Shown here one piece after another: positions 1-64,000 of a stretch of DNA of 64,000 bases. The first letter of the stretch is position 1, and the number at the start of each line of letters is the position of its first letter. The stretch lies in the NCBI GenBank assembly GCA_022616275.1, contig JAKEFB010000110.1:32138-96137 (forward strand), read 5' to 3'. Source of the DNA: Chloroflexota bacterium. Its GTDB lineage: Bacteria; Chloroflexota; Anaerolineae; Promineifilales; Promineifilaceae. Under the pieces are notes generated by a model. It saw only the letters and a list, made by a program, of their open reading frames with translations, was not told where the DNA came from and searched no databases. The translations under genes were made by a program, and so were the position numbers.

Positions 1-1
1 G

Positions 2-1141
2 GTTGCCTTTGGCCTCAATGCCATCTTTTCTAAGCAGGTATCCAGGCTCTGGGGGTCAGCTTTTGGAAAAATAGACGTGATCTATGGCTCCTTTTTCATT
101 GTCGTCGGTCTGGTTACATTCGCCTCGTATGCCCCAAGAGGGCTATGGGGTCAGCCGTGTACTCCTGTCGGCCGGTACATCCAACAGAGTGGCTGTATAC
201 GGCTGATCCATGGTGGTCCTGCAATAGCTTTTACCCCTGAAGATGAAACTCTGATCCTCGAAAACTTTTGGACTGTTGAGTTTCGCCCGATCTCAGGTTG
301 GCGAGCACTGATTCCAGCGCCAGTCAAGTGGTTCAGGCAAGACAGCAGTGTTCGGGATTTTGCCGTTTCACCGGACGGCGGCTGGCTGGCGACCTGGAAT
401 TGGGATCTCGAGAATGACCAGACTCTCTGGCTTTGGGATGTAGAAACCAGGACGTTGTCAGGCCAGCATCCAATAGTTGGAGTGGAAGACGTTGTTTTTT
501 CGCCCGATAGTAGTGTCGTAGCCCTGGTTTCACCGCTCTTCCGTATTGAGCTATGGCGTGTCAATCCCTGGGAACAAGTGCTAGAAATTGAGAGAGTGGC
601 CGGCCAGGTCTGGCCCACCGCCGTCGCTTTTTCGCCGGATGGCCAGACAATTGCCGCACCGGCCAGCGGAGATACCATCAGATTGTTGCGTGTTGCCGAT
701 GGCGCAGAAGTGAAGGTATTTCATCCTTCCGAGGGCTTTATGTCGGGCGTTGTCGAGAGCCTGGCCTTTTCACCTGACGGTCAATTCCTGGCAGCCAGTA
801 CCTCAAATACGGAACTGTACGTCTGGCGGGTGGCTGATAACCAATTGCATTTTGCCTGGCAAAGACAAGCAAACGACTTCCAATTGCGATCAAACAGTCC
901 TGTTGTTTTCTCCTCCGACGGCCGCTTCATCGCCACAGCTTACTACACCCGTGAAGATTACGATGGTTACGTTCAGTTGTGGCAAGCAAGCGACGGCACC
1001 CTCCTGAAGGAGTTTAACGTTGGCCACCGTGTTAGCTCTGTGCCAGAGTCGTTGGCTTTCTCGCCCGATGGGCAGTTGTTAGCCGTGGGCACGAACCAAG
1101 AAGCGATGATCTTTGACGTCAATGTCCTGCTGCAAAGATAG
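2..1141 (+). CDS. WD40 beta-propeller protein, 5' end outside the window
   Basis: The frame is open from base 2, so the gene starts before the window; the GTG at 77 is only the first internal start-like codon. A hydrophobic stretch (GSFFIVVGLVTFASYA) lies at the visible N-terminus and suggests a membrane anchor. The rest is a WD40 propeller with blades marked by FSPDG/FSPDS (around nt 500, 630, 770, 1060) and VWRVAD or LWQASD strand ends. Such proteins act as interaction scaffolds; no catalytic domain is visible in this part. The gene ends just before tandem hairpins and faces convergent genes. Family call is secure, role unknown. Confidence 0.85.
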   Translation, partial: VAFGLNAIFSKQVSRLWGSAFGKIDVIYGSFFIVVGLVTFASYAPRGLWGQPCTPVGRYIQQSGCIRLIHGGPAIAFTPEDETLILENFWTVEFRPISGWRALIPAPVKWFRQDSSVRDFAVSPDGGWLATWNWDLENDQTLWLWDVETRTLSGQHPIVGVEDVVFSPDSSVVALVSPLFRIELWRVNPWEQVLEIERVAGQVWPTAVAFSPDGQTIAAPASGDTIRLLRVADGAEVKVFHPSEGFMSGVVESLAFSPDGQFLAASTSNTELYVWRVADNQLHFAWQRQANDFQLRSNSPVVFSSDGRFIATAYYTREDYDGYVQLWQASDGTLLKEFNVGHRVSSVPESLAFSPDGQLLAVGTNQEAMIFDVNVLLQR

Positions 1142-1165
1142 ATTCAGTAGATCGAAATGGAGTAG

Positions 1166-1210
1166 TCCGGCATCTGAGGATGCCGGACGGTCGCATCTGA
1201 GGATGCGACC
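1166..1210. terminator. Tandem hairpins between convergent genes
   Basis: Two adjacent perfect stems, TCCGGCATC/GATGCCGGA (1166-1187) and GGTCGCATC/GATGCGACC (1189-1210), both close on the same TGAG tetraloop. They sit 25 nt after the WD40 stop and 26 nt before the stop of the convergent minus-strand gene. No T-run follows, so this is either a bidirectional transcription or RNA-stability barrier or a palindromic repeat. Confidence 0.55.
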
Positions 1211-1235
1211 TCCTCTGCGATCTACCGAGATTGCT

Positions 1236-1640
1236 TTAGTTGCGGGGAATAATCCGGGGCCAGGCGTGAGCGGCAAAGGCTACAGCCGCCCCTATCTCGG
1301 CCAGCCGTCGCAGGAAGATGACCCCGGCCGGGGCGGCCAAAACAGCCCCCCACCCCACCAGCCACACCCCCAGATTTAGCAGGCCAAAGGCCAGCCAGGC
1401 CCCGGCCTCGTTGCCTCGGGGCGGCTCGGCCCAGAAGCGGGGCAAAATCCAGAAGGCCACTCCCAGGGCCAGTTGCATTGTCCAGCCGACGAGCAGGAAC
1501 TCGATGTGGGCCGGCAGCAACCGCCACAAGGCTGGGTGTAGCGGCACGCCCTTATTGGCGAGCATTAAGGCCCCGAAGGTAAAGCCCAGGGCGAGGTAGA
1601 CCAGGGCCGCGCGGACAAACCAGGCGCTTAAACGAGGCAT
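1236..1640 (-). CDS. Small four-helix membrane protein (oxidase subunit I-like paralogue 1)
   Basis: 134 residues, starting at the ATG at 1640, 7 nt after the stop of its paralogue. Four hydrophobic helices are visible. The loop HIEFLLVGWTMQLALGVAFWILPRF matches the corresponding stretch of the upstream gene product. That pattern (H, then VGW.TQL..G..FW..PRF) resembles part of cbb3/NorB-type heme-copper oxidase subunit I, but the full six-histidine set is absent, so it is not a complete oxidase. It is the last gene of the nos-associated strand. The shared motif and pairing are seen; a respiratory or redox-membrane role is inferred. Confidence 0.6.
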   Translation of the reverse strand: MPRLSAWFVRAALVYLALGFTFGALMLANKGVPLHPALWRLLPAHIEFLLVGWTMQLALGVAFWILPRFWAEPPRGNEAGAWLAFGLLNLGVWLVGWGAVLAAPAGVIFLRRLAEIGAAVAFAAHAWPRIIPRN

Positions 1641-1647
1641 GGGTTTT

Positions 1648-2079
1648 CTACACTCTTCGCGGGCCGCCGTGGACGCGCGGCCAGGTGTTGGCGACGAAGC
1701 CCAGGCCGGCCAGCCATTGTAGCCCGGCCGAGAGAAGCAGCAGCCAGCCCCAGACACCGCCTGGCGCCTGGGCGTTGGCCGGCTCGCTGATGACGCGCAG
1801 GAGCAGGCCGGCGTTGAGCAGGCCAAAGACTGCCCAACCAAGCCATTCACGGCCGCGCGGTTGCTCCTTGCTAAACTTGGGGAAGAGCCAGAAGACAATG
1901 CCGAAAATGAGCTGCGTCACCCAGCCGACCATAAACAGGTGAAAGTAAACCGGGCCAAAGCCGCCCAAAAACGCCGGCAGCAACCAGACAGACCGGGCCG
2001 CCAGCATCGCCCCCACCAGCAGCGCCGCCACCAGGTAAGCCAGGGCGGATTTAACATACCAGCGCGTTAGAGTCGGCAC
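1648..2079 (-). CDS. Small four-helix membrane protein (oxidase subunit I-like paralogue 2)
   Basis: 143 residues from a GTG at 2079. Four transmembrane helices; the central segment FHLFMVGWVTQLIFGIVFW is followed by LFPKFSKEQPRG. It is clearly homologous to the next gene (W-x-x-x-x-F near P-R-G, same length, same helix order), so the two arose by duplication. The resemblance to helices of NorB/CcoN is local only. It is separated from the YwiC-like gene by about 257 nt of repeat-rich DNA, so it may have its own promoter or depend on read-through from the nos operon. Function is not established. Confidence 0.6.
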   Translation of the reverse strand: MPTLTRWYVKSALAYLVAALLVGAMLAARSVWLLPAFLGGFGPVYFHLFMVGWVTQLIFGIVFWLFPKFSKEQPRGREWLGWAVFGLLNAGLLLRVISEPANAQAPGGVWGWLLLLSAGLQWLAGLGFVANTWPRVHGGPRRV

Positions 2080-2120
2080 TCAATCCTACTCAAAAACTGA
2101 TGATCCTGGTTGGTGTGATG

Positions 2121-2285
2121 TCATAGGGATTCTTCCCCTTCGACGCTGCTCAGGGCGAAGAGTCCGCTACTCAGAAACAAGGTGTGCTGCCCTGTCATTC
2201 TGAGGCCGCTTTGGGCCGAAGAATCCCGTTCACCTGGCTCATAGGGATCCTTCGCTCCGAAGACTCCGCTCAGGATGACCGCGGG
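2121..2285. repeat. Imperfect palindromic/direct repeat region
   Basis: CATAGGGATTCTTC (near 2123) recurs as CATAGGGATCCTTC (near 2240), and GGGATTCTTC (2126-2135) has its perfect inverse GAAGAATCCC at 2218-2227. A second pair, TCATTCTGAG and CTCAGGATGA, is nearly inverted. The block fills the gap between the YwiC-like gene and the 4-TM pair and holds no convincing gene. It looks like a dispersed palindromic repeat. Confidence 0.5.
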
Positions 2286-2335
2286 AAGGTTTCTTTGCTC
2301 ATGGAACGGTGCCTGCGCCGTGGTGACTCTCAGCA

Positions 2336-3178
2336 CTACGCCAGCAACCAATAACTGGCAGCGATCCACAGTCCGGCCAGCGCTTCGACGCCTACTTCGC
2401 GGAAGCCAAAGCGCTTGATGTTGGCGATCGGCCGGGGCTGGAGCACCGCCCACCAGGCGCGAGCCAGGAGAAAGACAACTGGCAACACGGCCGGCCAGGG
2501 AATGGCCGCCCCCAGCGCCGCCAGGCCCACAGCCAGCAGGGCCAGGGCGTGCGCCCACAGGACCGGCCGGCGGCCCATCGGCCGGCCGTGGGTGTCGGCT
2601 AGGCGTAGGCGGACGTAGAGGACGCCCAGGACGTTTTGCAGGGCCATTAGCCCCCACAGCGCCCAGGCGATGGCATCCAGGTGGCCGGCGGCCGCCCCAT
2701 AGGCAAAGGGGGCCATGATGGCCAGCCCGGCCGCGCCGGCTACTTCCATCTCTAAAGTCCGGGTGTTGGCCCGGCGCTGGCGGGCCACTGCCAGGTAAAG
2801 AAGCAGCAAGACCAGCAGAGGAACGGCCAGCCACAGAAGTTCGCTCCGCCCCAAGGCCAATAGACCCAGCAGAGAGAGCACGGCCGTAGCCAGCAGACCC
2901 ACCGTCCAGCCGGCCGCCAGCACGTGGTCGGCCTGGCGGCCCCGGCCGCGCCGGATTTGCAGCCAGGCTGTGGCTGGCTGGCGCAGCAGGAAGCCGCTCA
3001 ACCCACTAACCAGGGCCAGCAGGCCGGCCAGCCCAAAACGGCCGGCCACCAACACCCCGGCGAAGAAGGGGACCAGCAGCCACGACCAGGAACCGTGCTC
3101 GGCCGGCAGTACCAGGCTCTTGCGCCAGAACCGGCGGCGCTGCAAAGGCTCTTTGGTAGTTTCTAGCGTTCGTTCCAC
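2336..3178 (-). CDS. YwiC-like family integral membrane protein
   Basis: 280 residues from a GTG at 3178 that overlaps the end of the NnrS-like gene by 16 nt, a sign of translational coupling. The N-terminal LPAEHGSWSWLLVPF motif is the hallmark of the YwiC-like family (multi-spanning proteins, UbiA-like in topology), and about nine hydrophobic helices follow. In Bacillus, ywiC lies among nitrate-respiration genes; here it belongs to a nitrous oxide operon, so a role in anaerobic respiratory membrane assembly is a reasonable inference. Biochemical function is unknown. Confidence 0.75.
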   Translation of the reverse strand: MERTLETTKEPLQRRRFWRKSLVLPAEHGSWSWLLVPFFAGVLVAGRFGLAGLLALVSGLSGFLLRQPATAWLQIRRGRGRQADHVLAAGWTVGLLATAVLSLLGLLALGRSELLWLAVPLLVLLLLYLAVARQRRANTRTLEMEVAGAAGLAIMAPFAYGAAAGHLDAIAWALWGLMALQNVLGVLYVRLRLADTHGRPMGRRPVLWAHALALLAVGLAALGAAIPWPAVLPVVFLLARAWWAVLQPRPIANIKRFGFREVGVEALAGLWIAASYWLLA

Positions 3179-4287
3179 GCTGCCAGAACCTCTTTCGTTT
3201 CGTGAGCGCGGCCGTGTAACCACCCACGAACGGCCATCATAACCATTTGCAGCAAGAACCACAAAATGGCCACGGCGTTCAACAAGCCGCCCCACTGCCG
3301 CCCCGGCCACCAAGAGGCCAGGTCGCCGGCCACCCGGGCCAGCAGCCCCAGGTGCAGCAGTAGAGGCGGCCCATAGAAGACGGGGTGAAAGGGAATGGCC
3401 AGGCCGGCGACGGCCGGCAGGATAATCAGGGCGTGGGCAAAAATCATGCCAAAGACGAAGCCCAGGAACAGGGTGTGCAACCAGGCATCGTAGAGAAAGC
3501 CGGTGACTACCCCACCGTACAAGAGAATACCCAGCACGCCGCTGGCGGCCAGCCAGGCGTAGCCGAGCAAGAGGTTAGCGGCCACGTAGCGCGCCAACCC
3601 CGGCCGGCGTACCGTGCGGCGGGCCACGTCGTAACGGCCCAGCCAGAGGGCCAAAGCGACCAGTCCGGCGCTGGCCAGCAGCATCCCGCTGGCATCGAGC
3701 GCCAACGACAGCAGCAGGCCAGCCACAAACAGGCCCACGCTCAGGCCGAAAGCCATCTGAGCCAGCCCACCCGGCCGGGTCACGCGGCTCAGCTCCAGGC
3801 GTTCGCCGACGATGGTCAGCACCAGGAAGCCGCCCCACCAGTAGACGACCTGTATCACCGGCCGTCCGGCCAGCCACAATCCATTGCCAGCCAGCCATAG
3901 CAACGCGCCCAGCCCCATGGTCACGGTGTAGAGCGCCGGCAGCCGGCGGACGATGACGCCGGAAACCAGGACCAACGCCAGGCTGCCCAGGGTCATCAGC
4001 AGCGGCCCGGCCGGGCCAGGCAGCCCCACGACAAGGGCCAGCGCCCCCAACCCGCTCAGCAAGGGGCCAGCGTAGCACCAGCGTCGCCCCAGGGCCACTG
4101 CCCGCTCCAGGCCGATCAACGTGCCCAGGAAGCCGGAAACCATCAAGGGGCCGTGAGCGGCCGCCAGGGTGGGTGGCAACAAGGGCAGCGCCCAGCCCAG
4201 GCGGGCCAGGCCGGCCCATAAGGCAGCCAGCAACGTCAGAAGCACCACGGCCATCAAGGCCATACGGAGCGGCAGATAGCGGTTCAC
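3163..4287 (-). CDS. NnrS-like multi-spanning membrane protein
   Basis: 374 residues from a GTG at 4287 that shares GTGA with the cupin stop. About twelve transmembrane helices. The early motif HGPLMVSGFLGTLIGLERA (His near residue 45) and a late HALIILPAVAG stretch match the NnrS type of heme/copper membrane protein linked to nitric oxide and denitrification. Conserved His near residue 45 and in the H-x-LFLGFVFGMIFAHA segment could bind metal or heme. Position between cupin and YwiC-like genes in a single overlapping string supports a role in nitrogen oxide respiration. Family placement is by motif only. Confidence 0.65.
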   Translation of the reverse strand: MNRYLPLRMALMAVVLLTLLAALWAGLARLGWALPLLPPTLAAAHGPLMVSGFLGTLIGLERAVALGRRWCYAGPLLSGLGALALVVGLPGPAGPLLMTLGSLALVLVSGVIVRRLPALYTVTMGLGALLWLAGNGLWLAGRPVIQVVYWWGGFLVLTIVGERLELSRVTRPGGLAQMAFGLSVGLFVAGLLLSLALDASGMLLASAGLVALALWLGRYDVARRTVRRPGLARYVAANLLLGYAWLAASGVLGILLYGGVVTGFLYDAWLHTLFLGFVFGMIFAHALIILPAVAGLAIPFHPVFYGPPLLLHLGLLARVAGDLASWWPGRQWGGLLNAVAILWFLLQMVMMAVRGWLHGRAHETKEVLAAWNER

Positions 4288-4631
4288 GGATCCCTGGCCG
4301 GTTGGTGAAGCAGCAATAATAACATGACCACCGGGGTTTTGGCCCGGATGGCATGGGTCAGGTGGGGTGGCATGTAAATCCACGCGCCCGGCCCGGCCGT
4401 CATCGTCTCCTGGCCCAGGCTCACCTCTGCTTCACCTTCCAGGAAATGCAGCACGGCCGGCCGGGAGGCGGTGTGCTCGGTCAATTCCTGCCCGGCGGCA
4501 AAGCCAAACAACGTCGCCTTGAGGCCGGCATCACTATGCACCGTCCGGCTGATGATTGAATCGGCCGGAATTTCAGGCAGAAGCTCCAACAAATTGGCCA
4601 CATAATGGTAGGGGCGTCCTTGTTCACTCAT
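4284..4631 (-). CDS. Cupin-domain protein
   Basis: 115 residues; ATG at 4631 overlaps the upstream stop as ATGA, and its own stop overlaps the next GTG. A single small double-stranded beta-helix is seen: LTEHTASRPAVLHFLEGEA supplies His and Glu of cupin motif 1, and GPGAWIYMPPHLTHAI supplies the Pro-Pro-His-x-x-His of motif 2. These residues usually bind one metal ion. No catalytic domain is attached. The tight overlap with DUF1858-like and NnrS-like genes suggests a sensor or metal-handling part of the same respiratory unit. Confidence 0.8.
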   Translation of the reverse strand: MSEQGRPYHYVANLLELLPEIPADSIISRTVHSDAGLKATLFGFAAGQELTEHTASRPAVLHFLEGEAEVSLGQETMTAGPGAWIYMPPHLTHAIRAKTPVVMLLLLLHQPARDP

Positions 4632-4858
4632 ACTTGCGCTTCCTCGGCGACGGCTTCTTGTAGCCTGGCCAGGAAGAGAGACAGGTCCAGAGAGTAAATC
4701 CTGGCTACGTCGTCCAGGGTGTCGAAAGGGGCCAGGGCACAGCCGACGCAGGCCGCCCGGAAGTGCTGGAAAACTGGCACTGTTTGTGGCCATTTTTCCA
4801 GCACCTCGGCGGCGGTCATATCAGCTTTCAAAGTCGGGTGTTTCACGGCTGCCTCCAT
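4628..4858 (-). CDS. DUF1858-type redox-disulfide domain protein
   Basis: 76 residues from the ATG at 4858 (a GTG at 4882 in frame is the alternative). The pattern DMTAAEVLEKWPQTVPVF, then HFRAACVGCALAPFDTL, is that of DUF1858, the small domain found with hybrid-cluster proteins; the CVGC pair is its redox-active or metal-binding motif. It begins 10-34 nt after the cytochrome c stop and ends inside the cupin start (ATGA), so it is in the operon. A thiol-redox or NO-sensing role is inferred from the family and context only. Confidence 0.75.
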   Translation of the reverse strand: MEAAVKHPTLKADMTAAEVLEKWPQTVPVFQHFRAACVGCALAPFDTLDDVARIYSLDLSLFLARLQEAVAEEAQV

Positions 4859-4892
4859 TGGAGAAGCGGGTGGACTCTCCACCCGGCATCAC

Positions 4893-5315
4893 TTACTCTT
4901 CGAGCGTTCGAACGTAAGCGATAATATCCAGAATTTGTTCATCTGATAAAGCAGGGTTGCCGCCCTTGGGGGGCATGTCCACTCCGGTAGTGTTGGCCGG
5001 ATCGCTCGCCGGCCGGCCCTGCTTGACAAAGGCCAGCAACTCCTGGTCGCTCTGGCTTTTGGCAAAGTCGCTGGTGGTCAGGTCTTTGCCCAGGTTAGGC
5101 AGGCCCTTGCCGTCCGGCCCGTGGCAGGCCGAGCAGCTTTGCTGGAAGAGGGTCTGGCCGGCGGTCGCGTCGCCGCCAGCGCTGCCGCTGTCTCCACCCT
5201 CTCCACCAGACTCATTCCCGGCCGGCTCGCTGGCGGGCGTGGGTTCTTCGCCATTACCGCCACAGGCGGCCAGCGCCAGGAACAACAGGAAAAACGGTAG
5301 TAATCTACGGGTCAT
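4893..5315 (-). CDS. Lipoprotein monoheme cytochrome c
   Basis: 140 residues. The signal peptide ends in the lipobox LALAAC (lipidated Cys 18), followed by an acidic, Gly/Ser-rich tether and one class I cytochrome c domain: heme motif CSACH at 61-65 and a candidate axial Met in GVDMPPKGG near 114. It would be held on the outer face of the membrane and could pass electrons to NosZ, the role of NosC-type cytochromes in clade II operons. It lies 105 nt after nosL, with a heptamer repeat in the gap and an AAAGGAG ribosome site. Confidence 0.88.
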   Translation of the reverse strand: MTRRLLPFFLLFLALAACGGNGEEPTPASEPAGNESGGEGGDSGSAGGDATAGQTLFQQSCSACHGPDGKGLPNLGKDLTTSDFAKSQSDQELLAFVKQGRPASDPANTTGVDMPPKGGNPALSDEQILDIIAYVRTLEE

Positions 5316-5339
5316 GATGATTCTGTCTCCTTTGTAGGT

Positions 5340-5381
5340 AGCTGTTAGCTATAAGCTGTCAGCTATAAGCTATAAGCTTTT
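5340..5381. repeat. Heptameric short tandem repeat (AGCTRTA)
   Basis: Six contiguous 7-bp units (AGCTGTT, AGCTATA, AGCTGTC, AGCTATA, AGCTATA, AGCTTTT) lie in the nosL-cytochrome c gap. The same unit type recurs upstream of nosZ. AGCT is self-complementary, so the RNA could fold in several registers. Confidence 0.8.
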
Positions 5382-5420
5382 CATTTATTCGTGGCGGGCC
5401 GTCGCCCATCCCGAAAGGCA

Positions 5421-5903
5421 TCAATGGTCATGTTCGTGCATGTGCCCGGACATGACATTGGCGGCCGGCTGGGCCAGCAGCTCGTCAAAGGTGAGGACCA
5501 CGCCGCCCCTGTCGGCCGCCATCGTCTCAGCCACTGCCCGACTATTGTGGGCAACAATGCCATGAGCCATCGGCGTTGTCAAGGAATCAGTCGAGACAAA
5601 AAAGGCCTCGTCTGCCTTCACCCATACCTCGCTGGCAAAGTCATGAACCCAAAACAGGTAGACAGCCTCGCCGTGCCCGGCGTGGTAGGCGAGCATGTCG
5701 CCGATGTCGTCAAAGCGGCGGGCCTGTCCATCGGCGGTCATATAAGCGGCCGCGTAGCGGGCCTCACTGATGATCATCCGGCAATTGTCACATTCGGTCT
5801 CGCCGTAAGCTATTTCCGGCGGTTCCTCTAACGAAGAGCTACTTTGGCAGCCGGCGGCCAACAGCAAGACCAGGATCGAAAGTCCAATCAGGCAACGTTT
5901 CAT
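5421..5903 (-). CDS. nosL: NosL copper-binding lipoprotein
   Basis: 160 residues; ATG at 5903 overlaps the nosY stop (ATGA). Lipobox LLAAGC gives lipidated Cys 19. CDNCRM at 38-43 is the NosL copper-binding signature, and the C-terminal HMHEHDH is an extra metal-rich tail. NosL is the Cu(I) chaperone that feeds the CuZ site of nitrous oxide reductase and works with the NosDFY complex. Position directly after nosY is the usual order. Well supported. Confidence 0.92.
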   Translation of the reverse strand: MKRCLIGLSILVLLLAAGCQSSSSLEEPPEIAYGETECDNCRMIISEARYAAAYMTADGQARRFDDIGDMLAYHAGHGEAVYLFWVHDFASEVWVKADEAFFVSTDSLTTPMAHGIVAHNSRAVAETMAADRGGVVLTFDELLAQPAANVMSGHMHEHDH

Positions 5904-6733
5904 AAGACACCTCTCCGGTGAAAGACCAGGTAGGTAAAGCACAGGGGTAAAATCGTCCAGGCCAGGAGCATGGTCAACAGCAGGGGCATGAGCCGGTCGC
6001 CGTAGGTGCGGACGGCGTAAATGCCGGCCGGCCCCAGCACCTCCAGGCTGCTACGAATGTCCAAAATGGCGGCCATCTTGAAGAGCTGCAGGGGATTGAG
6101 CAGGGCGGCGGCAAACAGTTGGTTGACGTCCAGACGCAGCACCAGGGCCGTTCCCATCAGTCCCAGGTCGCCAAAAAAGACCAGCAGTAGCCAGGCAAAC
6201 AGGGCCACGCCGACGGCCGTCGAGCCTTTGCCGGCAGCGGCCGAGATGAGGAAACCCAGGCTCAGGCTGGCCAGGGCCAGCAGAAAGGCCAGGAGTACCA
6301 GGAGCAGGTAGCCGGCGGCCTGGGTCGCGCCGCCCTGCCAGGCAATCAGCAGGCCGCTGAGGCCAAAACCCAGGGCCAGGGCCGCCAGAAGAGCCAGGGC
6401 CAGCCCCAGGAATTTGCCTAGCAGCACTTCCAGTTGGCCGACCGGCTGGGCCAGCAGGCACAACAACGTGCCCTGCTCGCGCTCGCCGGCCAGGCTCAAC
6501 GCGCCCAGCGTCAGCCCCATCAGGGGAACGACCAACAGTACCAGGTTGACCAGCGTCGCCCCGGTCCGGCCGAAACCGGCCAGGCCGTTGTTCCCCAGGC
6601 CAGACGTGGCCAGCCAGGACAGGGCCAGCGACAATCCGGCAAAGGCGACGGCGTAGAGCAAAAACCAGCGGTTGCGCCGGGCATCACGCAATTCTTTGTG
6701 GGTCAAGGTTAAAATGTTCGTTATGTCAATCAT
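5900..6733 (-). CDS. nosY: NosY ABC-type permease
   Basis: 277 residues from ATG at 6733, with GGAG nine nt upstream. Six hydrophobic helices after the cytosolic start TNILTLTHKELRDARRNRWF, which is typical of NosY/ABC-2 permeases; the EREQGT coupling motif lies near the second helix. It would form the membrane channel part of NosDFY, which cooperates with NosL in copper delivery to NosZ. It is 121 nt downstream of the nosDF gene; that gap contains three 9-bp CGAATT-containing repeat units (6756-6782). Confidence 0.9.
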   Translation of the reverse strand: MIDITNILTLTHKELRDARRNRWFLLYAVAFAGLSLALSWLATSGLGNNGLAGFGRTGATLVNLVLLVVPLMGLTLGALSLAGEREQGTLLCLLAQPVGQLEVLLGKFLGLALALLAALALGFGLSGLLIAWQGGATQAAGYLLLVLLAFLLALASLSLGFLISAAAGKGSTAVGVALFAWLLLVFFGDLGLMGTALVLRLDVNQLFAAALLNPLQLFKMAAILDIRSSLEVLGPAGIYAVRTYGDRLMPLLLTMLLAWTILPLCFTYLVFHRRGVL

Positions 6734-6854
6734 TGTCTGAGACTCCTAAAAAGCCACGAATTACACGAATTTCTCGAATTCGCTCTCTAGTATTTCATGG
6801 CGTTCTGCATAACCCAGGTAATTTTTTCAGCAGACTCAGTGTTTTATTTCCTTG

Positions 6855-9167
6855 CTATCCCATTTCAAAATCTTCAACCGGCACGCCGGCCCGGGCCAGC
6901 AGCGAGATGGGCTGGGCCTTCTCCTGGGGAACGACGCTGACCCAGATGCCCCGGCCGTTGCGGCTGGTGGCAAAGCCATGATCGGACAGGGTAGCCATCG
7001 CCGGTTCGATCCACTCGCCAGGCAGGTGGAGCTTCAGGACGGCCTTCCAGCCAGCGCGACTGGCCAGTTCATGGGGTGGGCAATCGGCCGCCAGCCGGCC
7101 GCTCTCCAGAACCAGCACCCGGTCGGCCAGACCGACAATCTCGGACAGCCGGTGAGAGGAGAAAATGAGCGTCTTGCCGGCCGCTTTCAGCTCGGCCAGG
7201 AGGGTAAGAAAATCCTCGCGCGCCCCAGTGTCCAGATTAGAAGTCGGCTCGTCCAGCGCCAGGATCGGCGGGTCGGCCAGCAGGGCCGTGGCCAGGGCCA
7301 GCCGCTGTTTCAAGCCGCCGGACAGGTCCCGCACCCGCTTGGCCTGGTACACGGCCAGCCCCAACCGGGCCAGCAGGTCGCTCAGGCCGGCCGGCGACAC
7401 TTTCTTCAGCCGGGCGTAAAAGCGCAGCGTTTCCATGACGGTCAGGTCGTCGTGAAAATTCAATTCCTGGGGCACAAAGCCCACCGCCTGGCGGGCCTTC
7501 TTGCCCTGGTAGCGAACGTCGTAGCCGGCCAGGCGGACAGTTCCTTCAAAGGGCACAACGCCCAGCAGGCAACGCAGGGCCGTCGTCTTGCCGGCCCCGT
7601 TGGCCCCCCACAGGGCCACGGCTTCGCCGGCCTTGACCTCAAAAGAGAGGTGGTCCACGGCCGCCAGCTTACCAAAACGCTTGGTCAGATTTTGCACGTC
7701 AATCATCGGTTTCTCTCCACCAGTAGAGCCGGGCGCCGCCACCCGGGCCGGGCGTTTCGCCGGTTGGGCCGATAGGTTTGTCCAGCCCATCAGGCCCAGG
7801 GCCACGAGCAGCAAAGCAGCCACGGCCCACGGCAGCGACTGCGTTTCCGGCCGGGGCAGCGCCGGGGCGCCGGCCGGCCAGGCCGGAGCCATCGCCGGGC
7901 TGTCGTCAACCAACTTGGGCTGCGGCCGGACGAAGGGGAAGGCCCGGGCGGCAAAGTCCACGGCCTGGGCGGCCGGGCTAAAGATGAACAGGCGCAGCTC
8001 CGCTTTCCGGTCCAGCAGATCTTCAAAAAGCCGGTCGGCGTGGTAGGGAACGTCGCCAATGCCGTTGCCGTCGGCGTCATAGCCGGCGTAATCGCTCCAA
8101 TAATTGCCCCGGCCGTCCACCGACCACCAGTTCTCGGCCATCCGGCCGCCGCCTTCGACGCTGACCTGCTCCTGGTTATCCACAAAGCTGTTGCCGGTGA
8201 AATAGTTGTGCCGGACGGAAGGCAGCAGGCTCAGGCCAATGTCATTGTAGGCCAGGACGTTGTTCTCCACCCGGCCGACGCTGTCAATCTCGCGCGGTGA
8301 GTTGTCCAGGAAAATGCCGACGCGGTTGTCTAAAAAGACGTTGCCGCTGACCAGGGCGTCGTCCAGGTCCTTCATGCCCAGGCCGTAGCCGCTGGGGCCG
8401 CGATTGCCGGCCAGGAGATTGTTTTCCAGGCGCAGGCGGCGGCTGTACATCAGGAACACGCCGACCGAGTTGTTCAAGAACCGGTTGCCGGCAATGGTGG
8501 CGTCGTCGCAGTACATGAAGTGCAGCCCGTAGCGGCTGTCGCTGACCTCATTGTTGGCAATGGTGAGCCGTTCGGAGTACCACAAGACGACGTCGCGCCC
8601 TTGGGCAATGTGGTTGTTTTCGATTCGCACGTCATTGCTGTACCAGACGCGGATAGCGTCGCCCCGCCGGGCTATGGGCAAATCCAGACTGTCAATGACG
8701 TTATCCCTGACCACGCTGCCCGGCGCTTGCTGCAAGTCAATACCAAACAGCGTTGCTTCCAGGCGGTTATTGGCCACGGTGACGCCGGCCGCTTCGACGA
8801 CGACACCTGAATTTTCTTCGTCCAAAGAATCGCCGCTGTTGCGGACGACAAAACCTTGCAGCGCCGCGCCGGGGGCCGTGATGGTAACCACCGTTCCCCG
8901 GCCGCCTCCGTCTATGACCGGCCAATCGTGACCCACCAGCGTTACCCGCCGGTCTATCACTACCGGGCCGGCGTAAGCGCCGCCGTAAACCTCCACGGTG
9001 TCGCCGTCCTGGGCCTGGGCCAGGGCCTCGTTTAAGGAGACAAAAGTGCCCTGAGGCGTCACCACCCGGCCGCCTGGTTGGGCGGCGGTCGGGCGGGCCA
9101 GCCACACCAGCGCCGCCAGGCCGGCCAGCAAGAAAAGACGTGGAACGCCAATCCGCCAGGTGAGCAT
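6855..9167 (-). CDS. nosDF: NosD-NosF fusion: periplasmic beta-helix protein joined to ABC ATPase
   Basis: 770 residues in one uninterrupted frame; the ATG at 9167 overlaps the nosB-like stop as TGATG. Residues 1-30 are a signal peptide; about 40-380 are right-handed parallel beta-helix (CASH) repeats of NosD; one hydrophobic helix lies near 452-470. From residue 488 a complete NosF ATPase follows: Walker A GANGAGKT near 521-528, signature LSGGLKQR, Walker B LALDEP and the H-switch SSHR. In most organisms nosD and nosF are separate. Here the single helix could place NosD outside and NosF inside. A GGTGGAGAGA site 5 nt before Met 488 could also give free NosF. Confidence 0.9.
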   Translation of the reverse strand: MLTWRIGVPRLFLLAGLAALVWLARPTAAQPGGRVVTPQGTFVSLNEALAQAQDGDTVEVYGGAYAGPVVIDRRVTLVGHDWPVIDGGGRGTVVTITAPGAALQGFVVRNSGDSLDEENSGVVVEAAGVTVANNRLEATLFGIDLQQAPGSVVRDNVIDSLDLPIARRGDAIRVWYSNDVRIENNHIAQGRDVVLWYSERLTIANNEVSDSRYGLHFMYCDDATIAGNRFLNNSVGVFLMYSRRLRLENNLLAGNRGPSGYGLGMKDLDDALVSGNVFLDNRVGIFLDNSPREIDSVGRVENNVLAYNDIGLSLLPSVRHNYFTGNSFVDNQEQVSVEGGGRMAENWWSVDGRGNYWSDYAGYDADGNGIGDVPYHADRLFEDLLDRKAELRLFIFSPAAQAVDFAARAFPFVRPQPKLVDDSPAMAPAWPAGAPALPRPETQSLPWAVAALLLVALGLMGWTNLSAQPAKRPARVAAPGSTGGEKPMIDVQNLTKRFGKLAAVDHLSFEVKAGEAVALWGANGAGKTTALRCLLGVVPFEGTVRLAGYDVRYQGKKARQAVGFVPQELNFHDDLTVMETLRFYARLKKVSPAGLSDLLARLGLAVYQAKRVRDLSGGLKQRLALATALLADPPILALDEPTSNLDTGAREDFLTLLAELKAAGKTLIFSSHRLSEIVGLADRVLVLESGRLAADCPPHELASRAGWKAVLKLHLPGEWIEPAMATLSDHGFATSRNGRGIWVSVVPQEKAQPISLLARAGVPVEDFEMG
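7712..7721 (-). promoter_or_regulatory. Internal ribosome site before the NosF half
   Basis: On the minus strand GGTGGAGAGA precedes the in-frame ATG at 7706 (Met-Ile-Asp-Val, a normal NosF start). It may be a relic of a separate nosF or an active internal start that yields both fused and free ATPase. Confidence 0.55.
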
Positions 9168-9835
9168 CAAGAATTTCCGTTTTGGGCGGCCTCCACCAAT
9201 GGCTTGTAGGCCCGGCGGTGGAAATAGAGGCCGGCCAGGATCAAGATGGAGGCCAGAACGGCCAGGTATAGGCCGCTATCCATCGAAGCAATCGTCTTAA
9301 ACTGGCCCACCAGCCCTTCGCCCAGGATGGGCGGCACAAAAGGCTCAATGGCCCCGCTCAGGGCAGCGTGGGGGTCCAGGTTCAGGCCAAAGTTGCGCAT
9401 CCAGTAATACATGTCGCCCAGGAAAATGGCCGGATAGAGCAGGGCCGGCAGGGCCAGGGCGGCCGCCCAGCGAGTGTGGACAAAGATAGCCGAGAGAATC
9501 AAGAGCGAGAGCACGCCAACGGCGAAGATACTTAACGAACGTTCCAGTTGGGCCGCCTCAGCCAACGGCCGCATGCCGATGTAATGGTTCAGACCGTCAA
9601 TCTCCCGCACGTCGCCGATCATCCGGTTCACGTACACCTGGACCTCCAGGCCGCCCGGGTATTGCGGGGCCAGTAGCTTCATCCGCCAGTAAGGCTGAAA
9701 AATAGAGAGCAGCAGGCAAAAGGCGGCCAGGACCAGAAAGACGGTTGGTAACAGGTAACGCAGGTTATCTCTGGCCATTTCCTCGGCGGGCGCCCGAGGC
9801 CCGATAAAAGCTTTGAACGTTTTGGTCATCGTCAT
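9167..9835 (-). CDS. nosB: NosB-like integral membrane protein
   Basis: 222 residues from the ATG at 9835 (AAAGGTGATGAG upstream). Four to five transmembrane helices with a conserved extracytoplasmic section containing PGGLEVQVYVNRM and NHYIGMRPL after the first helix. No known enzyme motif. A membrane protein of this size between nosZ and nosD is typical of clade II nos operons and is called NosB there; its function is unknown. The symbol rests on position and topology more than on motif. Its stop overlaps the nosDF start, so translation is coupled. Confidence 0.7.
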   Translation of the reverse strand: MTMTKTFKAFIGPRAPAEEMARDNLRYLLPTVFLVLAAFCLLLSIFQPYWRMKLLAPQYPGGLEVQVYVNRMIGDVREIDGLNHYIGMRPLAEAAQLERSLSIFAVGVLSLLILSAIFVHTRWAAALALPALLYPAIFLGDMYYWMRNFGLNLDPHAALSGAIEPFVPPILGEGLVGQFKTIASMDSGLYLAVLASILILAGLYFHRRAYKPLVEAAQNGNS

Positions 9836-9851
9836 CTCATCACCTTTAGCA

Positions 9852-9968
9852 AGTTGGCGAGTCTGCGAGTTTGCGAGTCTGCAAGTTTGCGAGTTTGCGG
9901 GTAGTTTGCCCACTTGATAGTTGCAGATTCGCGGTGACCTTTGGTCGCTACTTGCAGACTCGCCAACT
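9852..9968. repeat. Octameric repeats forming a long inverted repeat in the nosZ-nosB gap
   Basis: Units of the form AGTYTGCG recur every 8 bp from 9861 to 9899. The 15-bp AGTTGGCGAGTCTGC at 9852-9866 is the exact reverse complement of 9954-9968. The mRNA would fold into a large hairpin starting 5 nt after the nosZ stop and ending just before the nosB-like gene, a plausible attenuator or 3' stabiliser of nosZ mRNA. Confidence 0.65.
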
Positions 9969-9973
9969 CTTCT

Positions 9974-12022
9974 TTATGGCTGCACCAGCAGGTAGCCTGT
10001 CATCTCCAGGTGCAGCGCCGAGCAGAACTCGGTGCAGTAGTAGGAGAAGACACCGTCCTGGGTGGCGTCGAATTCAATGGTGATCGATTCACCCGGCTCA
10101 ATGCTCAGGTTGATGTTGTAACCGGGGATAGCAAAGCCGTGAGTGGCATCCCTGGCCCGCTCGACGTTGGTGATGTGCCAGATGACGTGGTCGCCCTGCT
10201 TGATTTCGATCCGTTCCGGGGTGAAGTGGCTACGGACGGCCGTCATCCAGATTTCCACGGTGTCGCCGTTTCGCTCGATCCGCTCCTGGCCAAGCTGGGC
10301 GGCGGTGGGGTCAACGGACTGGCTGTGCGGGTCCCAACCAATTTCGGGGTAGACTTCCCAGGCCTGGAGCTTGTCGGCCTTGATGATCTGGGCGTAATGC
10401 GGTTCGCCAACGCCGATAGGCATGTCGTACAACAGTTGCAGGTTATCGCCTGGCTGGGAAATATCTATCAACTGGAAGTTCTGCGGCAGCAGCGGGCCGA
10501 CGTTCAGGAAGCGGTCTACCGACCACTTGTTCAGGGAGACCAGGTAATTGCCGTCCGGGCTGGCCGTGTCACCTTCGGCCGTCACCAGGTGGCCGATGTT
10601 GTAATGGACCGATTCTTTGGCCACCAGCGCCCAGCCGGGATCGCTGTTCAGTTCGTCGTACGGGCCGCCCAGGCTCCAGCGGGCCACGGCGCTGTCGAGG
10701 AAGAGGCTGGTGTAGGCGTAACCCTGGTTGTCAAACTGGGTGTGCAGCGGCCCCAGGCCCAGTTCCACCTGCGCCTCCATGACGTCGTCAAAGTTGAGAA
10801 TGGGCACGCCGTAGTCGTCGGTTTCCAAGTTGCCGGCCTCAATGGCGGCCTGGATCTTGGCAAAGCTGTAGACGGTCACGTGCGGGTCGAGCTTGCCGGC
10901 GACGACCATGTACTCGCCACCCGGGGTCACGTCCACACCGTGGGGGCTCTTTGGTTCGGGGGCAAAGTAGAGCAGCCCCTCGTCAATGGCGGTTTCCAGT
11001 GGGATGACGTTGAAGCCGTTGACCTCGACGACGTTCCCGGCCGCCGCCACCTCGGCCGCCCTGTCCAGGTTGAAGATGTGCAGGTAGTCCATGTCTCGCT
11101 GGGTGGTGCTGGCTTCAAATGGCGGGTTACCCAGCTCAATACCCCCTGTACCCATCTCTGTGTTGATGGAGTTGCAGAAGACCCAGCCCTCGCTGACCTT
11201 CTTGCCGGCGTCGCACAGGTCTTGCCAGTAGGGGGGCAGCTCCATGGCAAACGATTCCTCGGGGTTAATCCGGCCGGTTTCGCGGTCAAATTTCCAGAAA
11301 GTGACCAGGCCCCGGTAATCTTCGGCGTAACCTTCCAGCGAGGCGTACTCCCAGCCCAGCGGCGCAGCGTACTGGCCACCCTCGACTACCCACTCGGTAT
11401 TAGGGGTGACAAACGTACCGCCGTGGTCGTTGATGGCCACTGGGTTCTTGAGGATCTGCTTGGTCTCGAAGTCGCGCAGGTCAATGACCGCAACCCGGCT
11501 GTTGGCCTTGTCGCCGATGAACAGGAACTGGCCGTCGTACTCCCCGTTCGTCTCGCTCAGGGCCGGGTGGTGCGTATCGGCCCAGGTTACGGGCTGGCCG
11601 TTGATATCGCCGCCGGCCAGTATGTCCATCGTGGACTCAGCCCCATAGCCCCAGCCCTGCCACGGTTCCGGCGTGAAAACGGCGATGACTTTCAGCAAGC
11701 GCATGGAAGGCAGACCAACCACGAGCACCTGGCCGGAGTGGCCACCGGAGCCGAAGAGAACGTATTCGTCCAATTGGCCGGTGGGCATGTAGGTCTTGAG
11801 GGCGGCGACCACGTCGTCGGGGGTCAGGCCCCTTGCCTGGGCAATGGCGGCCGCGTCGCCGGAGAGCGTCGTGTCGCCGGGCCGGGTAGCTTCAAGGGCG
11901 GCCACCTCTTCCTCACTACTGTTGGGGCGCTGGATGATAAAAACTACCGCCGCCAGGACCACAATGACGATCAACGCCACCACGGCTATTGGTAAATATT
12001 TTTGTGCTCGTTCGTTTTGCAT
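9974..12022 (-). CDS. nosZ: Nitrous oxide reductase, Sec-type (clade II)
   Basis: 682 residues from ATG at 12022, with GGAGG upstream. It reduces N2O to N2 on the outer face of the membrane. The N-terminus is a single hydrophobic helix (about 11-31) without a twin-arginine motif, as in clade II enzymes, and may stay as an anchor. The propeller carries the CuZ-type histidine motif DTHHPALSETNG (149-160) and further His-containing segments (SPHGVDVTP, PLHTQFD, GEPHYAQ). The C-terminal cupredoxin has the CuA ligands YYCTEFCSALHLEM. All key ligands visible are intact. First gene of the operon. Confidence 0.97.
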   Translation of the reverse strand: MQNERAQKYLPIAVVALIVIVVLAAVVFIIQRPNSSEEEVAALEATRPGDTTLSGDAAAIAQARGLTPDDVVAALKTYMPTGQLDEYVLFGSGGHSGQVLVVGLPSMRLLKVIAVFTPEPWQGWGYGAESTMDILAGGDINGQPVTWADTHHPALSETNGEYDGQFLFIGDKANSRVAVIDLRDFETKQILKNPVAINDHGGTFVTPNTEWVVEGGQYAAPLGWEYASLEGYAEDYRGLVTFWKFDRETGRINPEESFAMELPPYWQDLCDAGKKVSEGWVFCNSINTEMGTGGIELGNPPFEASTTQRDMDYLHIFNLDRAAEVAAAGNVVEVNGFNVIPLETAIDEGLLYFAPEPKSPHGVDVTPGGEYMVVAGKLDPHVTVYSFAKIQAAIEAGNLETDDYGVPILNFDDVMEAQVELGLGPLHTQFDNQGYAYTSLFLDSAVARWSLGGPYDELNSDPGWALVAKESVHYNIGHLVTAEGDTASPDGNYLVSLNKWSVDRFLNVGPLLPQNFQLIDISQPGDNLQLLYDMPIGVGEPHYAQIIKADKLQAWEVYPEIGWDPHSQSVDPTAAQLGQERIERNGDTVEIWMTAVRSHFTPERIEIKQGDHVIWHITNVERARDATHGFAIPGYNINLSIEPGESITIEFDATQDGVFSYYCTEFCSALHLEMTGYLLVQP

Positions 12023-12043
12023 TTTCTTAACCTCCAGGTTGAA

Positions 12044-12085
12044 AGCTGTAAGCTGTTAGCTATAAGCTGTAAGCTGCCGGCTATG
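12044..12085. repeat. Heptameric repeat in the nosZ 5' leader
   Basis: Six 7-bp units (AGCTGTA, AGCTGTT, AGCTATA, AGCTGTA, AGCTGCC, GGCTATG) lie between the predicted nosZ transcription start and its ribosome site, so they would be in the mRNA leader. Confidence 0.75.
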
Positions 12086-12098
12086 ACTATTTTGGTGG

Positions 12099-12140
12099 AG
12101 TGTAAGGCAAAACGAAGCGGCCTTCTTTGCGCTGGCGCAA
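12099..12140 (-). promoter_or_regulatory. Predicted FNR-type class II promoter of nosZ
   Basis: Reading the minus strand, TTGCG-N4-CGCAA (12127-12140) has the two 5-bp arms and 4-bp spacer of Crp/Fnr sites. It is followed 22 nt later by a -10-like TACACT (12104-12099). A start near 12092 puts the dyad centre at -41.5, the class II activator position. No good -35 is present, as expected for an activator-dependent promoter. Predicted, not shown. Confidence 0.55.
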
Positions 12141-12245
12141 ATTCGTTGAACAAATGGCCAAATGAGGCGAATGGCGCGATAATTTGCGGGGTTCGTTTGT
12201 ATTATTTGTTTGCTGAAGTGGGCTGCGGCCCGCCACGAATGAAAC

Positions 12246-12273
12246 AGCTTATAGCTTATCGCTGACAGCTATT
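12246..12273. repeat. Heptameric repeat upstream of the MOSC gene
   Basis: Four 7-bp units (AGCTTAT, AGCTTAT, CGCTGAC, AGCTATT) of the same family as those around nosL and nosZ, ending about 12 nt before the AAGGAG of the next gene. Confidence 0.6.
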
Positions 12274-12296
12274 TACTTAAGGAGAAGCAGCCAAAG

Positions 12297-12851
12297 ATGA
12301 GCCAACATTTGACCGTAGAGGAGCTTGATACGAAACTGCCCTGGATTTGCCAGTCGCCCCGCGACACCGGCCGGCTGGAGATGATTGTCGCCCGGCCGGC
12401 CGAGGGAGAGCGGGTGGTCCAGGAGGTGGCCGAGTTGAGCCTGGAGGGATTGGTGGGTGACAATTGGCTGGCACGCGGCAGCCGGCGCACGGCCGATGGG
12501 ACAGCCCACCCGGAGATGCAAATCACCCTCATGAACGCCAGGGCTATTGAGGCGATTGCCCAGGAACGCGAGCGCTGGCCGCTGGCCGGCGACCAGCTCT
12601 TCGTGGACCTGGACCTGAGCATGGACAACCTGCCACCGGGACGGCAGATCGCCATCGGCACGGCCGTGCTGGAGATTACAGCGATGCTGCACAGCGGCTG
12701 CAACAAGTTCTCCGGCCGCTTCGGCCAGGAGGCGCTCCGCTGGGTCAACTCCCGCGAGGGCCGCGCGCTGCGTCTGCGCGGTGTTTATGCCCGCGTCGTC
12801 CAGCCCGGCGTGATCCGGCCGGGAGACCTGGTTGTAATGAAGAGGTCATGA
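12297..12851 (+). CDS. MOSC-domain protein
   Basis: 184 residues; AAGGAG lies upstream of ATG 12297. A stand-alone MOSC domain: VAELSLEGLVGDN at the start of the fold, and SGCNKFSGRFG near residue 143 with the conserved Cys that carries sulfur or binds molybdopterin. MOSC proteins deliver sulfur or act on Moco-bound substrates. It ends in ATGA with the UroD-like gene, so both are coupled. Substrate cannot be read from the sequence. Confidence 0.85.
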   Translation: MSQHLTVEELDTKLPWICQSPRDTGRLEMIVARPAEGERVVQEVAELSLEGLVGDNWLARGSRRTADGTAHPEMQITLMNARAIEAIAQERERWPLAGDQLFVDLDLSMDNLPPGRQIAIGTAVLEITAMLHSGCNKFSGRFGQEALRWVNSREGRALRLRGVYARVVQPGVIRPGDLVVMKRS

Positions 12852-13795
12852 TGAATAAGCGCGAGCTGATCCTGAGCCTGGTGAATGGGGACGAAATCCC
12901 TGACCATGTACCGGCGGCGTTCTTTCTGCACTTTGACCCGCAGTACCACCGCGGCCAGGCGGCCGTGGACAAACACCTGGCGTTCTTCCGCTACACCGGG
13001 ATGGACTTCGTTAAGATCCAGTACGAACACCCGGTTTCTCCCCGGCCGGAGATCGAGCGCCCGGAAGATTGGGCCAGGCTGCCGCGCCACGACGAGGCGT
13101 TCTTCGCCGAGCCGCTGAAGGTAGTCGAGGGGCTGGTCAAGGCAGCCAAAGCAGAAGCGTTGGTGCTGGTGACGTTGTATTCGCCCTTCATGTGGGCCAG
13201 CCAGATTGCCGGCGACCAGCGGCTCACCCGGCACGTCCAGGAAAATCTGGCTATGGTCCAGCGCGGGATGGAGGCCATTACCGAGAGTGTGCGGAGTTTC
13301 GTACGGGCCTGTATCCGGCTGGGGGTGGATGGCTTTTATGCCTCGACCCAGGGAGGAGAAAGCCATCGCTTCGCCGACGTGGGCCTGTTTGAGGCCTGCG
13401 TCAAGCCCTACGATCTGTCCATTATGGAGGAGATTGACCGGGCCTGCATTTTCAACATCCTGCACATTTGTGACTACCACGGCGGTTACGACGACCTGAC
13501 CCGTTTCCTGGACTATCCTGGGCACGTGGTCAACACTCCCTTGCAGGTGGGTAAACGACGTTTTACTCCCCGAGAGGTGGCAACCCTGTTTAACCGGCCG
13601 ACCATGGGTGGGCTGGAGCGCACCGGCGTCATTGCCACCGGCAATCCTGAGGAGGTCCGGGCGGCGGCCGGGGCTGTGCTGGCCGAGGCGCCGGAGCGTT
13701 TTATCCTGGCGGCCGATTGCACCGTGCCATCAGACACGCCCTGGGATAACCTGCGGGTGGCGATTGAAACGGTCCATGAGCACCGCCGTATCTGA
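12848..13795 (+). CDS. Uroporphyrinogen decarboxylase (URO-D) family protein
   Basis: 315 residues starting at ATG 12848 inside the MOSC stop; a second ATG follows at once. The TIM-barrel pattern of the URO-D/cobamide methyltransferase superfamily is visible (MNKRELILSLVNGDEIPDHVP start, YASTQGGES, ILHICDYHG, and NPEEVRAAAGAVL near the end). HICDYHG resembles the zinc/substrate loop of corrinoid-dependent methyltransferases more than the Arg-rich pocket of HemE, so heme synthesis is unlikely. Coupling to a MOSC protein is unusual. Confidence 0.75.
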   Translation: MMNKRELILSLVNGDEIPDHVPAAFFLHFDPQYHRGQAAVDKHLAFFRYTGMDFVKIQYEHPVSPRPEIERPEDWARLPRHDEAFFAEPLKVVEGLVKAAKAEALVLVTLYSPFMWASQIAGDQRLTRHVQENLAMVQRGMEAITESVRSFVRACIRLGVDGFYASTQGGESHRFADVGLFEACVKPYDLSIMEEIDRACIFNILHICDYHGGYDDLTRFLDYPGHVVNTPLQVGKRRFTPREVATLFNRPTMGGLERTGVIATGNPEEVRAAAGAVLAEAPERFILAADCTVPSDTPWDNLRVAIETVHEHRRI

Positions 13796-13896
13796 CAAGA
13801 TTTAAGCTCGATATTTGAGCGCAAAAGCGAGAAGTTGCCCGCGAACTGATCACACGGCCGAAACCATGCTAGGCCACAGCGTCTTTTCTGCCTGAA

Positions 13897-14697
13897 TCAG
13901 CGTCCCACTTTGATTACGGGCACATCCCCTACCCGTGTTGCCTGCATCGCTTCAATTGCCTCGGCCGGTAACGCCACCCGTTCCCGCACCATCCGCCGCG
14001 CCTGCTCCGGGTCACGACCGCTAATCGCTGCCAGCGCCGTCTCAAAATAACTCCGCTCCCGCCGCTTGGCTTCCGCCAGCGTCATCGTCTCATCTTCCCA
14101 GTAGCGCAGCTTACGCAGCGGCAGCAACGGCCGGGCCAGTAGTTGCAGCACCCGGTTGTGGCTGGCGTCAAAAATCGCCTGTACCACTTCCCGGCCGCTG
14201 GCCCAAAACCGTTCCCTTTCGCTTTCCGGCAGCTTATCGGCCGGCCACCACGCCGTCAGGATTTCGTCTATCACCGCCAGGTTACGCTCCGCCAGTTCGC
14301 GCAGGGCCGCTATCTCCTCGTCCGTCGCCGCCACCGCCGCCAGGGCGCACACCTCCGGCAGAATCACCTGCTCAAACTGCTCCACGTCCCACACCGTCGC
14401 CCCCATCCGGCGCAGGGCCAGCAGCAGGGCGTCGCTGAACGCTTCCAGAGGCGAGCCGGTGACGAAGACACCCCGGCCGTGCTGTGCCTCCACCAACCCC
14501 TGGGCAATCAACATCCGCGTCGCATCCCGTACCACCGCCCGGCTGACGCCAAACTGGGCCGACAGTTCCGGCTCGGTCGGCAGGGCCTCGCCCGCCTGCC
14601 ACTCGCCGGCCAGGATAGACTCTTTGACGGCCGAAGCCACCTGCTCGGCCAGCGTCTCCTTTTTAACCGTTTGCGAGAAGCGAGGCTTGCTGTTCAT
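13897..14697 (-). CDS. FadR-type GntR transcriptional regulator
   Basis: 266 residues. N-terminal winged helix (LAEQVASAVKESILAGEWQAGEALPTEPELSAQFGVSR about 14-55) and an all-helical FCD effector domain that includes RVLQLLARPL and a final metal-site helix. It starts inside the 3' end of the MFS gene (35-nt overlap), so both are one transcript. A strong dyad sits over the promoter of that transcript and is the likely operator, giving autoregulation. The ligand is unknown; FCD regulators often sense small carboxylates. Confidence 0.88.
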   Translation of the reverse strand: MNSKPRFSQTVKKETLAEQVASAVKESILAGEWQAGEALPTEPELSAQFGVSRAVVRDATRMLIAQGLVEAQHGRGVFVTGSPLEAFSDALLLALRRMGATVWDVEQFEQVILPEVCALAAVAATDEEIAALRELAERNLAVIDEILTAWWPADKLPESERERFWASGREVVQAIFDASHNRVLQLLARPLLPLRKLRYWEDETMTLAEAKRRERSYFETALAAISGRDPEQARRMVRERVALPAEAIEAMQATRVGDVPVIKVGR

Positions 14698-15967
14698 TGT
14701 GACGTTCCCGGTGCATCCGGTTCACTTCAACCTGGACGAAGAGGAATAATGATACCACCAAGAGCGCGCCGGCCACAATCCAGACCAGGGGAATGGAGCC
14801 GTGCTCGGCCAGGTAGCCCAGCCCGGCGCTGCCCAGGAAACCCCCGGTGTAACTTGCCAGCGAAAAGATGGAAAGCATCGAGGAACGATGGCTGGCTGGA
14901 ATCTCCTGGTTGACCAGGGTACTCACCGGCGAGTTGAGAATGCCCACGTTCAGGTAGACCAGCCAGAAAAGGGCAACGGCCGTCCACTGGTTCGTCTGCA
15001 GCGCCAGGGTGATCAGCATCGCCCCCTGGATGCCCTGGAAGACGGCCGCCATCAGGCCATAGCGCTGGCGCAGCAGCCGGCCGAGCGGCGTCGCCAGCAA
15101 ATTGCCCACCATCGCCACCAGGAAATTGCCGGCCATCACCGCCCCAAAAAAGAGGGTATTCTCGGCCGCGCCCTCCACCAGCCGGGCAAAGTGCGGCTGC
15201 CAGAAACTCTCCATGCTGCTCAGAGCCGCCCCGGCCGCCAGCGACGTACCCAGCAGTATCACAAAAGTGCTGTTCTGCCGGCTCAGGCCAACGGCATCCT
15301 TGATCATCACCGGAACCTGCCGAATCGCCTGCCGCCAACCGGCCGTGCCATCCCCCGCCGCCGGCCGCTCCTCTAGTATCAGCCAGGCCGCCGCCAGCAG
15401 CAAGAGAATATCCAGGGCAACGGCAAAGACAATCGGCACGGAGAGGGGAGTCAGCACGACCGTGCCATCGGCCGGCAGTCCGCCAAAGAAGCGCGGAATT
15501 AGCCCCGCCAGCAGCGTGCCGCCGCCCAGGGCCAGCGTCGAAAACGTGCCGGCGTGGGCCAGCGACGGCTGGATGTTTATCCCCGGTTCGGCCGCCTGCA
15601 CACTGTCCACAAACCAGGCGTCCAGCGCACCCGACGAGAGCGCCCTGGCAAGGCCCGCCAGCAGCCAGGCCAGCAGAAAGGCGGGGAAGGAAAAGGCAAA
15701 GAGAAAGACCACGCCGGAAAGCAGCATAAAGCTGTAGGCCAGGAGTGTCACTCGTTTCCGGCCAATGGCGTCCGCCAGCCCGCCCGTTGGCACTTCCAGC
15801 AGCACCACCGCCAGGGAATAACCGCCCATCAGCAGGCCAATCTGGAACAGGTTAACGCCCCGGCTCTCCATGAGCAGCACCACCAGCACCGCCCGCATGG
15901 CCGTCGCCAGCCAGAACAGGGACAAAATCAGGTAATAGGTTCGTTGAATTTGTTTGACTGTGTTCAT
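14663..15967 (-). CDS. MFS transporter
   Basis: 434 residues from the ATG at 15967 (MNTVKQIQRTYY). Twelve helices are visible, with the family motif GGLADAIGRKR between helices 2 and 3 and ATPLGRLLRQRYG at the equivalent point of the second half. It resembles drug or metabolite efflux carriers. It is first in the operon with the FadR-type regulator, so expression is probably induced by the regulator ligand, which may be the carrier substrate. Substrate not inferable. Confidence 0.88.
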   Translation of the reverse strand: MNTVKQIQRTYYLILSLFWLATAMRAVLVVLLMESRGVNLFQIGLLMGGYSLAVVLLEVPTGGLADAIGRKRVTLLAYSFMLLSGVVFLFAFSFPAFLLAWLLAGLARALSSGALDAWFVDSVQAAEPGINIQPSLAHAGTFSTLALGGGTLLAGLIPRFFGGLPADGTVVLTPLSVPIVFAVALDILLLLAAAWLILEERPAAGDGTAGWRQAIRQVPVMIKDAVGLSRQNSTFVILLGTSLAAGAALSSMESFWQPHFARLVEGAAENTLFFGAVMAGNFLVAMVGNLLATPLGRLLRQRYGLMAAVFQGIQGAMLITLALQTNQWTAVALFWLVYLNVGILNSPVSTLVNQEIPASHRSSMLSIFSLASYTGGFLGSAGLGYLAEHGSIPLVWIVAGALLVVSLFLFVQVEVNRMHRERHNEQQASLLANG

Positions 15968-15980
15968 CTCAATTTCACAC

Positions 15981-16035
15981 ATCATGTCATCATATCACAT
16001 GATGATATGATACCTCACTTTGAGACGGGAGTCAA
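15981..16035 (-). promoter_or_regulatory. Promoter with two interlocked operators for the MFS-GntR operon
   Basis: On the minus strand TTGACT (16035-16030), 17 nt, then TATCAT (16012-16007) form a near-consensus sigma-70 promoter. TCATATCA/TGATATGA (15990-16010, 5-nt spacer) covers the -10 and start point, and ATCATGT/ACATGAT (15981-16003) interlocks with it. Placement fits repression by the FadR-type regulator encoded in the same transcript. Confidence 0.75.
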
Positions 16036-16053
16036 GAAGATTTGCCCCACCTG

Positions 16054-16158
16054 CATCTGACGCTAACTATCGCGCAGGAATTACGCCCTTACTTTGACCA
16101 GGAGTGCAACTTACTGAAGGAGTTACTGGCTACGGCGGTTGAGGGGTCCACCGGGTGA
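16054..16158 (+). pseudogene. Possible gene remnant (34 codons)
   Basis: In the 236-bp gap between the MFS promoter and the Crp/Fnr gene one frame reads LTLTIAQELRPYFDQEC and NLLKELLATAVEGSTG before a TGA. It has protein-like composition but no start or ribosome site, so it looks like a 3' fragment of a lost gene. The family is not recognised. Confidence 0.3.
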
Positions 16159-16204
16159 TTGCCACTACATATGGGGATATTCAGGTTGGCCTGCTCTATA
16201 AGCG

Positions 16205-16915
16205 TCAATTATTTTCAGGCAGGTCTTCGGCGATGACGACCAGGCCGTGGGGGTTGCGGATGGTGACGCGCTCCCGCCCGGCCTCGATCAACCCTGCTTG
16301 CTCCCAGGCGCTCAAGATGCGACTGACGGTGTAGAGCGTGGTGCCGGTCATTTCACCCAGGTCTTGCCGCGACAGGGGCAGATCGAGCAACACGCCCTGT
16401 TCCGTTCGCTTGCCCGTCTGCCGGGCCAGGCGGAGCAAGGCGCGGGCCACCCGGCGCTCGACGCGTTCGGTGGCCAGCTCGCGGTAGCTGTTTTGCAGCT
16501 CGTGGAAACGGTGGGCCACCAGGCGCATGCCGTTCAACGCCAGCCGGGGGTACTGCTCCATTAACTGGATGACCGCCTGGCTATCCCAGGCCAGGGCCAG
16601 GCAGTCGGTGATGGCCTCGGCCGACAGAGGATAGGGTACGTTGCTGAGGGCGACGATAATACCAATACCGTCCCCCGGCCCCACCACCCGGATAATGACC
16701 TGGTGGCCTTCGGGCGTCAACTGGGTCAGGCGGGCCCGGCCGTCGAGGAGAACGTAAAACGTGGTCGCCGGCTCGTCCTGGTGAAAGAAAAACTCCTGCC
16801 GCTGCACCCGGCGGTGGTGGGCTGCCCGGAGCGTCGCTTCCAGGGCAGCAAGGGGCAGCCCGCCAAAGAGCGGCGCTTTGGCCAGGAGTTCCAGGGTCGC
16901 CTTGCTGTCGGCCAT
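16205..16915 (-). CDS. Crp/Fnr family transcriptional regulator
   Basis: 236 residues. Cyclic-nucleotide-binding-type beta-roll (about 15-130), long dimer helix, and C-terminal winged helix with LSRQDLGEMTGTTLYTVSRIL as recognition region (about 178-200). No N-terminal cysteine cluster, so it is not an oxygen-sensing FNR with a 4Fe-4S centre; a heme-based NO sensor (DNR/NnrR-like) or cNMP type is possible. It is the only Crp/Fnr member in the window and the best candidate for the dyad at nosZ. A TAACAT box 7 nt before the ATG suggests a leaderless mRNA. Confidence 0.88.
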   Translation of the reverse strand: MADSKATLELLAKAPLFGGLPLAALEATLRAAHHRRVQRQEFFFHQDEPATTFYVLLDGRARLTQLTPEGHQVIIRVVGPGDGIGIIVALSNVPYPLSAEAITDCLALAWDSQAVIQLMEQYPRLALNGMRLVAHRFHELQNSYRELATERVERRVARALLRLARQTGKRTEQGVLLDLPLSRQDLGEMTGTTLYTVSRILSAWEQAGLIEAGRERVTIRNPHGLVVIAEDLPENN

Positions 16916-16922
16916 AGCGGCT

Positions 16923-16950
16923 ATGTTAGCACGGCCGCTCTGGCCGGCAA
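16923..16950 (-). promoter_or_regulatory. Putative promoter of the Crp/Fnr gene, leaderless spacing
   Basis: Minus strand TTGCCG (16950-16945), 16 nt, TAACAT (16928-16923), then exactly 7 nt to the start codon. No Shine-Dalgarno sequence is present, so transcription would begin at or next to the ATG. Confidence 0.45.
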
Positions 16951-16963
16951 CAACAATGGCCGG

Positions 16964-18148
16964 CTATTCAGACGTTCGTGGCGCGCTGGCTTTGTAGCGA
17001 CCCTGGCGAGCGAGGCCAGGGATGCAGACAAAAAGCAGAAAGACAACTAACAACAGGCTGCCCGTTGCCTGAAACAACACCACCGGACCGGCGCTGTCAT
17101 AGACCAACCCACCGGCAAAGGCGCCCAGGGCCGAGCCAAGCCCGACCGTCGCCCCGGCAAACACCCCCTGGGCCGTCGCGCCCAACCCCGGTGGTGCGGC
17201 GCTGTTGGCGTAGGCAACGCCGGCCGACCACATGGCGGCAAACGACAGCCCGTGCAGCAGGTTGATGGGCAACACCAGCCAGGGCGCCGGCATGAAGGCG
17301 TAGGCAAAAGCGCGCACGGCCGTGGCCAGGAGCGCCAGGGCCAGCAACCGGTCCGCCCCCCACCGGCGCAGCAACCGGTCGGCAATAAACCACACCGGTA
17401 GCTCGCTGAGGGTAGAAGCCGTCAGCGAGAGGGCCATGAGCGTCCGGCTGGCGTTTTGGGCTTCCAGGTGGAGGAAGAGATAGTTGAGGAAGATGGACAG
17501 GCTGACGCTGTTGACCAGGGCAATGGCCAACAGCAGTAGAAATCGGGGGTTGGCCAGCAGCTTGCGCAAACCGGCCCAATAAGGGTGATGGGCCGTGCCG
17601 GGCGAGACGGGCAAGCGCCAGGCGACGAGGAGGGTAATGAACCAGAAGAAGAGGAAGCTGTAAAATGTCCATTGCAGCCCGGCGCGCTGCAATACCGTCC
17701 CCAGCAGCGCGGCCGTTGCCCCCCAGCCCACCCCACCCCACAGTCGCAGCCGGCCGTACCCGGCCTTCCGGCCGGATAGCGTGGTCACGACGCCGTTGTC
17801 CACGAGGGGAATAATGGGTGACGCGAAAAAGGCGTGGATTACGACGACAGGCAGCAGAACGGCGAAGGTCGTGGACCTGGAGAGGGCCAGGACGGCCGCC
17901 CACGTTCCCGCCAGGGCCAGCAATAGAACGAGGCGGTGCTTCCGGGTGGCGTCGGCCAGGCCGCCCCACAAGGGTGCGCCGGCCAGGGTGATGAGGGGAG
18001 CAACGCCGGTGAGAACGCCAATTTGCTGCCCGGACAGCCCCAAGGAGTGGTAGTAGAGGCTTAAAAAGGGAATTAAAGAGGCGGCGGCAGCGAAGAAAAG
18101 GAAGTAAAAGGCTTTCGGCCGGATCAGAGATGGGGTGGAGTTCACCAT
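16964..18148 (-). CDS. MFS transporter (second, sugar/nucleoside-permease type)
   Basis: 394 residues, twelve helices. The start (RPKAFYFLFFAAAASLIPFLSLYYHSLGLSG) and the loop GGLADATRKHR are typical of the MFS_1-like group that contains LacY/NupG-like and PPP-family carriers. It follows the beta-helix lipoprotein gene by 12 nt on the same strand, so the two are probably cotranscribed. Substrate unknown. Confidence 0.85.
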   Translation of the reverse strand: MVNSTPSLIRPKAFYFLFFAAAASLIPFLSLYYHSLGLSGQQIGVLTGVAPLITLAGAPLWGGLADATRKHRLVLLLALAGTWAAVLALSRSTTFAVLLPVVVIHAFFASPIIPLVDNGVVTTLSGRKAGYGRLRLWGGVGWGATAALLGTVLQRAGLQWTFYSFLFFWFITLLVAWRLPVSPGTAHHPYWAGLRKLLANPRFLLLLAIALVNSVSLSIFLNYLFLHLEAQNASRTLMALSLTASTLSELPVWFIADRLLRRWGADRLLALALLATAVRAFAYAFMPAPWLVLPINLLHGLSFAAMWSAGVAYANSAAPPGLGATAQGVFAGATVGLGSALGAFAGGLVYDSAGPVVLFQATGSLLLVVFLLFVCIPGLARQGRYKASAPRTSE

Positions 18149-18160
18149 AAGTGATGGCGC

Positions 18161-19777
18161 CTATTCACGGCGTAACAGCGGCAGGTACATAACCTGGCTC
18201 AAGACGATAAATTCGAACGCGCCGACGTCAATTTGACCGTTGTGGATACGGGGGTTGCCGTCAAAATCCATCGTTCCCGCTTCAACCAGGTTTTCGCCTT
18301 GGTCAATCGCCGGAGATGTGCCTAGCAGATGCAGGTCAGGTGTAATTGTGCTCAAGAATTGAGGGTCGGCGAAGAGGGAATTCGGGTCGTTGCCCGTCCC
18401 GCTCTGATAGGCGTCAAATCCGGTGTAATAGACCGTTTGCCAGCCCCACTCGCTGAAATCGGGGCCGGCCGGAGCGAAATAGAGGTTGTCATCTACCACG
18501 TTGTTCTCATTCTCGACAAAATCGTTGCTCACGAACAGGCTCTGGTCGTTGGCGTAGAAGATGTTGTTCTGGATGATGTTGTCATGGGTGTCGAACTGAA
18601 TTAACAACTCGCCAGTACCATCCTGGCTGGCGTCGTTCTCAAAGAAAGTGTTGTTGACGATGGCGCAGCCATGAGTGCTGCCCCGCAAGGTGTCGTAGCC
18701 GCCCATAGCCAGCCCGGCGACGTGGTTGTGGTAGATGAGGTTGTTACGCACCGTCACGTAACTGGTGGCCCGGCCAGCATGCTCGCTGGCAATTTCCACC
18801 CCGAAGTTAGAGAGGTAGACGCGGTTGCGCTCGATGACAATGCGCGTGCCACCATCTACGTAAATTCCGGCCGCGCTTTGTTCGCCCCCGTAAGCGGGGT
18901 TATTGGCGGTGTCAATGTTATAGACCACATTCTCGCTAACGATGCCGTCTCGTGCCTGGTCGTAGGCCGGGTCGGGGGACGTTTCCTCAAAGCCGATAAA
19001 GTCAAGGCCAATGTTGTCGCTGTCGTAGACCAGGTTGAGGGTAACGGTGAACAACTCAACGTTGCCGTTGAGCACCAGAGCCTCGCTGTTGCCGAGCTTG
19101 AGGTCGTGGAGTTCATTGCCCTCAATCAGAAGGTCGTGGACGGACGAGGGGGCTTCTGTGCCATAGACGGCGATGCCGTGGGCGTTGCCATCTGGTCCGG
19201 CATTGGTCTCGATGTGGTGGAGGTGGTTATTCTTCACCTGGATGTGGTGGGCGTCGCCGGCGACGTAAATGCCGATGGGGACACGGCCGGCGTTGCCGGT
19301 CGTATAGTTGCGTAGCTCAAAACCGTCCAGGATAAGGTAGCTCTGGCTGTCAATCAAAAAGAGACCGTTATCGGCCGCCGGGACAGTGAGACCTGTCCCA
19401 TCAAGGATGGCCGTTTCTCCCGGATAACTTTGGAAGGTGACGTAGCCCTCGGCGGCCGACCCGGATACGTTGACGGTGACCTGTTCGTTGTACACGCCGC
19501 CGCGCACCAGAACGGTGTCACCGGCGGTAACCACATCGGCCGCGTGCTGGATTGTAGCCCAGGGTTCGTCTATGGTGCCTGGGTTATCGTCGTCGCCCCC
19601 AGGAGCGACGTAGTAAGTGCTGCCGCCGCTTTTGACAGCCGTGGCCTGGGCAGAAGAACAGCCTGCTACTGGGATCAGCAAGGCCAGGCATAGCCCGGCC
19701 AGGATCAGGCCTGTTTTTAGCCTGGTTGCTATTGCATGGACTGAAATCAATTGTTCTACGTGGGTCTGGTTTCTCAT
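18161..19777 (-). CDS. Secreted right-handed parallel beta-helix lipoprotein
   Basis: 538 residues. Signal peptide with lipobox LIPVAGC; a DUF1565-like start (YYVAPGGDDDNPGT..PWATIQHAAD); then about ten beta-helix coils with N-N-L/N-N-x-I ladders (VKNNHLHHI, VRNNLIYHN, IQNNIFYAN). Such folds often cleave or bind polysaccharides, but no catalytic residues can be assigned. The protein ends in VMYLPLLRRE, resembling C-terminal tails often seen on secreted Chloroflexota proteins, here combined with a lipobox. It precedes an MFS carrier, hinting at glycan use. Confidence 0.82.
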   Translation of the reverse strand: MRNQTHVEQLISVHAIATRLKTGLILAGLCLALLIPVAGCSSAQATAVKSGGSTYYVAPGGDDDNPGTIDEPWATIQHAADVVTAGDTVLVRGGVYNEQVTVNVSGSAAEGYVTFQSYPGETAILDGTGLTVPAADNGLFLIDSQSYLILDGFELRNYTTGNAGRVPIGIYVAGDAHHIQVKNNHLHHIETNAGPDGNAHGIAVYGTEAPSSVHDLLIEGNELHDLKLGNSEALVLNGNVELFTVTLNLVYDSDNIGLDFIGFEETSPDPAYDQARDGIVSENVVYNIDTANNPAYGGEQSAAGIYVDGGTRIVIERNRVYLSNFGVEIASEHAGRATSYVTVRNNLIYHNHVAGLAMGGYDTLRGSTHGCAIVNNTFFENDASQDGTGELLIQFDTHDNIIQNNIFYANDQSLFVSNDFVENENNVVDDNLYFAPAGPDFSEWGWQTVYYTGFDAYQSGTGNDPNSLFADPQFLSTITPDLHLLGTSPAIDQGENLVEAGTMDFDGNPRIHNGQIDVGAFEFIVLSQVMYLPLLRRE

Positions 19778-19827
19778 TTAAACCAACTGTAGCCGAATGA
19801 TGACGCAATTTAGCCTTGTATCGTGGT

Positions 19828-19878
19828 GTAAAGTACACTTGACATTTAGTCAAAGATGCTTTACAATTCTCGGTAAAG
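19828..19878 (+). promoter_or_regulatory. Consensus promoter with nested dyads for the membrane protein/XRE pair
   Basis: TTGACA (19839-19844), 17 nt, TACAAT (19862-19867). TTGAC-N5-GTCAA overlaps the -35, and GTAAAG (19828), CTTTAC (19859), GTAAAG (19873) make nested inverted arms on both sides. This is a likely operator for the XRE regulator encoded in the transcript. Confidence 0.75.
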
Positions 19879-19959
19879 TTGTACGCTATCGCCGCTACCC
19901 GGCGACGCAAGAGGCTAACTCTAACTCAAAACTCTAACTGAACAAAAGGAGTGGTCGCC

Positions 19960-20358
19960 ATGCAAAAGTCTGTTCGGCGTGAATTACCGGCCCCGCTGGG
20001 CTACCTGGCTGCATCTATCCTGTTTGTATTGTCCTTTATCGCGGCGCGGGGATTTGTCGAGATCGAAATGAGTCCGGCGTTGACGGTGGCAGTAGCACTA
20101 CTTCCGGTCCTGCCTTTCATCCTCTGGGTCCTGGCGCTGATTCGCAAAATTGGGGAATTGGATGAGCTGCAGCGGCGCATCCACCTGGAGGCGCTGGTCA
20201 TTGCTTACCCTTTGACTATGCTCCTGCTCATGACGCTGGGTCTCCTGGAGGTGGGTATCGAGTTGCCGGCCGAAGACCTGAGCTATCGGCACGTCTGGTC
20301 TCTTCTGCCTATTTTCTATTTTCTGGGTCTGACCCTGGCCAAGAGACGCTACGAATGA
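19960..20358 (+). CDS. Small membrane protein paired with XRE regulator
   Basis: 132 residues from the ATG at 19960, with AAAGGAG upstream. Four hydrophobic helices separated by a conserved-looking cytosolic loop LIRKIGELDELQRRIHLEAL. The stop overlaps the next start (ATGA). Small four-helix proteins with this ELDELQRRI loop often precede a 65-70 residue XRE repressor in bacteria; their function is not known. Expression is from the strong promoter at 19839-19867. Confidence 0.75.
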   Translation: MQKSVRRELPAPLGYLAASILFVLSFIAARGFVEIEMSPALTVAVALLPVLPFILWVLALIRKIGELDELQRRIHLEALVIAYPLTMLLLMTLGLLEVGIELPAEDLSYRHVWSLLPIFYFLGLTLAKRRYE

Positions 20359-20564
20359 AAAACCGGGTCCGCGTCTTACGCGTTGAACAGAACTGGTCCC
20401 AGGCAGAACTGGCAGAACAGCTTAACGTTTCCCGGCAAACGGTCAATGCTATAGAAACGGAAAAGTACGATCCCAGCCTGCCGTTGGCCTTTAAGATTGG
20501 CAGGCTGTTTGGCAAACCAATTGAGGAGATCTTCTTTCCCGAAGACGGGGAAGCGCCGGGCTAA
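20355..20564 (+). CDS. Small XRE-family helix-turn-helix regulator
   Basis: 69 residues, almost all HTH: VRVLRVEQNWSQAELAEQL then NVSRQTVNAIETEKYDPSL, with the YgzD/YozG-type ending KPIEEIFFPED. It likely binds as a dimer to the nested dyads upstream of the operon and represses it. Coupled by ATGA to the membrane protein gene. Confidence 0.88.
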   Translation: MKNRVRVLRVEQNWSQAELAEQLNVSRQTVNAIETEKYDPSLPLAFKIGRLFGKPIEEIFFPEDGEAPG

Positions 20565-20583
20565 CCACTTAACCTCTCTCCAC

Positions 20584-20610
20584 CCAGGTGCGGTCAGGAG
20601 ACCGGCCTGA
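20584..20610. repeat. 27-bp dispersed repeat, copy 1
   Basis: Contains GGTCAGGAGACC, itself an inverted repeat (GGTC/GACC). A second copy with two mismatches is at 22096-22122. Both lie just after a plus-strand stop and before a convergent gene. Confidence 0.6.
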
Positions 20611-20646
20611 GCATTTGTGCGCCGGGCTAAATGGGCCATCCTGGCC

Positions 20647-21078
20647 CTACCTTGAACGGCCGGCGGGCGGGTGTTCGGCGGCAAAGCGGTCGAGGAAATC
20701 GGTCACGCTAATGATGCCCACCAACCGGCCGTTGTCCAGGACGGGCAAAGCGCCGAATTTGTAGGCGCTGAGCATTTCGGCCGCCCGGTAGGCGGGGGTT
20801 TCCGGCGTCACCGTAATCGGGTTTGGTGTCATGCAGCTTTCGGCCGTGACCGTCTCCAGGAGACGATCATCCTGCCAGCGTTCGTGCAAGACAACAGGTG
20901 AATTCACAGCCAGGCGCACGTCTCGATCGGTAATAATGCCAACCACTCGCCCTGCTTCATCTACGACAGGCAACTGGCGACAGCCCTGGCGTTTCATCAC
21001 GTTAATCACTTCCCGCAAGGGTGTATCCGGCGTGACCGTGTCCGGGCCAACCGTCATGAGATCATTTACCGTGAGCAT
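20647..21078 (-). CDS. CBS-domain pair protein
   Basis: 143 residues from the ATG at 21078 (GGAGG 7 nt upstream). Two CBS motifs: VNDLMTVGPDTVTPDTPLRE.. to VGIITDRDVRL, and AESCMTPNPITVTPETPAYRAAEML.. to VGIISVTDFLDRF. A stand-alone Bateman module usually binds adenosine nucleotides and signals energy state or regulates a partner. No partner is adjacent. A longer in-frame extension to 21162 has no ribosome site and is not used. Confidence 0.88.
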   Translation of the reverse strand: MLTVNDLMTVGPDTVTPDTPLREVINVMKRQGCRQLPVVDEAGRVVGIITDRDVRLAVNSPVVLHERWQDDRLLETVTAESCMTPNPITVTPETPAYRAAEMLSAYKFGALPVLDNGRLVGIISVTDFLDRFAAEHPPAGRSR

Positions 21079-21255
21079 GTCCGCCTCCATAAGTTTAGAG
21101 TTTGAGTTAGCGTTAGAGTAAGCACCTCTAACGTTAACTCTCACTCCAACCTCTTTACTCACAGTGTAGGGGATCCTATCCGGAAACTGTCGTGGCGAAT
21201 ATCACCTTTCCTGGGTGACATTTATCCACTCGCGCACTGACGGTTGGGGATGTTG

Positions 21256-21261
21256 TATAAT
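21256..21261 (+). promoter_or_regulatory. TATAAT box with leaderless spacing before the Mut7-C gene
   Basis: Consensus -10 TATAAT ends 7 nt before the ATG at 21269. A start about 7 nt downstream would make the mRNA leaderless. GAGAG immediately before the ATG could instead be a weak ribosome site. No convincing -35 was found. Confidence 0.45.
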
Positions 21262-21268
21262 AGAGAGC

Positions 21269-22087
21269 ATGGCAGATGAGATCGTGCCCGAGCAGGTAGA
21301 GCAAGGAATAATACCCCAGGCTTACTTCCGCTTTTACGCCGGGTTAAATGATTTTCTCGAGGTGAACAGGCGACAGAAGAGTATCGCTTATCCCCTGAAC
21401 GGCCTGGTAGCCATCAAACATCCCATTGAGGCGCTGGGCGTGCCCCACACGGAAGTGGAGGTGATCCTGGCCAATGGGACGGCCGTGGACTTTGCCTACC
21501 CGGTCCGGTCCGGGGATCGGATTAGCGTCTACCCGGCTTTTGCCACGATTGACGTGTCGTCATTGCCACCGCTCCGCCCGCCCTTGCCCTATCCTCCCCA
21601 CTTTGTAGTAGACAACCACCTGGGCCAACTGGCCACCTACCTGCGCCTGCTGGGCTTTGACGCCCGCTACCGCAACGACTACCAGGACGACGAGCTGGCC
21701 GAAGTGGCCTGGCAAGAGGAACGAGTTTTATTAACGCGTGACCGGCGCCTGCTGATGCGCAAGGTGGTAACTTACGGCTACTGCCTGCGCAGCCGCGATC
21801 CCCGGGAGCAATTGCGGGCCGTCCTGCGCCGTTTCCGGCTCTTCCCGGCCATCCAGCCCTGGCGACGTTGCCTGCGCTGCAATGGCCGGTTAGAGCCGGT
21901 AGCCAAAGCGAGTATCCTGGACCGGCTGGAACCCCTGACCAGGATGCACTACGACAAATTTCACCTCTGCCAGGATTGCCAGCAGATTTATTGGAAGGGA
22001 TCCCATTACCGGCCGCTGCAAGAGTTTATTGAGCAGATCCAGCGAGAGTGGGTGGAGCAAGATGGCCAATCGGCCCTCAATCTGTAG
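21269..22087 (+). CDS. Mut7-C RNase-domain protein with N-terminal ubiquitin-like domain
   Basis: 272 residues from ATG 21269. N-terminal beta-grasp (ubiquitin/MoaD-like) domain: YFRFYAGLNDFLEV to GDRISVYPAF. C-terminal Mut7-C domain, a PIN-like fold with acidic residues (VVDNHLGQLATYLRLLGFDARY, LTRDRRLLMR) and a CxxC..CxxC zinc ribbon (CLRCNGRL, HLCQDCQQIYWKGSH). The two-domain arrangement is the usual bacterial form; a nuclease role on RNA is predicted, substrate unknown. Confidence 0.9.
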   Translation: MADEIVPEQVEQGIIPQAYFRFYAGLNDFLEVNRRQKSIAYPLNGLVAIKHPIEALGVPHTEVEVILANGTAVDFAYPVRSGDRISVYPAFATIDVSSLPPLRPPLPYPPHFVVDNHLGQLATYLRLLGFDARYRNDYQDDELAEVAWQEERVLLTRDRRLLMRKVVTYGYCLRSRDPREQLRAVLRRFRLFPAIQPWRRCLRCNGRLEPVAKASILDRLEPLTRMHYDKFHLCQDCQQIYWKGSHYRPLQEFIEQIQREWVEQDGQSALNL

Positions 22088-22095
22088 CGGCCGGT

Positions 22096-22122
22096 CCAGG
22101 CGCGGTCAGGAGACCTGCCTGA
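22096..22122. repeat. 27-bp dispersed repeat, copy 2
   Basis: Matches 20584-20610 except for two bases. It is immediately followed by the 15-bp-arm hairpin at 22126-22158. Confidence 0.6.
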
Positions 22123-22125
22123 ATA

Positions 22126-22158
22126 AGACCCCGCAGGTCTCGGAGACCTGCGGGGTCT
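22126..22158. terminator. Strong hairpin between convergent genes
   Basis: AGACCCCGCAGGTCT, three-base loop CGG, and perfect inverse AGACCTGCGGGGTCT. It lies between the stops of the Mut7-C gene (plus) and the AAA fragment (minus). A related GACCCCGTAGGTC element occurs at 55978-56043, so it is probably a repeat family reused as terminator. Confidence 0.65.
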
Positions 22159-22188
22159 GGGATTACCGAAATAAATTATTAACCTCCA

Positions 22189-23220
22189 TCAGGCTGTGGC
22201 GGCCGCCAGCTCGGCCGCATGCAGCCACTCAATGGCCTCGGCCGCCAGTTGGTGCAGCAGGCGGCGGGTGCGGAGCTGCATCTCGTAGGCGGCGTCGCGT
22301 AGCAGGACGTGTTTGAAGAGGTAACGGAGTTCGTTCAGCGAGGTCCAGATAGCCGTTTTTTCGGCGGCCTGGATTTTGTTGAATAACGCCTGGTCCTCAC
22401 GTAAGATATGGGCCAGCACGGCCACCTCGAACTCTCGCCCCAGGACAGCCGCCGTTTGCACCACTTCCTTCACTTCCTGGGTCAGGCGGTCCAGGCGGGC
22501 CGTGAGCAGGGTACGCACATCCGTCGGCAAAGCCCTGTCCGGCAGGGTGTGAACATCCTGCGCCCCCTTGTCGTCGGCAAACAGCAGCCCTTGCTCCCGC
22601 AAATAAAACAGAATTTGTTCGACAAAGAAGGGGTTGCCGTCGCTTCGCTCGACCAAGATCTTCACCAGGCCGGGAGCTACGGCCGTGCCCAGGACCTCTG
22701 TCGCCAGTTGCTCCAGGTCGGCCGCCGCCAGTTGTCCCAGCTCGATTTGCTGGCTGGGTCCCAGCAAACCGCCGACCGGTTCCGGCCGGGTGGTAGCGAT
22801 AATGACTACCGGGTATTGTTCAAGGCTACGGGTTAGTTGCTCGATAAAGACCAGGGAGTCGGCGTCCAACCAGTGGGCGTCTTCCAGATAAATGACCACC
22901 GGCCGGCGCAGGCTTTCTGCCTGGATGAGCGTCTTCAAACCTTCCAGGGTGTTTTCAAAGCGCCCCTTAGGATCCATTTGCCCGTAGAGCGAGTCGGGCC
23001 AGTTCTCGCCGGCGGCCGACCATTGGACCAGGAAAGAGGCGGTAAGTTTCCTCGCGCCGCCGCAACAGGGTGTACGCTTTGTCTGGCCGGCCGCCTGTTT
23101 TTCCAGGATGAAATGAGGTGTCAGGTAACGCATACTGCTCACGGGTCTACTTGCACACTCAGTAGCTCGAAGTGCCCTGGGAACGTGGACAGCCTGTCTG
23201 CGTTCCAAATTGGCTGGCAT
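22189..23220 (-). pseudogene. Truncated STAND/AAA ATPase (cyclase-associated type)
   Basis: The reading frame holds a mid-section of a large AAA-type regulator: GRFENTLEGLKTLIQAES, then VVIYLEDAHWLDADSLVFIEQL (Walker B), TTRPEP, and the sensor/winged region SDGNPFFVEQILFYLREQGLL. The Walker A loop that should lie about 100 residues earlier is missing; the first 70 codons look non-homologous (Arg/Cys-rich, low complexity). The usual TPR C-terminus of several hundred residues is also absent. It is therefore a remnant deleted at both ends, lying next to the accessory segment. Confidence 0.75.
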
Positions 23221-23305
23221 GATTATACCGATAAGAGGATATTATGGATCAAGCTTCATAGAATCAATCCCTTTTGAAGGGCGGCAACTTTTTTCCAGCG
23301 CCGGT

Positions 23306-24637
23306 TCATTTCTTCCCTGCCGGTAGCGCCGCAATGACCTGCCACAGCCGGCCGCGCCTCAACTGTTGGGCCGGCCAGTAGACGTCTCGACCAGGAGAAC
23401 GGTTATAGCTCCTGACGGCCAGCACCGCGTTGGCATAAAAGCGCTGTTGGCTCTCTCTCGTCTCCCGGCCGTTCCCCGTCGTCCCTTGGGTCAACAGGTC
23501 TGCCAGTTGGCGATTGAGGCGCTTTTGTGCCCCTTTCGGCTGCTGGTCGTGTACGCCGCTATAACTGTTAGGCAGTTGCCAGGCCAGGTAGTTCTTCTCC
23601 TGGCGTCTCTGCCGGCGCCGGTAATCCTGGATGGTGAACAGCGCCCGGCCATGCTGCCAGCCGCGCGCCTGGCTCTCTTCAGGGGTAGCCACCTCGCCCA
23701 CGGCATAATTAAACTGGACCTTAACGGCGGCCCGCCGCTCGTAAGCCTGCTGGCTACGCCGGCTGACCCCGCTCACCCGCTGCAACGTCGCCCGCGCCAC
23801 AGGCATCGCCCTCCCCCGCCCGTTGCCCCCTGCTCTCCTGCCCCGCTGCTCCCTCCCCCGGCCGCTGTGGAAGGTAGCGTAAAAATGGGCGCGCACCTGG
23901 CCAATGGTGCCCACCAGGGCGGCGACCGGCACAGCCACCGGCCGGAGCGACAATCTGGTGACGCCCAGCGCGGCCGCCACGCGGGCGGTGGATTTCAGCC
24001 ACAGGCGCTCCTTATCTGGCTGCCAAAAAATGCCCTCCCCCTGCCGGATCAGGTTACGCAACTGCCGCCAACCGCACAGGCGCAGGGGGGCCTGGGGGTC
24101 GCACAATTTTTCCCGAATTGCAGCTATATGAAGCCAGCCCTGCCCATCCCTATCCAGGTGCCGCAACAGCAACCAGAGCCGACCGGCGGCCGCCTGTTTC
24201 CGGCGCAGCATGGCCAGGGTTAGGTCAGGGTAGAGCCGGATAGATGTAGTTGTGTAGTTATGTAGTTGTGTAGTTGTGTCAAGCGTCGAAAGTTCAGGTT
24301 CAAAGGATTCTCCCTGTCCCCACGGCTCCTTGGCTCCTTGTCTCCCCCTCTCCCCCTCTGCTCCTGCTTGAGGACGGCGCGGGCGGGCGGCGCGCATGGC
24401 GGCCGTGAGGGAAGCGCTGCCCCAGCCCAGGTGATCGGGGAGGGTTGACCAGGGGTCCGCCACGGCCGGTTGCTCCGTTGCCGTCGCCGGAGAGGTCATC
24501 CGGCCGCCGGACGGGGTGGGCTGCGGTGGTTTATCCTGATCGGCCGCCGGTCGGGAACGACGGTCAACCCGCAATTGGTCCAGTCGCCGCTGCGCCGCTA
24601 ACAGCGCCGGCGACGGACTGGCTTCTTGGCCATCCAT
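23306..24637 (-). CDS. Unrecognised basic protein, possibly of plasmid-like origin
   Basis: 443 residues in one clean frame. Residues 1-115 are Pro/Ala/Gly-rich and probably disordered; a Thr-rich segment DTTTQLHNYTTTS (about 119-131) is encoded by an 8-bp tandem repeat. After it come a winged-helix-like stretch (TLAMLRRKQAAAGRLWLLL then REKLCDPQAPLRLCGWRQLRNLI) and a long Arg/Gln-rich basic C-terminus. The composition fits a nucleic-acid-binding protein such as a replication or partition accessory factor, but no family was recognised. The octamer period matches the array upstream of parA. Function is not assigned. Confidence 0.6.
   Translation of the reverse strand: MDGQEASPSPALLAAQRRLDQLRVDRRSRPAADQDKPPQPTPSGGRMTSPATATEQPAVADPWSTLPDHLGWGSASLTAAMRAARPRRPQAGAEGERGRQGAKEPWGQGESFEPELSTLDTTTQLHNYTTTSIRLYPDLTLAMLRRKQAAAGRLWLLLRHLDRDGQGWLHIAAIREKLCDPQAPLRLCGWRQLRNLIRQGEGIFWQPDKERLWLKSTARVAAALGVTRLSLRPVAVPVAALVGTIGQVRAHFYATFHSGRGREQRGRRAGGNGRGRAMPVARATLQRVSGVSRRSQQAYERRAAVKVQFNYAVGEVATPEESQARGWQHGRALFTIQDYRRRQRRQEKNYLAWQLPNSYSGVHDQQPKGAQKRLNRQLADLLTQGTTGNGRETRESQQRFYANAVLAVRSYNRSPGRDVYWPAQQLRRGRLWQVIAALPAGKK
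24244..24280. repeat. Octamer mini-array with TGTA core
   Basis: TGTA recurs exactly every 8 bp at 24245, 24253, 24261 and 24269, with a degenerate fifth unit (TGTC) at 24277. Period and core match the 29-unit array at 32631-32862. It lies inside the gene at 23306-24637. Confidence 0.7.
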
Positions 24638-24682
24638 TTTTCGATGGCATAGCCGCCCTGGTCACTCAGAACAGGTGATCCA

Positions 24683-24880
24683 TTGACACCAGGATCGGGC
24701 TATGCTATCCTCCTGGTTGGTTGATGTGAAGCCACATGGGGACACAAAATCCCCCTCCCCACTCAAGGGGCTCTTTGACGGGCAACAGGTGGTGGCACAC
24801 CAGATGCCGGCAGAGATGTGGCTTTGTCCAAACAAGACAAAGGCTAGGTGCGATCAGATAAAAGGCGCTTAGCCTTTTTG
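24683..24880 (+). ncRNA. Candidate small RNA between promoter-like and terminator-like signals
   Basis: TTGACA (24683-24688), 17 nt, TATCCT (24706-24711) make a plausible plus-strand promoter. About 150 nt downstream AAAAGGC-gctta-GCCTTTT (24860-24878) followed by a T-run is a classic intrinsic terminator. No protein-coding frame with a ribosome site lies between. A short hairpin GGGGA/TCCCC is also present. Expression is unproven. Confidence 0.4.
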
Positions 24881-25258
24881 TCTTCCTGGTAGCTGAAACT
24901 ACCAGCCCCTGGCCATTAACGGCGGCCATTCACAATGGTTCACCGCCAGACAGCTAATGGCCAGGAGTTGACAGCCAGCCGAAAAGGGGCAGCACGCCAA
25001 CGCCGCCGGCCGAAGAAACTGGCCCCGGCCGGGCTACAGCTTATAAAACCGTATCGTTATTTCGTATAGGGGGTTGCAAACAAAAACCCATTGCTATCTC
25101 CTTGAAATGAGGGCAATGGGTGGGAAGGGCTTGACGCCAGGGACAGTTTGGTATAAGCTATCCACAGGGACTAACGTCCCTACCCATTGCCCGGCCCCGG
25201 TGACTGTTTTCCGGCCAGAATGTAGTCACGGGGCCTTTTTCTTTGTTTTCGTATATTC
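24881..25258. other. Structured intergenic region without genes
   Basis: Contains CTGGTAG/CTACCAG, an 11-bp inverted pair CCTGGCCATTA/TAATGGCCAGG (24908-24918 and 24955-24965), ACCCATTGC/GCAATGGGT near 25090 and AGGGAC/GTCCCT near 25167. No gene was found. It separates the unknown basic protein from the ATPase gene and could hold an RNA, a recombination site or decayed repeats. Confidence 0.45.
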
Positions 25259-25292
25259 AGGTGACAGGCACTTTTAAAAGTGCCTGTCACCT
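25259..25292. terminator. Perfect 34-bp palindrome after the ATPase gene
   Basis: AGGTGACAGGCACTTTT is followed directly by its exact reverse complement. It starts 9 nt beyond the stop of the minus-strand ATPase gene. As RNA it is a 17-bp stem with an A/T-rich tip. It shares AGTGCCTG-N-CAC with the 64-bp hairpin elements at 36382 and 61412. Confidence 0.6.
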
Positions 25293-25300
25293 CTAATAAG

Positions 25301-26785
25301 CTAGTGGACGCCGTTGCTCCAATGTGCCAGATCGGTGTCTACTTGCTTCAGGTCTAGCAATTTGACGCCTGCCACGTGCCAGTTCTTGCCCGGCGCTTCG
25401 GTGGTGGCAAGCTGCTCAGCCAGGTCGGCCGCTTCTTCGCTCCAACCACCCGAGGCAAAGCCAAGGTAAAGCACTGACCACTCCCCCTTCTTGGGCACAA
25501 TGGCCGACGTCCTGGTTACCAGGTCACGCATAACGCCGGCGTCGGCGGCCGAGTCGCGCCACAAACAATTGCCCAGGACCAGGTTCTGGGTGGCCTCGTT
25601 AATGCCGACCACGTCAAACGCCTGGGTCCGTTTCCAGTCGCCGCCGACTTTCTCCACAGTTACTGGTATTTTGCCGTAAGCGCTGGCCCGCAGCACCCAC
25701 TCCGAACACAGCTCGCGCCAGGTGTTTTCTTCGATGAACGCCGGCATATTTTGTTCAATTGTCGTCAGGGTCTGTTGCTGGACACCCATAGCCAGTTGGG
25801 CCTGATGGGTGGCCAGGAAACGGTAATAAAAACGCAGATAGGGATCGGTGACGAAGTAGCGGCCGCGCCGCGAACTCTCGTTTTCAGTAATCGGCACCTG
25901 CCGCTCGACGAAGCCGGTATCGCGCAGCACGCTCAGGTACTTGGAGACGTGTCCCTGGGGGAGACCCGTCCGGCTAGAAATAGCGTTTTGGGTGCGCGCC
26001 CCTTGAGTAATAGCCCGCATAATGCCCACGTAGTTATGCTGGTCATTAATAAAGTCTTGCAGCAATAGCCGGGGCTCTTCTTGCATCAGCGTGTTGGGGG
26101 TTAACAACTGCATGCGCACGTTTTCCATGACCGAGGCAGAACCATCTATACGCTCCCAGTAAGCGGGAATACCGCCAAAAATGGCGTAGATGGCCACCCG
26201 GTCCTGGATAGTGTAATGGGGGAAGAATCTGGCCGTAACGTCAAACGATAGCGGCAGAAGCTGCATTTGAGCGGTGGCCCGGCCGTAGAGGGGGGCCTGG
26301 TAGGAGAGGACCTGCTTTTGCATCAGGCCCATTTGCGAGCCGGAGAGGGCCAGGATCAGGTTAGACTTGCTCAGCCAGTGGTCCCAGGCCTTTTGCATGA
26401 TGCCGACGATGGTCGGATCAACCTCCAGCAAATAGGTGAACTCGTCAATCATGAGGGCCAGGCGTTCGTGTTTGGCCAGGGCGCCCGCCTGCTGCAAAGC
26501 CTGCTCCCAGTTGGCATAAGTAAAGTCCAGGGGGGCTGGCGCCTCGGGGTTTTTGAAGTTATAAAGAGCCTGGGAGAAAGAGCGGAGCTGATCGAGCGCC
26601 GAAGTCGGCTCGGCGACCCAGTAAATGGCCCGGTCGGCGTGCCGTTCGATCCAGTGCGTCAGAAGGCGGGTCTTGCCTACTCTGCGCCGGCCGTATAGAA
26701 TCAGTAAGGCTGCTTTGGAGGAACGCCATAATTTCTCCAGCAGCTTCAGTTCTGCCTCGCGGCCGTGGAATTCGGTCTTACTCAT
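25301..26785 (-). CDS. Archaeal-type ATPase with winged helix and DUF234-like domain
   Basis: 494 residues. N-terminal P-loop domain: Walker A YGRRRVGKTRLL (about 31-42) and Walker B LALMIDEFTYLL (about 110-121). A winged helix, AISSRTGLPQGHVSKYLSVL then DTGFVERQVPI (about 267-300), and a DUF234-like nuclease-type region (YFVTDPYLRFYYRFL onward) follow. This is the mobile-element-associated ATPase family common in archaea and Chloroflexota; its cellular role is unknown. It has its own strong promoter with a 26-bp near-palindrome, so it may be autoregulated. Confidence 0.88.
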   Translation of the reverse strand: MSKTEFHGREAELKLLEKLWRSSKAALLILYGRRRVGKTRLLTHWIERHADRAIYWVAEPTSALDQLRSFSQALYNFKNPEAPAPLDFTYANWEQALQQAGALAKHERLALMIDEFTYLLEVDPTIVGIMQKAWDHWLSKSNLILALSGSQMGLMQKQVLSYQAPLYGRATAQMQLLPLSFDVTARFFPHYTIQDRVAIYAIFGGIPAYWERIDGSASVMENVRMQLLTPNTLMQEEPRLLLQDFINDQHNYVGIMRAITQGARTQNAISSRTGLPQGHVSKYLSVLRDTGFVERQVPITENESSRRGRYFVTDPYLRFYYRFLATHQAQLAMGVQQQTLTTIEQNMPAFIEENTWRELCSEWVLRASAYGKIPVTVEKVGGDWKRTQAFDVVGINEATQNLVLGNCLWRDSAADAGVMRDLVTRTSAIVPKKGEWSVLYLGFASGGWSEEAADLAEQLATTEAPGKNWHVAGVKLLDLKQVDTDLAHWSNGVH

Positions 26786-26808
26786 AGTACCCTCAAATAT
26801 ACAATCAA

Positions 26809-26837
26809 AGTATAATACTTTAAAGTATGATACTCAA
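26809..26837 (-). promoter_or_regulatory. Palindromic promoter of the ATPase gene
   Basis: Minus strand TTGAGT (26837-26832), 17 nt, TATACT (26814-26809). The spacer and -10 form the near-perfect palindrome AGTATAATACTT/AAGTATGATACT (11 of 12 bp, 26810-26835), a likely operator. A ribosome site GAGGG precedes the ATG at 26785. Next to it, AACAGGT/ACCTGTT plus T-run (26836-26859) is a plus-strand terminator-like hairpin. Confidence 0.7.
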
Positions 26838-26912
26838 CAGGTATAGTAAACCTGTTTTTCCTTCTTGTCAAGACCCAATTCGATCATCTGTTCGGAAAGG
26901 GGAGATTGGAGA

Positions 26913-27746
26913 TTAAACGTGGGTGTGGAGGAGGCGGCCGGAACTGTGGCGGAGGGCCAGGGTCAGGCAAAAGAGGAAGGCCTGCAGCAAGACAATGGTG
27001 GCGCCGCTGGAGACGTCTACGTAAAAACTGAGATACATCCCGGCAAAGCCGGTCAGAGCCCCCAACCCTGTTGACAAGACGATCATCCGGTGAAAACTGT
27101 CAGTTAATAGCCGGGCGGTGATGGCCGGTACGACCAGGGCGGCGGCGATCATGGTCACCCCCAGGATTTGAATGGAGGCAATAATGGCCGCAGCCAGGGC
27201 CAGGGCAAACCAGGTCTCGACCCAGCCGGTAGAAATACCATAGACCTGAGCCACTTCGGCGTCAAAAGTGGTAAACAACAACTGTTTGTAGAGCACGAAA
27301 ACAATCAGGGCCACCAGCGCCGTGACCCCGGCAATCACAGCCACGTCGGCCGCCGTCACCCCCAGGATGTTGCCGAACAAGGCCGCGTCGAACGATTGGG
27401 TGAAACGCCGGTAGCGGGAGATGAGGGCCACGCCCACGGCAAAGCTGGCCGTGGTGACGACGCCAATAGCCGCGTCGGCGTTAATCCGCGTCCGCCGGAC
27501 GGTCTGGTTAATGAGCAGGGCAGCGATAAAGCCCCACAACCCGGCGCCCAGGTAAAAATTCCACTGAATGACGAAGGCCAGCACCGCCCCACCAAAAACG
27601 GCGTGGGACAGGCCATGGCCGATGTAGCTCATGCCGCGCAGGACGATGTAAACGCCAATGAGCCCGCACAACCCACCGACCAAGACGGCCGCTATCGTGC
27701 CGTTGCGAAAGAACTCAAACTGAAAGGGGACCCATAGAAAGTCCAT
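26913..27746 (-). CDS. Zinc/manganese ABC transporter permease
   Basis: 277 residues from ATG 27746 (AGGAGG upstream), overlapping the ATPase gene by 32 nt. Eight to nine helices with the family start FFRNGTIAAVLVGGLCGLIGVYIVLRGMSYIGHGLSHAVFGG and GLLLT-type late segments (ILGVTMIAAALVVPAITARLL). This is the ZnuB/MntB (ABC-3) type. It forms the channel of the transporter encoded by the next two upstream genes. Confidence 0.92.
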   Translation of the reverse strand: MDFLWVPFQFEFFRNGTIAAVLVGGLCGLIGVYIVLRGMSYIGHGLSHAVFGGAVLAFVIQWNFYLGAGLWGFIAALLINQTVRRTRINADAAIGVVTTASFAVGVALISRYRRFTQSFDAALFGNILGVTAADVAVIAGVTALVALIVFVLYKQLLFTTFDAEVAQVYGISTGWVETWFALALAAAIIASIQILGVTMIAAALVVPAITARLLTDSFHRMIVLSTGLGALTGFAGMYLSFYVDVSSGATIVLLQAFLFCLTLALRHSSGRLLHTHV

Positions 27747-28572
27747 CCACGTCCTCCTGCGGCGCGCTGTGGTTCGGTAGCCCTCCCGGCACTGGTTCTG
27801 GTAGCAGCTCCCGGTAGCCGTGGCCATGTGGCTTTTGCTGAACAAAAATCAGGCCGTTTTGCCGGATCACCAGCATCTCGCCCCGGTACGTCTGGCTCAA
27901 GATCACTTCGGTGAAGACCCGCTCCGGCGATCCCTGGTCAATAATGGTCTGGTTCAGGCAGACCACCCACGGAGCGTGGGCTGCGGCCATATTCAAATCG
28001 TGAGTGGTGATCAGAATGGTCATGCCATCCTGGTTGAGGTGGGCCAGTTGGTGGAAGATGTTTTCGGCGCTGCGCATGTCCACGCCGTTGGTTGGCTCGT
28101 CCAGCACCAGCACCTCCGGCCCGGCAATGAGAGCCCTGGCCAGGAAAACGCGCTGCTGCTGGCCGCCGGACAGGTCACGGATGTGGCGCTGGGCCAGGTC
28201 GGCAATTTCCAGTTGGGCCAGAATATCGCGGGCGCGCCGCCGCTCGGCCGCCCGCGGCCAGGGCCAGCGGCCGGATTGCCTGGCAATGCCCATCAAGACC
28301 ACTTCTTCGGCCGTCACCGGGAAATTCCAGTCTACGGTCTCCAACTGGGGGACGTAAGCCAGGCGTAACGGCGGCGTCTCCCGCTGGAACACCTGGCCGC
28401 TCGTCGGCCGCAGCAGACGGAGAATCAATTTCAACAGCGTGGTCTTGCCGGCCCCGCTAGGGCCAACCAGGGCGGCAAACTGGCCGGGGTGCAGGTGGAG
28501 ATTGATGCCGTCCAGGACCGGCCTGGCTCCATAACCAAAACGGATGTCGCGCAGTTCGATGAGTGGGTTCAT
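27715..28572 (-). CDS. Zinc/manganese ABC transporter ATPase
   Basis: 285 residues. Walker A GPSGAGKTT (about 37-45), Q-loop YVPQLETVDWNFPVTAEEVVLMG, signature LSGGQQQR (about 134-141), Walker B VLVLDEPTNGVD, H-loop TTHD. The W-x-FP-x-T-x-x-EVV-x-MG stretch is typical of MntB/ZnuC-type ATPases. The C-terminus runs about 30 residues beyond the usual end and overlaps the permease start. Confidence 0.92.
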   Translation of the reverse strand: MNPLIELRDIRFGYGARPVLDGINLHLHPGQFAALVGPSGAGKTTLLKLILRLLRPTSGQVFQRETPPLRLAYVPQLETVDWNFPVTAEEVVLMGIARQSGRWPWPRAAERRRARDILAQLEIADLAQRHIRDLSGGQQQRVFLARALIAGPEVLVLDEPTNGVDMRSAENIFHQLAHLNQDGMTILITTHDLNMAAAHAPWVVCLNQTIIDQGSPERVFTEVILSQTYRGEMLVIRQNGLIFVQQKPHGHGYRELLPEPVPGGLPNHSAPQEDVDGLSMGPLSV

Positions 28573-28589
28573 GTTCTCGATTCTCGAAT

Positions 28590-28655
28590 AACCTCCCCGA
28601 GGTTGGCGATTGCGCCGGGCGGCCCGGCGACCATCGCTTGAACCTCCGGGAGGTT
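28590..28655. repeat. Hairpins between binding-protein and ATPase genes
   Basis: AACCTC-ccc-GAGGTT (28590-28604), GCCGGG/CCCGGC (28614-28628) and AACCTCC-G-GGAGGTT (28641-28655). In transport operons, hairpins after the binding-protein gene often stabilise its part of the mRNA; they may also be palindromic repeats. Confidence 0.55.
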
Positions 28656-28663
28656 GGCATTGA

Positions 28664-29659
28664 TCACTGCGGTTGGTCTACGGCCGTGTCCGGGCCGGTG
28701 ACGTTGCCGGTGTCTACGTTGTCCATCAACGCCGGATCGCCACCCAGGGCCTGGGCCATCATTTGCAGGTCGTAGACCATCAGGCCAAGGTAAGAATGTT
28801 CGGGATCACCAGGCTGGCCGGGTAAATCGTCGTCGCGCAAGGTATCTACGTAGGCGACGCCAGCCTCGCGCCCAATTTGTTCCAGCACCGGCGAAGGGAA
28901 GACCTCTGAGCCGAAGACGGCCGGGACCTTTTCCGCCCGCACCTGCTCAATGAGGGCGGCGACCTCCCGGGCCGACGGTTCGGAAAAATCGGCCGGCTGG
29001 ATAGCGCCGATGACGGTATAGCCGTAAGTAGGCGCGAAGTAGGCAAAGGAGTCGTGGTAGGTCAACAATTTGCGGTTTTCGGCCGGGATGCTGGCGGTGG
29101 TGGCCTGGATGGCCTCGTCCAGGGCAGTGATGCGCTGGCTAAAGGTGTCATAGTTGTCCCGGTAGTAAGCGGCGTTGTCCGGGTCGCGCTCGCTCAGCCT
29201 GTCGCGAATGATTTCGGCGTACCGGAGGGCGTGTCGCGGGTTGGTCCACAGGTGGGGATTGGGGCTGCCGGCCTCGCGGGGGAAGGAAAAGTCAAAGACG
29301 TACTCGTCCGGGGTAACGGTCATCTCGCCCAGAAGGACAATCTCGGCCCCGTCCTTCAGGTTGGCCCGGGCCAGCTCCAGCGTCGGCTCTTCCAGGTGCA
29401 AGCCGTTGATGAAGATCAAATCGGCCGCAACCAGCTTGCGGGCGTCGGACGGGGCCGGCTCGAAGGTGTGGGAGTTGACTCCTTCAGGCACGATGCCGCT
29501 TAGCGCAATCCTGTCGCCGCCAATGTTGTGAACGATGTTGGTGATCGGCGAGACGGTAGCGACCACATTGAGGCGGCCGTCTTCCAGCGCTGCCTCCTGC
29601 CCGCCACAGGCCACCAACCACCAAACTATAATTCCTAACCAGAGATAACGACGTATCAT
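28664..29659 (-). CDS. Metal ABC transporter substrate-binding lipoprotein (ZnuA/TroA type)
   Basis: 331 residues. Lipobox WWLVAC lipidates Cys 18. Metal ligands of the cluster A-I family are visible: His in GVNSHTFEP, His in PNPHLWTNPRHA, His or acid in LLTYHDSFAYFAPTYGY and the acidic GSEVFPSP loop. The long His-rich loop of zinc-specific ZnuA is absent, so zinc and manganese cannot be told apart. Follows the Fur-family gene by 38 nt. Confidence 0.9.
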   Translation of the reverse strand: MIRRYLWLGIIVWWLVACGGQEAALEDGRLNVVATVSPITNIVHNIGGDRIALSGIVPEGVNSHTFEPAPSDARKLVAADLIFINGLHLEEPTLELARANLKDGAEIVLLGEMTVTPDEYVFDFSFPREAGSPNPHLWTNPRHALRYAEIIRDRLSERDPDNAAYYRDNYDTFSQRITALDEAIQATTASIPAENRKLLTYHDSFAYFAPTYGYTVIGAIQPADFSEPSAREVAALIEQVRAEKVPAVFGSEVFPSPVLEQIGREAGVAYVDTLRDDDLPGQPGDPEHSYLGLMVYDLQMMAQALGGDPALMDNVDTGNVTGPDTAVDQPQ

Positions 29660-29697
29660 AACCTGACACCTTTTTCATCTACCCCCCTACCCCACTT

Positions 29698-30135
29698 TCA
29701 TCTTCTAGCCACATGCCGGCAATCGGCGCACAGGCCGAAAAAGGTCACGTGGTTCATATCAATGGCGAAATCATGTTGGGCTTCGATGGCGTGGTAAAGC
29801 GGGCGCAGCGTGGCGTGGGATAGCTCGATGGAAGCCTGGCAGGCGCGGCAGACCAGGTGGTGATGCGGTTCCGGGCCGGCCAGTTCGTAGCCAAACCGGC
29901 CGCCGTCCACCTGGGTAATCGTTAGAATGCCCTGCTCGGTCAAGAAATGGAGCGTCCGGTAGACGGTGGCCTGGCTCAGGGTCGGCGCGATGGTACGCAC
30001 GTGCTCGTAGACCGCTTCGGGCGTCACGTGGCCCCCCTGGGCGCAGATGCTGTCCAGTATCAGTTGCCGCTGCGGCGTGACCCGGTAGCCGGCCTCGCGC
30101 AGCCGGCCGGCGATGGCAACCATGTTATGGCTCAT
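29698..30135 (-). CDS. Fur-family metalloregulator (Zur/Mur/PerR-like)
   Basis: 145 residues from ATG 30135 (GGAAGG upstream). Winged helix with VTPQRQLILDSICAQGGHVTPEAVYEHVR; the dimer domain has HHHLVCRACQ and GLCADC, the two CxxC pairs of the structural zinc site. It is first in the operon with the ABC transporter, so it very likely represses that transporter when metal is sufficient. The metal sensed is probably that of the transporter. Confidence 0.9.
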   Translation of the reverse strand: MSHNMVAIAGRLREAGYRVTPQRQLILDSICAQGGHVTPEAVYEHVRTIAPTLSQATVYRTLHFLTEQGILTITQVDGGRFGYELAGPEPHHHLVCRACQASIELSHATLRPLYHAIEAQHDFAIDMNHVTFFGLCADCRHVARR

Positions 30136-30150
30136 GGGAACCTTCCTTAC

Positions 30151-30164
30151 TGCAAATCTTTGCA
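30151..30164 (-). promoter_or_regulatory. Dyad upstream of the Fur-family operon
   Basis: TGCAAA-tc-TTTGCA, a perfect 6+2+6 dyad 16 nt before the start codon, followed at 30172-30179 by ACAATTGT. Position fits an operator controlling the regulator and the metal transporter. Confidence 0.55.
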
Positions 30165-30179
30165 ATAGGGAACAATTGT

Positions 30180-30524
30180 AATAGATGTAGTGAGGTATGG
30201 CAAATGGGGAAAAAACGCCGCAGGTTGGGACACGAGGTGTGCGGGGTCTGATGCTTGCCAACTATACGAAATATTCGGTGTGAATCCGGCCTGTCACCCG
30301 GCCGGTATGGAACAATACATGGCCATTGTAACCAATTAAACAGCGATTACGGCCGTTTCCCGGTATACTGCGGGCAGATAGTTAAGCAAGCTCCTCCTTT
30401 TCCTCCTCCTTCTCCTCTTCCGCAGCAACACCCCCGGCCCCCGGGGGTGTTGCTGTTTCAGGCAGCTTACCATTATCAGCAGACTGCATTGGAACGCGGG
30501 CATCTTGCCCGCGTTCCCAGGGTA
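30180..30524. other. Gene-free region with two strong hairpins
   Basis: AGCAACACCCCCGG-ccc-CCGGGGGTGTTGCT (30424-30454, 14-bp arms, followed by GTTT) and GGAACGCGGGC-atctt-GCCCGCGTTCC (30491-30517). The latter lies 7 nt after the stop of the minus-strand antirepressor gene and may terminate it; the first can serve as terminator on either strand. No gene was seen. Confidence 0.55.
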
Positions 30525-31352
30525 TTAGCGGCTCGCTCTTTCTTGCCACTCTTGCAAAAACGCCAGCACGGCCGGGTATTTGCCCTGAGGGATCAGCTTG
30601 TAGCTGGTCACGCCAAAACGGCGGTGCAGCTCGTTGAAGATGCCCTGGAAGTGGTTCTTGCTCTTGTCGTGTTCCGTCAGCAGCATGCCCAGGGCGTGGA
30701 CGGCCGCCTGAATCTCCTCGGCCTGGGCATCGGTAATCACGTTGCCCGGCGCCAGCTTCTGCTCCAGGACGGTCACCCGCCGGCCCATTTCCCCCATGAA
30801 CACGGCCGCCTTGTTCAACCGGCTCTCGGTGGTTATGATGCGCTGCTCGAATTCCATTTGCTGCTCGGCCATTTCGGCAATTGCCAGGCCCATTTCGCGG
30901 ATTTGGGCCAGGGACACCATTGCTGGCGACGGCTCGGTTGGCAGCGGCCGGTCCAGGAAAGCATCAGCCAGAACACGGTAACATTCGCGCTGGTAACGTA
31001 TCAAGTTTTCACGAGCTTCCTGCTTGACTCGACTCGCGTTGATGCCGAATAAGAAGCCATTGACAAAGTCCAGGGGTAAAGCTACAACCTGGCTTGTGCG
31101 CGGCTGCTTGCTGCCGGAATCTATGTCTGTTCGTGTTACACGAACAGACATCATAACCTCTGATAGAACAGGGTCCCGTTTCATTCGCTCGTACTGTGCA
31201 TTCCAAGCTATGCCCAGATAATCGCATATAGGACGAACCGGGACATACACCGTGCCGTCATCGCTTAGAACGGCCGTCAACGCATCGCCGTAAAAGCCAA
31301 TCTCTCTTTGTTCAATTGGAACCAGTGCCCGTTGTTGATTTGGATCGTCCAT
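30525..31352 (-). CDS. Phage-type antirepressor (P22_AR_N plus ORF6C-like domains)
   Basis: 275 residues from ATG 31352, with AAGGG upstream. The N-terminal domain IGFYGDALTAVLSDDGTVYVPVRPICDYLGI to LPLDFVNGFLFGI matches the P22 antirepressor N-terminal (P22_AR_N) type. A coiled segment follows (about 165-200). The C-terminal part, ITDAQAEEIQAAVHALG to HRRFGVTSYKLIPQ, is like ORF6C. Such proteins control lysogeny or element genes; no phage structural genes are nearby, so it marks a prophage or plasmid remnant. Confidence 0.85.
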   Translation of the reverse strand: MDDPNQQRALVPIEQREIGFYGDALTAVLSDDGTVYVPVRPICDYLGIAWNAQYERMKRDPVLSEVMMSVRVTRTDIDSGSKQPRTSQVVALPLDFVNGFLFGINASRVKQEARENLIRYQRECYRVLADAFLDRPLPTEPSPAMVSLAQIREMGLAIAEMAEQQMEFEQRIITTESRLNKAAVFMGEMGRRVTVLEQKLAPGNVITDAQAEEIQAAVHALGMLLTEHDKSKNHFQGIFNELHRRFGVTSYKLIPQGKYPAVLAFLQEWQERASR

Positions 31353-31432
31353 TTGCTGCCCTTCTTTATCAGTCGTATTTTGCGGCCATATTTCAGACAA
31401 GGGAGTAATATCATGTTACCCCCTCGGCAACG

Positions 31433-31461
31433 AAAGGGGTGGTTATTACAACCACTCCTTT
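31433..31461. terminator. Hairpin between the antirepressor and partition genes
   Basis: AAAGGGGTGGT-tattaca-ACCACTCCTTT has 11-bp arms with one G-T wobble. It lies 52 nt after the RHH gene stop. T-tracts flank both ends, so it could stop transcription in either direction. Confidence 0.5.
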
Positions 31462-31512
31462 TAACCCGGTAGACAGAACGGCATCCCGGCGGAGATGCTG
31501 CCTTTGGCCAGC

Positions 31513-31857
31513 CTAAACGCCCATCTTTTGCAGGTAAGCCTCGATAGCTTCGTCAATGAGCGAAGTCATACTGACGCGTTTATATTGTTGCCGGAGCCGC
31601 CGCCGTTCCTTCCGTTTCAAAAGCTCCAGCCGGTCCAGGTGGTCCTCGCGCAGCCAGGCAGTCCGCCGGGGTGGACCGCTCTCCGGCGCCGGCTCTTTCC
31701 TGGCCGGCGGTGCGGCCGCCTTCCGCAGGCGTGGTGTCGAGGGCGCTGTCCTGGCCGGCTGCGGCGCTTTTACCTCCGGCGCTTTTTCTTCCTGGCTGGT
31801 CGCCGGAAAGAAGGCGTCAATCCCTAACCCGGTTTTTCTCTCCTTCTTATCAACCAC
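31513..31857 (-). CDS. Ribbon-helix-helix partition protein (ParB-like partner)
   Basis: 114 residues from a GTG at 31857 that overlaps the parA stop by 8 nt; a perfect GGAGGTGAT lies 5-6 nt upstream. Residues 1-65 are Pro/Ala/Lys-rich and likely disordered. The C-terminus is a ribbon-helix-helix: strand RRTAWLRED, helix HLDRLELLKRKERRRLRQQY, helix MTSLIDEAIEAYLQKM. This layout matches RHH centromere-binding proteins of type Ib partition systems (ParG and omega of pSM19035), whose flexible tail stimulates ParA. Predicted to bind the 8-bp array upstream of parA. Confidence 0.75.
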   Translation of the reverse strand: MVDKKERKTGLGIDAFFPATSQEEKAPEVKAPQPARTAPSTPRLRKAAAPPARKEPAPESGPPRRTAWLREDHLDRLELLKRKERRRLRQQYKRVSMTSLIDEAIEAYLQKMGV

Positions 31858-32614
31858 GGCCGATCACCTCCTCAACCAACTCTTTATAGGCCTGGGCGCC
31901 GCTGCTTTGCGGCGCATAATCATACAGGCTGAGACTGCGGCTGTGCGCTTCTTCTACTTTCACATTTTTGGGGATAACGGCCTTAAAAGTCCGGTCGCCG
32001 AACCGGCGCTGGATGGCCTGGTAGACGTCCCTGGCCACGTTGGTGTGGTCATAGAGCGTGCAGACTACCCCGCCAATGCGCAGGTCTGGGCAATCCAGGC
32101 GGTCGCGGACCAGGCTGATGGTCCGCTCCAGTTGGGCAATACCTTTCAGGGCAAAAAATGAGGCGGAAACCGGGATGACGACTTCGGTGCTGGCGGCCAG
32201 GGCGTTGAGCGTCAACAGTCCCAGGCTCGGCGGCGTGTCAATGACCACGTAATCATAACCAGACTTGAGACTCTTGCGGAAAATGCTCCGCAGCAACGTC
32301 TGGCTGCCGACCTGGCCCAGCAGTTCCGCTTCAACGCCGGCCAGGTCAATCTCGCTGGGCAAAAGGAACAGGCGTGGCTGGCCGGTCTCGGCGATCACGT
32401 TGGCCAGCGCCTGATCGCGGGCCAGGAGGTCGTAAGTGGTCAATTCTGGCTCGTCTTGCCCCAGCACCGCCACGGTCGTGTTGGCCTGAGGGTCCAGATC
32501 CACCAACAACGTCTTTTTTCCCGCCTGGGCCAGCCCGTAGGCCAGGTTGACGGCCGTCGTCGTCTTCCCTACCCCGCCCTTCTGGTTAGCAACGCAAATC
32601 ATTCTTGTGGCCAT
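31850..32614 (-). CDS. parA: ParA-family partition ATPase
   Basis: 254 residues; ATG at 32614 with AAAGGAC upstream. Deviant Walker A KGGVGKTTT (about 12-20), motif A' DLDPQANTT, Walker B VVIDTPPSLGLL. There is no N-terminal helix-turn-helix, so it is Soj-size (chromosomal or type Ib) rather than P1-type. It sits directly beside a long tandem array and is coupled to an RHH gene, which suggests a complete partition module for an integrated plasmid-like element or a subcellular cargo. Confidence 0.92.
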   Translation of the reverse strand: MATRMICVANQKGGVGKTTTAVNLAYGLAQAGKKTLLVDLDPQANTTVAVLGQDEPELTTYDLLARDQALANVIAETGQPRLFLLPSEIDLAGVEAELLGQVGSQTLLRSIFRKSLKSGYDYVVIDTPPSLGLLTLNALAASTEVVIPVSASFFALKGIAQLERTISLVRDRLDCPDLRIGGVVCTLYDHTNVARDVYQAIQRRFGDRTFKAVIPKNVKVEEAHSRSLSLYDYAPQSSGAQAYKELVEEVIGRG

Positions 32615-32630
32615 GACACCGTCCTTTGCT

Positions 32631-32862
32631 AGTTGTAGTGTTGTAATTTTACAGGATTACAGTATTGCACTTCTACAATACTACAATACTAAAAATCTGT
32701 ATTTTTGCAAGACTACATAGTTGCAGTTTTGAAAAAATACAAAAATACAATTTTGTATTTATGAAAAAATACATAATTGCAACTATACATTACTGCATCT
32801 TTGCAAAACTGTATTTCTTCATAAGTGTAAAAATGTAATTCTGTAGTTTTGTAAGATTGTAG
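32631..32862. other. 29-unit 8-bp phased TRYA array, candidate parS/parC centromere
   Basis: Read in consecutive 8-mers from 32631, positions 4-7 are TGTA, TACA, TGCA or another TRYA in 25 of 29 units (exceptions are units 8, 13, 17 and 24). TRYA as a class is its own reverse complement, so each unit presents the same half-site to both strands. The DNA is AT-rich in a GC-rich genome. It begins 17 nt upstream of the parA start and must overlap its promoter. RHH proteins of type Ib systems bind tandem 7-bp repeats in the same arrangement. Confidence 0.8.
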
Positions 32863-33109
32863 ACCTCCAAGCTGTTTTGCAACTAGGCAGGGCCGTTCTC
32901 GGGGCGATTTTCCCAGGGAGTGGGGTGGGGTAGGGGGATCAGTGCGGGCCAGATTCCCGGCCGGATCAGGACGCCAGCCCCATGACAACAGGACGCCTGC
33001 TGGTTTAAGGTGGGGAAACATGACCAACCCGCCAGTTCTGGCCGATCTTGGACTCTGGCTGGTTTCCAGCCACGGCCACTCGCCGGCCGATAAAAGTGAC
33101 ATTCTGATC
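32863..33109. other. Gene-free region with a 32-bp repeat
   Basis: No convincing gene. Positions 32964-32995 are repeated exactly at 36468-36499 in the same orientation. The flanks differ, so the repeat may mark the ends of an inserted block or be a dispersed element. Confidence 0.5.
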
Positions 33110-33274
33110 ATGGAGGTAAATAATGCTTTTAGGAAACAGATCAATACAGGTCTGTCCCTGGGTGGTGAGGGCCGGGAGTTGTTGGCACTGGCTACTGTAG
33201 CCCTGTTATCGGCCGCGCTCTCGGGTCTCGGTATGGTCCGGCTGTTACCTGAACGGCCAGCAGTGGCGGCCTAA
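33110..33274 (+). CDS. Possible small membrane protein
   Basis: 54 codons from ATG 33110: a polar start (MEVNNAFRKQINTGLSLGG) and one hydrophobic helix (ELLALATVALLSAALSGLG). It ends 21 nt before the next gene. No clear ribosome site precedes the ATG, so it may be chance or a remnant. Confidence 0.3.
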   Translation: MEVNNAFRKQINTGLSLGGEGRELLALATVALLSAALSGLGMVRLLPERPAVAA

Positions 33275-33295
33275 CGGCCGCGAGGAGATAATCTG

Positions 33296-33721
33296 ATGTC
33301 TAAAATGACGTTTGTCCGCTTACCAATTCTCTTGAGTTGCCTGATCCTGGCGCTTTTGCTCGTGGCCTGCCAGGGGAACGCGCCTGAGCCGCAAGTCCGC
33401 TTTGCCCAACCGGCCGACGGCGCGTCCGTGAGTAGCCCGGTGCGGGTAGTGATGACCGCCGAAAACTTCATCGTCGAGCCGGCCGGCGAGGCGCGCGACG
33501 GGGCTGACCATCTGCACATCATGGTAGATACACCCTGCCTGCCAGCGGGCGAGAGTATTCCCCGGGACGATGCCCACGTCCACTTTGGCGAAGGCCGGAC
33601 CGAGGCCGAGCTGGAACTGACTCCGGGAACGCACACGCTCTGCCTGCAGGCGGCCGATGGCCAGCACAAAGCCCTGGCCGGCGAGGGCGCGACGCAGAGC
33701 ATCACCGTCCAGGTGCAGTAA
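33296..33721 (+). CDS. DUF4399-type lipoprotein
   Basis: 141 residues; GAGGAG is upstream of ATG 33296. Lipobox ALLLVAC, then a small beta-sandwich with FAQPADGASVSSPVRVVMTAENF and DHLHIMVDTPCLPAG near the middle, and DDAHVHFGEG and THTLCLQAADGQHKAL at the end; this is the DUF4399 pattern. The HLHIMVD and HVHFG histidines could bind metal. Function of the family is unknown. First of four consecutive plus-strand genes. Confidence 0.85.
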   Translation: MSKMTFVRLPILLSCLILALLLVACQGNAPEPQVRFAQPADGASVSSPVRVVMTAENFIVEPAGEARDGADHLHIMVDTPCLPAGESIPRDDAHVHFGEGRTEAELELTPGTHTLCLQAADGQHKALAGEGATQSITVQVQ

Positions 33722-33736
33722 GAGAGGCACGTCCAC

Positions 33737-34324
33737 ATGGCGAAATCAAACCTGATCCGGTTAAGCGGCCTGGCAGCTATCGTAGGCGGCACTTTGTTGA
33801 TTGGTAGCGTAGTGGCTATTGCCTTTCAACCTGAAGGGTGTATTGCCTCTGAGTGTGGCCTGCCAGGCAGGTCAATGAGAGAGTGGAGCGCCCCTGCACC
33901 CTTTTTCATCATGGCCCTGCTTTTGATTACAATGGGCGCGGCCGGGCTGGTTATTCGCGCCCGGGCGGCCGGCCATTTTGGAATCTCAGGACGTGTCGGG
34001 CAGAGTTCCGGGCTGATCGGCGTTGCCCTGCTGGCTCTTGGTGGCGGGATACAGGAACTCTTCTTTGGCGGCGACTTCCCCCTTATGCCGGTGTTTGTCA
34101 TTCCAGGGCTCCTGGCTTTGGTGACAGGCTTTCTGCTGATCGGCATCACCATTCTGCGAGCAAACACGTTGCCACGCCAGGTCGTATGGCTGCTGATTGC
34201 CGCTACACTGGCTATGGCTGGCTTCAACGACCAGAACGCCCGAGTCTTGATGGCGGCGCCACTTGGTATGGCCTGGATGGCAATCGGCTATGCCCTTTGG
34301 GTAGATGAGCACGCGGGACTATGA
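33737..34324 (+). CDS. Hypothetical membrane protein (five helices)
   Basis: 195 residues, 15 nt after the DUF4399 gene. About five transmembrane helices; the first loop has CIASECGLPGRSMREWS, with two Cys that could form a disulfide on the outer face. No family recognised. Stop overlaps the next start (ATGA). Confidence 0.7.
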   Translation: MAKSNLIRLSGLAAIVGGTLLIGSVVAIAFQPEGCIASECGLPGRSMREWSAPAPFFIMALLLITMGAAGLVIRARAAGHFGISGRVGQSSGLIGVALLALGGGIQELFFGGDFPLMPVFVIPGLLALVTGFLLIGITILRANTLPRQVVWLLIAATLAMAGFNDQNARVLMAAPLGMAWMAIGYALWVDEHAGL

Positions 34325-34872
34325 ACTGGTACTACCGGCTTTCACGTTTTACTTTACTCCTCATGGGGCTGGCAGCAGGGTATGGCCTGTTTGCCGGGGC
34401 TTATGTGGCGATGTATTACCAGGTGACGCCGAATATGTCCGGCCGGGAAGACCGGCTTGGTTCTCCGCTGCTACTGCTTTACCTGGCCATCGTCATTTTG
34501 AGCCTACCGCACCTCTTTCTTAGCCTGTGGGACGGCCGCCACCGGTTGTGGGCACAGGGTGCCACCCGGTTCCTGGCCTTTGCCGGGCCGGTTTTCGTCG
34601 TAATGGCAAGCGAGGGCCTGGTTTCACACTTTCTTTACTGGCAGCCGATCAGCCACACCGACCAGTTTCACCTGCTGCACCATACCATCACGGCCGGGTT
34701 GCCGCTGACAATCCTTTATGGGTTGGCGCTCAGGCGTTGGTGGCCGGCCGGCTTTGTGCCCCAAACTCCACCGGTCTCAAAATGGTTCCTTGTCCCCGCC
34801 ATCGTGATCACCCTGTTCCTTGTACTGGCACTGGGAATCATGATCGGGTTGTTGCCGCTGCCTGGTTTTTGA
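34321..34872 (+). CDS. Hypothetical membrane protein (five to six helices)
   Basis: 183 residues, coupled by ATGA to the previous gene. Hydrophobic throughout, with a His-rich loop HTDQFHLLHHTITAG between helices 3 and 4 that could bind metal or heme. No family recognised. Ends 14 nt before the amidohydrolase start. Confidence 0.7.
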   Translation: MNWYYRLSRFTLLLMGLAAGYGLFAGAYVAMYYQVTPNMSGREDRLGSPLLLLYLAIVILSLPHLFLSLWDGRHRLWAQGATRFLAFAGPVFVVMASEGLVSHFLYWQPISHTDQFHLLHHTITAGLPLTILYGLALRRWWPAGFVPQTPPVSKWFLVPAIVITLFLVLALGIMIGLLPLPGF

Positions 34873-34886
34873 TACGGACTGTCAAT

Positions 34887-36263
34887 ATGAAAGAAAAAGG
34901 TCGGGCGTTCACGTTATTCCTCCTGTTCCTGGGATTGGCGGCCTGCCGCGCGTTCCAGTCTGGCCCCACGCCTTCGCCCGCGCCGACTGTGAGCCCACAG
35001 CAGCACCTGATCTTCCACAACGGCGCCATCCTGACGATGGACACCACCCGGCCGGAAGCCCAGGCTATGGCCATTGCCGGAGATAGGATTGAAGCGGTCG
35101 GCGGCGACGCAGAGATCCTGGCCTTGCGCCGGCCGGGGAGCGTCGTCGTTGACCTGCAAGGGCGCACCCTCATGCCCGGCTTTGTGGATCCCCACACCCA
35201 CCTGCTCAACGACGCCGAGCAGTACCTGGAAATGAGCCTGGCCGAAGCCCAGCAAGTCGCCCTGGAGAATGGCATCACCACCATTGGCGACCTATACGTG
35301 ACCGAAGAATTTCTCCAGGAGATGGCGGAGCTGGCCAAAAACGGCCAGCTCCGCCTTCGCACCAGCCTGTACCTGGTGGCTACGGACAATTGCGGCCGTT
35401 TGCAAGGAGAGTGGTATAAGGAGTACGCACCGACCCATACGCCAGGCGAGATGCTGCGGATCGGCGGCGTCAAGATCTTCACCGACGGCGGCACTTGCGA
35501 ACGGCCGGCCCTGAGCTACGAGCTGCAGGCGGGAGAAGGGCTGGGCGACCTGTTCTTCAGCCAGGAGGAACTGAATAGCCTGGTGGCCGAAGCCCAGACG
35601 GCCGGCTTCCAGGTGGCCATCCACGCCATCGGCGACCGGGCGGTGGAGCAGGCCCAAACCGCCATTGCCGCCGCGCTGGCCGGCCAGCCCAACAGCTACC
35701 GCCACCGCATTGAGCACAACGCTGTCATCCGGCCGGAGCTGCTGCCCCGCTACGGCGAAATCGGCATTGTGCCGGTCATCTTCGGCCCCTACCCGGTCTG
35801 TAACCCCTTTGGCCCACCCCCGCCGCCGGAGTACCAGTCCTGGGAGTGGCCCTGGCGGGCGTTGCTGGATGCCAACCCGGGGCTGCCCGTCGCCTGGCAT
35901 GGCGACGACCCGTTCTTCGGCCGCATCCGGCCGCTGGACGACCTCTACAGCCTGGTAACGCGCAATGAAGTGGGCGAAGACGGCCAGGTCTGTGAATCGC
36001 CCACCTGGCAAAAGGTGCATACCATCACGGCCGCCGAAGCGTTGCCCCTGATGACCCGCAACGCCGCCTACGCCCTCTTCCGCGACGAGGAAGTCGGCCG
36101 CCTGGCCCCGGGCCAGTACGCCGATCTGATCATCCTGTCCGGCAACCCGTTGGCCGTCGAACCGGAGGCCATCAAAGACCTCGAGGTCTGGCTGGCGATG
36201 GTCGGCGGCCGGGTGGAATATTGCGCGGCCGGCCGTGAAGCCTTTTGCCCGTCCTGGAGGTGA
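34887..36263 (+). CDS. Amidohydrolase-family lipoprotein (YtcJ-like)
   Basis: 458 residues from ATG 34887. Lipobox FLGLAAC, so the enzyme is probably exported and membrane-attached. TIM-barrel metal motifs: PGFVDPHTHLL (first His pair), AIHAIGDRAVEQA, HRIEHNAVI and the late AWHGDDPF. The N-terminal LIFHNGAILTMD and C-terminal GQYADLIILSGNPLAV are the usual composite beta domain. Export is unusual, since most YtcJ-like amidohydrolases are cytosolic. Substrate unknown. The stop lies in the left arm of a 12-bp hairpin. Confidence 0.9.
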   Translation: MKEKGRAFTLFLLFLGLAACRAFQSGPTPSPAPTVSPQQHLIFHNGAILTMDTTRPEAQAMAIAGDRIEAVGGDAEILALRRPGSVVVDLQGRTLMPGFVDPHTHLLNDAEQYLEMSLAEAQQVALENGITTIGDLYVTEEFLQEMAELAKNGQLRLRTSLYLVATDNCGRLQGEWYKEYAPTHTPGEMLRIGGVKIFTDGGTCERPALSYELQAGEGLGDLFFSQEELNSLVAEAQTAGFQVAIHAIGDRAVEQAQTAIAAALAGQPNSYRHRIEHNAVIRPELLPRYGEIGIVPVIFGPYPVCNPFGPPPPPEYQSWEWPWRALLDANPGLPVAWHGDDPFFGRIRPLDDLYSLVTRNEVGEDGQVCESPTWQKVHTITAAEALPLMTRNAAYALFRDEEVGRLAPGQYADLIILSGNPLAVEPEAIKDLEVWLAMVGGRVEYCAAGREAFCPSWR

Positions 36264-36292
36264 CTGTCGCTTACGTCAGTGACAGTCACCTC
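36257..36292. terminator. Hairpin overlapping the amidohydrolase stop
   Basis: GAGGTGACTGTC and GACAGTCACCTC form perfect 12-bp arms with a 12-nt loop; the TGA stop is in the left arm. No T-run follows. GTGACAGTCAC resembles the palindrome at 25259. Confidence 0.55.
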
Positions 36293-36296
36293 GCGC

Positions 36297-36368
36297 GTTA
36301 CTGTGGAGAAGCTGCCCCTGGAAGAAATCGCGGCCTGGTTTGAGACTCACAGTATCGCCAACAATTAG
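36297..36368 (+). pseudogene. Short C-terminal gene remnant
   Basis: One frame reads VTVEKLPLEEIAAWFETHSI and ends NN-stop. The helical, protein-like composition without a start suggests the tail of a deleted gene. Family not recognised. Confidence 0.3.
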
Positions 36369-36381
36369 CCGCACATGGGGT

Positions 36382-36445
36382 AGTGCCTGGCACGGGGCAA
36401 ACGATCTTAGATTATCCAGAGTGGTTCTGCCCCGTGCCAGGCACT
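36382..36445. repeat. 64-bp hairpin element, copy 1
   Basis: AGTGCCTGGCACGGGGCA and its exact inverse 18-mer flank a 28-nt centre that contains TTAGATTA and CCAGAGTGG. Same length and arms as 61412-61475. It resembles a small non-autonomous palindromic element. Confidence 0.75.
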
Positions 36446-36467
36446 GTGTTGAGTATTTTCCCGACCA

Positions 36468-36499
36468 GATCAGGACGCCAGCCCCATGACAACAGGACG
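36468..36499. repeat. 32-bp direct repeat, copy 2
   Basis: Identical to 32964-32995 over 32 bp, same orientation, about 3.5 kb apart. The interval holds the DUF4399-to-amidohydrolase genes. Confidence 0.7.
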
Positions 36500-36540
36500 G
36501 GGAACGGAGTAGAGTGACGCCTGCTAAAGGAGTGAATCGA

Positions 36541-37162
36541 ATGCTTTCAACCAACCGTATATTAGGCGTCCTGAGCCTGCTGGGCGGCGCGGCCGCCATT
36601 CCCTTGATGTTCGCCTTTCTCAACGTTGGGTGGGGGGATCCAGGAACGGCCGCTTACCAGCGGTACGAAACCTTAAACCGCCTGACCTCTGTCGCCCTGC
36701 TGTTTATAGCGGCCGGCTGGTGGGGTGTGGTCCAGCTTATTAGGCCAGTTAATGAGCCTCGTTGGAGCCGCTGCGGCCGGCGTCGCTATCTGGCGCAGCC
36801 AATTCTGGCCACACTGGAGTGCGCTGCCGCTCCTGGTGGCTTTTCCCCTGGCAGTCGCAACCCTTGCCTTTTCGCCCTTCGTAGGACCAACTATGCTGGC
36901 GCTGGCGCTACGCTACTTTATTCATGGAGAAATATGGACTATCTGCCAAAAAAGAGATTTGCAGTCAGGGCGGCCCTTATGGGTAAATGAGTCCAAGGGC
37001 CCGCACGGCGACGAGCTGGCTTTGGAACCGCTGAAACTTGCGCGAGTTCTTGGGTATAATTTAGAACAGAAAGAAACAGACGATGAGGCGATTATTGACC
37101 CTGAGCGCTGGTTTGATTGTCCTGATGGGCCTGTCCCTGGCTTTTACGCAGCTTTCCTTTGA
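36541..37162 (+). pseudogene. Frameshifted small membrane protein gene
   Basis: Frame 1 from ATG 36541 reads MLSTNRILGVLSLLGGAAA up to GWWGVVQLI, then becomes Arg/Cys-rich. A +1 shift near 36740 restores a hydrophobic frame (GQLMSLVGAAAAGVAIWRS, LLVAFPLAVATLAFSPFVG) that runs to 37162, beyond the probable original end and into the next gene. Together they make a four-helix protein. Either a real pseudogene or a sequencing error. Confidence 0.65.
37055..37060 (+). promoter_or_regulatory. -10 box of the diheme cytochrome gene
   Basis: Extended consensus TGGGTATAAT 22 nt upstream of the ATG at 37083; the -35 (TGAAAC, 37032-37037, 17-nt spacer) is weak. Confidence 0.45.
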
Positions 37163-37937
37163 GTGGCGGCTGCGCCGGACGTACGATGTCGAAGCGGAGA
37201 TAGTGGTTATTCCAACAGGCGAGGCGACCATTGCCCGCGGCCGGGAACTGGTCCAGGTGGGTCTGTGTACAGAGTGCCACGGGAGCAATTTGGCCGGCCG
37301 GATTTCAATCAATGACCCTACGCTGGGCCAGATCTACGCCAGTAACCTCACCCGCGGGCGGGGCGGCGTGGGGCAGGGCTACAGTGATGCCGATTGGGTG
37401 CGCGCCATCCGCCACGGCATCGGCCCCGACGGCCGGTCACTGGTCATCACCCCGGCCCAGTTTTACTATTACCTGAGCGACGAAGACCTGGGGGCCATTA
37501 TCGCTTACATTAAAAGTGTGCCGCCGGTAGATAAGGTCTTGCCAGCGCCCAAAATCGCCCCGCTCGGCCGGGTCTTTATTACTCTCTTCAACCCGAAGGA
37601 TTGGTTCCCGGCAGAAAAGATCGATCACGACGGCCGGCGACCACCTGCGCCCGAACGCGCCATCAGCGTCGAGTACGGCGAATACCTGGCCCGCATCAGC
37701 AACTGCCTGGTTTGCCACCAGGCAGCCGACATCTCGGCCGCGACAGGTGGCCCGTTAGCCGCCTGGTCGGAAGCGGACTTCATCAGCCTCATGATTATCG
37801 GTATGACGTCCAATGGCCAGTACGTTAGTGGCGAATTAATGCCCTGGTGGGCTATCGGCCACAACCTGTCCGAAGATGATCTCAAAGCGATGTGGCTGTA
37901 CCTGGAAACGCTGCCGGCACCGGACAGTGGTAATTAG
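37083..37937 (+). CDS. Membrane-anchored diheme cytochrome c
   Basis: 284 residues. An uncleaved N-terminal helix (about 5-22) anchors two cytochrome c domains facing outward: CTECH at 62-66 and CLVCH at 208-212, each followed by a cytochrome-like helical part (DLGAIIAYIKSVPPV; DLKAMWLYLETLPAP). Candidate axial Met lies in GMTSNGQYVSGELMPWW. Resembles cytochromes of alcohol/aldehyde dehydrogenase electron chains, but no dehydrogenase is nearby. Electron partner unknown. Confidence 0.9.
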   Translation: MRRLLTLSAGLIVLMGLSLAFTQLSFEWRLRRTYDVEAEIVVIPTGEATIARGRELVQVGLCTECHGSNLAGRISINDPTLGQIYASNLTRGRGGVGQGYSDADWVRAIRHGIGPDGRSLVITPAQFYYYLSDEDLGAIIAYIKSVPPVDKVLPAPKIAPLGRVFITLFNPKDWFPAEKIDHDGRRPPAPERAISVEYGEYLARISNCLVCHQAADISAATGGPLAAWSEADFISLMIIGMTSNGQYVSGELMPWWAIGHNLSEDDLKAMWLYLETLPAPDSGN

Positions 37938-37995
37938 GCAACGTATTACCGGCCGCTCCCTCGTCGTGGCGGCCGGCGTATCAAGATGAAGCAGC

Positions 37996-40128
37996 ATGCA
38001 CCTCCGGCAAACCAGGCGTGAGTTGCCAGGCCAAGAACTGGTGAACCAGACTGGTCTTTCTCGCCTCTTGCCTCGCGCCCTCCAGGCGAGCTGGCTCAGC
38101 GTGGCAATTCTGGCCGTAACGCTGTTCGTGGCCGGCGTCCCTGTTCGTTACGAGCAACTACTCCAGGCGGCCACCCGGTATGGCCGCGTTTTGCGTGACC
38201 TGGATCTTTCGGCCGGCTCCTATGCCGCTTACCTGACGGCGCTGGACGTCATTCTAATCCTGGCGCACGTCGCCATTGCCACCGTGATCTTCTGGCGGGC
38301 GTGAGAGTCGGCGATGGCCGGCTTCGTCGCGCTGGCCCTGGTCGTCACCCCCCTGGCGGCCATAGACGCCCTGGGAGCCGATTCGCCGCTGCAGAATTGG
38401 GCAGCCAGCATCGTTCGTTACCTGGGCCTGGCCGCCAGTGTAAGCCTGCTCTATCTTTTCCCCGACGGCCGTTTCATCCCTCCCTGGACGCGCGGCCTGG
38501 CCTTTGTTTGGGCGCTGCTCAACCTGCCGGCCGTTTTCCTCTCCGGCGCGCCGTTTAGTTTCACCACCTGGCCCCGTCCTCTGCAAATCGTGACTCTGTT
38601 GGGGTGGTCGGCTAGCGGCGTCTATGCCCAGGTCTACCGTTATTTTCGTGTCTCCACTCCGCAAGAGCGGCAGCAGACCCGGTGGGCCATCCTGGGTTTG
38701 ACGGCCGCCGTGCTTGGCCCTTTTGGCTATTACACCCATTTTCTTACCTTGCCGTCCCTCAGCCAGGCCGGCACGCCGACGATCTTCTACAACCTGGCCG
38801 ATCCGAACCTGTTCAGATTTGCTTTTGTGAGCCAGCTTGCCGGGGTGACCAGCTATACCTTTGGCCTGCTTATTTTCCCCTTATCGTTGGCCATCGCCGT
38901 TTTACGCTACCAATTGTTTGACATTGAGATTGTCGTCAACCGCACGCTGGTCTACGCCGGGCTAACTGCGCTGGTTGTAGGCTTCTATGTTCTAGTCGTG
39001 GGCGCGTTGGGTAGCCTGCTACAGGCCCAGGGCAACGTGGCGCTGGCGATCCTGGCCACAGGGCTGATTGCCGTCCTTTTCAACCCCCTGCGCCAGCGCT
39101 TGCAACGGGCCGTCAACCGGCTGATGTATGGTGAACGGGATGATCCGGCGACGGTGTTATCGCGCCTGGGGGAGCGGCTGGGAGCCACCGCCGTGCCCGG
39201 CGAAATCTTGCCGGCCATCGTGGAAACGATTGCCCAGACACTCCGGCTACCCTACGTAGCAGTTGCGGTCAGGCAGGATGGCGAGATGCGGGTGGTGGCT
39301 TCCACCGGGACAGCCCGAGAGTTGCCGGTTGAGTCGCTACCGCTCGTCTATCACGCTGAAACGATTGGCCAGTTACTGGTCGCCCCCCGCGCGCTAGGCG
39401 AGGTCTTTACCACGGCCGAGAGACGCCTGCTGGAAAACGTTGCCCGGCAGGCCGGCACGGCGGTGTATGCGGCCCAGCTCACGGCCTGGCTCCAGCACTC
39501 CCGCGAACAACTGGTGGTAGCCCGGGAGGAAGAGCGGCGGCGCTTGCGGCGCGATCTGCACGACGGCCTGGGGCCGCAACTGGCCACCCTGCCGCTCAAA
39601 CTGGACGCTGCCCGCAACCAGATTCGCTACGACCCGGAAACGGCCGAACAACTGCTGGCCGAGCTTAAAGCCCAAACGCAAGCGGCCATTGCCGACGTTC
39701 GCCGCCTGGTCTACGATTTGCGGCCGCCAGCGCTGGACCAACTGGGTCTGGCCCCGGCGCTGCGCGAGTACGCCGCCACCCATACAGGCAGCAATGGCCT
39801 GCAAATCACCATCGAGGCGCCGGCAACCATGCCGGCGCTGCCGGCGGCCGTGGAAGTGGCCGCCTATCGTATTGCCCTGGAGGCCGTTACCAACGTGGTC
39901 CGCCACGCCGGAGCCAGCCACTGCACCGTCCGCCTGATGGTCAGTGACGGCCTCCGTCTGGAAATTGAAGACGACGGCCGCGGCCTGCCGCTGCAGCCCG
40001 GAACCGGCGTGGGACTGGCCTCGATGCGTGAGCGGGCGGCCGAACTGGGCGGAAGGCTGATAGTGAAGTCACGGCCGGGTGGGGGGGTGGCCGTCTCTGT
40101 CCATTTGCCTTTCACCCCGGTCTCGTAG
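37996..40128 (+). pseudogene. LiaS/NarX-type sensor histidine kinase interrupted by one in-frame TGA
   Basis: Codons from 37996 and from 38314 are in the same frame; a single TGA at 38302-38304 splits them. The first 102 residues give the first helices of a multi-helix sensor; the rest (604 residues from ATG 38314) has further helices, a GAF-like region (about 265-395), the HisKA_3 phospho-acceptor RRLRRDLHDGLGPQLA and an HATPase with ALEAVTNVVRHAGAS and DDGRGLPLQPGTGVGLASMRERA. Arg at the stop (CGA to TGA) would restore a typical FWRR-type loop. Restart at 38314 could still give an active, shorter kinase. Confidence 0.75.
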
Positions 40129-40132
40129 AACC

Positions 40133-40780
40133 ATGAGCGAAGCCATTCGTATTCTCATTGCCGACGACCATACCCTCTTCCGCGAAGGGCTGCGCGCCCT
40201 GTTCCAGTCATTGCCTGATACTGAAGTGGTAGGGGAAGCCGACAACGGGGCGGCCGCCGTGGCCCAGGCCGAACAAATCCAGCCCGACGTGGTCTTGATG
40301 GATATCCAGATGCCGGGCGATAACGGCATTGAGGCGACGCGCCAGATTGTGCGCACCAGCCCGCACGTGGGCGTGATCATCGTCACCATGTTTGAAGATG
40401 ACGATTCTGTCTTTGCCGCCATGCGCGCCGGGGCGCGGGGCTACGTGCTGAAGGGCGCCGGCCAGGAGGAGATGGTCCGGGTGATCCAGGCCGTGGCGCG
40501 CGGGGAAGCGCTTTTTGGGCCGGCCATTGCTGCCCGGCTGCAAAAGTTCTTTGCCCAGCCCCGGCCGGCCGCTGCGGATGAGCTGTTTCCTGACCTGACA
40601 GAGCGGGAGCGCGAAATATTGGATTTGATTGCCCAGGGACGCAACAACACCAACATTGCCCGGACCCTGACCATCAGCGTCAAAACAGTGCGCAACCACG
40701 TCTCCAACATTTTCAGCAAGCTACAGGTGGCGGACCGGGCCGAGGCCATTATTCGAGCCAGAAACGCCGGGTTAGGCTGA
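40133..40780 (+). CDS. NarL/FixJ-type response regulator
   Basis: 215 residues from ATG 40133, 4 nt after the kinase stop. Receiver domain with DDH acidic pocket, phospho-Asp in PDVVLMDIQMPG (about 57) and Lys in GYVLKGA; C-terminal LuxR-type HTH LTEREREILDLIAQGRNN then IARTLTISVKTVRNHVSNI. Cognate partner of the adjacent kinase by position. Targets unknown. Confidence 0.93.
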   Translation: MSEAIRILIADDHTLFREGLRALFQSLPDTEVVGEADNGAAAVAQAEQIQPDVVLMDIQMPGDNGIEATRQIVRTSPHVGVIIVTMFEDDDSVFAAMRAGARGYVLKGAGQEEMVRVIQAVARGEALFGPAIAARLQKFFAQPRPAAADELFPDLTEREREILDLIAQGRNNTNIARTLTISVKTVRNHVSNIFSKLQVADRAEAIIRARNAGLG

Positions 40781-40793
40781 GAATCTGCTTAAG

Positions 40794-40823
40794 TTGCGAA
40801 TCTTCAACAGGTTCCCATATAAT
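40794..40823 (+). promoter_or_regulatory. Promoter of the 804-residue protein gene, leaderless spacing
   Basis: TTGCGA (40794-40799), 18 nt, TATAAT (40818-40823), then 7 nt to the GTG at 40831. The spacing equals that of the Mut7-C gene and of the Crp/Fnr gene. Confidence 0.5.
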
Positions 40824-40830
40824 CAGGTAT

Positions 40831-43245
40831 GTGGAGGCAAATCAACAGTACGCCCAGGCATCCATTAAGACGGCCGATAATTTGCGGACGATTGCCCAGT
40901 CGGCCATGATTCGCGACCTTTCTCGGCTGTCGCTGCCGGAGGTGGAAAGCGTCGTGGACGCGGTTTCGCGGGTCGTCCCGGCCGGGAACGTGCCCGGCGT
41001 CATTCTCAACGGGTTGGCCCGGCTGCCGGGCCGCCGGGCGCCGGCCAACGTCGTCAAGCGGGACATCAACCTGCTGTTTAAGGGCGTGGAAACGGCCCTG
41101 GACAAGGCCGTCTACAACGCCTTTTTCGCCGGCCCGGCGGCCGTCATTTGGGGCTACCAGAACCTGCTCAAGCTGGCCGGCAAGAACCTGGACGAGGCTT
41201 TCCCGGAGGGAGTCTGGCAATTTTACGTGGATTACGCCCTGCGGGAGGACACAGCCCGCCACGCCAACGAAACGCGAGGCTTTGACGCCCGGCTGCGGCA
41301 GCACAATATCCAACTGAACCCGGTAGACCGGGTGACGGCCTGGATCATGGCCGCCGTGCAGTGCCTGCACCAGTACAACGAATGGCTGGCCAACGAGTGG
41401 CAGGAGCGCACTTATATCTACCTGTTGGAAGAAATCAGCCAGGACCGGCCTGAGGCCGGCCGCTACGCCGCTATATACCGTGAATGGGAAAAGCAGCGGC
41501 CGTATGGACGGGGCAGCGACGCCGGCCCCCAAGACAACTACGCTGCTTATCGCCGCCTGAAGTTTGAGCAATTTCTGGCCCAGGCAACGCGGGATTTGAG
41601 TGATTCGCTCCATCGCGAGTGGCAGGCCCGCATCCAGGCGGCCGGCGACGACCTGGCTGCCTACCAGGCCCAAATGACTATGCTCGCCTACCTGGCACCT
41701 GGGCCTTATGGGGAGGCGCGCACACCTATTGACCTGGCCCAGGCCCACGTCGGCGTGATTCATCGGGGACGTTATTACCTGTTGCCGGTTTGTGAGCCTG
41801 GTACGGCGCGGCCGGTCCAGGTCACCACGGTGCGAGAGCAGGCGGCGGCTATCCTGTCCCAGTTAACGGGCCAATCGGCCGCCCCGTTGAGCGCACTGGC
41901 CCGGGTCAAACGGGCTGCCCTCTGCGAACTGCGGCGCGGCCTGAACCAGACGCTGGCCCAAAGTTTAGAAAAGCTGCGGCTGGCCCCCATTTTACTCAAT
42001 ACGGAACAGCGACCAGCCCAATTGCCGCTGTCGGAGCTGCGCCAGACGGAGCGAGGCATTGGTGACCACGCCCTGACGATCTTCGATACAGGCAAATCAT
42101 TTGTCTTTGATCAATCTCACATCTTTTTTGACGGCGCCTGGGGCGCAGCCCTGGCTGAAATCCTGACCCGGGAAGCGCTTTCCTGGGCCGTTTACTTGCA
42201 TCGCCTGCCAGCGCCGCAGCCCGGAATAACGGTGCTCAAGCCGCTCCTGCTGCCCTTTGAGCCGACGGAGCTGCGACTGGTGGAGCAGTCGCCCAGGGTC
42301 TCGCCAGAAATCGCCGCCGAAACGGACGGCGTCAAGCTGCAACCGGTGCTGACCCTGCGCCGGCTCTTCAAGCAGCGCAATGATTTCATTAACCTGACGG
42401 TCAACGACCTGCTGGTCTTGTTCCGGGCCATTCACGCCGTCACTTACCAGCCTGACCCGGCCGTTATCGCCCGGCTGAATGAGCTGGCCGACCGGCGAGA
42501 GACGCGGGAAGCAGCCAGGACGGCTCTGGCTTCGTTGAGAGAAACGGAAGAAATCCGGCCGGCAATCCTCATTCCTATTGACGTAAGCCGGCGTCTGCCT
42601 CGAGACCGCCTCTACCCGTTGGTCTTTGAAGTGCCGCTGCACGAGCTGGACTTATTGGAATTGCAGGAGCAGACCGTCCAGGCCCTGGAGGCTTACGAGC
42701 AGGCTGGCGGCGACCGCAGCGACGAGTACGCCCGGTTCGACCAGTTGCAACGCACCTACCTGGCTGTTCTGGCCGGCTTTGGCGACGTGTTGAGCAAGGC
42801 TAAAGAGATTGCTCTGAAAGGCGAGAGCGCCAGCGTGGGCACGATCAAGCTGCTGGCCCACATTCCCATCCCCATCCAGCGTTTGCTGGATAAGATTCCC
42901 GGCCGCTTTGACGTGCTCAACGACCTGATTAAAGGGCGCGAGGTCTTTTCCAACGTAGGAGCGGTGGTGGCCAGCAGCTCCCTGACTCGTTTCAGCACGG
43001 CTAAAGACGACAACGAGAAAAAGTCCCTGGCCTGGGGCGTGCTCACCGACGCCGAGGGGGCGATGCGTATTACCCTGCGGGACTTCCGCTACCACGTTGG
43101 GCCGCTGGTAGAGGCCGGCCAGCGGCAACTAGCCGAGAGCATCACCCAGCATTACCTGGATACCTATGCCCAGGAGTTCAACAAGTTTGTCCTTGACCTG
43201 CGACGGGTTACCATGGCCAGCCGGGAAACGAGAATGGTCCGCTAG
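40831..43245 (+). CDS. Large hypothetical protein (804 residues)
   Basis: GTG start at 40831, set by the TATAAT spacing. No signal peptide, no clear membrane segment and no recognised motif. Mostly helical; a notable stretch is WQFYVDYALREDTARHANETRGF (about 128-150), rich in acid and His residues and reminiscent of metal-binding helix bundles, but too weak to assign. A coil-prone Gln/Glu segment lies near 605-640. It is a single gene on its own promoter between a two-component system and a convergent MscS gene. Function unknown. Confidence 0.75.
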   Translation: MEANQQYAQASIKTADNLRTIAQSAMIRDLSRLSLPEVESVVDAVSRVVPAGNVPGVILNGLARLPGRRAPANVVKRDINLLFKGVETALDKAVYNAFFAGPAAVIWGYQNLLKLAGKNLDEAFPEGVWQFYVDYALREDTARHANETRGFDARLRQHNIQLNPVDRVTAWIMAAVQCLHQYNEWLANEWQERTYIYLLEEISQDRPEAGRYAAIYREWEKQRPYGRGSDAGPQDNYAAYRRLKFEQFLAQATRDLSDSLHREWQARIQAAGDDLAAYQAQMTMLAYLAPGPYGEARTPIDLAQAHVGVIHRGRYYLLPVCEPGTARPVQVTTVREQAAAILSQLTGQSAAPLSALARVKRAALCELRRGLNQTLAQSLEKLRLAPILLNTEQRPAQLPLSELRQTERGIGDHALTIFDTGKSFVFDQSHIFFDGAWGAALAEILTREALSWAVYLHRLPAPQPGITVLKPLLLPFEPTELRLVEQSPRVSPEIAAETDGVKLQPVLTLRRLFKQRNDFINLTVNDLLVLFRAIHAVTYQPDPAVIARLNELADRRETREAARTALASLRETEEIRPAILIPIDVSRRLPRDRLYPLVFEVPLHELDLLELQEQTVQALEAYEQAGGDRSDEYARFDQLQRTYLAVLAGFGDVLSKAKEIALKGESASVGTIKLLAHIPIPIQRLLDKIPGRFDVLNDLIKGREVFSNVGAVVASSSLTRFSTAKDDNEKKSLAWGVLTDAEGAMRITLRDFRYHVGPLVEAGQRQLAESITQHYLDTYAQEFNKFVLDLRRVTMASRETRMVR

Positions 43246-43262
43246 CTGCCAGCTTTTATACC

Positions 43263-43312
43263 TGACAAGGTGACAAGGTGAGGGTCGCTCTACGAGCGGG
43301 GTGACAAGGTGA
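43263..43312. repeat. TGACAAGG tandem repeat split by a hairpin
   Basis: Two 8-bp units (43263-43278), a small CGCTC/GAGCG hairpin, and another TGACAAGG at 43302-43309. Lies between the convergent unknown gene and the MscS gene. Confidence 0.5.
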
Positions 43313-43365
43313 AGAAAACGGCAGCGGGCAAGTTGATTCGAGCCAACCGGCCGCCAGGTTGAGAG

Positions 43366-44301
43366 CTACTTCGCTGCCTTCCTCTGTGAATCTCTATATT
43401 CCTCCGGGGTTAGCTGGATTTCCGTATGGGTGGGGAACGGGATGACAATCCCTGTCCGGGCAAAGGCGCGCTGAATGGCGATGACGGCCGGATGGGTGGC
43501 GGTAAAAGGATTGGTCACCCGGGTGTCAATCCAGTAGCGGACGGTGAAGTCTATGGAGGAGGCGTTGAAAGTGTGAAAATACAGGTCCGGCGGCGGGTCT
43601 TCCAGCACGTCAGGCAGCGCCCGGATGGCCTGTAGGGTCACGTCGTGGACTTCTTCCAGGTTACTGTCGTTGGCCACGCCGACCGTCAGGTTCATCCGCC
43701 AGGTGGCCTGGCGGCTATAGTTGATGATGGGGGTGGTAAAGACCTTGGCGTTGGGAATCAGCACGTTGTGGCCGTCCCGGGTGTAAAGCTCGGTGGAGCG
43801 CAGGTCAACGGAACGGACGTTGCCAACAAAGTTCTCTACCTCGATAAGGTCTCCCAGTTCAAACGGTTTATTGATGAGCAAGAGCAGGCCGGCAACCACG
43901 TTCTGGCTGATGTCTTGCAGGGCGAAGCCGACGGTGAAACCCAGGATACCCAGGCCGGCCAGGAAGGCAGTCAGTTCAAATTCGACCTGGCGCAGGGCGG
44001 CCACAGTCCCCAGGATAATGATGGCCCAGCGGGTGATGAGAAAGGTCAGAACCACAGTCGCCGGGTCCGCCCGGCGCTTTTCCATGATCCGGCGCAGCAC
44101 GTGGCTGATAAGGTTGGCCAGGTATAGGGAGACGACGAACATCACCAGCGCAGCCACGATTTTGGGTAGGAATAACAAGAACTCGGCCGTCACTTCTTCC
44201 AACGCCCCGGGTAAACGGGAAGGCGTGGCCGTGCCAGTGCAGGCGACCAAGACAGCCAGGCCCAAAAGTAACCAGGTGAAAAATAAACAATTTTTGAACA
44301 T
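43366..44301 (-). CDS. MscS-family mechanosensitive channel
   Basis: 311 residues; GAAGGAGGG precedes ATG 44301. A lipobox-like LAVLVAC at the N-terminus, then three helices; the pore helix and beta domain follow with the MscS signature AGLGILGFTVGFALQDISQNVVAGLLLLINKPFELGD. It would open under membrane tension and protect against osmotic downshift. The possible lipoprotein-type start is unusual for MscS and may just be a hydrophobic N-terminus. Confidence 0.92.
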   Translation of the reverse strand: MFKNCLFFTWLLLGLAVLVACTGTATPSRLPGALEEVTAEFLLFLPKIVAALVMFVVSLYLANLISHVLRRIMEKRRADPATVVLTFLITRWAIIILGTVAALRQVEFELTAFLAGLGILGFTVGFALQDISQNVVAGLLLLINKPFELGDLIEVENFVGNVRSVDLRSTELYTRDGHNVLIPNAKVFTTPIINYSRQATWRMNLTVGVANDSNLEEVHDVTLQAIRALPDVLEDPPPDLYFHTFNASSIDFTVRYWIDTRVTNPFTATHPAVIAIQRAFARTGIVIPFPTHTEIQLTPEEYRDSQRKAAK

Positions 44302-44460
44302 GGACCCTCCTTCGACACTCTGGTCCGTTTTCGCTCTGGCCGGTGGATGGAGTAGAATAGAATAACCGGCCGGCCGTGGAACAGATTGACACTATTTTGC
44401 AAGAGAATGAGCCGGCCGGCTACATGTTGAGTATAGAGCGAGAGTGAGAGGTTTTGGTTT

Positions 44461-46197
44461 ATGCGGGGCGATAGTCTGATAGGCAAACAACTCGACGAAT
44501 ACCGCCTGGAAACCCTGTTGGGTCAGGGTGGGATGGCGCGGGTTTACCGTGCCGTAGACACCCGCCTGAAAAGGTACGTGGCCATCAAGGTCATTGACGT
44601 CCACTTTCGTAGCGACCCTGAGTACGCCCGTCGGTTTGAGCGTGAAGCCCAGGCAATTGCCCAACTGGACCACCCCAACATTGTGGGCCTCTATCGCTAT
44701 GGTGAAGACCAGGGCGTCTTTTACATGGCCATGCAGTACGTCGAGGGCTCTGAATTGCAGACGACTCTCGACAATTACGAGGCCAAGGGCGAATTTATGG
44801 ACCCGGAGGAGACCGGCCGGATTATCCGCGAAGTGTCCCTGGCCCTGGACTACGCCCATAGCAAGGGCGTTATCCACCGGGACATTAAGCCGTCCAACAT
44901 CTTGCTCAACGCCGGCGGCCGGGCGATCCTGACCGACTTTGGCCTGGCCCTGCTGTCCACGGTCGGCACGCGGGGGGAGATTTTCGGGACGCCGCAATAC
45001 ATTGCCCCGGAGCAGGCCATCTCTTCGGCCGGGGCTGTGCCGCAAAGCGATTTTTACGCCGTGGGCGTGATCCTGTATCGTATTTTCACCAGAACATTAC
45101 CTTTTGACGGCCCCGATCCCCTGGAAGTGGCCATGCGGCACATGACCGAGCCGCCCCGGCCGCCCCGGCAAATCCGGCCGGAGATTAGCCCGACGCTGGA
45201 GGGGGTGATTCTGAAGTCACTGGCCAAAGAACCACGGGAACGTTACCCCAACGGCGCGGCGCTGGCCGAGGCCCTGAGCAAAGCGTTGCACCACCCTCAG
45301 AGCCGGCCGTTGACGATGATGAAACCCTCTTTTTCTATTGTCCAGCAGGTCTTTCGGGATATGGAGGCGCTGCCTCCCCTGCCGGCCGGCGCGTCGCTGC
45401 CGGCCGAGCGGGAAACCCGACCGCCGGAAGTGGTCGTCTCACCGGCTACCGGCCCTCTGTCGCCCGGCGGTCGGCGCGCCACTCCAGCGCCAACCCCGGC
45501 CCGCCCGGCCAATCCTCCACCGCCAGTCGAGGTGACCGGGGTGACAATGCCCCCTGGCCCATCACCCACCCCGGCCAGGAGAAGCTCTGCCATGTGGTTG
45601 GGGGCAGGGGGAGTGGTCGTTTTCCTGCTCCTGTGCGTTTTCCTGGTGCTGGCCGGGGCACTGTTGGCGCTAGGTGACGAGCCACCTTCATCGGACGACG
45701 GCGAAACACCTGTATCCGAGGAAACGACTTCGCCCGCAGAAGTAACCAGCGCGGTGATCGGCCAACCCGGCGTAGAGGAAACGGCCGAAGTGGAATCCAT
45801 CCCGGCTGTGGAGGCCACCGATACGCCTGACCTCCTGGTTTATCGGCTCTTTATTGCTAAAAATGGGGAAGATAGCCTTTATTTAATGAATACCTCCCAG
45901 CACCCTCTGCCACTAGAGAATATCCGCCTGGGTGACGAAGAGGACGGCCTATCAGGCGAGGAGTGGGAGTTGGAGCGATTACCGGTGAATGAGTGTGTGG
46001 CCGTTTGGAAAAGCAGCGGCCAGCCCAAGCCACCCAACCTGAACTGCGAGCCGATGGGCGAACGGTTAGAACGGAGTCCCCGGGACGCCTTTTGGAAAGA
46101 AACGTTCACCGTTTACTTTGAGGGAGAACGGGTAGGAGACTGTTCTGCAGATCAGAGCGAATGCGAAATCACTTTTCCCATTTCACTGGATGATTGA
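44461..46197 (+). CDS. Membrane-bound Ser/Thr protein kinase (PknB-type)
   Basis: 578 residues. Kinase domain 10-275: GQGGMARVYRA glycine loop, AIKV lysine, HRDIKPSNILL catalytic loop, DFGLAL, and APEQ. A Pro-rich juxtamembrane linker (about 305-375), one helix WLGAGGVVVFLLLCVFLVL (about 380-405), then an outside domain resembling a lamin-tail-like fold (LFIAKNGEDSLYLMN, ERLPVNECVAVWKS). Likely a surface sensor kinase. No cognate phosphatase is next to it. Confidence 0.92.
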   Translation: MRGDSLIGKQLDEYRLETLLGQGGMARVYRAVDTRLKRYVAIKVIDVHFRSDPEYARRFEREAQAIAQLDHPNIVGLYRYGEDQGVFYMAMQYVEGSELQTTLDNYEAKGEFMDPEETGRIIREVSLALDYAHSKGVIHRDIKPSNILLNAGGRAILTDFGLALLSTVGTRGEIFGTPQYIAPEQAISSAGAVPQSDFYAVGVILYRIFTRTLPFDGPDPLEVAMRHMTEPPRPPRQIRPEISPTLEGVILKSLAKEPRERYPNGAALAEALSKALHHPQSRPLTMMKPSFSIVQQVFRDMEALPPLPAGASLPAERETRPPEVVVSPATGPLSPGGRRATPAPTPARPANPPPPVEVTGVTMPPGPSPTPARRSSAMWLGAGGVVVFLLLCVFLVLAGALLALGDEPPSSDDGETPVSEETTSPAEVTSAVIGQPGVEETAEVESIPAVEATDTPDLLVYRLFIAKNGEDSLYLMNTSQHPLPLENIRLGDEEDGLSGEEWELERLPVNECVAVWKSSGQPKPPNLNCEPMGERLERSPRDAFWKETFTVYFEGERVGDCSADQSECEITFPISLDD

Positions 46198-46273
46198 GAT
46201 TGGAGATTTGTATGGTGATTGTAGCGCCGAGAAGCCGCTTTTTGCTCCCTGTCCCGTTAAAAGTTCGCAAGAA

Positions 46274-48070
46274 TTACAGCAGGTGAACCTGCCCTGTATT
46301 GCCGTTCACCTCGATGAACCGGCCGTTGTCAATGGCGGCCGTGGCCTGGCCAACTCCGACGACGGCCGGAATGCCGTATTCCCGGGCCACGATAGCGCTA
46401 TGACTGAGGACACCACCCACATCCGTAACGACGGCCGCCGCAATGGCAAATAGAGGCGTCCAGGGGGGGAGGGTGGCTTTGGCCACCAGCACCTCGCCAG
46501 GCTGCAACTGCCCGGCATCGGCCAGCTTCCGGACAACCCGCGCCCGGCCGCGCACACACCCAGGCGACCCGGCATGGCCGTATAACGTCTTCCCTGGCAC
46601 GGGCCGGCCGGGCGCCGCCGGAATGAGTGGTTCGCCGGTCACCCTGGTGAAACTACGTACGAAAGGATCATCCGGTAGCGGCAAGAGAGGCATCGCGCCA
46701 ATGGCTGGCGGCGGTGTCACCAGGCTAAAACGGGCCTCTTCCGCCTGGCGATTTCTCACAATAGCCTGCCAGTCAGCTTTTGATTGGCCCAGGGCTGCTT
46801 CTCGAATCTCATTTACGACCAGGTAGAAAATATCTTCGGGCCGCTCAAGCAGCCCGGCCTCGGCCAAACGGCGACCACACGTCAGGACAACCCGGCGGAC
46901 CTGGGCCATGGCCTGCTGATCAATCCAGAAGTTGTGTTCTTCATGGAGAAAAGCGGCCGTTTGTGCGGCCTTTAGCATCCTCTCAAACCGCTCGACAACT
47001 GCCTGAGGCTGTCCGTTTAGCCGCTCCTGGACCTGGACCAGCGCCTGTTCCCGTTCGGCCACCCGGCAATGGAATTCGGCCTCAAAGTCATAGTCGGGCC
47101 GGGCCAGGTATTCTCGCAGGCTTTTCAACAAAGGGGCAGGCTCTTCTCGCCAGCTTGGCTCACTGAGGCCATCGGTCAACTGGCCGCGCTGACCGTAACT
47201 GCCCAAAAAGGCCTGCCATTCGACCAAAAAAACCTGCCCCTCGGCCGACTGCTGTAGGGCTGGAACAAGCCGCTCCACTGCTTCCTGTTCTACCAGCCGG
47301 CAGACCAGTGGCATGGTCAGCGCCTGGCGGCTCAACCGCCATAACGCCCGTTCGGCCTGAAGGAAGGCATTGTCAAGGCCCTGTAGCAGCCGGAAAGGGC
47401 CAAAAGGGTCGGCCTCGTCCCGGCCGAATAGCTCGCCGTACAGCTCGGCAAACAGATTGATGGCCAAGAATGAAGGGATGACCAGTTGCATATGGATTTC
47501 CCATACCCGCTCTAGCCATTGCAGACTATCTTCCAGGTGGGCCAGGAGTGAGGGGTGGGCGGCTCCTTCCAGATCAAAAGCTTCCCAACGGGCCAGGTGT
47601 TGGGCCAGTTCCGGCTGCCACTGATTAGACCAATAGTTGTCCAGGTCAGTGATCACCGGTTCAAGTTGCTCCATGTAGCCGCGAGTCAGGCCGGCCGTTA
47701 CCTTGCCTACCAGGCCATCAACAACCCCCGGAGCGAAACGTTGCAGCCAGTTCATCGCGTGAAGGACAATATCTGGCGGCGCGCCGGCCGGACGATAGCT
47801 GGTATACAGGTAGCTGTTGACCGGCAGAAACGCCAGTCGTACCGGCAGCCGGTACATTTCGGCCGTCCTGTTGAAGGCCCGGGCCACCTGGTCGCCCCAG
47901 ATAGAGGCGACCAGGGGTGGCACAGGTTCGGCAAAGTGGATCTTATCCAGCGTCCACAACAATCGCGCTTGCTTCGGGTCGGACCACTGCACGGGGAAGT
48001 CGGCCGGCGTAGGAATAGGCTGGCCCGGCGCCAGGGTAGGCATTGTTGTTGGGCCGCCTCGCTTTATCAT
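46274..48070 (-). CDS. PEP-utilising enzyme mobile-domain protein without ATP-grasp
   Basis: 598 residues. The C-terminal 90 residues are the phosphohistidine swivel domain of PEP synthase/PPDK: GSPGCVRGRARVV, VLVAKATLPPWTPLF, and TDVGGVLSHSAIVAREYGIP, with the phospho-His in SHSA. The N-terminal 480 residues are helical and resemble the middle of rifampin phosphotransferase-like proteins, but no ATP-grasp domain is present here or next door. Either a partner in trans supplies it or the protein has another role. Substrate unknown. Confidence 0.8.
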   Translation of the reverse strand: MIKRGGPTTMPTLAPGQPIPTPADFPVQWSDPKQARLLWTLDKIHFAEPVPPLVASIWGDQVARAFNRTAEMYRLPVRLAFLPVNSYLYTSYRPAGAPPDIVLHAMNWLQRFAPGVVDGLVGKVTAGLTRGYMEQLEPVITDLDNYWSNQWQPELAQHLARWEAFDLEGAAHPSLLAHLEDSLQWLERVWEIHMQLVIPSFLAINLFAELYGELFGRDEADPFGPFRLLQGLDNAFLQAERALWRLSRQALTMPLVCRLVEQEAVERLVPALQQSAEGQVFLVEWQAFLGSYGQRGQLTDGLSEPSWREEPAPLLKSLREYLARPDYDFEAEFHCRVAEREQALVQVQERLNGQPQAVVERFERMLKAAQTAAFLHEEHNFWIDQQAMAQVRRVVLTCGRRLAEAGLLERPEDIFYLVVNEIREAALGQSKADWQAIVRNRQAEEARFSLVTPPPAIGAMPLLPLPDDPFVRSFTRVTGEPLIPAAPGRPVPGKTLYGHAGSPGCVRGRARVVRKLADAGQLQPGEVLVAKATLPPWTPLFAIAAAVVTDVGGVLSHSAIVAREYGIPAVVGVGQATAAIDNGRFIEVNGNTGQVHLL

Positions 48071-48096
48071 GAGCTAAAATCCTTTTGAGGGAGACG

Positions 48097-48531
48097 CTAG
48101 GCTTCAAGTAGACTCTTTAATTTCTTCAAGTGGGCTTCGTTCCGTTGCCGGATATAGCGAGCCATCATCGGTTCAAGCAGCTTGAAGAATCCACGCATTT
48201 CTGGACGGGGAAGAGAAGTAACCTGCGTGCCCTGGCCTAGCGACTGGAAAAGATAACTTCCCTTTGGCTTCGCTGGCCCGGCCGCTTCGCCCTCGTAAGC
48301 GATTTTCCTGTTGGCCTCGTATTCCGTAATTTCAAACCTGGATTCGGCCGTTTGGCCGGGCATTTTCAGTATACAGTGGTATGTCGTCCCGACACCACTC
48401 GGTTGAGGCTTCAGTAGTCTGACTTCTTGAAAATCTGTTTCCCATTTGGGCATATTTTCAAAGTTTGCCACGAAGGCGAAGACTTCGGCCGTCGAACGGT
48501 TAATCGTTGTGCTGACTTCTACGTTTATCAT
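48097..48531 (-). CDS. SRPBCC (START-like) family protein
   Basis: 144 residues; AAGGAG is upstream. Helix-grip fold pattern: STTINRSTAEVFAFVANFENMPKWETDF at the start and a long C-terminal helix (FFKLLEPMMARYIRQRNEAHLKKLK). Binds a hydrophobic ligand in related proteins. It is the last of three small genes with two SnoaL-like genes upstream, 12 nt apart, so likely an operon. Confidence 0.88.
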   Translation of the reverse strand: MINVEVSTTINRSTAEVFAFVANFENMPKWETDFQEVRLLKPQPSGVGTTYHCILKMPGQTAESRFEITEYEANRKIAYEGEAAGPAKPKGSYLFQSLGQGTQVTSLPRPEMRGFFKLLEPMMARYIRQRNEAHLKKLKSLLEA

Positions 48532-48543
48532 CTGACTGACTCC

Positions 48544-48972
48544 TTAGTTACCACTCGGCATCACGCCCAGTTGTTGCAGCAGGCTGATTGAATCTTCGTT
48601 GGCCCAGCGCTCGACCACCTGGCCGTTGCTCAGGCGCATCAGGTAGATACCCTTGACGGCGATCCGTTTGCCGGCCGGCGGCGGCAGCCCCGGTAACTCA
48701 CCCAGGTGCGTACCGTAAAAAGTCCAATACAGGGCTACCCGGTCGCCCTCGGCCAGCAGGTCTTCAATGGCAAGCTGGCAATCGGGAAAGCCGGTCCGGC
48801 CGCCCAGCGCCCACTGGCGAAAACCTTCTCGCCCGGCCGGCAGCCCAGGCAACGGTGGGTTGTTATCCACAAACGCTTCGGCCACCAGCTCGTCAATGAC
48901 GGCCAGGTTGCCCTTATTCCACACTTCGTCTGCCAGGCGGCGGACAATCGCTTTGTTCTGTTCGGTTGACAT
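48544..48972 (-). CDS. SnoaL-like ester cyclase family protein
   Basis: 142 residues. Cystatin-like alpha+beta barrel: RRLADEVWNKGNLAVIDELVAEAFVDN start, FPDCQLAIEDLLAEGDRVALYWTFYGTHLGELPGLPPPAGKRI centre, VERWANEDSISLLQQLGVMP end. Typical SnoaL polyketide-cyclase fold; the catalytic Asp cannot be proven. Lies between SRPBCC and a second SnoaL gene, spacing 12-14 nt. Confidence 0.88.
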   Translation of the reverse strand: MSTEQNKAIVRRLADEVWNKGNLAVIDELVAEAFVDNNPPLPGLPAGREGFRQWALGGRTGFPDCQLAIEDLLAEGDRVALYWTFYGTHLGELPGLPPPAGKRIAVKGIYLMRLSNGQVVERWANEDSISLLQQLGVMPSGN

Positions 48973-48986
48973 GGCTCATATCTCCT

Positions 48987-49424
48987 TTAACTGGCCATTT
49001 CCGGGGCCGGAATAGCACCCAGTTGTTGCAACAGGCTGATCTGGTCGAAGAAAACGATGTGCTCGACAATTTTGCCATCCCGGATGCGATGCAGGTTCAT
49101 CCCGGAAATGGTAATCCGCCGGCCGGTGGCGGGGATTCCCTGAAACTCACCGCAGTGGGTAAAGCTCCAGCTCCAGCGCGTTAAGACACGGTCGCCTTCG
49201 GCTACCTGGTCGTGGACGGCAAGGTGATCGTCCCTAAAAGCCTCGGCAAACATATCAACCAGGTAGTTGTGGCCGGCGACATCCAGCGGTTGGGGGACAC
49301 CCGGAAAGTGGAAGACAGCATCCGGGGCATACACTTCTCGCCGGACGGCCCTGGCCGCTTCCTGCCCTTCATTGTAGGACTCCAACACCCGGCGTGGCAG
49401 CGCCTTAATTTGATCCGTTGACAT
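48987..49424 (-). CDS. SnoaL-like ester cyclase family protein (paralogue)
   Basis: 145 residues, first of the three-gene group. Same fold as its neighbour: RRVLESYNEGQEAARAVRREVYAP, FRDDHLAVHDQVAEGDRVLTRWSW, HIVFFDQISLLQQLGAIP. The two share the C-terminal SLLQQLG motif and probably arose by duplication. A third SnoaL gene is at 56101. Function unknown. Confidence 0.88.
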   Translation of the reverse strand: MSTDQIKALPRRVLESYNEGQEAARAVRREVYAPDAVFHFPGVPQPLDVAGHNYLVDMFAEAFRDDHLAVHDQVAEGDRVLTRWSWSFTHCGEFQGIPATGRRITISGMNLHRIRDGKIVEHIVFFDQISLLQQLGAIPAPEMAS

Positions 49425-49460
49425 CTTGTGCCTCCTTTCAGCAAAAGAAATAGGATTCTT

Positions 49461-49579
49461 GAGTTTAGAGTTCTGAGCCAGGTTATGGCCTTGCCAAAAC
49501 TCGGCTAGAGGGCAGACCAGCCTTTTCTTGCTCTAGCCGTGTTTTCGCAGTGCGAAAACCATGCTCTAGCTCTAAACTC
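49461..49579. other. Nested inverted repeats before the LuxR gene stop
   Basis: GAGTTTAGAG/CTCTAAACTC (49461-49470, 49570-49579), inside it GGCTAGAG/CTCTAGCC (49503-49510, 49531-49538), and the palindrome GTTTTCGCA-G-TGCGAAAAC (49541-49559). This 206-bp gap has no gene; it may terminate the LuxR transcript and carry the promoter of the SnoaL operon. Confidence 0.55.
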
Positions 49580-49630
49580 TACTGGCCAGATCATACGCCA
49601 GCCGGGGTGGCGGCACATCGTTAGAATTAA

Positions 49631-52174
49631 CTATTTTGCCAGGTGATGTTCGAAGGCGTAGCGCGTCGCGGCCGCCCGGGTGCTGACGTTTAACTTGCCA
49701 TAGATGGCGCGCAGGTGGGCGTTAACCGTATAGGGGCTGATGACCAGGGCGGCCGCAATTTGGGCATTGGTCAGGCCCTGGGCTAATAGTCGCAGGACTT
49801 CTGTTTCTCGTTCGGTCAGGTCAGATAGGTCGCTGGCAGCAGGCTGCCGAAGTTGGGCCAGCGCCTCCCTCTGTGTTTCGTATAGTTGTTCCATCGATAA
49901 CAGTTGGCCCTCGGCCCAGGCGCTGTCAAAAGCTGCCTGGCCCAGGTGGCTCCGCGCCCTGGCCAGCAGAGCTTCCACAGTAGCTTGTAAAAAAGCCGGG
50001 ATGCTGGAACCAATGGAGGCCAGCAGAGCCTTCGTCGCGCTGGCCAACCGCACGCCCTGGACAAAATGACCGGCCTCCAAAAGCATCGTGGCGGCAATGC
50101 CCAGGCAGGCGCTAAAGTGATACCGGTCGCCCAGTTCCAGGAGAAGGGCCAGGGCTTCGTCCAGCCATTCACAAGCGGCCGCCACCTCGTTCTGCCGGGC
50201 CGCGATGAGCCCCAGAGCATAAAGCCCCCGGGCAATACCGGCCCGGTCCCGCAGCGCCCGGCAAAGGGGCAGGCTTTCGGCGAAATAAGCCCGCGCCGCC
50301 TCCACGTCCTTAAGACCCAGCATGACCCATCCCAAGGCCTGGGCAGCCTGGGCTATGCTTTGCTGGTCGCCAATGGCCCGGAAGCAGGCCAGGCCCTCTG
50401 TCAGTCGGGGATAAGCGGCCGGATAATTGCCCTGGTTCCAATAGATGAGTCCCAGGGAGACCAGGGCGTGGGCGACACTCCAGGCGTCCTCCAGCTCGCG
50501 GCTAAGGGCCAGGCTCTCCTCGTACAGGGCCTGAGAGTGCTCAAACTGGCCGGCGCGCATGCCTACCCTGGCCAGGGCCTGCAAAGCAGCGACGGCGCCT
50601 TTCTTGTCGCCATCCTGCCGGCACAGCGCCAGACTTTCGCTGAGCCATTGCTTGGCCCGGCCGCTATCTCCCTGGTAATAACCCAGGACGCCCGCACCCG
50701 TCAGAACAGGTGTGATCAATGAGCGGGGGATATGCTGCCAGGTGGCTGGCCAACGAAACGTTGGCTTGGCTGGCCAACGAAACGTTGGCTTGGCCGGCCC
50801 CGGCCGCAGGGTAAGAATCCCTTCCAGCCACTGCCACCCTTCGCTCAGGTAGCCGCGCAGGACCCAAAAGGGCCATAACTTCCCTCCCAGGCGCAACGCC
50901 GTTTCCAGATCGCCCTGCTCCAGCGAGTAACTTAGCCCAGCCCGCAAATTATCATGCTCCCGTTCCAACTGGTCCAGCCAATGCTGCTGCTCTGGCCCAC
51001 GGAGCCTGGCCTCGGCCGTTTCCGCCAACTGTGCCTGGTAGAATGCGTGTGACCGTTGCCTGGCAGCCAGTTCGCCGCTTTGCCGCAACTGCGCCCGGCC
51101 GAACTCCTGAATAGTAACCAGTATAGACAGGCGCGGCTCCCCATCCACGGCCGTTTGCTGCAGCAGGCTTTTGTCCAGCAAGGAGGCCAGTAGATCAAGG
51201 ATTTTAACCCTCGAGAACTCTAAAATTGCCTCGGCTGCTTCCAGGGTAAAGCCGCCGGCAAAGATGGAAAGTTGCCGGAAAAGCTGTTGCTCCTCGGCCG
51301 TCAACAGCTCATAGCTCCAACGAATGGCGTTTTCTAACGTCCGCTGCCGGGCAGGCATGTCACGGGGACCCCCACTCAACAGCGCCAGTCCCGCGTCATC
51401 GGCCGGACCGCGCAACTGGGCCAGTAACGCTTCCGGCGGCAGCAGCCGGACACGCGCCGCCGCCAGCTCAAGCGCCAGTGGCAGGCCATCCAGCCGCACG
51501 CAAATCTCGGCCACGGCCGCGGCGTTGTCGTCGGTTAACCGGAACTCTGGCCGGGCCGCCTGGGCGCGCTCGACGAATAGAGTCACGGCCGTGTTGCGGG
51601 CCAGGATAGCGGCCCGGCCGCCGGCCAGACGGTCCAGGCGGTCCAGGTCCGGCAGCAAAAGCAACGGTACGGCAAACTCGTGCTCTCCGCGTACGCGCAG
51701 CACCTCGCGGCTGGTAACCAGCATTTTGAGCGCCGGGCAGGCCCTGAGGATCTCAACCAATACCGGCGCCGCCCCTACCACCTGTTCGAAATTGTCCAGC
51801 AAGAGAAGGAGTTGTTGCTCTTGCAAAGCCAAATGCAGCCGTTCCAGGAGCGGCCGGTTGCCTTCTTCGCGCAATTCCAGGGCGCGGCCAATGGCCGGCA
51901 CCACCAATTCCGGGTCATTGATGGCCGCTAAGGAAACAAAAAGGACCCCATCGGGAAATACCTCGCCCAGGCTGGCGGCCGCCTGGACGGCCAGGCGTGT
52001 TTTACCCACGCCGCCGGGGCCGGTCAGCGTCAGCAGGCGCACCTCGGGGTGGCGCAGGAGCTGGCCAATCGTGGCCAGCTCGCGCTCCCGGCCGATCAAC
52101 GGGGTTAGCGGTTGCGGTAGGATAGAGCCTGACCCGGCCGCCGTGGCCGGATCGCCAGGAGATGGTTGGCGCAT
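49631..52174 (-). CDS. STAND-type LuxR transcriptional regulator with TPR repeats
   Basis: 847 residues from ATG 52174. AAA/NB-ARC-like ATPase: LIGREREL, Walker [12 protein letters not shown] (about 54-64), [33 protein letters not shown]-like array about 400-760; LuxR HTH at the C-terminus ([37 protein letters not shown]). Likely a MalT-like switch that binds DNA when a ligand opens it. A tandem 24-bp duplication adds PAKPTFRW twice near residue 465-480. Adjacent SnoaL/SRPBCC genes may be targets. Confidence 0.92.
50744..50791. repeat. In-gene 24-bp tandem duplication with palindromic core
   Basis: Two identical 24-bp units, each containing GCCAACG-aaa-CGTTGGC. In-frame inside the LuxR gene, in a linker between ATPase and TPR parts, so probably tolerated by the protein. 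Confidence 0.8.
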
Positions 52175-52238
52175 CAACGTCCTGGCTCACCCTGGTCGGC
52201 CGGCGAGACTATTTCCGGCCGGGTGAGCCTGGGGCCTA

Positions 52239-53462
52239 TTATAGACCAGATAGCAGGGGAGACGTATTCAGGAACCGGCCGTCCCACCTTGTCACGCTCT
52301 TCATCGCCAGCAGGCAGGCGTCGCCGACCAGCGGCGCCAGCAGGTATTGCCGTTCCCCGCTCCACTGCACCGTGAAGCCGGCCGTCTCCACCGTCAGCAG
52401 TAAGGCGCTGAGAAACTCGGCATCCCCGGTATGGCGCGCCCCGGCGACGGCAAAGCCCGTGCCCGAAGGGCTTAGCCCCAGGAACAGCGGCCCCGAATCC
52501 ACGTCGCCGGGGCCGGCGTGGCCGTGCGGCCATTCCCGCACCCCGGCCACGCCCGGCGCCGGCCGGTCCGCCAGGTGTTCTTTCAGCAAGCCATACTGCT
52601 CCTGGGCCACCGCCTCGTCGGCGTAAAACAGGAAAAAGCTATTCCACCCCGCGCCGCTCCCCCGGCCGTCCACCAGCACACTGCCATCATTCGTTAGCCG
52701 AAAGACGAACAGCCCCGTCTCCGGGTCGCGATAATGGCTGTCCATGTGGCTCAACCACCGCTCGGCCGTCCCTGTTGCCTCTTCTGGAAATAGCCGGTCA
52801 TACAGCGCCAGCGAAGCGACGACGACGGCGTTATCGGGAATAAAGATTTGCCGGGGATACGTCTCGCCGTTGTGGAAAGGGCTGCTGTCCAGGCTTTGGG
52901 CCAGGTAAGCGCTGTTTTCCTGGAAAAGCCGCCGGTACTCCGCTTTTTCGCCGCCTAAATAGTGATAGGCGGCCAGCATAAAGTTCAATTGCCCCAGGTA
53001 GGCGATGTGGCCATAGCGAGTTCCTTCCCCTTGGGCCATTCTCTCCAGCCCATCTTCTCCCCACATGTCGCTGTCGAATTGGCGGAACTCGGCCGCCAAC
53101 ACCCGCTCAATTAGCCCCTCAATCACCACCAGCGACTCCTGCCGCGTCTCCGGGTAGAGAAAGGCAATGTTGGCCAGGGCCGCGGCCGTCATCGAATACG
53201 ACCCCAGCGCCCACTCCCCCTGGAACAGCGGTGGCAGATACGGGTGCAGCTCGGCCGTCCCGGCCGGGTTGCCATACGTCTGCCCGATCAAATACGCCCG
53301 CCGCGCCATCAAATCCCCTCGCGCCTCATTGGCAATCAGCGCCCCCCCGCCCACCCAAAATACCAACACCCACCCCGCCTTCAACAAAACCAGGCCGGCC
53401 ACCACCCCAACCGCCCCCCTCAACCACCACCGCCGCCCTAACCATCTGACCCAGGCTACCAC
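52239..53462 (-). CDS. Membrane-anchored alpha/alpha-toroid hypothetical protein
   Basis: 407 residues from the GTG at 53462, chosen because GGAGG lies 4 nt upstream. One N-terminal helix (GAVGVVAGLVLLKAGWVLVFW), then a helical domain with repeated hairpins, FIPDNAVVVASLALYD, GAGWNSFFLFYAD and DVDSGPLFLGLSPSGTGFAVAGAR. The pattern recalls (alpha/alpha)6 barrels such as glycoside hydrolases or linalool dehydratase-like proteins, but catalytic residues are not assigned. Function unknown. Confidence 0.7.
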   Translation of the reverse strand: MVAWVRWLGRRWWLRGAVGVVAGLVLLKAGWVLVFWVGGGALIANEARGDLMARRAYLIGQTYGNPAGTAELHPYLPPLFQGEWALGSYSMTAAALANIAFLYPETRQESLVVIEGLIERVLAAEFRQFDSDMWGEDGLERMAQGEGTRYGHIAYLGQLNFMLAAYHYLGGEKAEYRRLFQENSAYLAQSLDSSPFHNGETYPRQIFIPDNAVVVASLALYDRLFPEEATGTAERWLSHMDSHYRDPETGLFVFRLTNDGSVLVDGRGSGAGWNSFFLFYADEAVAQEQYGLLKEHLADRPAPGVAGVREWPHGHAGPGDVDSGPLFLGLSPSGTGFAVAGARHTGDAEFLSALLLTVETAGFTVQWSGERQYLLAPLVGDACLLAMKSVTRWDGRFLNTSPLLSGL

Positions 53463-53475
53463 ACAACCTCCGACC

Positions 53476-53725
53476 AACTTGCTTCAGCAAGTTTTATGCA
53501 ACTAGCCGCCGGTTTGCAACCGGCGGCGACAACCGCCGGCCGATTTACCGTCGTAACATTCATCGCTGGAAAACAGGCTACCACATCAACCCCCGGCCGG
53601 CCACGTCTTGAACCTTGACCAGCCAGCACGCGAGTGCTTGACAGACAAGGACTTATTACCCGCTGCCCATTTCCGTCCACCACGAAGCCTGAAATCAGCC
53701 AAAAACCTTAGCCGCTATCCGCTTA
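53476..53725. other. Gene-free region with two hairpins
   Basis: AACTTGC-ttca-GCAAGTT (53476-53493) and GCCGCCGGTT-tgc-AACCGGCGGC (53505-53527, 10-bp arms). A heptamer-like TATCCGC series lies at about 53710-53745, running into the end of the TPR gene. No gene was found. Confidence 0.5.
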
Positions 53726-55913
53726 TCAGCTTTTATCCGCTGCTGCCAACCCGGCCAGGTTTTCCCGTACGATTTGAGTGTTTGGGTGGTCCGGCCCCAG
53801 AACCTTCTCCCGGATGGCGAGCGCCCGCTCTAAGTACGGCCGCGCCCCGGCATAGTCGCCCTGCGCTTGCAGCAAGTACCCCAGGTTGTTCAGACTGAGG
53901 GCGGTGTCGGGATGGTCCGGCCCCATCGCCTTCTCCCGGATGGCCAGCGCCCGCTCGCAGTACGGCCGCGCCGCGGCATAGTCGCCCTGCGCTTGCAGCA
54001 AGCCCCCCAGGTTGTTCAGACTGATGGCGGTAGTGGGATGGTCCGGCCCCATCGCCTTCTCCCGGATAGCCAGTGCCCGCTCGACGTACGGCCGCGCCCC
54101 GGCGTAGTCCCCCTGCGCTTGTAGCAGATGCCCCAGGTTGTCCAGACTGCGGGCGGTGTCGGGATGCTCCGGCCCCAGAACCTTCTCCCGGATGGCCAGC
54201 GCCCGCTCGCAGTACGGCCGCGCCCCGGCGGTGTCGCCCTGCGCTTGCAGCAAGGTCCCCAGGCTGTTCAGACTGCGGGCGGTAAGGGGATGGTCCGGCC
54301 CCAACGCCTGCTCCCAGATGGCCAGCGCCCGCTCGTAGTACGGCCGCGCCCCGGCGTAGTCGCCCATCTGCAGCAGGTGGTAGCCTAGCTCGTTCGACAG
54401 CCACGCGGCCTGCTCATCTTCCAGTTCGGCCGCCGCGTCGGCTACGTAGCGCAGATGCTCCTGCCAGGCCAGCAGCCGCCGGGGAAAGCCGGACTGGTTG
54501 ATGGCCCTGGCCGCCTGGGCCACTGCTTTGGCCACAGCCCCGGCCGCTGCTTCCATCCTCTCGCCCGCCGCCTGCCGGGTAAAGGCCGCCACCAGCCGGT
54601 GCAGCCGCACCGCCCCGTCCGTTTCCTCCTCCACCAGCCCCAACTCTACCAGCCGGGTCAGCCCATCCTCGGCCGCCAGCGGGTCCACGGCCGGCGTCTC
54701 GTCTTCCTCTTCCTCCGGCGCCAGGGTCGCCAGCAGCAGGTCGCGCGGGATCGGCACGCCGGGGGCAAAACAGGCTGCCCGCGCCAGCAAGGCCAGCGCC
54801 AGCCGGTCTGTCTCGTCGGCCGGGTCGAGCCTGTCGTAGCTCAGGGCAAACGTCCGGCCGACGCTCAGCTCATGGGCGGTCGGCGAATGGCTGCTCCCTC
54901 GCCCTTGCAGCGAAGGATGCTCCAACAGCTCCTTATCTTTGAGCTGGGCCAGATAGGCCGCCGGCGAGACCGAGCGATAACGTTCCAGGAAGCTGCCGGC
55001 CAGGCTCAACGCCAGGGGAAAGTCGCCCAGCTCGGCGGCAATTGCCTCGGCGTCGGCCTGGGCCAATTTGGAAACATATTGGCGCAGCAGGGCCACGCTC
55101 TCCGGCCGGGGCAGCATATCCAGCGCCAGCCCGGCCACCCCCAACGACCGGTCAAAGCGGCCGCGCCGGCTGGTCACCACCACCCGGCAGCCGCCCTGCT
55201 TTGGCCGCCACTGGGCCAGCAGCCCTTCCTCCTCGCAAGTTGTCAAAGATCAGCAGCCGGGGCAGCGGTTCGTGCCAGGCGTGCTGGACGGCCGCTACCT
55301 GCCCGGCCAGCTCCAGCCCATCCAGCGGCAGTCCCATCGCCGCCCCGCAAGCCGCCACCTCGGCCGGCGCCGCGGCCGCGTCGGCCATACTCAACCAATA
55401 CACCCCGCCGGCAAAGTAGCGCCCGTAGCGGTAGACAAACTCGCTGGCCAGTTGCGTCTTGCCCACCCCACCCATCCCCGTGACGGCCGCCGCCTGCTGG
55501 ATGGCCACCGTCCCCCCGACCTTGACCGTTGCTGCCAACCGTTGTAACTCCTTCTCCCGGCCGATAAACAGCGGATTGCGGCTCAATGGCATCCGCGAAT
55601 GGGCAGGCAGGTCGCCGGCCTCGACCGGCCGGTCTATCGGCATCGAATCGAGCAGTTTGCGGGCTTCGGGCAGTGGATCTAGCTGAGGTGTCGTTGTGGG
55701 GCCTGTCTGGATAATAATGTCGTCGGCCGCTTTGATGAGTGGGCCGGTAGTGGCGTCTCCGGTCAGACTAAGGGGGCTTCCTTGCAGGTTGGCAATGCCG
55801 ACATGTTTGATGACGTTCTGCCCGGCCTTGTCGCCCGCGACTTTGTCCTCGCCCACCTTATCGCCGGCAAGTTCGTCCCCGGCCAGCGTTGGTAATTCCT
55901 CATAATCCGTCAT
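53726..55913 (-). pseudogene. Frameshifted NB-ARC/TPR STAND gene
   Basis: From ATG 55913 the product has a GDK-rich start (GDELAGDKVGEDKVAGDK, common on STAND proteins), Walker A TGMGGVGKTQLA (about 144-155) and LLIFDN. An extra base near 55236 shifts the frame; one base fewer gives FDNCEEEGLLAQWRP, then GGCRVVVTSRRG, the normal NB-ARC continuation, open to 53726. That part ends in at least five 42-residue kinesin-light-chain TPRs. If the shift is an error in the sequence, this is a complete NLR-like protein of about 725 residues with no separate effector domain. Confidence 0.8.
53770..54400. repeat. 126-bp tandem DNA repeats encoding TPRs
   Basis: Five near-identical units of about 126 bp, each encoding ARPY-x-ERALAIREK, then LGPDHP-x-TA-x-SLNNLG-x-LL. 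DNA identity between units is high, so recent duplication or gene conversion is likely. Confidence 0.85.
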
Positions 55914-55977
55914 ATCGTCCCCACGTTACAGTTCTAACTGGCGAACCTTCTAACGCAGAGGATTGTACCACAAAAAA

Positions 55978-56043
55978 GACCCCGTAGGTCTCAAGAGCAC
56001 GCTTCGTACTCCGAGCACGCTTCATGCTCCGACCTACAGGGTC
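55978..56043. repeat. Inverted repeat with internal 18-bp duplication
   Basis: GACCCCGTAGGTC and GACCTACAGGGTC (12 of 13 bp) enclose two tandem copies of GAGCACGCTTC-g/a-T-a/g-CTCC. Related in its outer arms to 22126-22158. Confidence 0.6.
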
Positions 56044-56046
56044 TGT

Positions 56047-56095
56047 CGTCTATCGGCTATCGGCTATCGTCCGTCGTCCATCGTCCGCCGTCCGC
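56047..56095. repeat. Heptameric tandem repeat (CGTCYRT)
   Basis: Seven 7-bp units (CGTCTAT, CGGCTAT, CGGCTAT, CGTCCGT, CGTCCAT, CGTCCGC, CGTCCGC) directly after the SnoaL gene stop on the minus strand. Confidence 0.7.
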
Positions 56096-56100
56096 CCGCC

Positions 56101-56514
56101 CTACACCAGCCCCAACTGCCGCAGCATCGTCGCCGAGTCGAAGTAGGTGTGGGCGCTGGTGACCCGGCCGTTTTCGATTTGCAGCACCTCGCAGAAGGGG
56201 ATGTCCACACTTTTGCCGGTGGGGGGGATGGGGCCGGCCGGCGTCTGCAGCGGGCCGGTGTGGGTCCCCTGGCCGCGGAATTCGACCACGGCGTTGCCGT
56301 CGGCCACAGCTACTTTGCTGAGGACGACCCTGGAATCGGGGAAGGCCCCGGACCAGCCCTGGACGAACTGCTTGTACCCCTCTGGACCCTGGAAGGACTG
56401 GCCGGTGGCCATGTCCAGCCATTGGGCGTTGTTGGCAATGAGGGCGGCGCCAGCGTCGAAGTTGCGGCTGTTGAAGGCCTCGTATAGCGAACGAATCATG
56501 GTTTCGGTAGACAT
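56101..56514 (-). CDS. SnoaL-like ester cyclase family protein (third)
   Basis: 137 residues; AAAAAGGAGAG precedes ATG 56514. SnoaL fold: IRSLYEAFNSRNFDAGAALIANNAQWLDM, FPDSRVVLSKVAVADGNAVVEFRGQGTHTGPL, YFDSATMLRQLGLV. Divergent from the BTAD regulator gene, which is a plausible controller. Function unknown. Confidence 0.9.
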   Translation of the reverse strand: MSTETMIRSLYEAFNSRNFDAGAALIANNAQWLDMATGQSFQGPEGYKQFVQGWSGAFPDSRVVLSKVAVADGNAVVEFRGQGTHTGPLQTPAGPIPPTGKSVDIPFCEVLQIENGRVTSAHTYFDSATMLRQLGLV

Positions 56515-56622
56515 GTGATACTCTCCTTTTTGGTTATAATTGGCGGCGCTTGTTGACCGCGCCGCTCATTTGACCGGTATCGTAGCACGGCGGCGTGACA
56601 GGACCGTGACAGGAAGCGTGAC

Positions 56623-59600
56623 ATGCCTCACCTGACGCTGCGTTTATTGGGCAACCCGGAAGCCTGGCTGGAGGGGCGGCCGCTGGCGGCGGCCACCCGT
56701 AAAGTGATGGCCCTGCTCGTCTACCTGGTCGTCGAGGGCGGCCAGCACAGCCGGGACAGGCTGGTGGCCTTTTTCTGGCCGGAATATGACGCCGCCGCCG
56801 GCCGGGGCGCGCTGCGGACCACGCTGGCCCGGCTGCGCAAGATGGTGGGCGGAGAACAGCCCTACCTGTTGGTGACGCCGGAAAGCCTGGGGTTTAATTT
56901 CAGCGCCAGCTTTGAGCTGGACCTTCACCGGCTGCAAACGGCCGTCCACACGCTGCCCGGCAGCGAGGCGGCGCCGGCGGCCTGGGAAGCGGCCGGGGCC
57001 CTCTACCGGGGGGAGTTCCTGGAAGGCTTTTCCCTGCCGGACGCGCCTGCCTTTGACGAGTGGGCGGCCGTCCAGCGGGAAAGCTGGCATCAGCGGATGG
57101 AACTGGTTTTTGACCGCCTGTCTCGCTGGCAGGCCGAGGCCGGCGCGCAACAGGCGGCCATTGAAACGGCCCGGCGCTGGGTTGCCCACCAGCCGCTGGC
57201 GGAAAAAGCCCATCGCCGCCTCATCCAGCTCCACCTGGCGGCCGGCGACCGGGGCGCAGCCTGGCAGGCTTACCTGGCTTGCCAGACGATCCTCCAGGAA
57301 CAGCTCGGCGTCGCCCCGGAGCCGGAGACGCTGGCCCTGGTTGAGCGTGTCCGGCAGGGGAGGGAGGGGGGGACAAGGAGAGGGGGGGAGGGGGAGATGG
57401 AGAGTGGTATAGGGAGTATAACCAAGTTGGGCCAGTTGAGTGTGCCGATGGTTGGGCGGGCGGCCGAGCACCGGCAACTGGTGGCGGCCTATTACTTGGC
57501 CGGCCGGAGGCAGCCCCAGGTGGTGGCCCTGCAGGGCGAGGCTGGTATTGGCAAGAGCCGCCTGGCCCAGGAGTTTCTGCAGTGGGCGGTCGCCCAGGGG
57601 GCCGACGTCGTCCAGGGCCAGGCCTTCGAGACCGGCGGCCGCCTGCCTTACCAGCCCCTGGTCGAGGCCCTGCGCGGCCGGATCGAACAGGAAAACGCGC
57701 CGGAGGATTTGTTGAGCGACACCTGGCTGGTCGAGCTTAGCCGCCTGTTGCCGGAATTGCGCGACCGCTACCCGGACCTGCCGCCGCCGGCCGGCGACGA
57801 AGCCACCGCCCAGGCCCGCCTGTTTGAGGCCGTGGCCCGCCTGCTGGAGTCGTTGGCCGGCCGCCGGCCCCTGGTTCTGTTTCTGGACGACTTGCAGTGG
57901 GGCGACGCCGCTTCCCTGGACTTGTTGCATTACTGCGCCCGGCGCTGGCCGCAGCAGCAGACGCCGGCGCTGCTGCTGGCCAACCTGCGGGCCGAGGCCC
58001 CGGCCGCACCGGCCCTGGCCGACTGGCTGGCCAGCCTGGGACGCGTGCTGCCCTTGAGCCGGTTAACGCTTGGCCCGGTGACGGTCGAAGATACCTGGCA
58101 GTTGGTGGAAACGCTGGCCGGGCCGGCACGAGCCGTTAGCCTGGCGGCCGCCGCCACAGACGCTCAGGTCTTTGCCGGGTGGCTTTTTCGGGAGACCGGG
58201 GGACAGCCGTTTTTTATGGTGGAGACGTTGAAAACGCTCCTGGAACGGCAACTCCTGGTGACGCAGCCAAACGGCGGCCGGGTCTGGGCGGTTGATTTTG
58301 GCGTGGCTGCCCGCTGGCTGGCCACCGAGGCGAACCCCTCGTTGCTGCCGCCCGGCGTGCAGGACCTCGTCCAGGCCCGGCTGCGCAGCATGTCCCCGGC
58401 GGCGACAGCGCTCCTGGCCGCCGGGGCCGTGCTGGGCCAGGGGTTGCGCTTTCCGTTGTTGTGCCAGGTGGCCGGGCTGGGCGAAGACGAGGGGCTGGTG
58501 GCGCTAGACGAAGCCAGGCAACGCCAACTACTGCGTCCTGCGGCCGGGCCAATGGGATTTACGTTCGCCCACGACAAAATTCGGGACGTGGTTTACGAAG
58601 AGATGGGCGAGACGCGCCGCCTGGTCTTTCACCGGCGAGCGTTTAGCGGCTTGCAGGCGGCCGGCGCGCCGCCGGCCATCCTGGCCCACCATGCCCTGGC
58701 GGCCGGGCTGGCTGAAGAAGCCTTCCAGGCCAGCCTGGCGGCCGGCGACGAGGCCCTGCGCCTCTTTGCCGTGCGCGACGCCATTGCCTTCTACGAGCAG
58801 GCCCGGTCGCTGGCCGGCGGTTTACCTTCCGGAATGGTCGAGGTGGACCAGGCGCAGCATCTCTACCAGCAGCTCGGCCGGGCTTACGAGCTGGACAACC
58901 GCTTTGAACAGGCCCAGGCGACTTACGAGGCGCTGCTGGCCATCGGGCGAAGCCACGACCAGCCGGCCGTGATTTGCAACGCCCTGGTGCGCCTGGCGGG
59001 CGTCGCCGCCCTTTTCGGGCTGAAGCTGGCCGAAGCAACGGAATACCTGCACCAGGCGGAGCAGGTGGCTCGAGAACATGACTTGAAGGCCGGGCTGGCG
59101 GAAGTAGCCTGGAACCTGGCCCAGATGCATTTTTACGCGCTTGAGGGGCCGGCCACGGTACAGTATGCAACCCAGGCGCTGACCCTGGCGCGCCAGGCCG
59201 GCCTCCAGGACCTGGCCGCTCGCAGTCTGAATGCGCTGGCTTACGGCTCGTTGCTGTTGCGCCGGTGGGAAGAGGTCGGGCGCTACGCCGAAGAGGGGCG
59301 GCAGTTGTTTGCGGCGCTGGGCAACCAGGCGATGGAGGCCGATTGCCTGGCCCTGGTGGCGGCCGCTAACGTGAACAGCGGCCGGCCACAGGCGGGGATT
59401 GAGGCCGGCCGGCTGGCTCTGGCCAAATGCCGGGAAATCGGCAATGGCTGGGGGCAGGTCAACAGCGTGGTCCAGTTAGTGCCCGGCTTGCTGGATATTG
59501 GCGCGTACGAGGAGGCGTTGGAAGTCGCCCGGCAGGGCGTGGCCACGGCCGAAGCCCAGGCCCTCTGGCACATGCTGCCGATGGCCCTGGTCCGGTTGGG

Positions 59601-60006
59601 CGCCGTCTACCGGATGCTGGGCGAGCAAAAGCAGGCGCGAGAGACGCTGCTGGCGGCGGTGGCGGCCAACGACCAGAATCCCTTGCGACCGTTTGCCGCC
59701 GTCATTGCCGCCGAGCAATGCGCCCTGGCCGGCGACATGGGCCTGTGGGAGGAAGCCTACCGGCACGCCCTGGAGGTCCAGGCGACCGAGGCGCGGAGTG
59801 GCTTCTTATATACCGGCCTGGAGTACTGGTACGAGGTCGAGGCCCTGTTAAAAGCCGGGGCCAGCGAGGTGGCGGCCGGCCGCATTCGACAGTTCAGCCG
59901 GCCGGCGGCCGAAAACCCTCGCCTGCGCCTGGCCCACGAACGCGCCCAGGCTGTTCTGGCTGCCTGGGAGGATAGTGGGGCCAGGGCTAAAGCCCACACC
60001 GACTAA
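56623..60006 (+). CDS. SARP/BTAD-type STAND regulator with AAA and TPR domains
   Basis: 1127 residues. An OmpR-like winged helix (about 1-90: LTLRLLGNPEAWLEGRPL, RGALRTTLARLRK) and BTAD domain (about 95-245) are followed by AAA ATPase: Walker A GEAGIGKSRLA (about 305-315), Walker B PLVLFLDDLQWGD. Helical and TPR repeats fill 640-1110. Related proteins switch between ADP and ATP states to activate transcription. The Gly/Arg-rich linker at 245-265 is encoded by G-rich DNA. Divergent from a SnoaL gene. Confidence 0.92.
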   Translation: MPHLTLRLLGNPEAWLEGRPLAAATRKVMALLVYLVVEGGQHSRDRLVAFFWPEYDAAAGRGALRTTLARLRKMVGGEQPYLLVTPESLGFNFSASFELDLHRLQTAVHTLPGSEAAPAAWEAAGALYRGEFLEGFSLPDAPAFDEWAAVQRESWHQRMELVFDRLSRWQAEAGAQQAAIETARRWVAHQPLAEKAHRRLIQLHLAAGDRGAAWQAYLACQTILQEQLGVAPEPETLALVERVRQGREGGTRRGGEGEMESGIGSITKLGQLSVPMVGRAAEHRQLVAAYYLAGRRQPQVVALQGEAGIGKSRLAQEFLQWAVAQGADVVQGQAFETGGRLPYQPLVEALRGRIEQENAPEDLLSDTWLVELSRLLPELRDRYPDLPPPAGDEATAQARLFEAVARLLESLAGRRPLVLFLDDLQWGDAASLDLLHYCARRWPQQQTPALLLANLRAEAPAAPALADWLASLGRVLPLSRLTLGPVTVEDTWQLVETLAGPARAVSLAAAATDAQVFAGWLFRETGGQPFFMVETLKTLLERQLLVTQPNGGRVWAVDFGVAARWLATEANPSLLPPGVQDLVQARLRSMSPAATALLAAGAVLGQGLRFPLLCQVAGLGEDEGLVALDEARQRQLLRPAAGPMGFTFAHDKIRDVVYEEMGETRRLVFHRRAFSGLQAAGAPPAILAHHALAAGLAEEAFQASLAAGDEALRLFAVRDAIAFYEQARSLAGGLPSGMVEVDQAQHLYQQLGRAYELDNRFEQAQATYEALLAIGRSHDQPAVICNALVRLAGVAALFGLKLAEATEYLHQAEQVAREHDLKAGLAEVAWNLAQMHFYALEGPATVQYATQALTLARQAGLQDLAARSLNALAYGSLLLRRWEEVGRYAEEGRQLFAALGNQAMEADCLALVAAANVNSGRPQAGIEAGRLALAKCREIGNGWGQVNSVVQLVPGLLDIGAYEEALEVARQGVATAEAQALWHMLPMALVRLGAVYRMLGEQKQARETLLAAVAANDQNPLRPFAAVIAAEQCALAGDMGLWEEAYRHALEVQATEARSGFLYTGLEYWYEVEALLKAGASEVAAGRIRQFSRPAAENPRLRLAHERAQAVLAAWEDSGARAKAHTD

Positions 60007-60022
60007 GGATAACGACCTTCTA

Positions 60023-60127
60023 TCAGGCGAGGACCTCGACGGTGAACCCGCCTGGGGCCTGAACGTAGAACGTCCAGGCGTGAGACCTTTGGGGCGGCTC
60101 CACATCGAACCCATCCTCCCGCAGGCG
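60023..60127 (-). pseudogene. C-terminal remnant of a VOC (glyoxalase-like) gene
   Basis: The minus strand reads LREDGFDVEPPQRSHAW and TFYVQAPGGFTVEVLA then stop: the last strands of a glyoxalase/bleomycin-resistance fold, ending in the typical P-G-G-x-x-x-E metal-ligand motif. An in-frame TAA directly precedes it, so only 34 codons survive. Confidence 0.6.
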
Positions 60128-60231
60128 TTAATTTTCCGAAAAAAGCGGGCGCAACCCTTGAAGAGTTAGAACACTTGTGCTAAATTGTCTGCAACCAGGT
60201 TGCCGGCGGAAGGCTGCCTGGCCCCGTTCCC

Positions 60232-61344
60232 ATGCTTGACGAAAGGTTGCGCCACCGCCTGAAAGTCCAGTCCCTGCAGATCGCCTCGGTCATGGCCCGC
60301 TACCATCTGCCGGCCGAGATTATCCGAAGCGCGGCCGGGGCGCGATGGACCCACTTTGAGCTGAGCCTGCCGGCGACGGAAGGGCTGCCTTTACCGTTGC
60401 TGGAGCGCGAACTGCTGGCAGCGTTGCGCGTGCCGGAAGTGAAAGTAGTGGAGCAGCGGCCTGGCCGGCTGCGTGTTTCGGTGCGCCAGCCGCGCCGCCT
60501 GCCGGTGGACCTGATGGACCTGATGGAGCGGCTGGAGCCACCGCCACTGTCGGCCGTGTTGGGGCTGGCCGAGGGGGGGCGGCCGTTGCTGCTCAACCTG
60601 CTGTCGAGCGAGGTGGCCAATCTGCTGGTGGCCGGCCAGGCCGGGGCCGGAAAAACCACCCTGTTGCGGACGCTGGCTCTTTCGCTGGCGGCCAGAAATA
60701 AGCAGTCCCGGGTCCAGTTCGTGATTGCCAACGGCGTTCCTGAGGAATCTGGCGCTCTAGGGGAGTACCGGCCGGTGGATAACCTGTTGCCGCCGTTAAA
60801 TTACCTGCCGCACCTGTTGGCGCCAATGGTGGAAACGGTGGAGGGGGCCGCAGCCACTTTTTCTTTCCTGTTGGAGGAAGTGAGGTACCGGGCCGAACAG
60901 CGTGTCACCTGGCCGTTGATTGTGATTCTGGTGGACAACCTGGACGCCCTGGCCGAAGGCGGCTCGCCGGTCCTGGAGCCGCTGCAAGCTTTGCTGCAAA
61001 CGGGGCCGGCCGTTGGCTTTCGGCTAGTCCTCAGCGTGCGAGACGCGACCGGGGCGGCGTTGCAACCGTTGTTGAAAAGCAATGTGACCATCCGGCTGGT
61101 GGGGCAGGTGACCGACGCCGAGGAGGCCCGCGCCGCGGCCGGCGCGCCGGATTCGCTGGCCCAATACCTGTTGGGCCAGGGAGATTTCCTGGCCGTGACT
61201 GGCCAGCGGGTGACCCACTTCCAGGCGGCAACCGTCAGCGACTACGACCTGCACCTGGCGCTGGAAAAGCTGCACCGGCAAAGCCGGCCGGTGATGGTCG
61301 CCCGGCCAGTGACTGTCCGGCTGCATTTACCACCAGGCCCGTGA
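60232..61344 (+). CDS. Orphan FtsK/EssC-like DNA-translocase-type ATPase
   Basis: 370 residues. The first half contains an FtsK-alpha-like part (SLQIASVMARYHLPAEIIRSAAGARW, LLERELLAALRVPEVKVVEQRPGRLRV). The ATPase core has Walker A AGQAGAGKTTLL (about 133-144), a PLNYLPHLLAPMVETVEGA region typical of SpoIIIE/EssC, Walker B IVILVDNLD (about 226-234) and a C-terminal VTHFQAA. Far shorter than FtsK (no membrane domain, no gamma domain). Could be a secretion or conjugation-type pump or a decayed remnant; no WXG100 gene is seen nearby. Confidence 0.82.
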   Translation: MLDERLRHRLKVQSLQIASVMARYHLPAEIIRSAAGARWTHFELSLPATEGLPLPLLERELLAALRVPEVKVVEQRPGRLRVSVRQPRRLPVDLMDLMERLEPPPLSAVLGLAEGGRPLLLNLLSSEVANLLVAGQAGAGKTTLLRTLALSLAARNKQSRVQFVIANGVPEESGALGEYRPVDNLLPPLNYLPHLLAPMVETVEGAAATFSFLLEEVRYRAEQRVTWPLIVILVDNLDALAEGGSPVLEPLQALLQTGPAVGFRLVLSVRDATGAALQPLLKSNVTIRLVGQVTDAEEARAAAGAPDSLAQYLLGQGDFLAVTGQRVTHFQAATVSDYDLHLALEKLHRQSRPVMVARPVTVRLHLPPGP

Positions 61345-61350
61345 GCCGGC

Positions 61351-61475
61351 AGTGCCTGGCACGGGGCAAGTGCTCTTAGATTAACCAGAGTGGTTATGCC
61401 CGGTCTACAGCAGTGCCTGGCACGGGGCAAACGGCCTTGGATTAACCAGAATGGTTCTGCCCCGTGCCAGGCACT
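61351..61475. repeat. 64-bp hairpin element, copy 2, with a truncated copy
   Basis: A complete element (61412-61475: 18-bp arms AGTGCCTGGCACGGGGCA and inverse, 28-nt centre) follows a partial copy (61351-61405) that has the left arm and centre but only TGCCC of the right arm. Lies between two convergent genes. Confidence 0.75.
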
Positions 61476-61481
61476 ATAGGA

Positions 61482-63815
61482 TTACGGCGGTGGGTTGAGC
61501 CAGGCCGCCGAAAAGCAGCCGGCCGTTTCGGGGATGACGACGTGGCGATAACCGTACTCAGGGGCGACCAGGACGGCGAGTCCGTCCATCAGGATGGAAA
61601 ACCAGCGGTTGCCGGCCGCCCAGGCCGGGTAGCCGAAATCGGCCTGGGCGAAAGGATTGTTGTCGTCCGGGCCGATGGCGTAAGGGTTCTCGTAGGCCAG
61701 CGTGCCGCTCAAGACCTGGTCGAAGTCGTGCCAGTGGAAGACAAAGCTGGCCGGCGACGTTCCCTGGACACGGGCCACCGTGAAACGGCCGTCCGGCGAC
61801 CGGATACCGGCGTAGAACGCCTCGCTCTTCTCCAGAAAGGTGATCTCGCCAGTACGCCGGTTCACCAGGAAATCATAGGCTGCGGGTGGGGCCAGGCCTT
61901 CCACCTCCTGGTCTGGTGGATAGTAGCGCGCCGAGTCGAAGGCGTAGACGAGGATGAAGTCGGGGGTCTCCCAGCGGACGCGCAACCAGCCTACTCGCAA
62001 TGGGCGCGTCGTCGCCTGGCCGGCCGGTAGCGCCGACTGCAAATCAGCCGAAGTCAACAGCCGCTGTGGTTCGTCGCCGGTCACGTTGGCGAGAACTATC
62101 TCTACGTCACTGTCGCCTTCGGCAAAGGGATTGATGGCCCGATCGAGCGGCCGGGTGTAACCGTAGGTCGTCTTGTCCAGCCAGAAAGGCGAAAAGCCCC
62201 GGCCTACTTCGACCAACGAGCGGCCGTCGGCATCGCCGCGCCAGATGCGGCTTTCTTCATAGCTGTAGACAAGCAGCCAGGCGCCATCCGGCGACCAGAC
62301 CGGCAAGCCGGGCAGAGCCTGCCACTGGCAGCCGCCGGCCTGGCATGCTTCCAGGTTCAGAATCTGGAAGCTGGAAGAAAGCCAATCCAGTTCATAAATC
62401 GGGGCTACCAGGTAGCGGCCGGCCGCGTACGGTTCGGAGCTAAGGTAGCCGGCGATCGGGGGCAAGTCGGGAATGGCCAGTTGTTGCCCCTGGGAGAGGA
62501 GAATGGTAGGCAGGCTCGTTTCGCCGCGAATACGGGAACTCTGCCGTTGCAGCAACAGGCCGTCGCCGTTCAGCAACCCGGCCAGCCAGTCGAACGGCGG
62601 CAGGGAAATCGGCTCGCGCCACCGGCCGGTCGCCGGGTCATAGCGGCGCAGCTCCGCCCCCTGCATATCGGCAGCCACGCAGGCCAGAGCCAACTCCTGG
62701 TCCGGCCAGGGCAACGGCAGCGGACCGGGATCGCTCTCCAGGTGGCCGGCCGGCCAGGGCCGCAGTTCCAGTTCGACCAACAGGCGGGTGAGCAGCGCCT
62801 GGTGGAAGACGGTCAGATAACCCAACCGGGAGTCATCACGGACAACGTCAGAATAGCGCAAGAGCCCTTTGACCAGGTGAAAGGCGTAACCACGATAAAG
62901 GGCCTGGTAGCCGGCCTCGTCCAGCGGCAGGCCAACCAGCAGCAACGAGGGCAAATAAAGATGGACATCCTCATCGCCGGCCTGGAAGCCGGCCGCGGAC
63001 GCGCCTTCGACGTTGATCAACCGGGCCAGGCTCTCTGGCTGCCGGCGCAACAAAAGCTGCACGCGCCGGCCGGCCGGGCAGACCGAAGCCAGCGCATAGT
63101 TCTGTTCCAGGGTCTGGCAAACCTCGACCAGGAGCGCGTCCAGGTCGAGGGCCAGGTCGAGGGCCACTTCCTCCTCGGCCTGGGAGTAAACGAGGGTGAG
63201 AATCTGGCCTTCGACGCGGGCCCATTCACCCCAGAAACTATCGGCCGGCGGGGCAGGCTGCCAGCGGCCGGCGACGGTGTGGTAAAAGTGGGTCTGGCGC
63301 AGGGTTGCCGTCGCCGCGCCGGCCGCCTGGTAGGTCAAACGGGTGACGACGCGGGCCTCTTGCAGGTCCGGCGACAAAACGACTATTTCGACCTGGGGGT
63401 TGGCGGCCAGCAACTGCAGGCCAAGCGGCGCCCGGCCGAAGAGCAGGCTACGGTTGACCAGTTCGCCGGCTGTTTGCTCCCAACTGGCATCGCCGCCGCT
63501 GGAATAGAGTGTCTGGAATAATTCGGCGTCGCCGGCGTCGTCGGCCTGGCGGGCCAGGGCGTGGACGGAAAGAACGTCGGCCGTCGCCGCCGATTCGACG
63601 AACCTGGCGCGAGCCTGCAAGCGCAGGTAGACGACGCCTACACCCAGGACGATGAGCAAGAGAAGGGCAACGCCGAGCAACCGTCGCCGGCGGCCGGCCA
63701 ACACGAAGGGCGCTTTTTCCGGCGCGCCGGCCGGCCCCTGGAAAGGTCCAACGTCCTCAACCGGTTGATCCCAGCCCTCGCGCTCGCCCGTACGCCACTC
63801 AAATTGCGTTGACAT
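61482..63815 (-). CDS. Large single-helix membrane protein with propeller-like C-terminus
   Basis: 777 residues. A cytosolic start of about 45 residues, one helix (RRLLGVALLLLIVLGVGVVYL), then an outside part. The first half has an unassigned helical region (about 85-360); the second half has TolB-like propeller features (SPDGAWLLVYS, WRGDADGRSLVEVG, RSPDGRFTVARVQG, NPFAEGDSDVEIVLANV). No enzyme motif found. The gene faces the FtsK-like gene. Function unknown. Confidence 0.75.
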   Translation of the reverse strand: MSTQFEWRTGEREGWDQPVEDVGPFQGPAGAPEKAPFVLAGRRRRLLGVALLLLIVLGVGVVYLRLQARARFVESAATADVLSVHALARQADDAGDAELFQTLYSSGGDASWEQTAGELVNRSLLFGRAPLGLQLLAANPQVEIVVLSPDLQEARVVTRLTYQAAGAATATLRQTHFYHTVAGRWQPAPPADSFWGEWARVEGQILTLVYSQAEEEVALDLALDLDALLVEVCQTLEQNYALASVCPAGRRVQLLLRRQPESLARLINVEGASAAGFQAGDEDVHLYLPSLLLVGLPLDEAGYQALYRGYAFHLVKGLLRYSDVVRDDSRLGYLTVFHQALLTRLLVELELRPWPAGHLESDPGPLPLPWPDQELALACVAADMQGAELRRYDPATGRWREPISLPPFDWLAGLLNGDGLLLQRQSSRIRGETSLPTILLSQGQQLAIPDLPPIAGYLSSEPYAAGRYLVAPIYELDWLSSSFQILNLEACQAGGCQWQALPGLPVWSPDGAWLLVYSYEESRIWRGDADGRSLVEVGRGFSPFWLDKTTYGYTRPLDRAINPFAEGDSDVEIVLANVTGDEPQRLLTSADLQSALPAGQATTRPLRVGWLRVRWETPDFILVYAFDSARYYPPDQEVEGLAPPAAYDFLVNRRTGEITFLEKSEAFYAGIRSPDGRFTVARVQGTSPASFVFHWHDFDQVLSGTLAYENPYAIGPDDNNPFAQADFGYPAWAAGNRWFSILMDGLAVLVAPEYGYRHVVIPETAGCFSAAWLNPPP

Positions 63816-63821
63816 GCCTTA

Positions 63822-63849
63822 TCTTTATCCAGTTTATATGAAGAGTCAA
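63822..63849 (-). promoter_or_regulatory. Putative promoter of the 777-residue protein gene
   Basis: Minus strand TTGACT (63849-63844), 16 nt, TAAAGA (63827-63822), 6 nt before the ATG at 63815. AAGG in between could be a ribosome site if transcription starts further up; otherwise near-leaderless. Confidence 0.4.
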
Positions 63850-64000
63850 GTTTCACAGGGCTGTATCCAACTTTTGAGTTACGATTTTTGGCTGGAGCCA
63901 TTGTAGCCGTTCAGGTTGCATTTACTGAACCTGTCAATCCACAATAGCGGTGATAGGCAACAAGACGAAAGTGAGCCATACTATCAAAATGAACCGCCAA
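63850..64000. other. Window end, no gene recognised
   Basis: About 150 bp of lower-GC sequence with no supported reading frame, repeat or RNA. Confidence 0.5.

Follow-up and report, generated by a model that had tools for sequence, protein, structure and literature searches.

Tandem arrays of short sites are familiar from several plasmid systems, among them the 8-bp iterons of pAD1/pCF10 and the 9-bp centromere repeats of pCXC100, whose ParB is presumably a ribbon-helix-helix (RHH) partner. The pCXC100 ParB centromere is a type Ib site built from tandem direct repeats (PMC5016525). In the delta/omega system of pSM19035, the short tandem sites of parS run in both orientations, overlap promoters, and are bound by RHH dimers, and the ATPase is fully activated only with at least four contiguous repeats (PMC9499535). 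A third account describes parH as a set of degenerate tetramer boxes with AT-rich spacers (PMC7308502).

The locus compared here with these systems lies in a window of 64,000 nucleotides, the whole stretch of DNA that was analyzed, on a contig labeled C6 of a 309-contig assembly with an estimated contamination of 5.5%. Its central feature is an array at 32631-32862, assigned to neither strand, which we propose to be a centromere and operator. Cut into 8-mers from position 32631, the array comprises 29 consecutive 8-bp units in a single register, with no slip over the full run. The tetramer TRYA occupies unit positions 4-7 in 25 of the 29 units, the remaining four carrying TGAA (two units), TAAA (one), and TTCA (one), so that T4 and A7 are invariant throughout. 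This recount agrees in full with the initial annotation, which had further proposed that every unit offers the same half-site on both strands. That second proposal does not hold: the core counts are TGTA 10, TACA 9, TGCA 6, and TATA 0, the last against 3.4 expected (p = 0.005), and because TATA, the fourth TRYA word, is missing from the array, the site is best written as TGYA, read from one strand or the other in an oriented unit. The remaining four positions, initially described as free to vary, are not quite so, since position 3 is mostly T or C and the array as a whole is about 75% A+T.

The array is far outside chance. Its period-8 G statistic is 230 (z = 28), whereas 1000 dinucleotide shuffles average 23 and peak at 52, and the 25 in-phase TRYA cores compare with at most nine in 5000 shuffles scored over all eight phases. 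When periods from 3 to 24 are ranked by z against 1000 dinucleotide shuffles, period 8 comes top, the multiples 16 and 24 and then period 4 rank next, and period 7 reaches z = 1.0. Across 723,293 bp, made up of the window and 40 fetched stretches from its own and related genomes, at least six phased TRYA cores in eight units occur in two places only, the window array and one with TGCA cores next to the parA of L078, and the window core was found elsewhere in this sequence only as that TGCA form beside the parA of L027/L078. Recent tandem duplication was considered as the origin of the array and rejected, as adjacent spacers (lag 1) resemble each other no more than when the order of the units is shuffled (p = 0.60); a similarity at lag 3 (p = 0.007 among five lags tested) is a loose end.

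Sixteen base pairs (32615-32630, minus strand) separate the array from the start codon of parA and contain, by eye, a Shine-Dalgarno-like AAAGGA, which leaves no space for a promoter between array and gene; a consensus scan of 32550-33000, array included, returned no sigma-70 site. The parA gene (31850-32614, minus strand) encodes a short Walker ATPase of 254 residues, with the Pfam domain AAA_31 at residues 4-173 and, as initially annotated, no N-terminal helix-turn-helix; nor is there another N-terminal DNA-binding domain. Directly after it on the minus strand, and overlapping its 3' end, is a reading frame for a small tailed partner of 114 residues (31513-31857), a putative RHH centromere-binding protein. 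To this gene pair we add a third gene in the row, antirepressor-like with P22_AR_N/ORF6C matches in Pfam (31400-30525, minus strand); locus comparison shows that the order of array, parA, small protein, and antirepressor-like gene recurs at L066 and L067. At E ≤ 1e-10, 44 of the 99 genomes searched carry antirepressor-like genes of the P22_AR type, and several of those in related contigs adjoin, by coordinates, ParA genes of different types. Elsewhere in the window, an FtsK/SpoIIIE-like gene at 60232-61344, recognized in a Pfam search of five window ORFs, may hint at a mobile context. Searches of the window, L005, and L009-L012 for RNA families returned nothing at the gathering score.

Of the systems introduced above, parH, the centromere of the type Ib ParF/ParG system of plasmid TP228, is closer to the window array than the heptads of pSM19035. 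In the IncX1 ParG plasmid pKKo009_3 (L170), whose ParG we take to equal that of TP228 and which served as a positive control, our scan of parH returned a period of 8, 16 units, and a core of ACTC/GAGT. Both loci place the array upstream of a parA-type gene that is followed by a small tailed binding protein, a putative one in the window. At both, the pitch is 8 bp, the 4-bp core occurs in either orientation, and the spacers are A+T-rich and 4 bp long. They differ in the core, ACTC in parH and TGYA in the window, and in register, which slips in L170 (16 cores, with 8 and 6 in two phases) and never does in the window. A wider scan, run without shuffle control, found period 8 at four of five ParG-annotated plasmid loci (L170, L202, L203, and L204; none at L201). 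The ACTC core is not fixed within this group, and partner strand and core vary jointly: ParG proteins with the strand KRVN(V/F)N go with ACTC at L170 and L202 (L201 has the same strand and no array), and those with (K/R)KLQxN go with GATT at L203 and L204. The L204 stretch has no annotated ParA, and about 660 bp separate its array from the ParG gene that comes after it. The ParA-ParG locus of Ewingella americana pB61a (L203) shares with the window the 8-bp pitch and a block of 29 units upstream of parA, 19 of which carry GATT/AATC in one phase; it differs in this core and in having several blocks, with 58 cores in 857 bp, 41 of them in one phase, and is therefore the longer array. Within the Chloroflexota, the complete plasmid NZ_CP128403.1 of Ca. 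Chlorohelix allophototropha encodes a ParA and a 147-residue partner, with three period-8 blocks located before parA, inside the partner gene, and at the partner 3' end.

Given the period-8 arrays at ParG loci and on this Chloroflexota plasmid, we class the window array among the type Ib centromeres of the parH kind. The suggestion in the initial annotation that it may be a new centromere type was rejected in view of the lattices of parH (L170) and Ewingella (L203). The accompanying comparison with pSM19035 was right in kind. Both sites consist of short tandem units of both orientations, but the 7-bp WATCACW heptads of pSM19035, 7-10 per site, do not match an array with no period-7 signal, and parH is the nearer likeness. 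The pCXC100 centromere departs from the window in having direct repeats only, and its 9-bp pitch matches instead that of two relatives discussed below (L010 and L062). An all-terms literature search, and a wider one judged by titles, found no account of phased 8-bp arrays in Chloroflexota.

The partner protein has no Pfam or NCBIfam match at E ≤ 1. Its AlphaFold model is of low confidence (mean pLDDT 65.9, pTM 0.31), with a tail (residues 1-60) at pLDDT near 50-57 that contains a single four-residue helix, followed by helices at 67-91 and 97-112 and no strand in the monomer. In this model, a tail followed by two helices is the order expected of a tailed RHH protein. Profile searches of the PDB gave no significant match, although the RHH chain 2kel came first in each list (E = 0.13 and 0.07); with the single protein no RHH chain was returned, and Foldseek found no match for the model. 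Aligned with ParG by hhalign, the expected region was paired, at a similarity that is not significant (P = 0.011, probability 3.9%). From its predicted order of elements and these sub-threshold profile matches, it is plausible that the partner is an RHH protein. It has no match among 72,556 plasmid records, and its nearest relatives found are those of L010 (33% identity) and L062 (29% identity). The loci of these two relatives have neither TRYA nor the 8-bp pitch and show a 9-bp CGTAC-like lattice instead.

We then asked how often arrays accompany ParA genes. A first survey covered 51 fetched ParA loci, a number that refers to fetched loci and not to all ParA matches, from the source genome, related genomes (99 searched, own included), and one viral contig. 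These are the own-genome loci L001-L006, the 29 best matches in relatives (L009-L037), the viral L061, and 15 hand-picked loci whose match scores looked unlike chromosomal soj and which were chosen before their stretches were scanned for arrays. Loci with another neighbor after parA (L014, L027, and L063), weak ParA matches (L007 and L008), repeats (L075-L079), and loci from partner searches (L038-L040) were left uncounted. An array passed if period 8 or 10 gave a log10 p below -6 within 1 kb of the ParA gene, and 189 segments of 2.75 kb served as background. Period 9 was excluded because coding sequence yields it, and L010 and L062 are therefore scored as misses despite their 9-bp arrays. With the partner class assigned by eye from the next reading frame and later checked for ParB motifs, arrays accompany 12 of the 16 loci whose parA is paired with a small gene other than ParB, compared with 0 of 32 ParA-ParB loci (Fisher p = 2.6e-8) and 12 of 189 background segments (p = 4.7e-10). 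Both ParB motifs are present in 31 of the 32 ParA-ParB loci, the remaining one (L065) being cut by the contig end.

With five added small-partner loci, 15 of 21 pass, and shuffles of the same stretches pass in 5 of 315 cases. Four of the added loci (L163, L164, L166, and L167) were retrieved with an alignment headed by the window partner, which matched in 7 of 397 genomes; this search also returned L165 and L168, without ParA in the stretch, and two own-genome loci again (L162 and L169). A second set of 80 ParA loci, in which L106 repeats L025 of the first set, has arrays at 2 of 47 loci with an automatically recognized ParB (L107 and L143). The other 33 were judged by eye to be ParB-like in 22 cases and to lack a clear partner in ten; the last, L154, has an evident small partner and is the only one of the 33 to pass. 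The periodicity scan found no clear array at the small-partner loci L004, L163, and L164; the GAAC words of L163 and L164, spaced by 5, 8, and 13, form no clear lattice. The search for viral relatives of ParA gave one match (L061), with an 11-bp signal of -8.2 that falls outside the 8- and 10-bp counts, in which this locus is likewise a miss. Also outside the counts, L027 (G012:C253), a ParA gene with no evident partner, has a strong 8-bp TGCA signal (-15.9), and its arrays flank parA on both sides (1449-1496 and 2271-2334).

Two arrangements recur among the small-partner loci. The array lies upstream of parA in the window, L066, L067, L068, L070, L072, L006, and L154, and within the linker part of the partner gene at 9 of 21 loci examined. 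A single clear in-gene block is present at L062, L166, and L069, and several of the others (L005, L167, L009, L011, L012, and L010) have a second block at or after the gene end, for example L005 (2383-2526 and 2690-2769) and L167 (1499-1610 and 1756-1819); the same two-block form is seen at L205 (2874-2937 and 3128-3223). The 9-bp in-gene pitch of L010 and L062 is also what codons could favor. Cores are GAAC at L005, L166, and L167, AYCAYG at L009 and L011, GTNNAC at L012, and GCAA at L069, and a GTNNAC-like core at 10-bp pitch is clear in L066 and L068 and partial in L070, L072, and L006, a class of upstream arrays whose partners carry an RKTxxL strand. Cores thus differ between groups and agree within groups of similar partner strand, which fits a direct reading of the core by the partner, although the groups are also close kin, so that the agreement is not independent proof. 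Downstream of the array, L005 (~2830-3000) and L010 (~2750-2990), from different genomes, share by eye a common noncoding block (GTCAGTAGGGGATGTCCTCGGATAAA...), which has no Rfam match.

New in this material are the TGYA core and two features of the relatives, namely pitches of 9 or 10 bp and the location of arrays within the gene for the partner. At about even odds, the small-partner ParA loci of this lineage would form one centromere family, in which the pitch (8, 9, or 10 bp) and the core (TGYA, GAAC, AYCAYG, GCAA, GTNNAC, or CGTAC-like) vary while the phased array is kept; in 9 of 21 loci, the same DNA would serve as a lattice and encode the repetitive linker of the presumed binding protein, and the window would represent the upstream-array form.

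We propose, with a probability of roughly 0.85, that the window array is the centromere (a parS-like site) of a type Ib-like cassette of the parH kind, in the order array, parA, and small DNA-binding protein. This reading is supported by the position of the array, the lack of likeness between adjacent spacers, and the phased arrays at ParA genes with small non-ParB partners, and on these grounds the centromere proposal of the initial annotation is supported, without its suggestion of a new type. The cassette has the short ParA without an N-terminal DNA-binding domain, the small tailed partner after parA, and the upstream direct and inverted short repeats of type Ib systems. An improbable alternative is that the array is mainly an operator, with the operon controlled by the small protein and possibly also by the product of the antirepressor-like gene, and that the ParA pair no longer segregates DNA and is a domesticated chromosomal remnant. 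The mere 16 bp between array and parA and the antirepressor-like gene in the same row would suit such a role, and the flanking genes, by eye zinc-transport ABC-like and Fur-family-like, look chromosomal. A few units would suffice for an operator, however, and 29 in exact register suggest a filament-forming site; moreover, some relatives sit with an integrase (L011), on a complete plasmid, or, at L163, next to a likely replication initiator (1729-2907, with DnaA_N and Phage_rep_O matches). The two roles can coexist, and besides being a centromere the array is probably also the operator of the parA-partner pair.

There is a very small chance that the array merely belongs with the other short tandem arrays between genes of this genome, its place next to parA being coincidental. 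Phased 7-bp arrays are common in the scanned stretches of the source genome, with AGCTGTA and CGTCCAT-like types at 5331-5386, 12029-12084, and 56017-56100 of the window, and its 437,223 bp contain four short 8-bp arrays of the AGTTTGCG type, dispersed away from ParA-small-partner pairs (window 9852-9899, L044 3555-3650, L046 16631-16694, and L054 17087-17150). The 12 background segments that pass -6 and the lag-3 spacer similarity point the same way. Yet those four arrays have only 8-12 units, a log10 p beyond -20 at period 8 is reached in these 437,223 bp only by the window array and an own-genome parA pair on C89, neighboring spacers carry no signal of duplication, and period 7 is not enriched at small-partner ParA loci (1 of 16, compared with 27 of 189 background segments). 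We give almost no weight to the idea that the array is a replication origin, rich in A+T, whose units are iterons bound by a Rep protein. The composition and tandem units would suit one, but the five window ORFs searched against Pfam include no recognized replication initiator next to the array, and units of 8 bp whose 4-bp core faces either way resemble parH and not typical iterons, which are about 20 bp long.

As a parH-like centromere, the array would be bound by dimers of the 114-residue protein, successive 8-bp units being recognized through the TGYA core in either orientation. One dimer per unit could build a cooperative filament over ~232 bp, by analogy with the coating of heptads by omega and of parH by ParG (PMC9499535, PMC5016525, PMC7308502). 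The N-terminal tail of the partner would then engage ParA and stimulate its ATPase, which would move or position the DNA, and the contig may be, or may have been, a low-copy replicon. Binding to the array would probably also repress the operon, as only 16 bp lie between the array and the start codon of parA and the promoter should therefore be within or beyond the array.

The window array, long and without a break in register, would extend parH-like centromeres to the Chloroflexota, the phylum to which the initial annotation refers the window, and its relatives would provide a natural series of cores and pitches with matching proteins. They raise two testable questions: by what means a filament of binding proteins accommodates a different pitch, and how the specificities of partner and centromere co-evolve into new compatibility groups.
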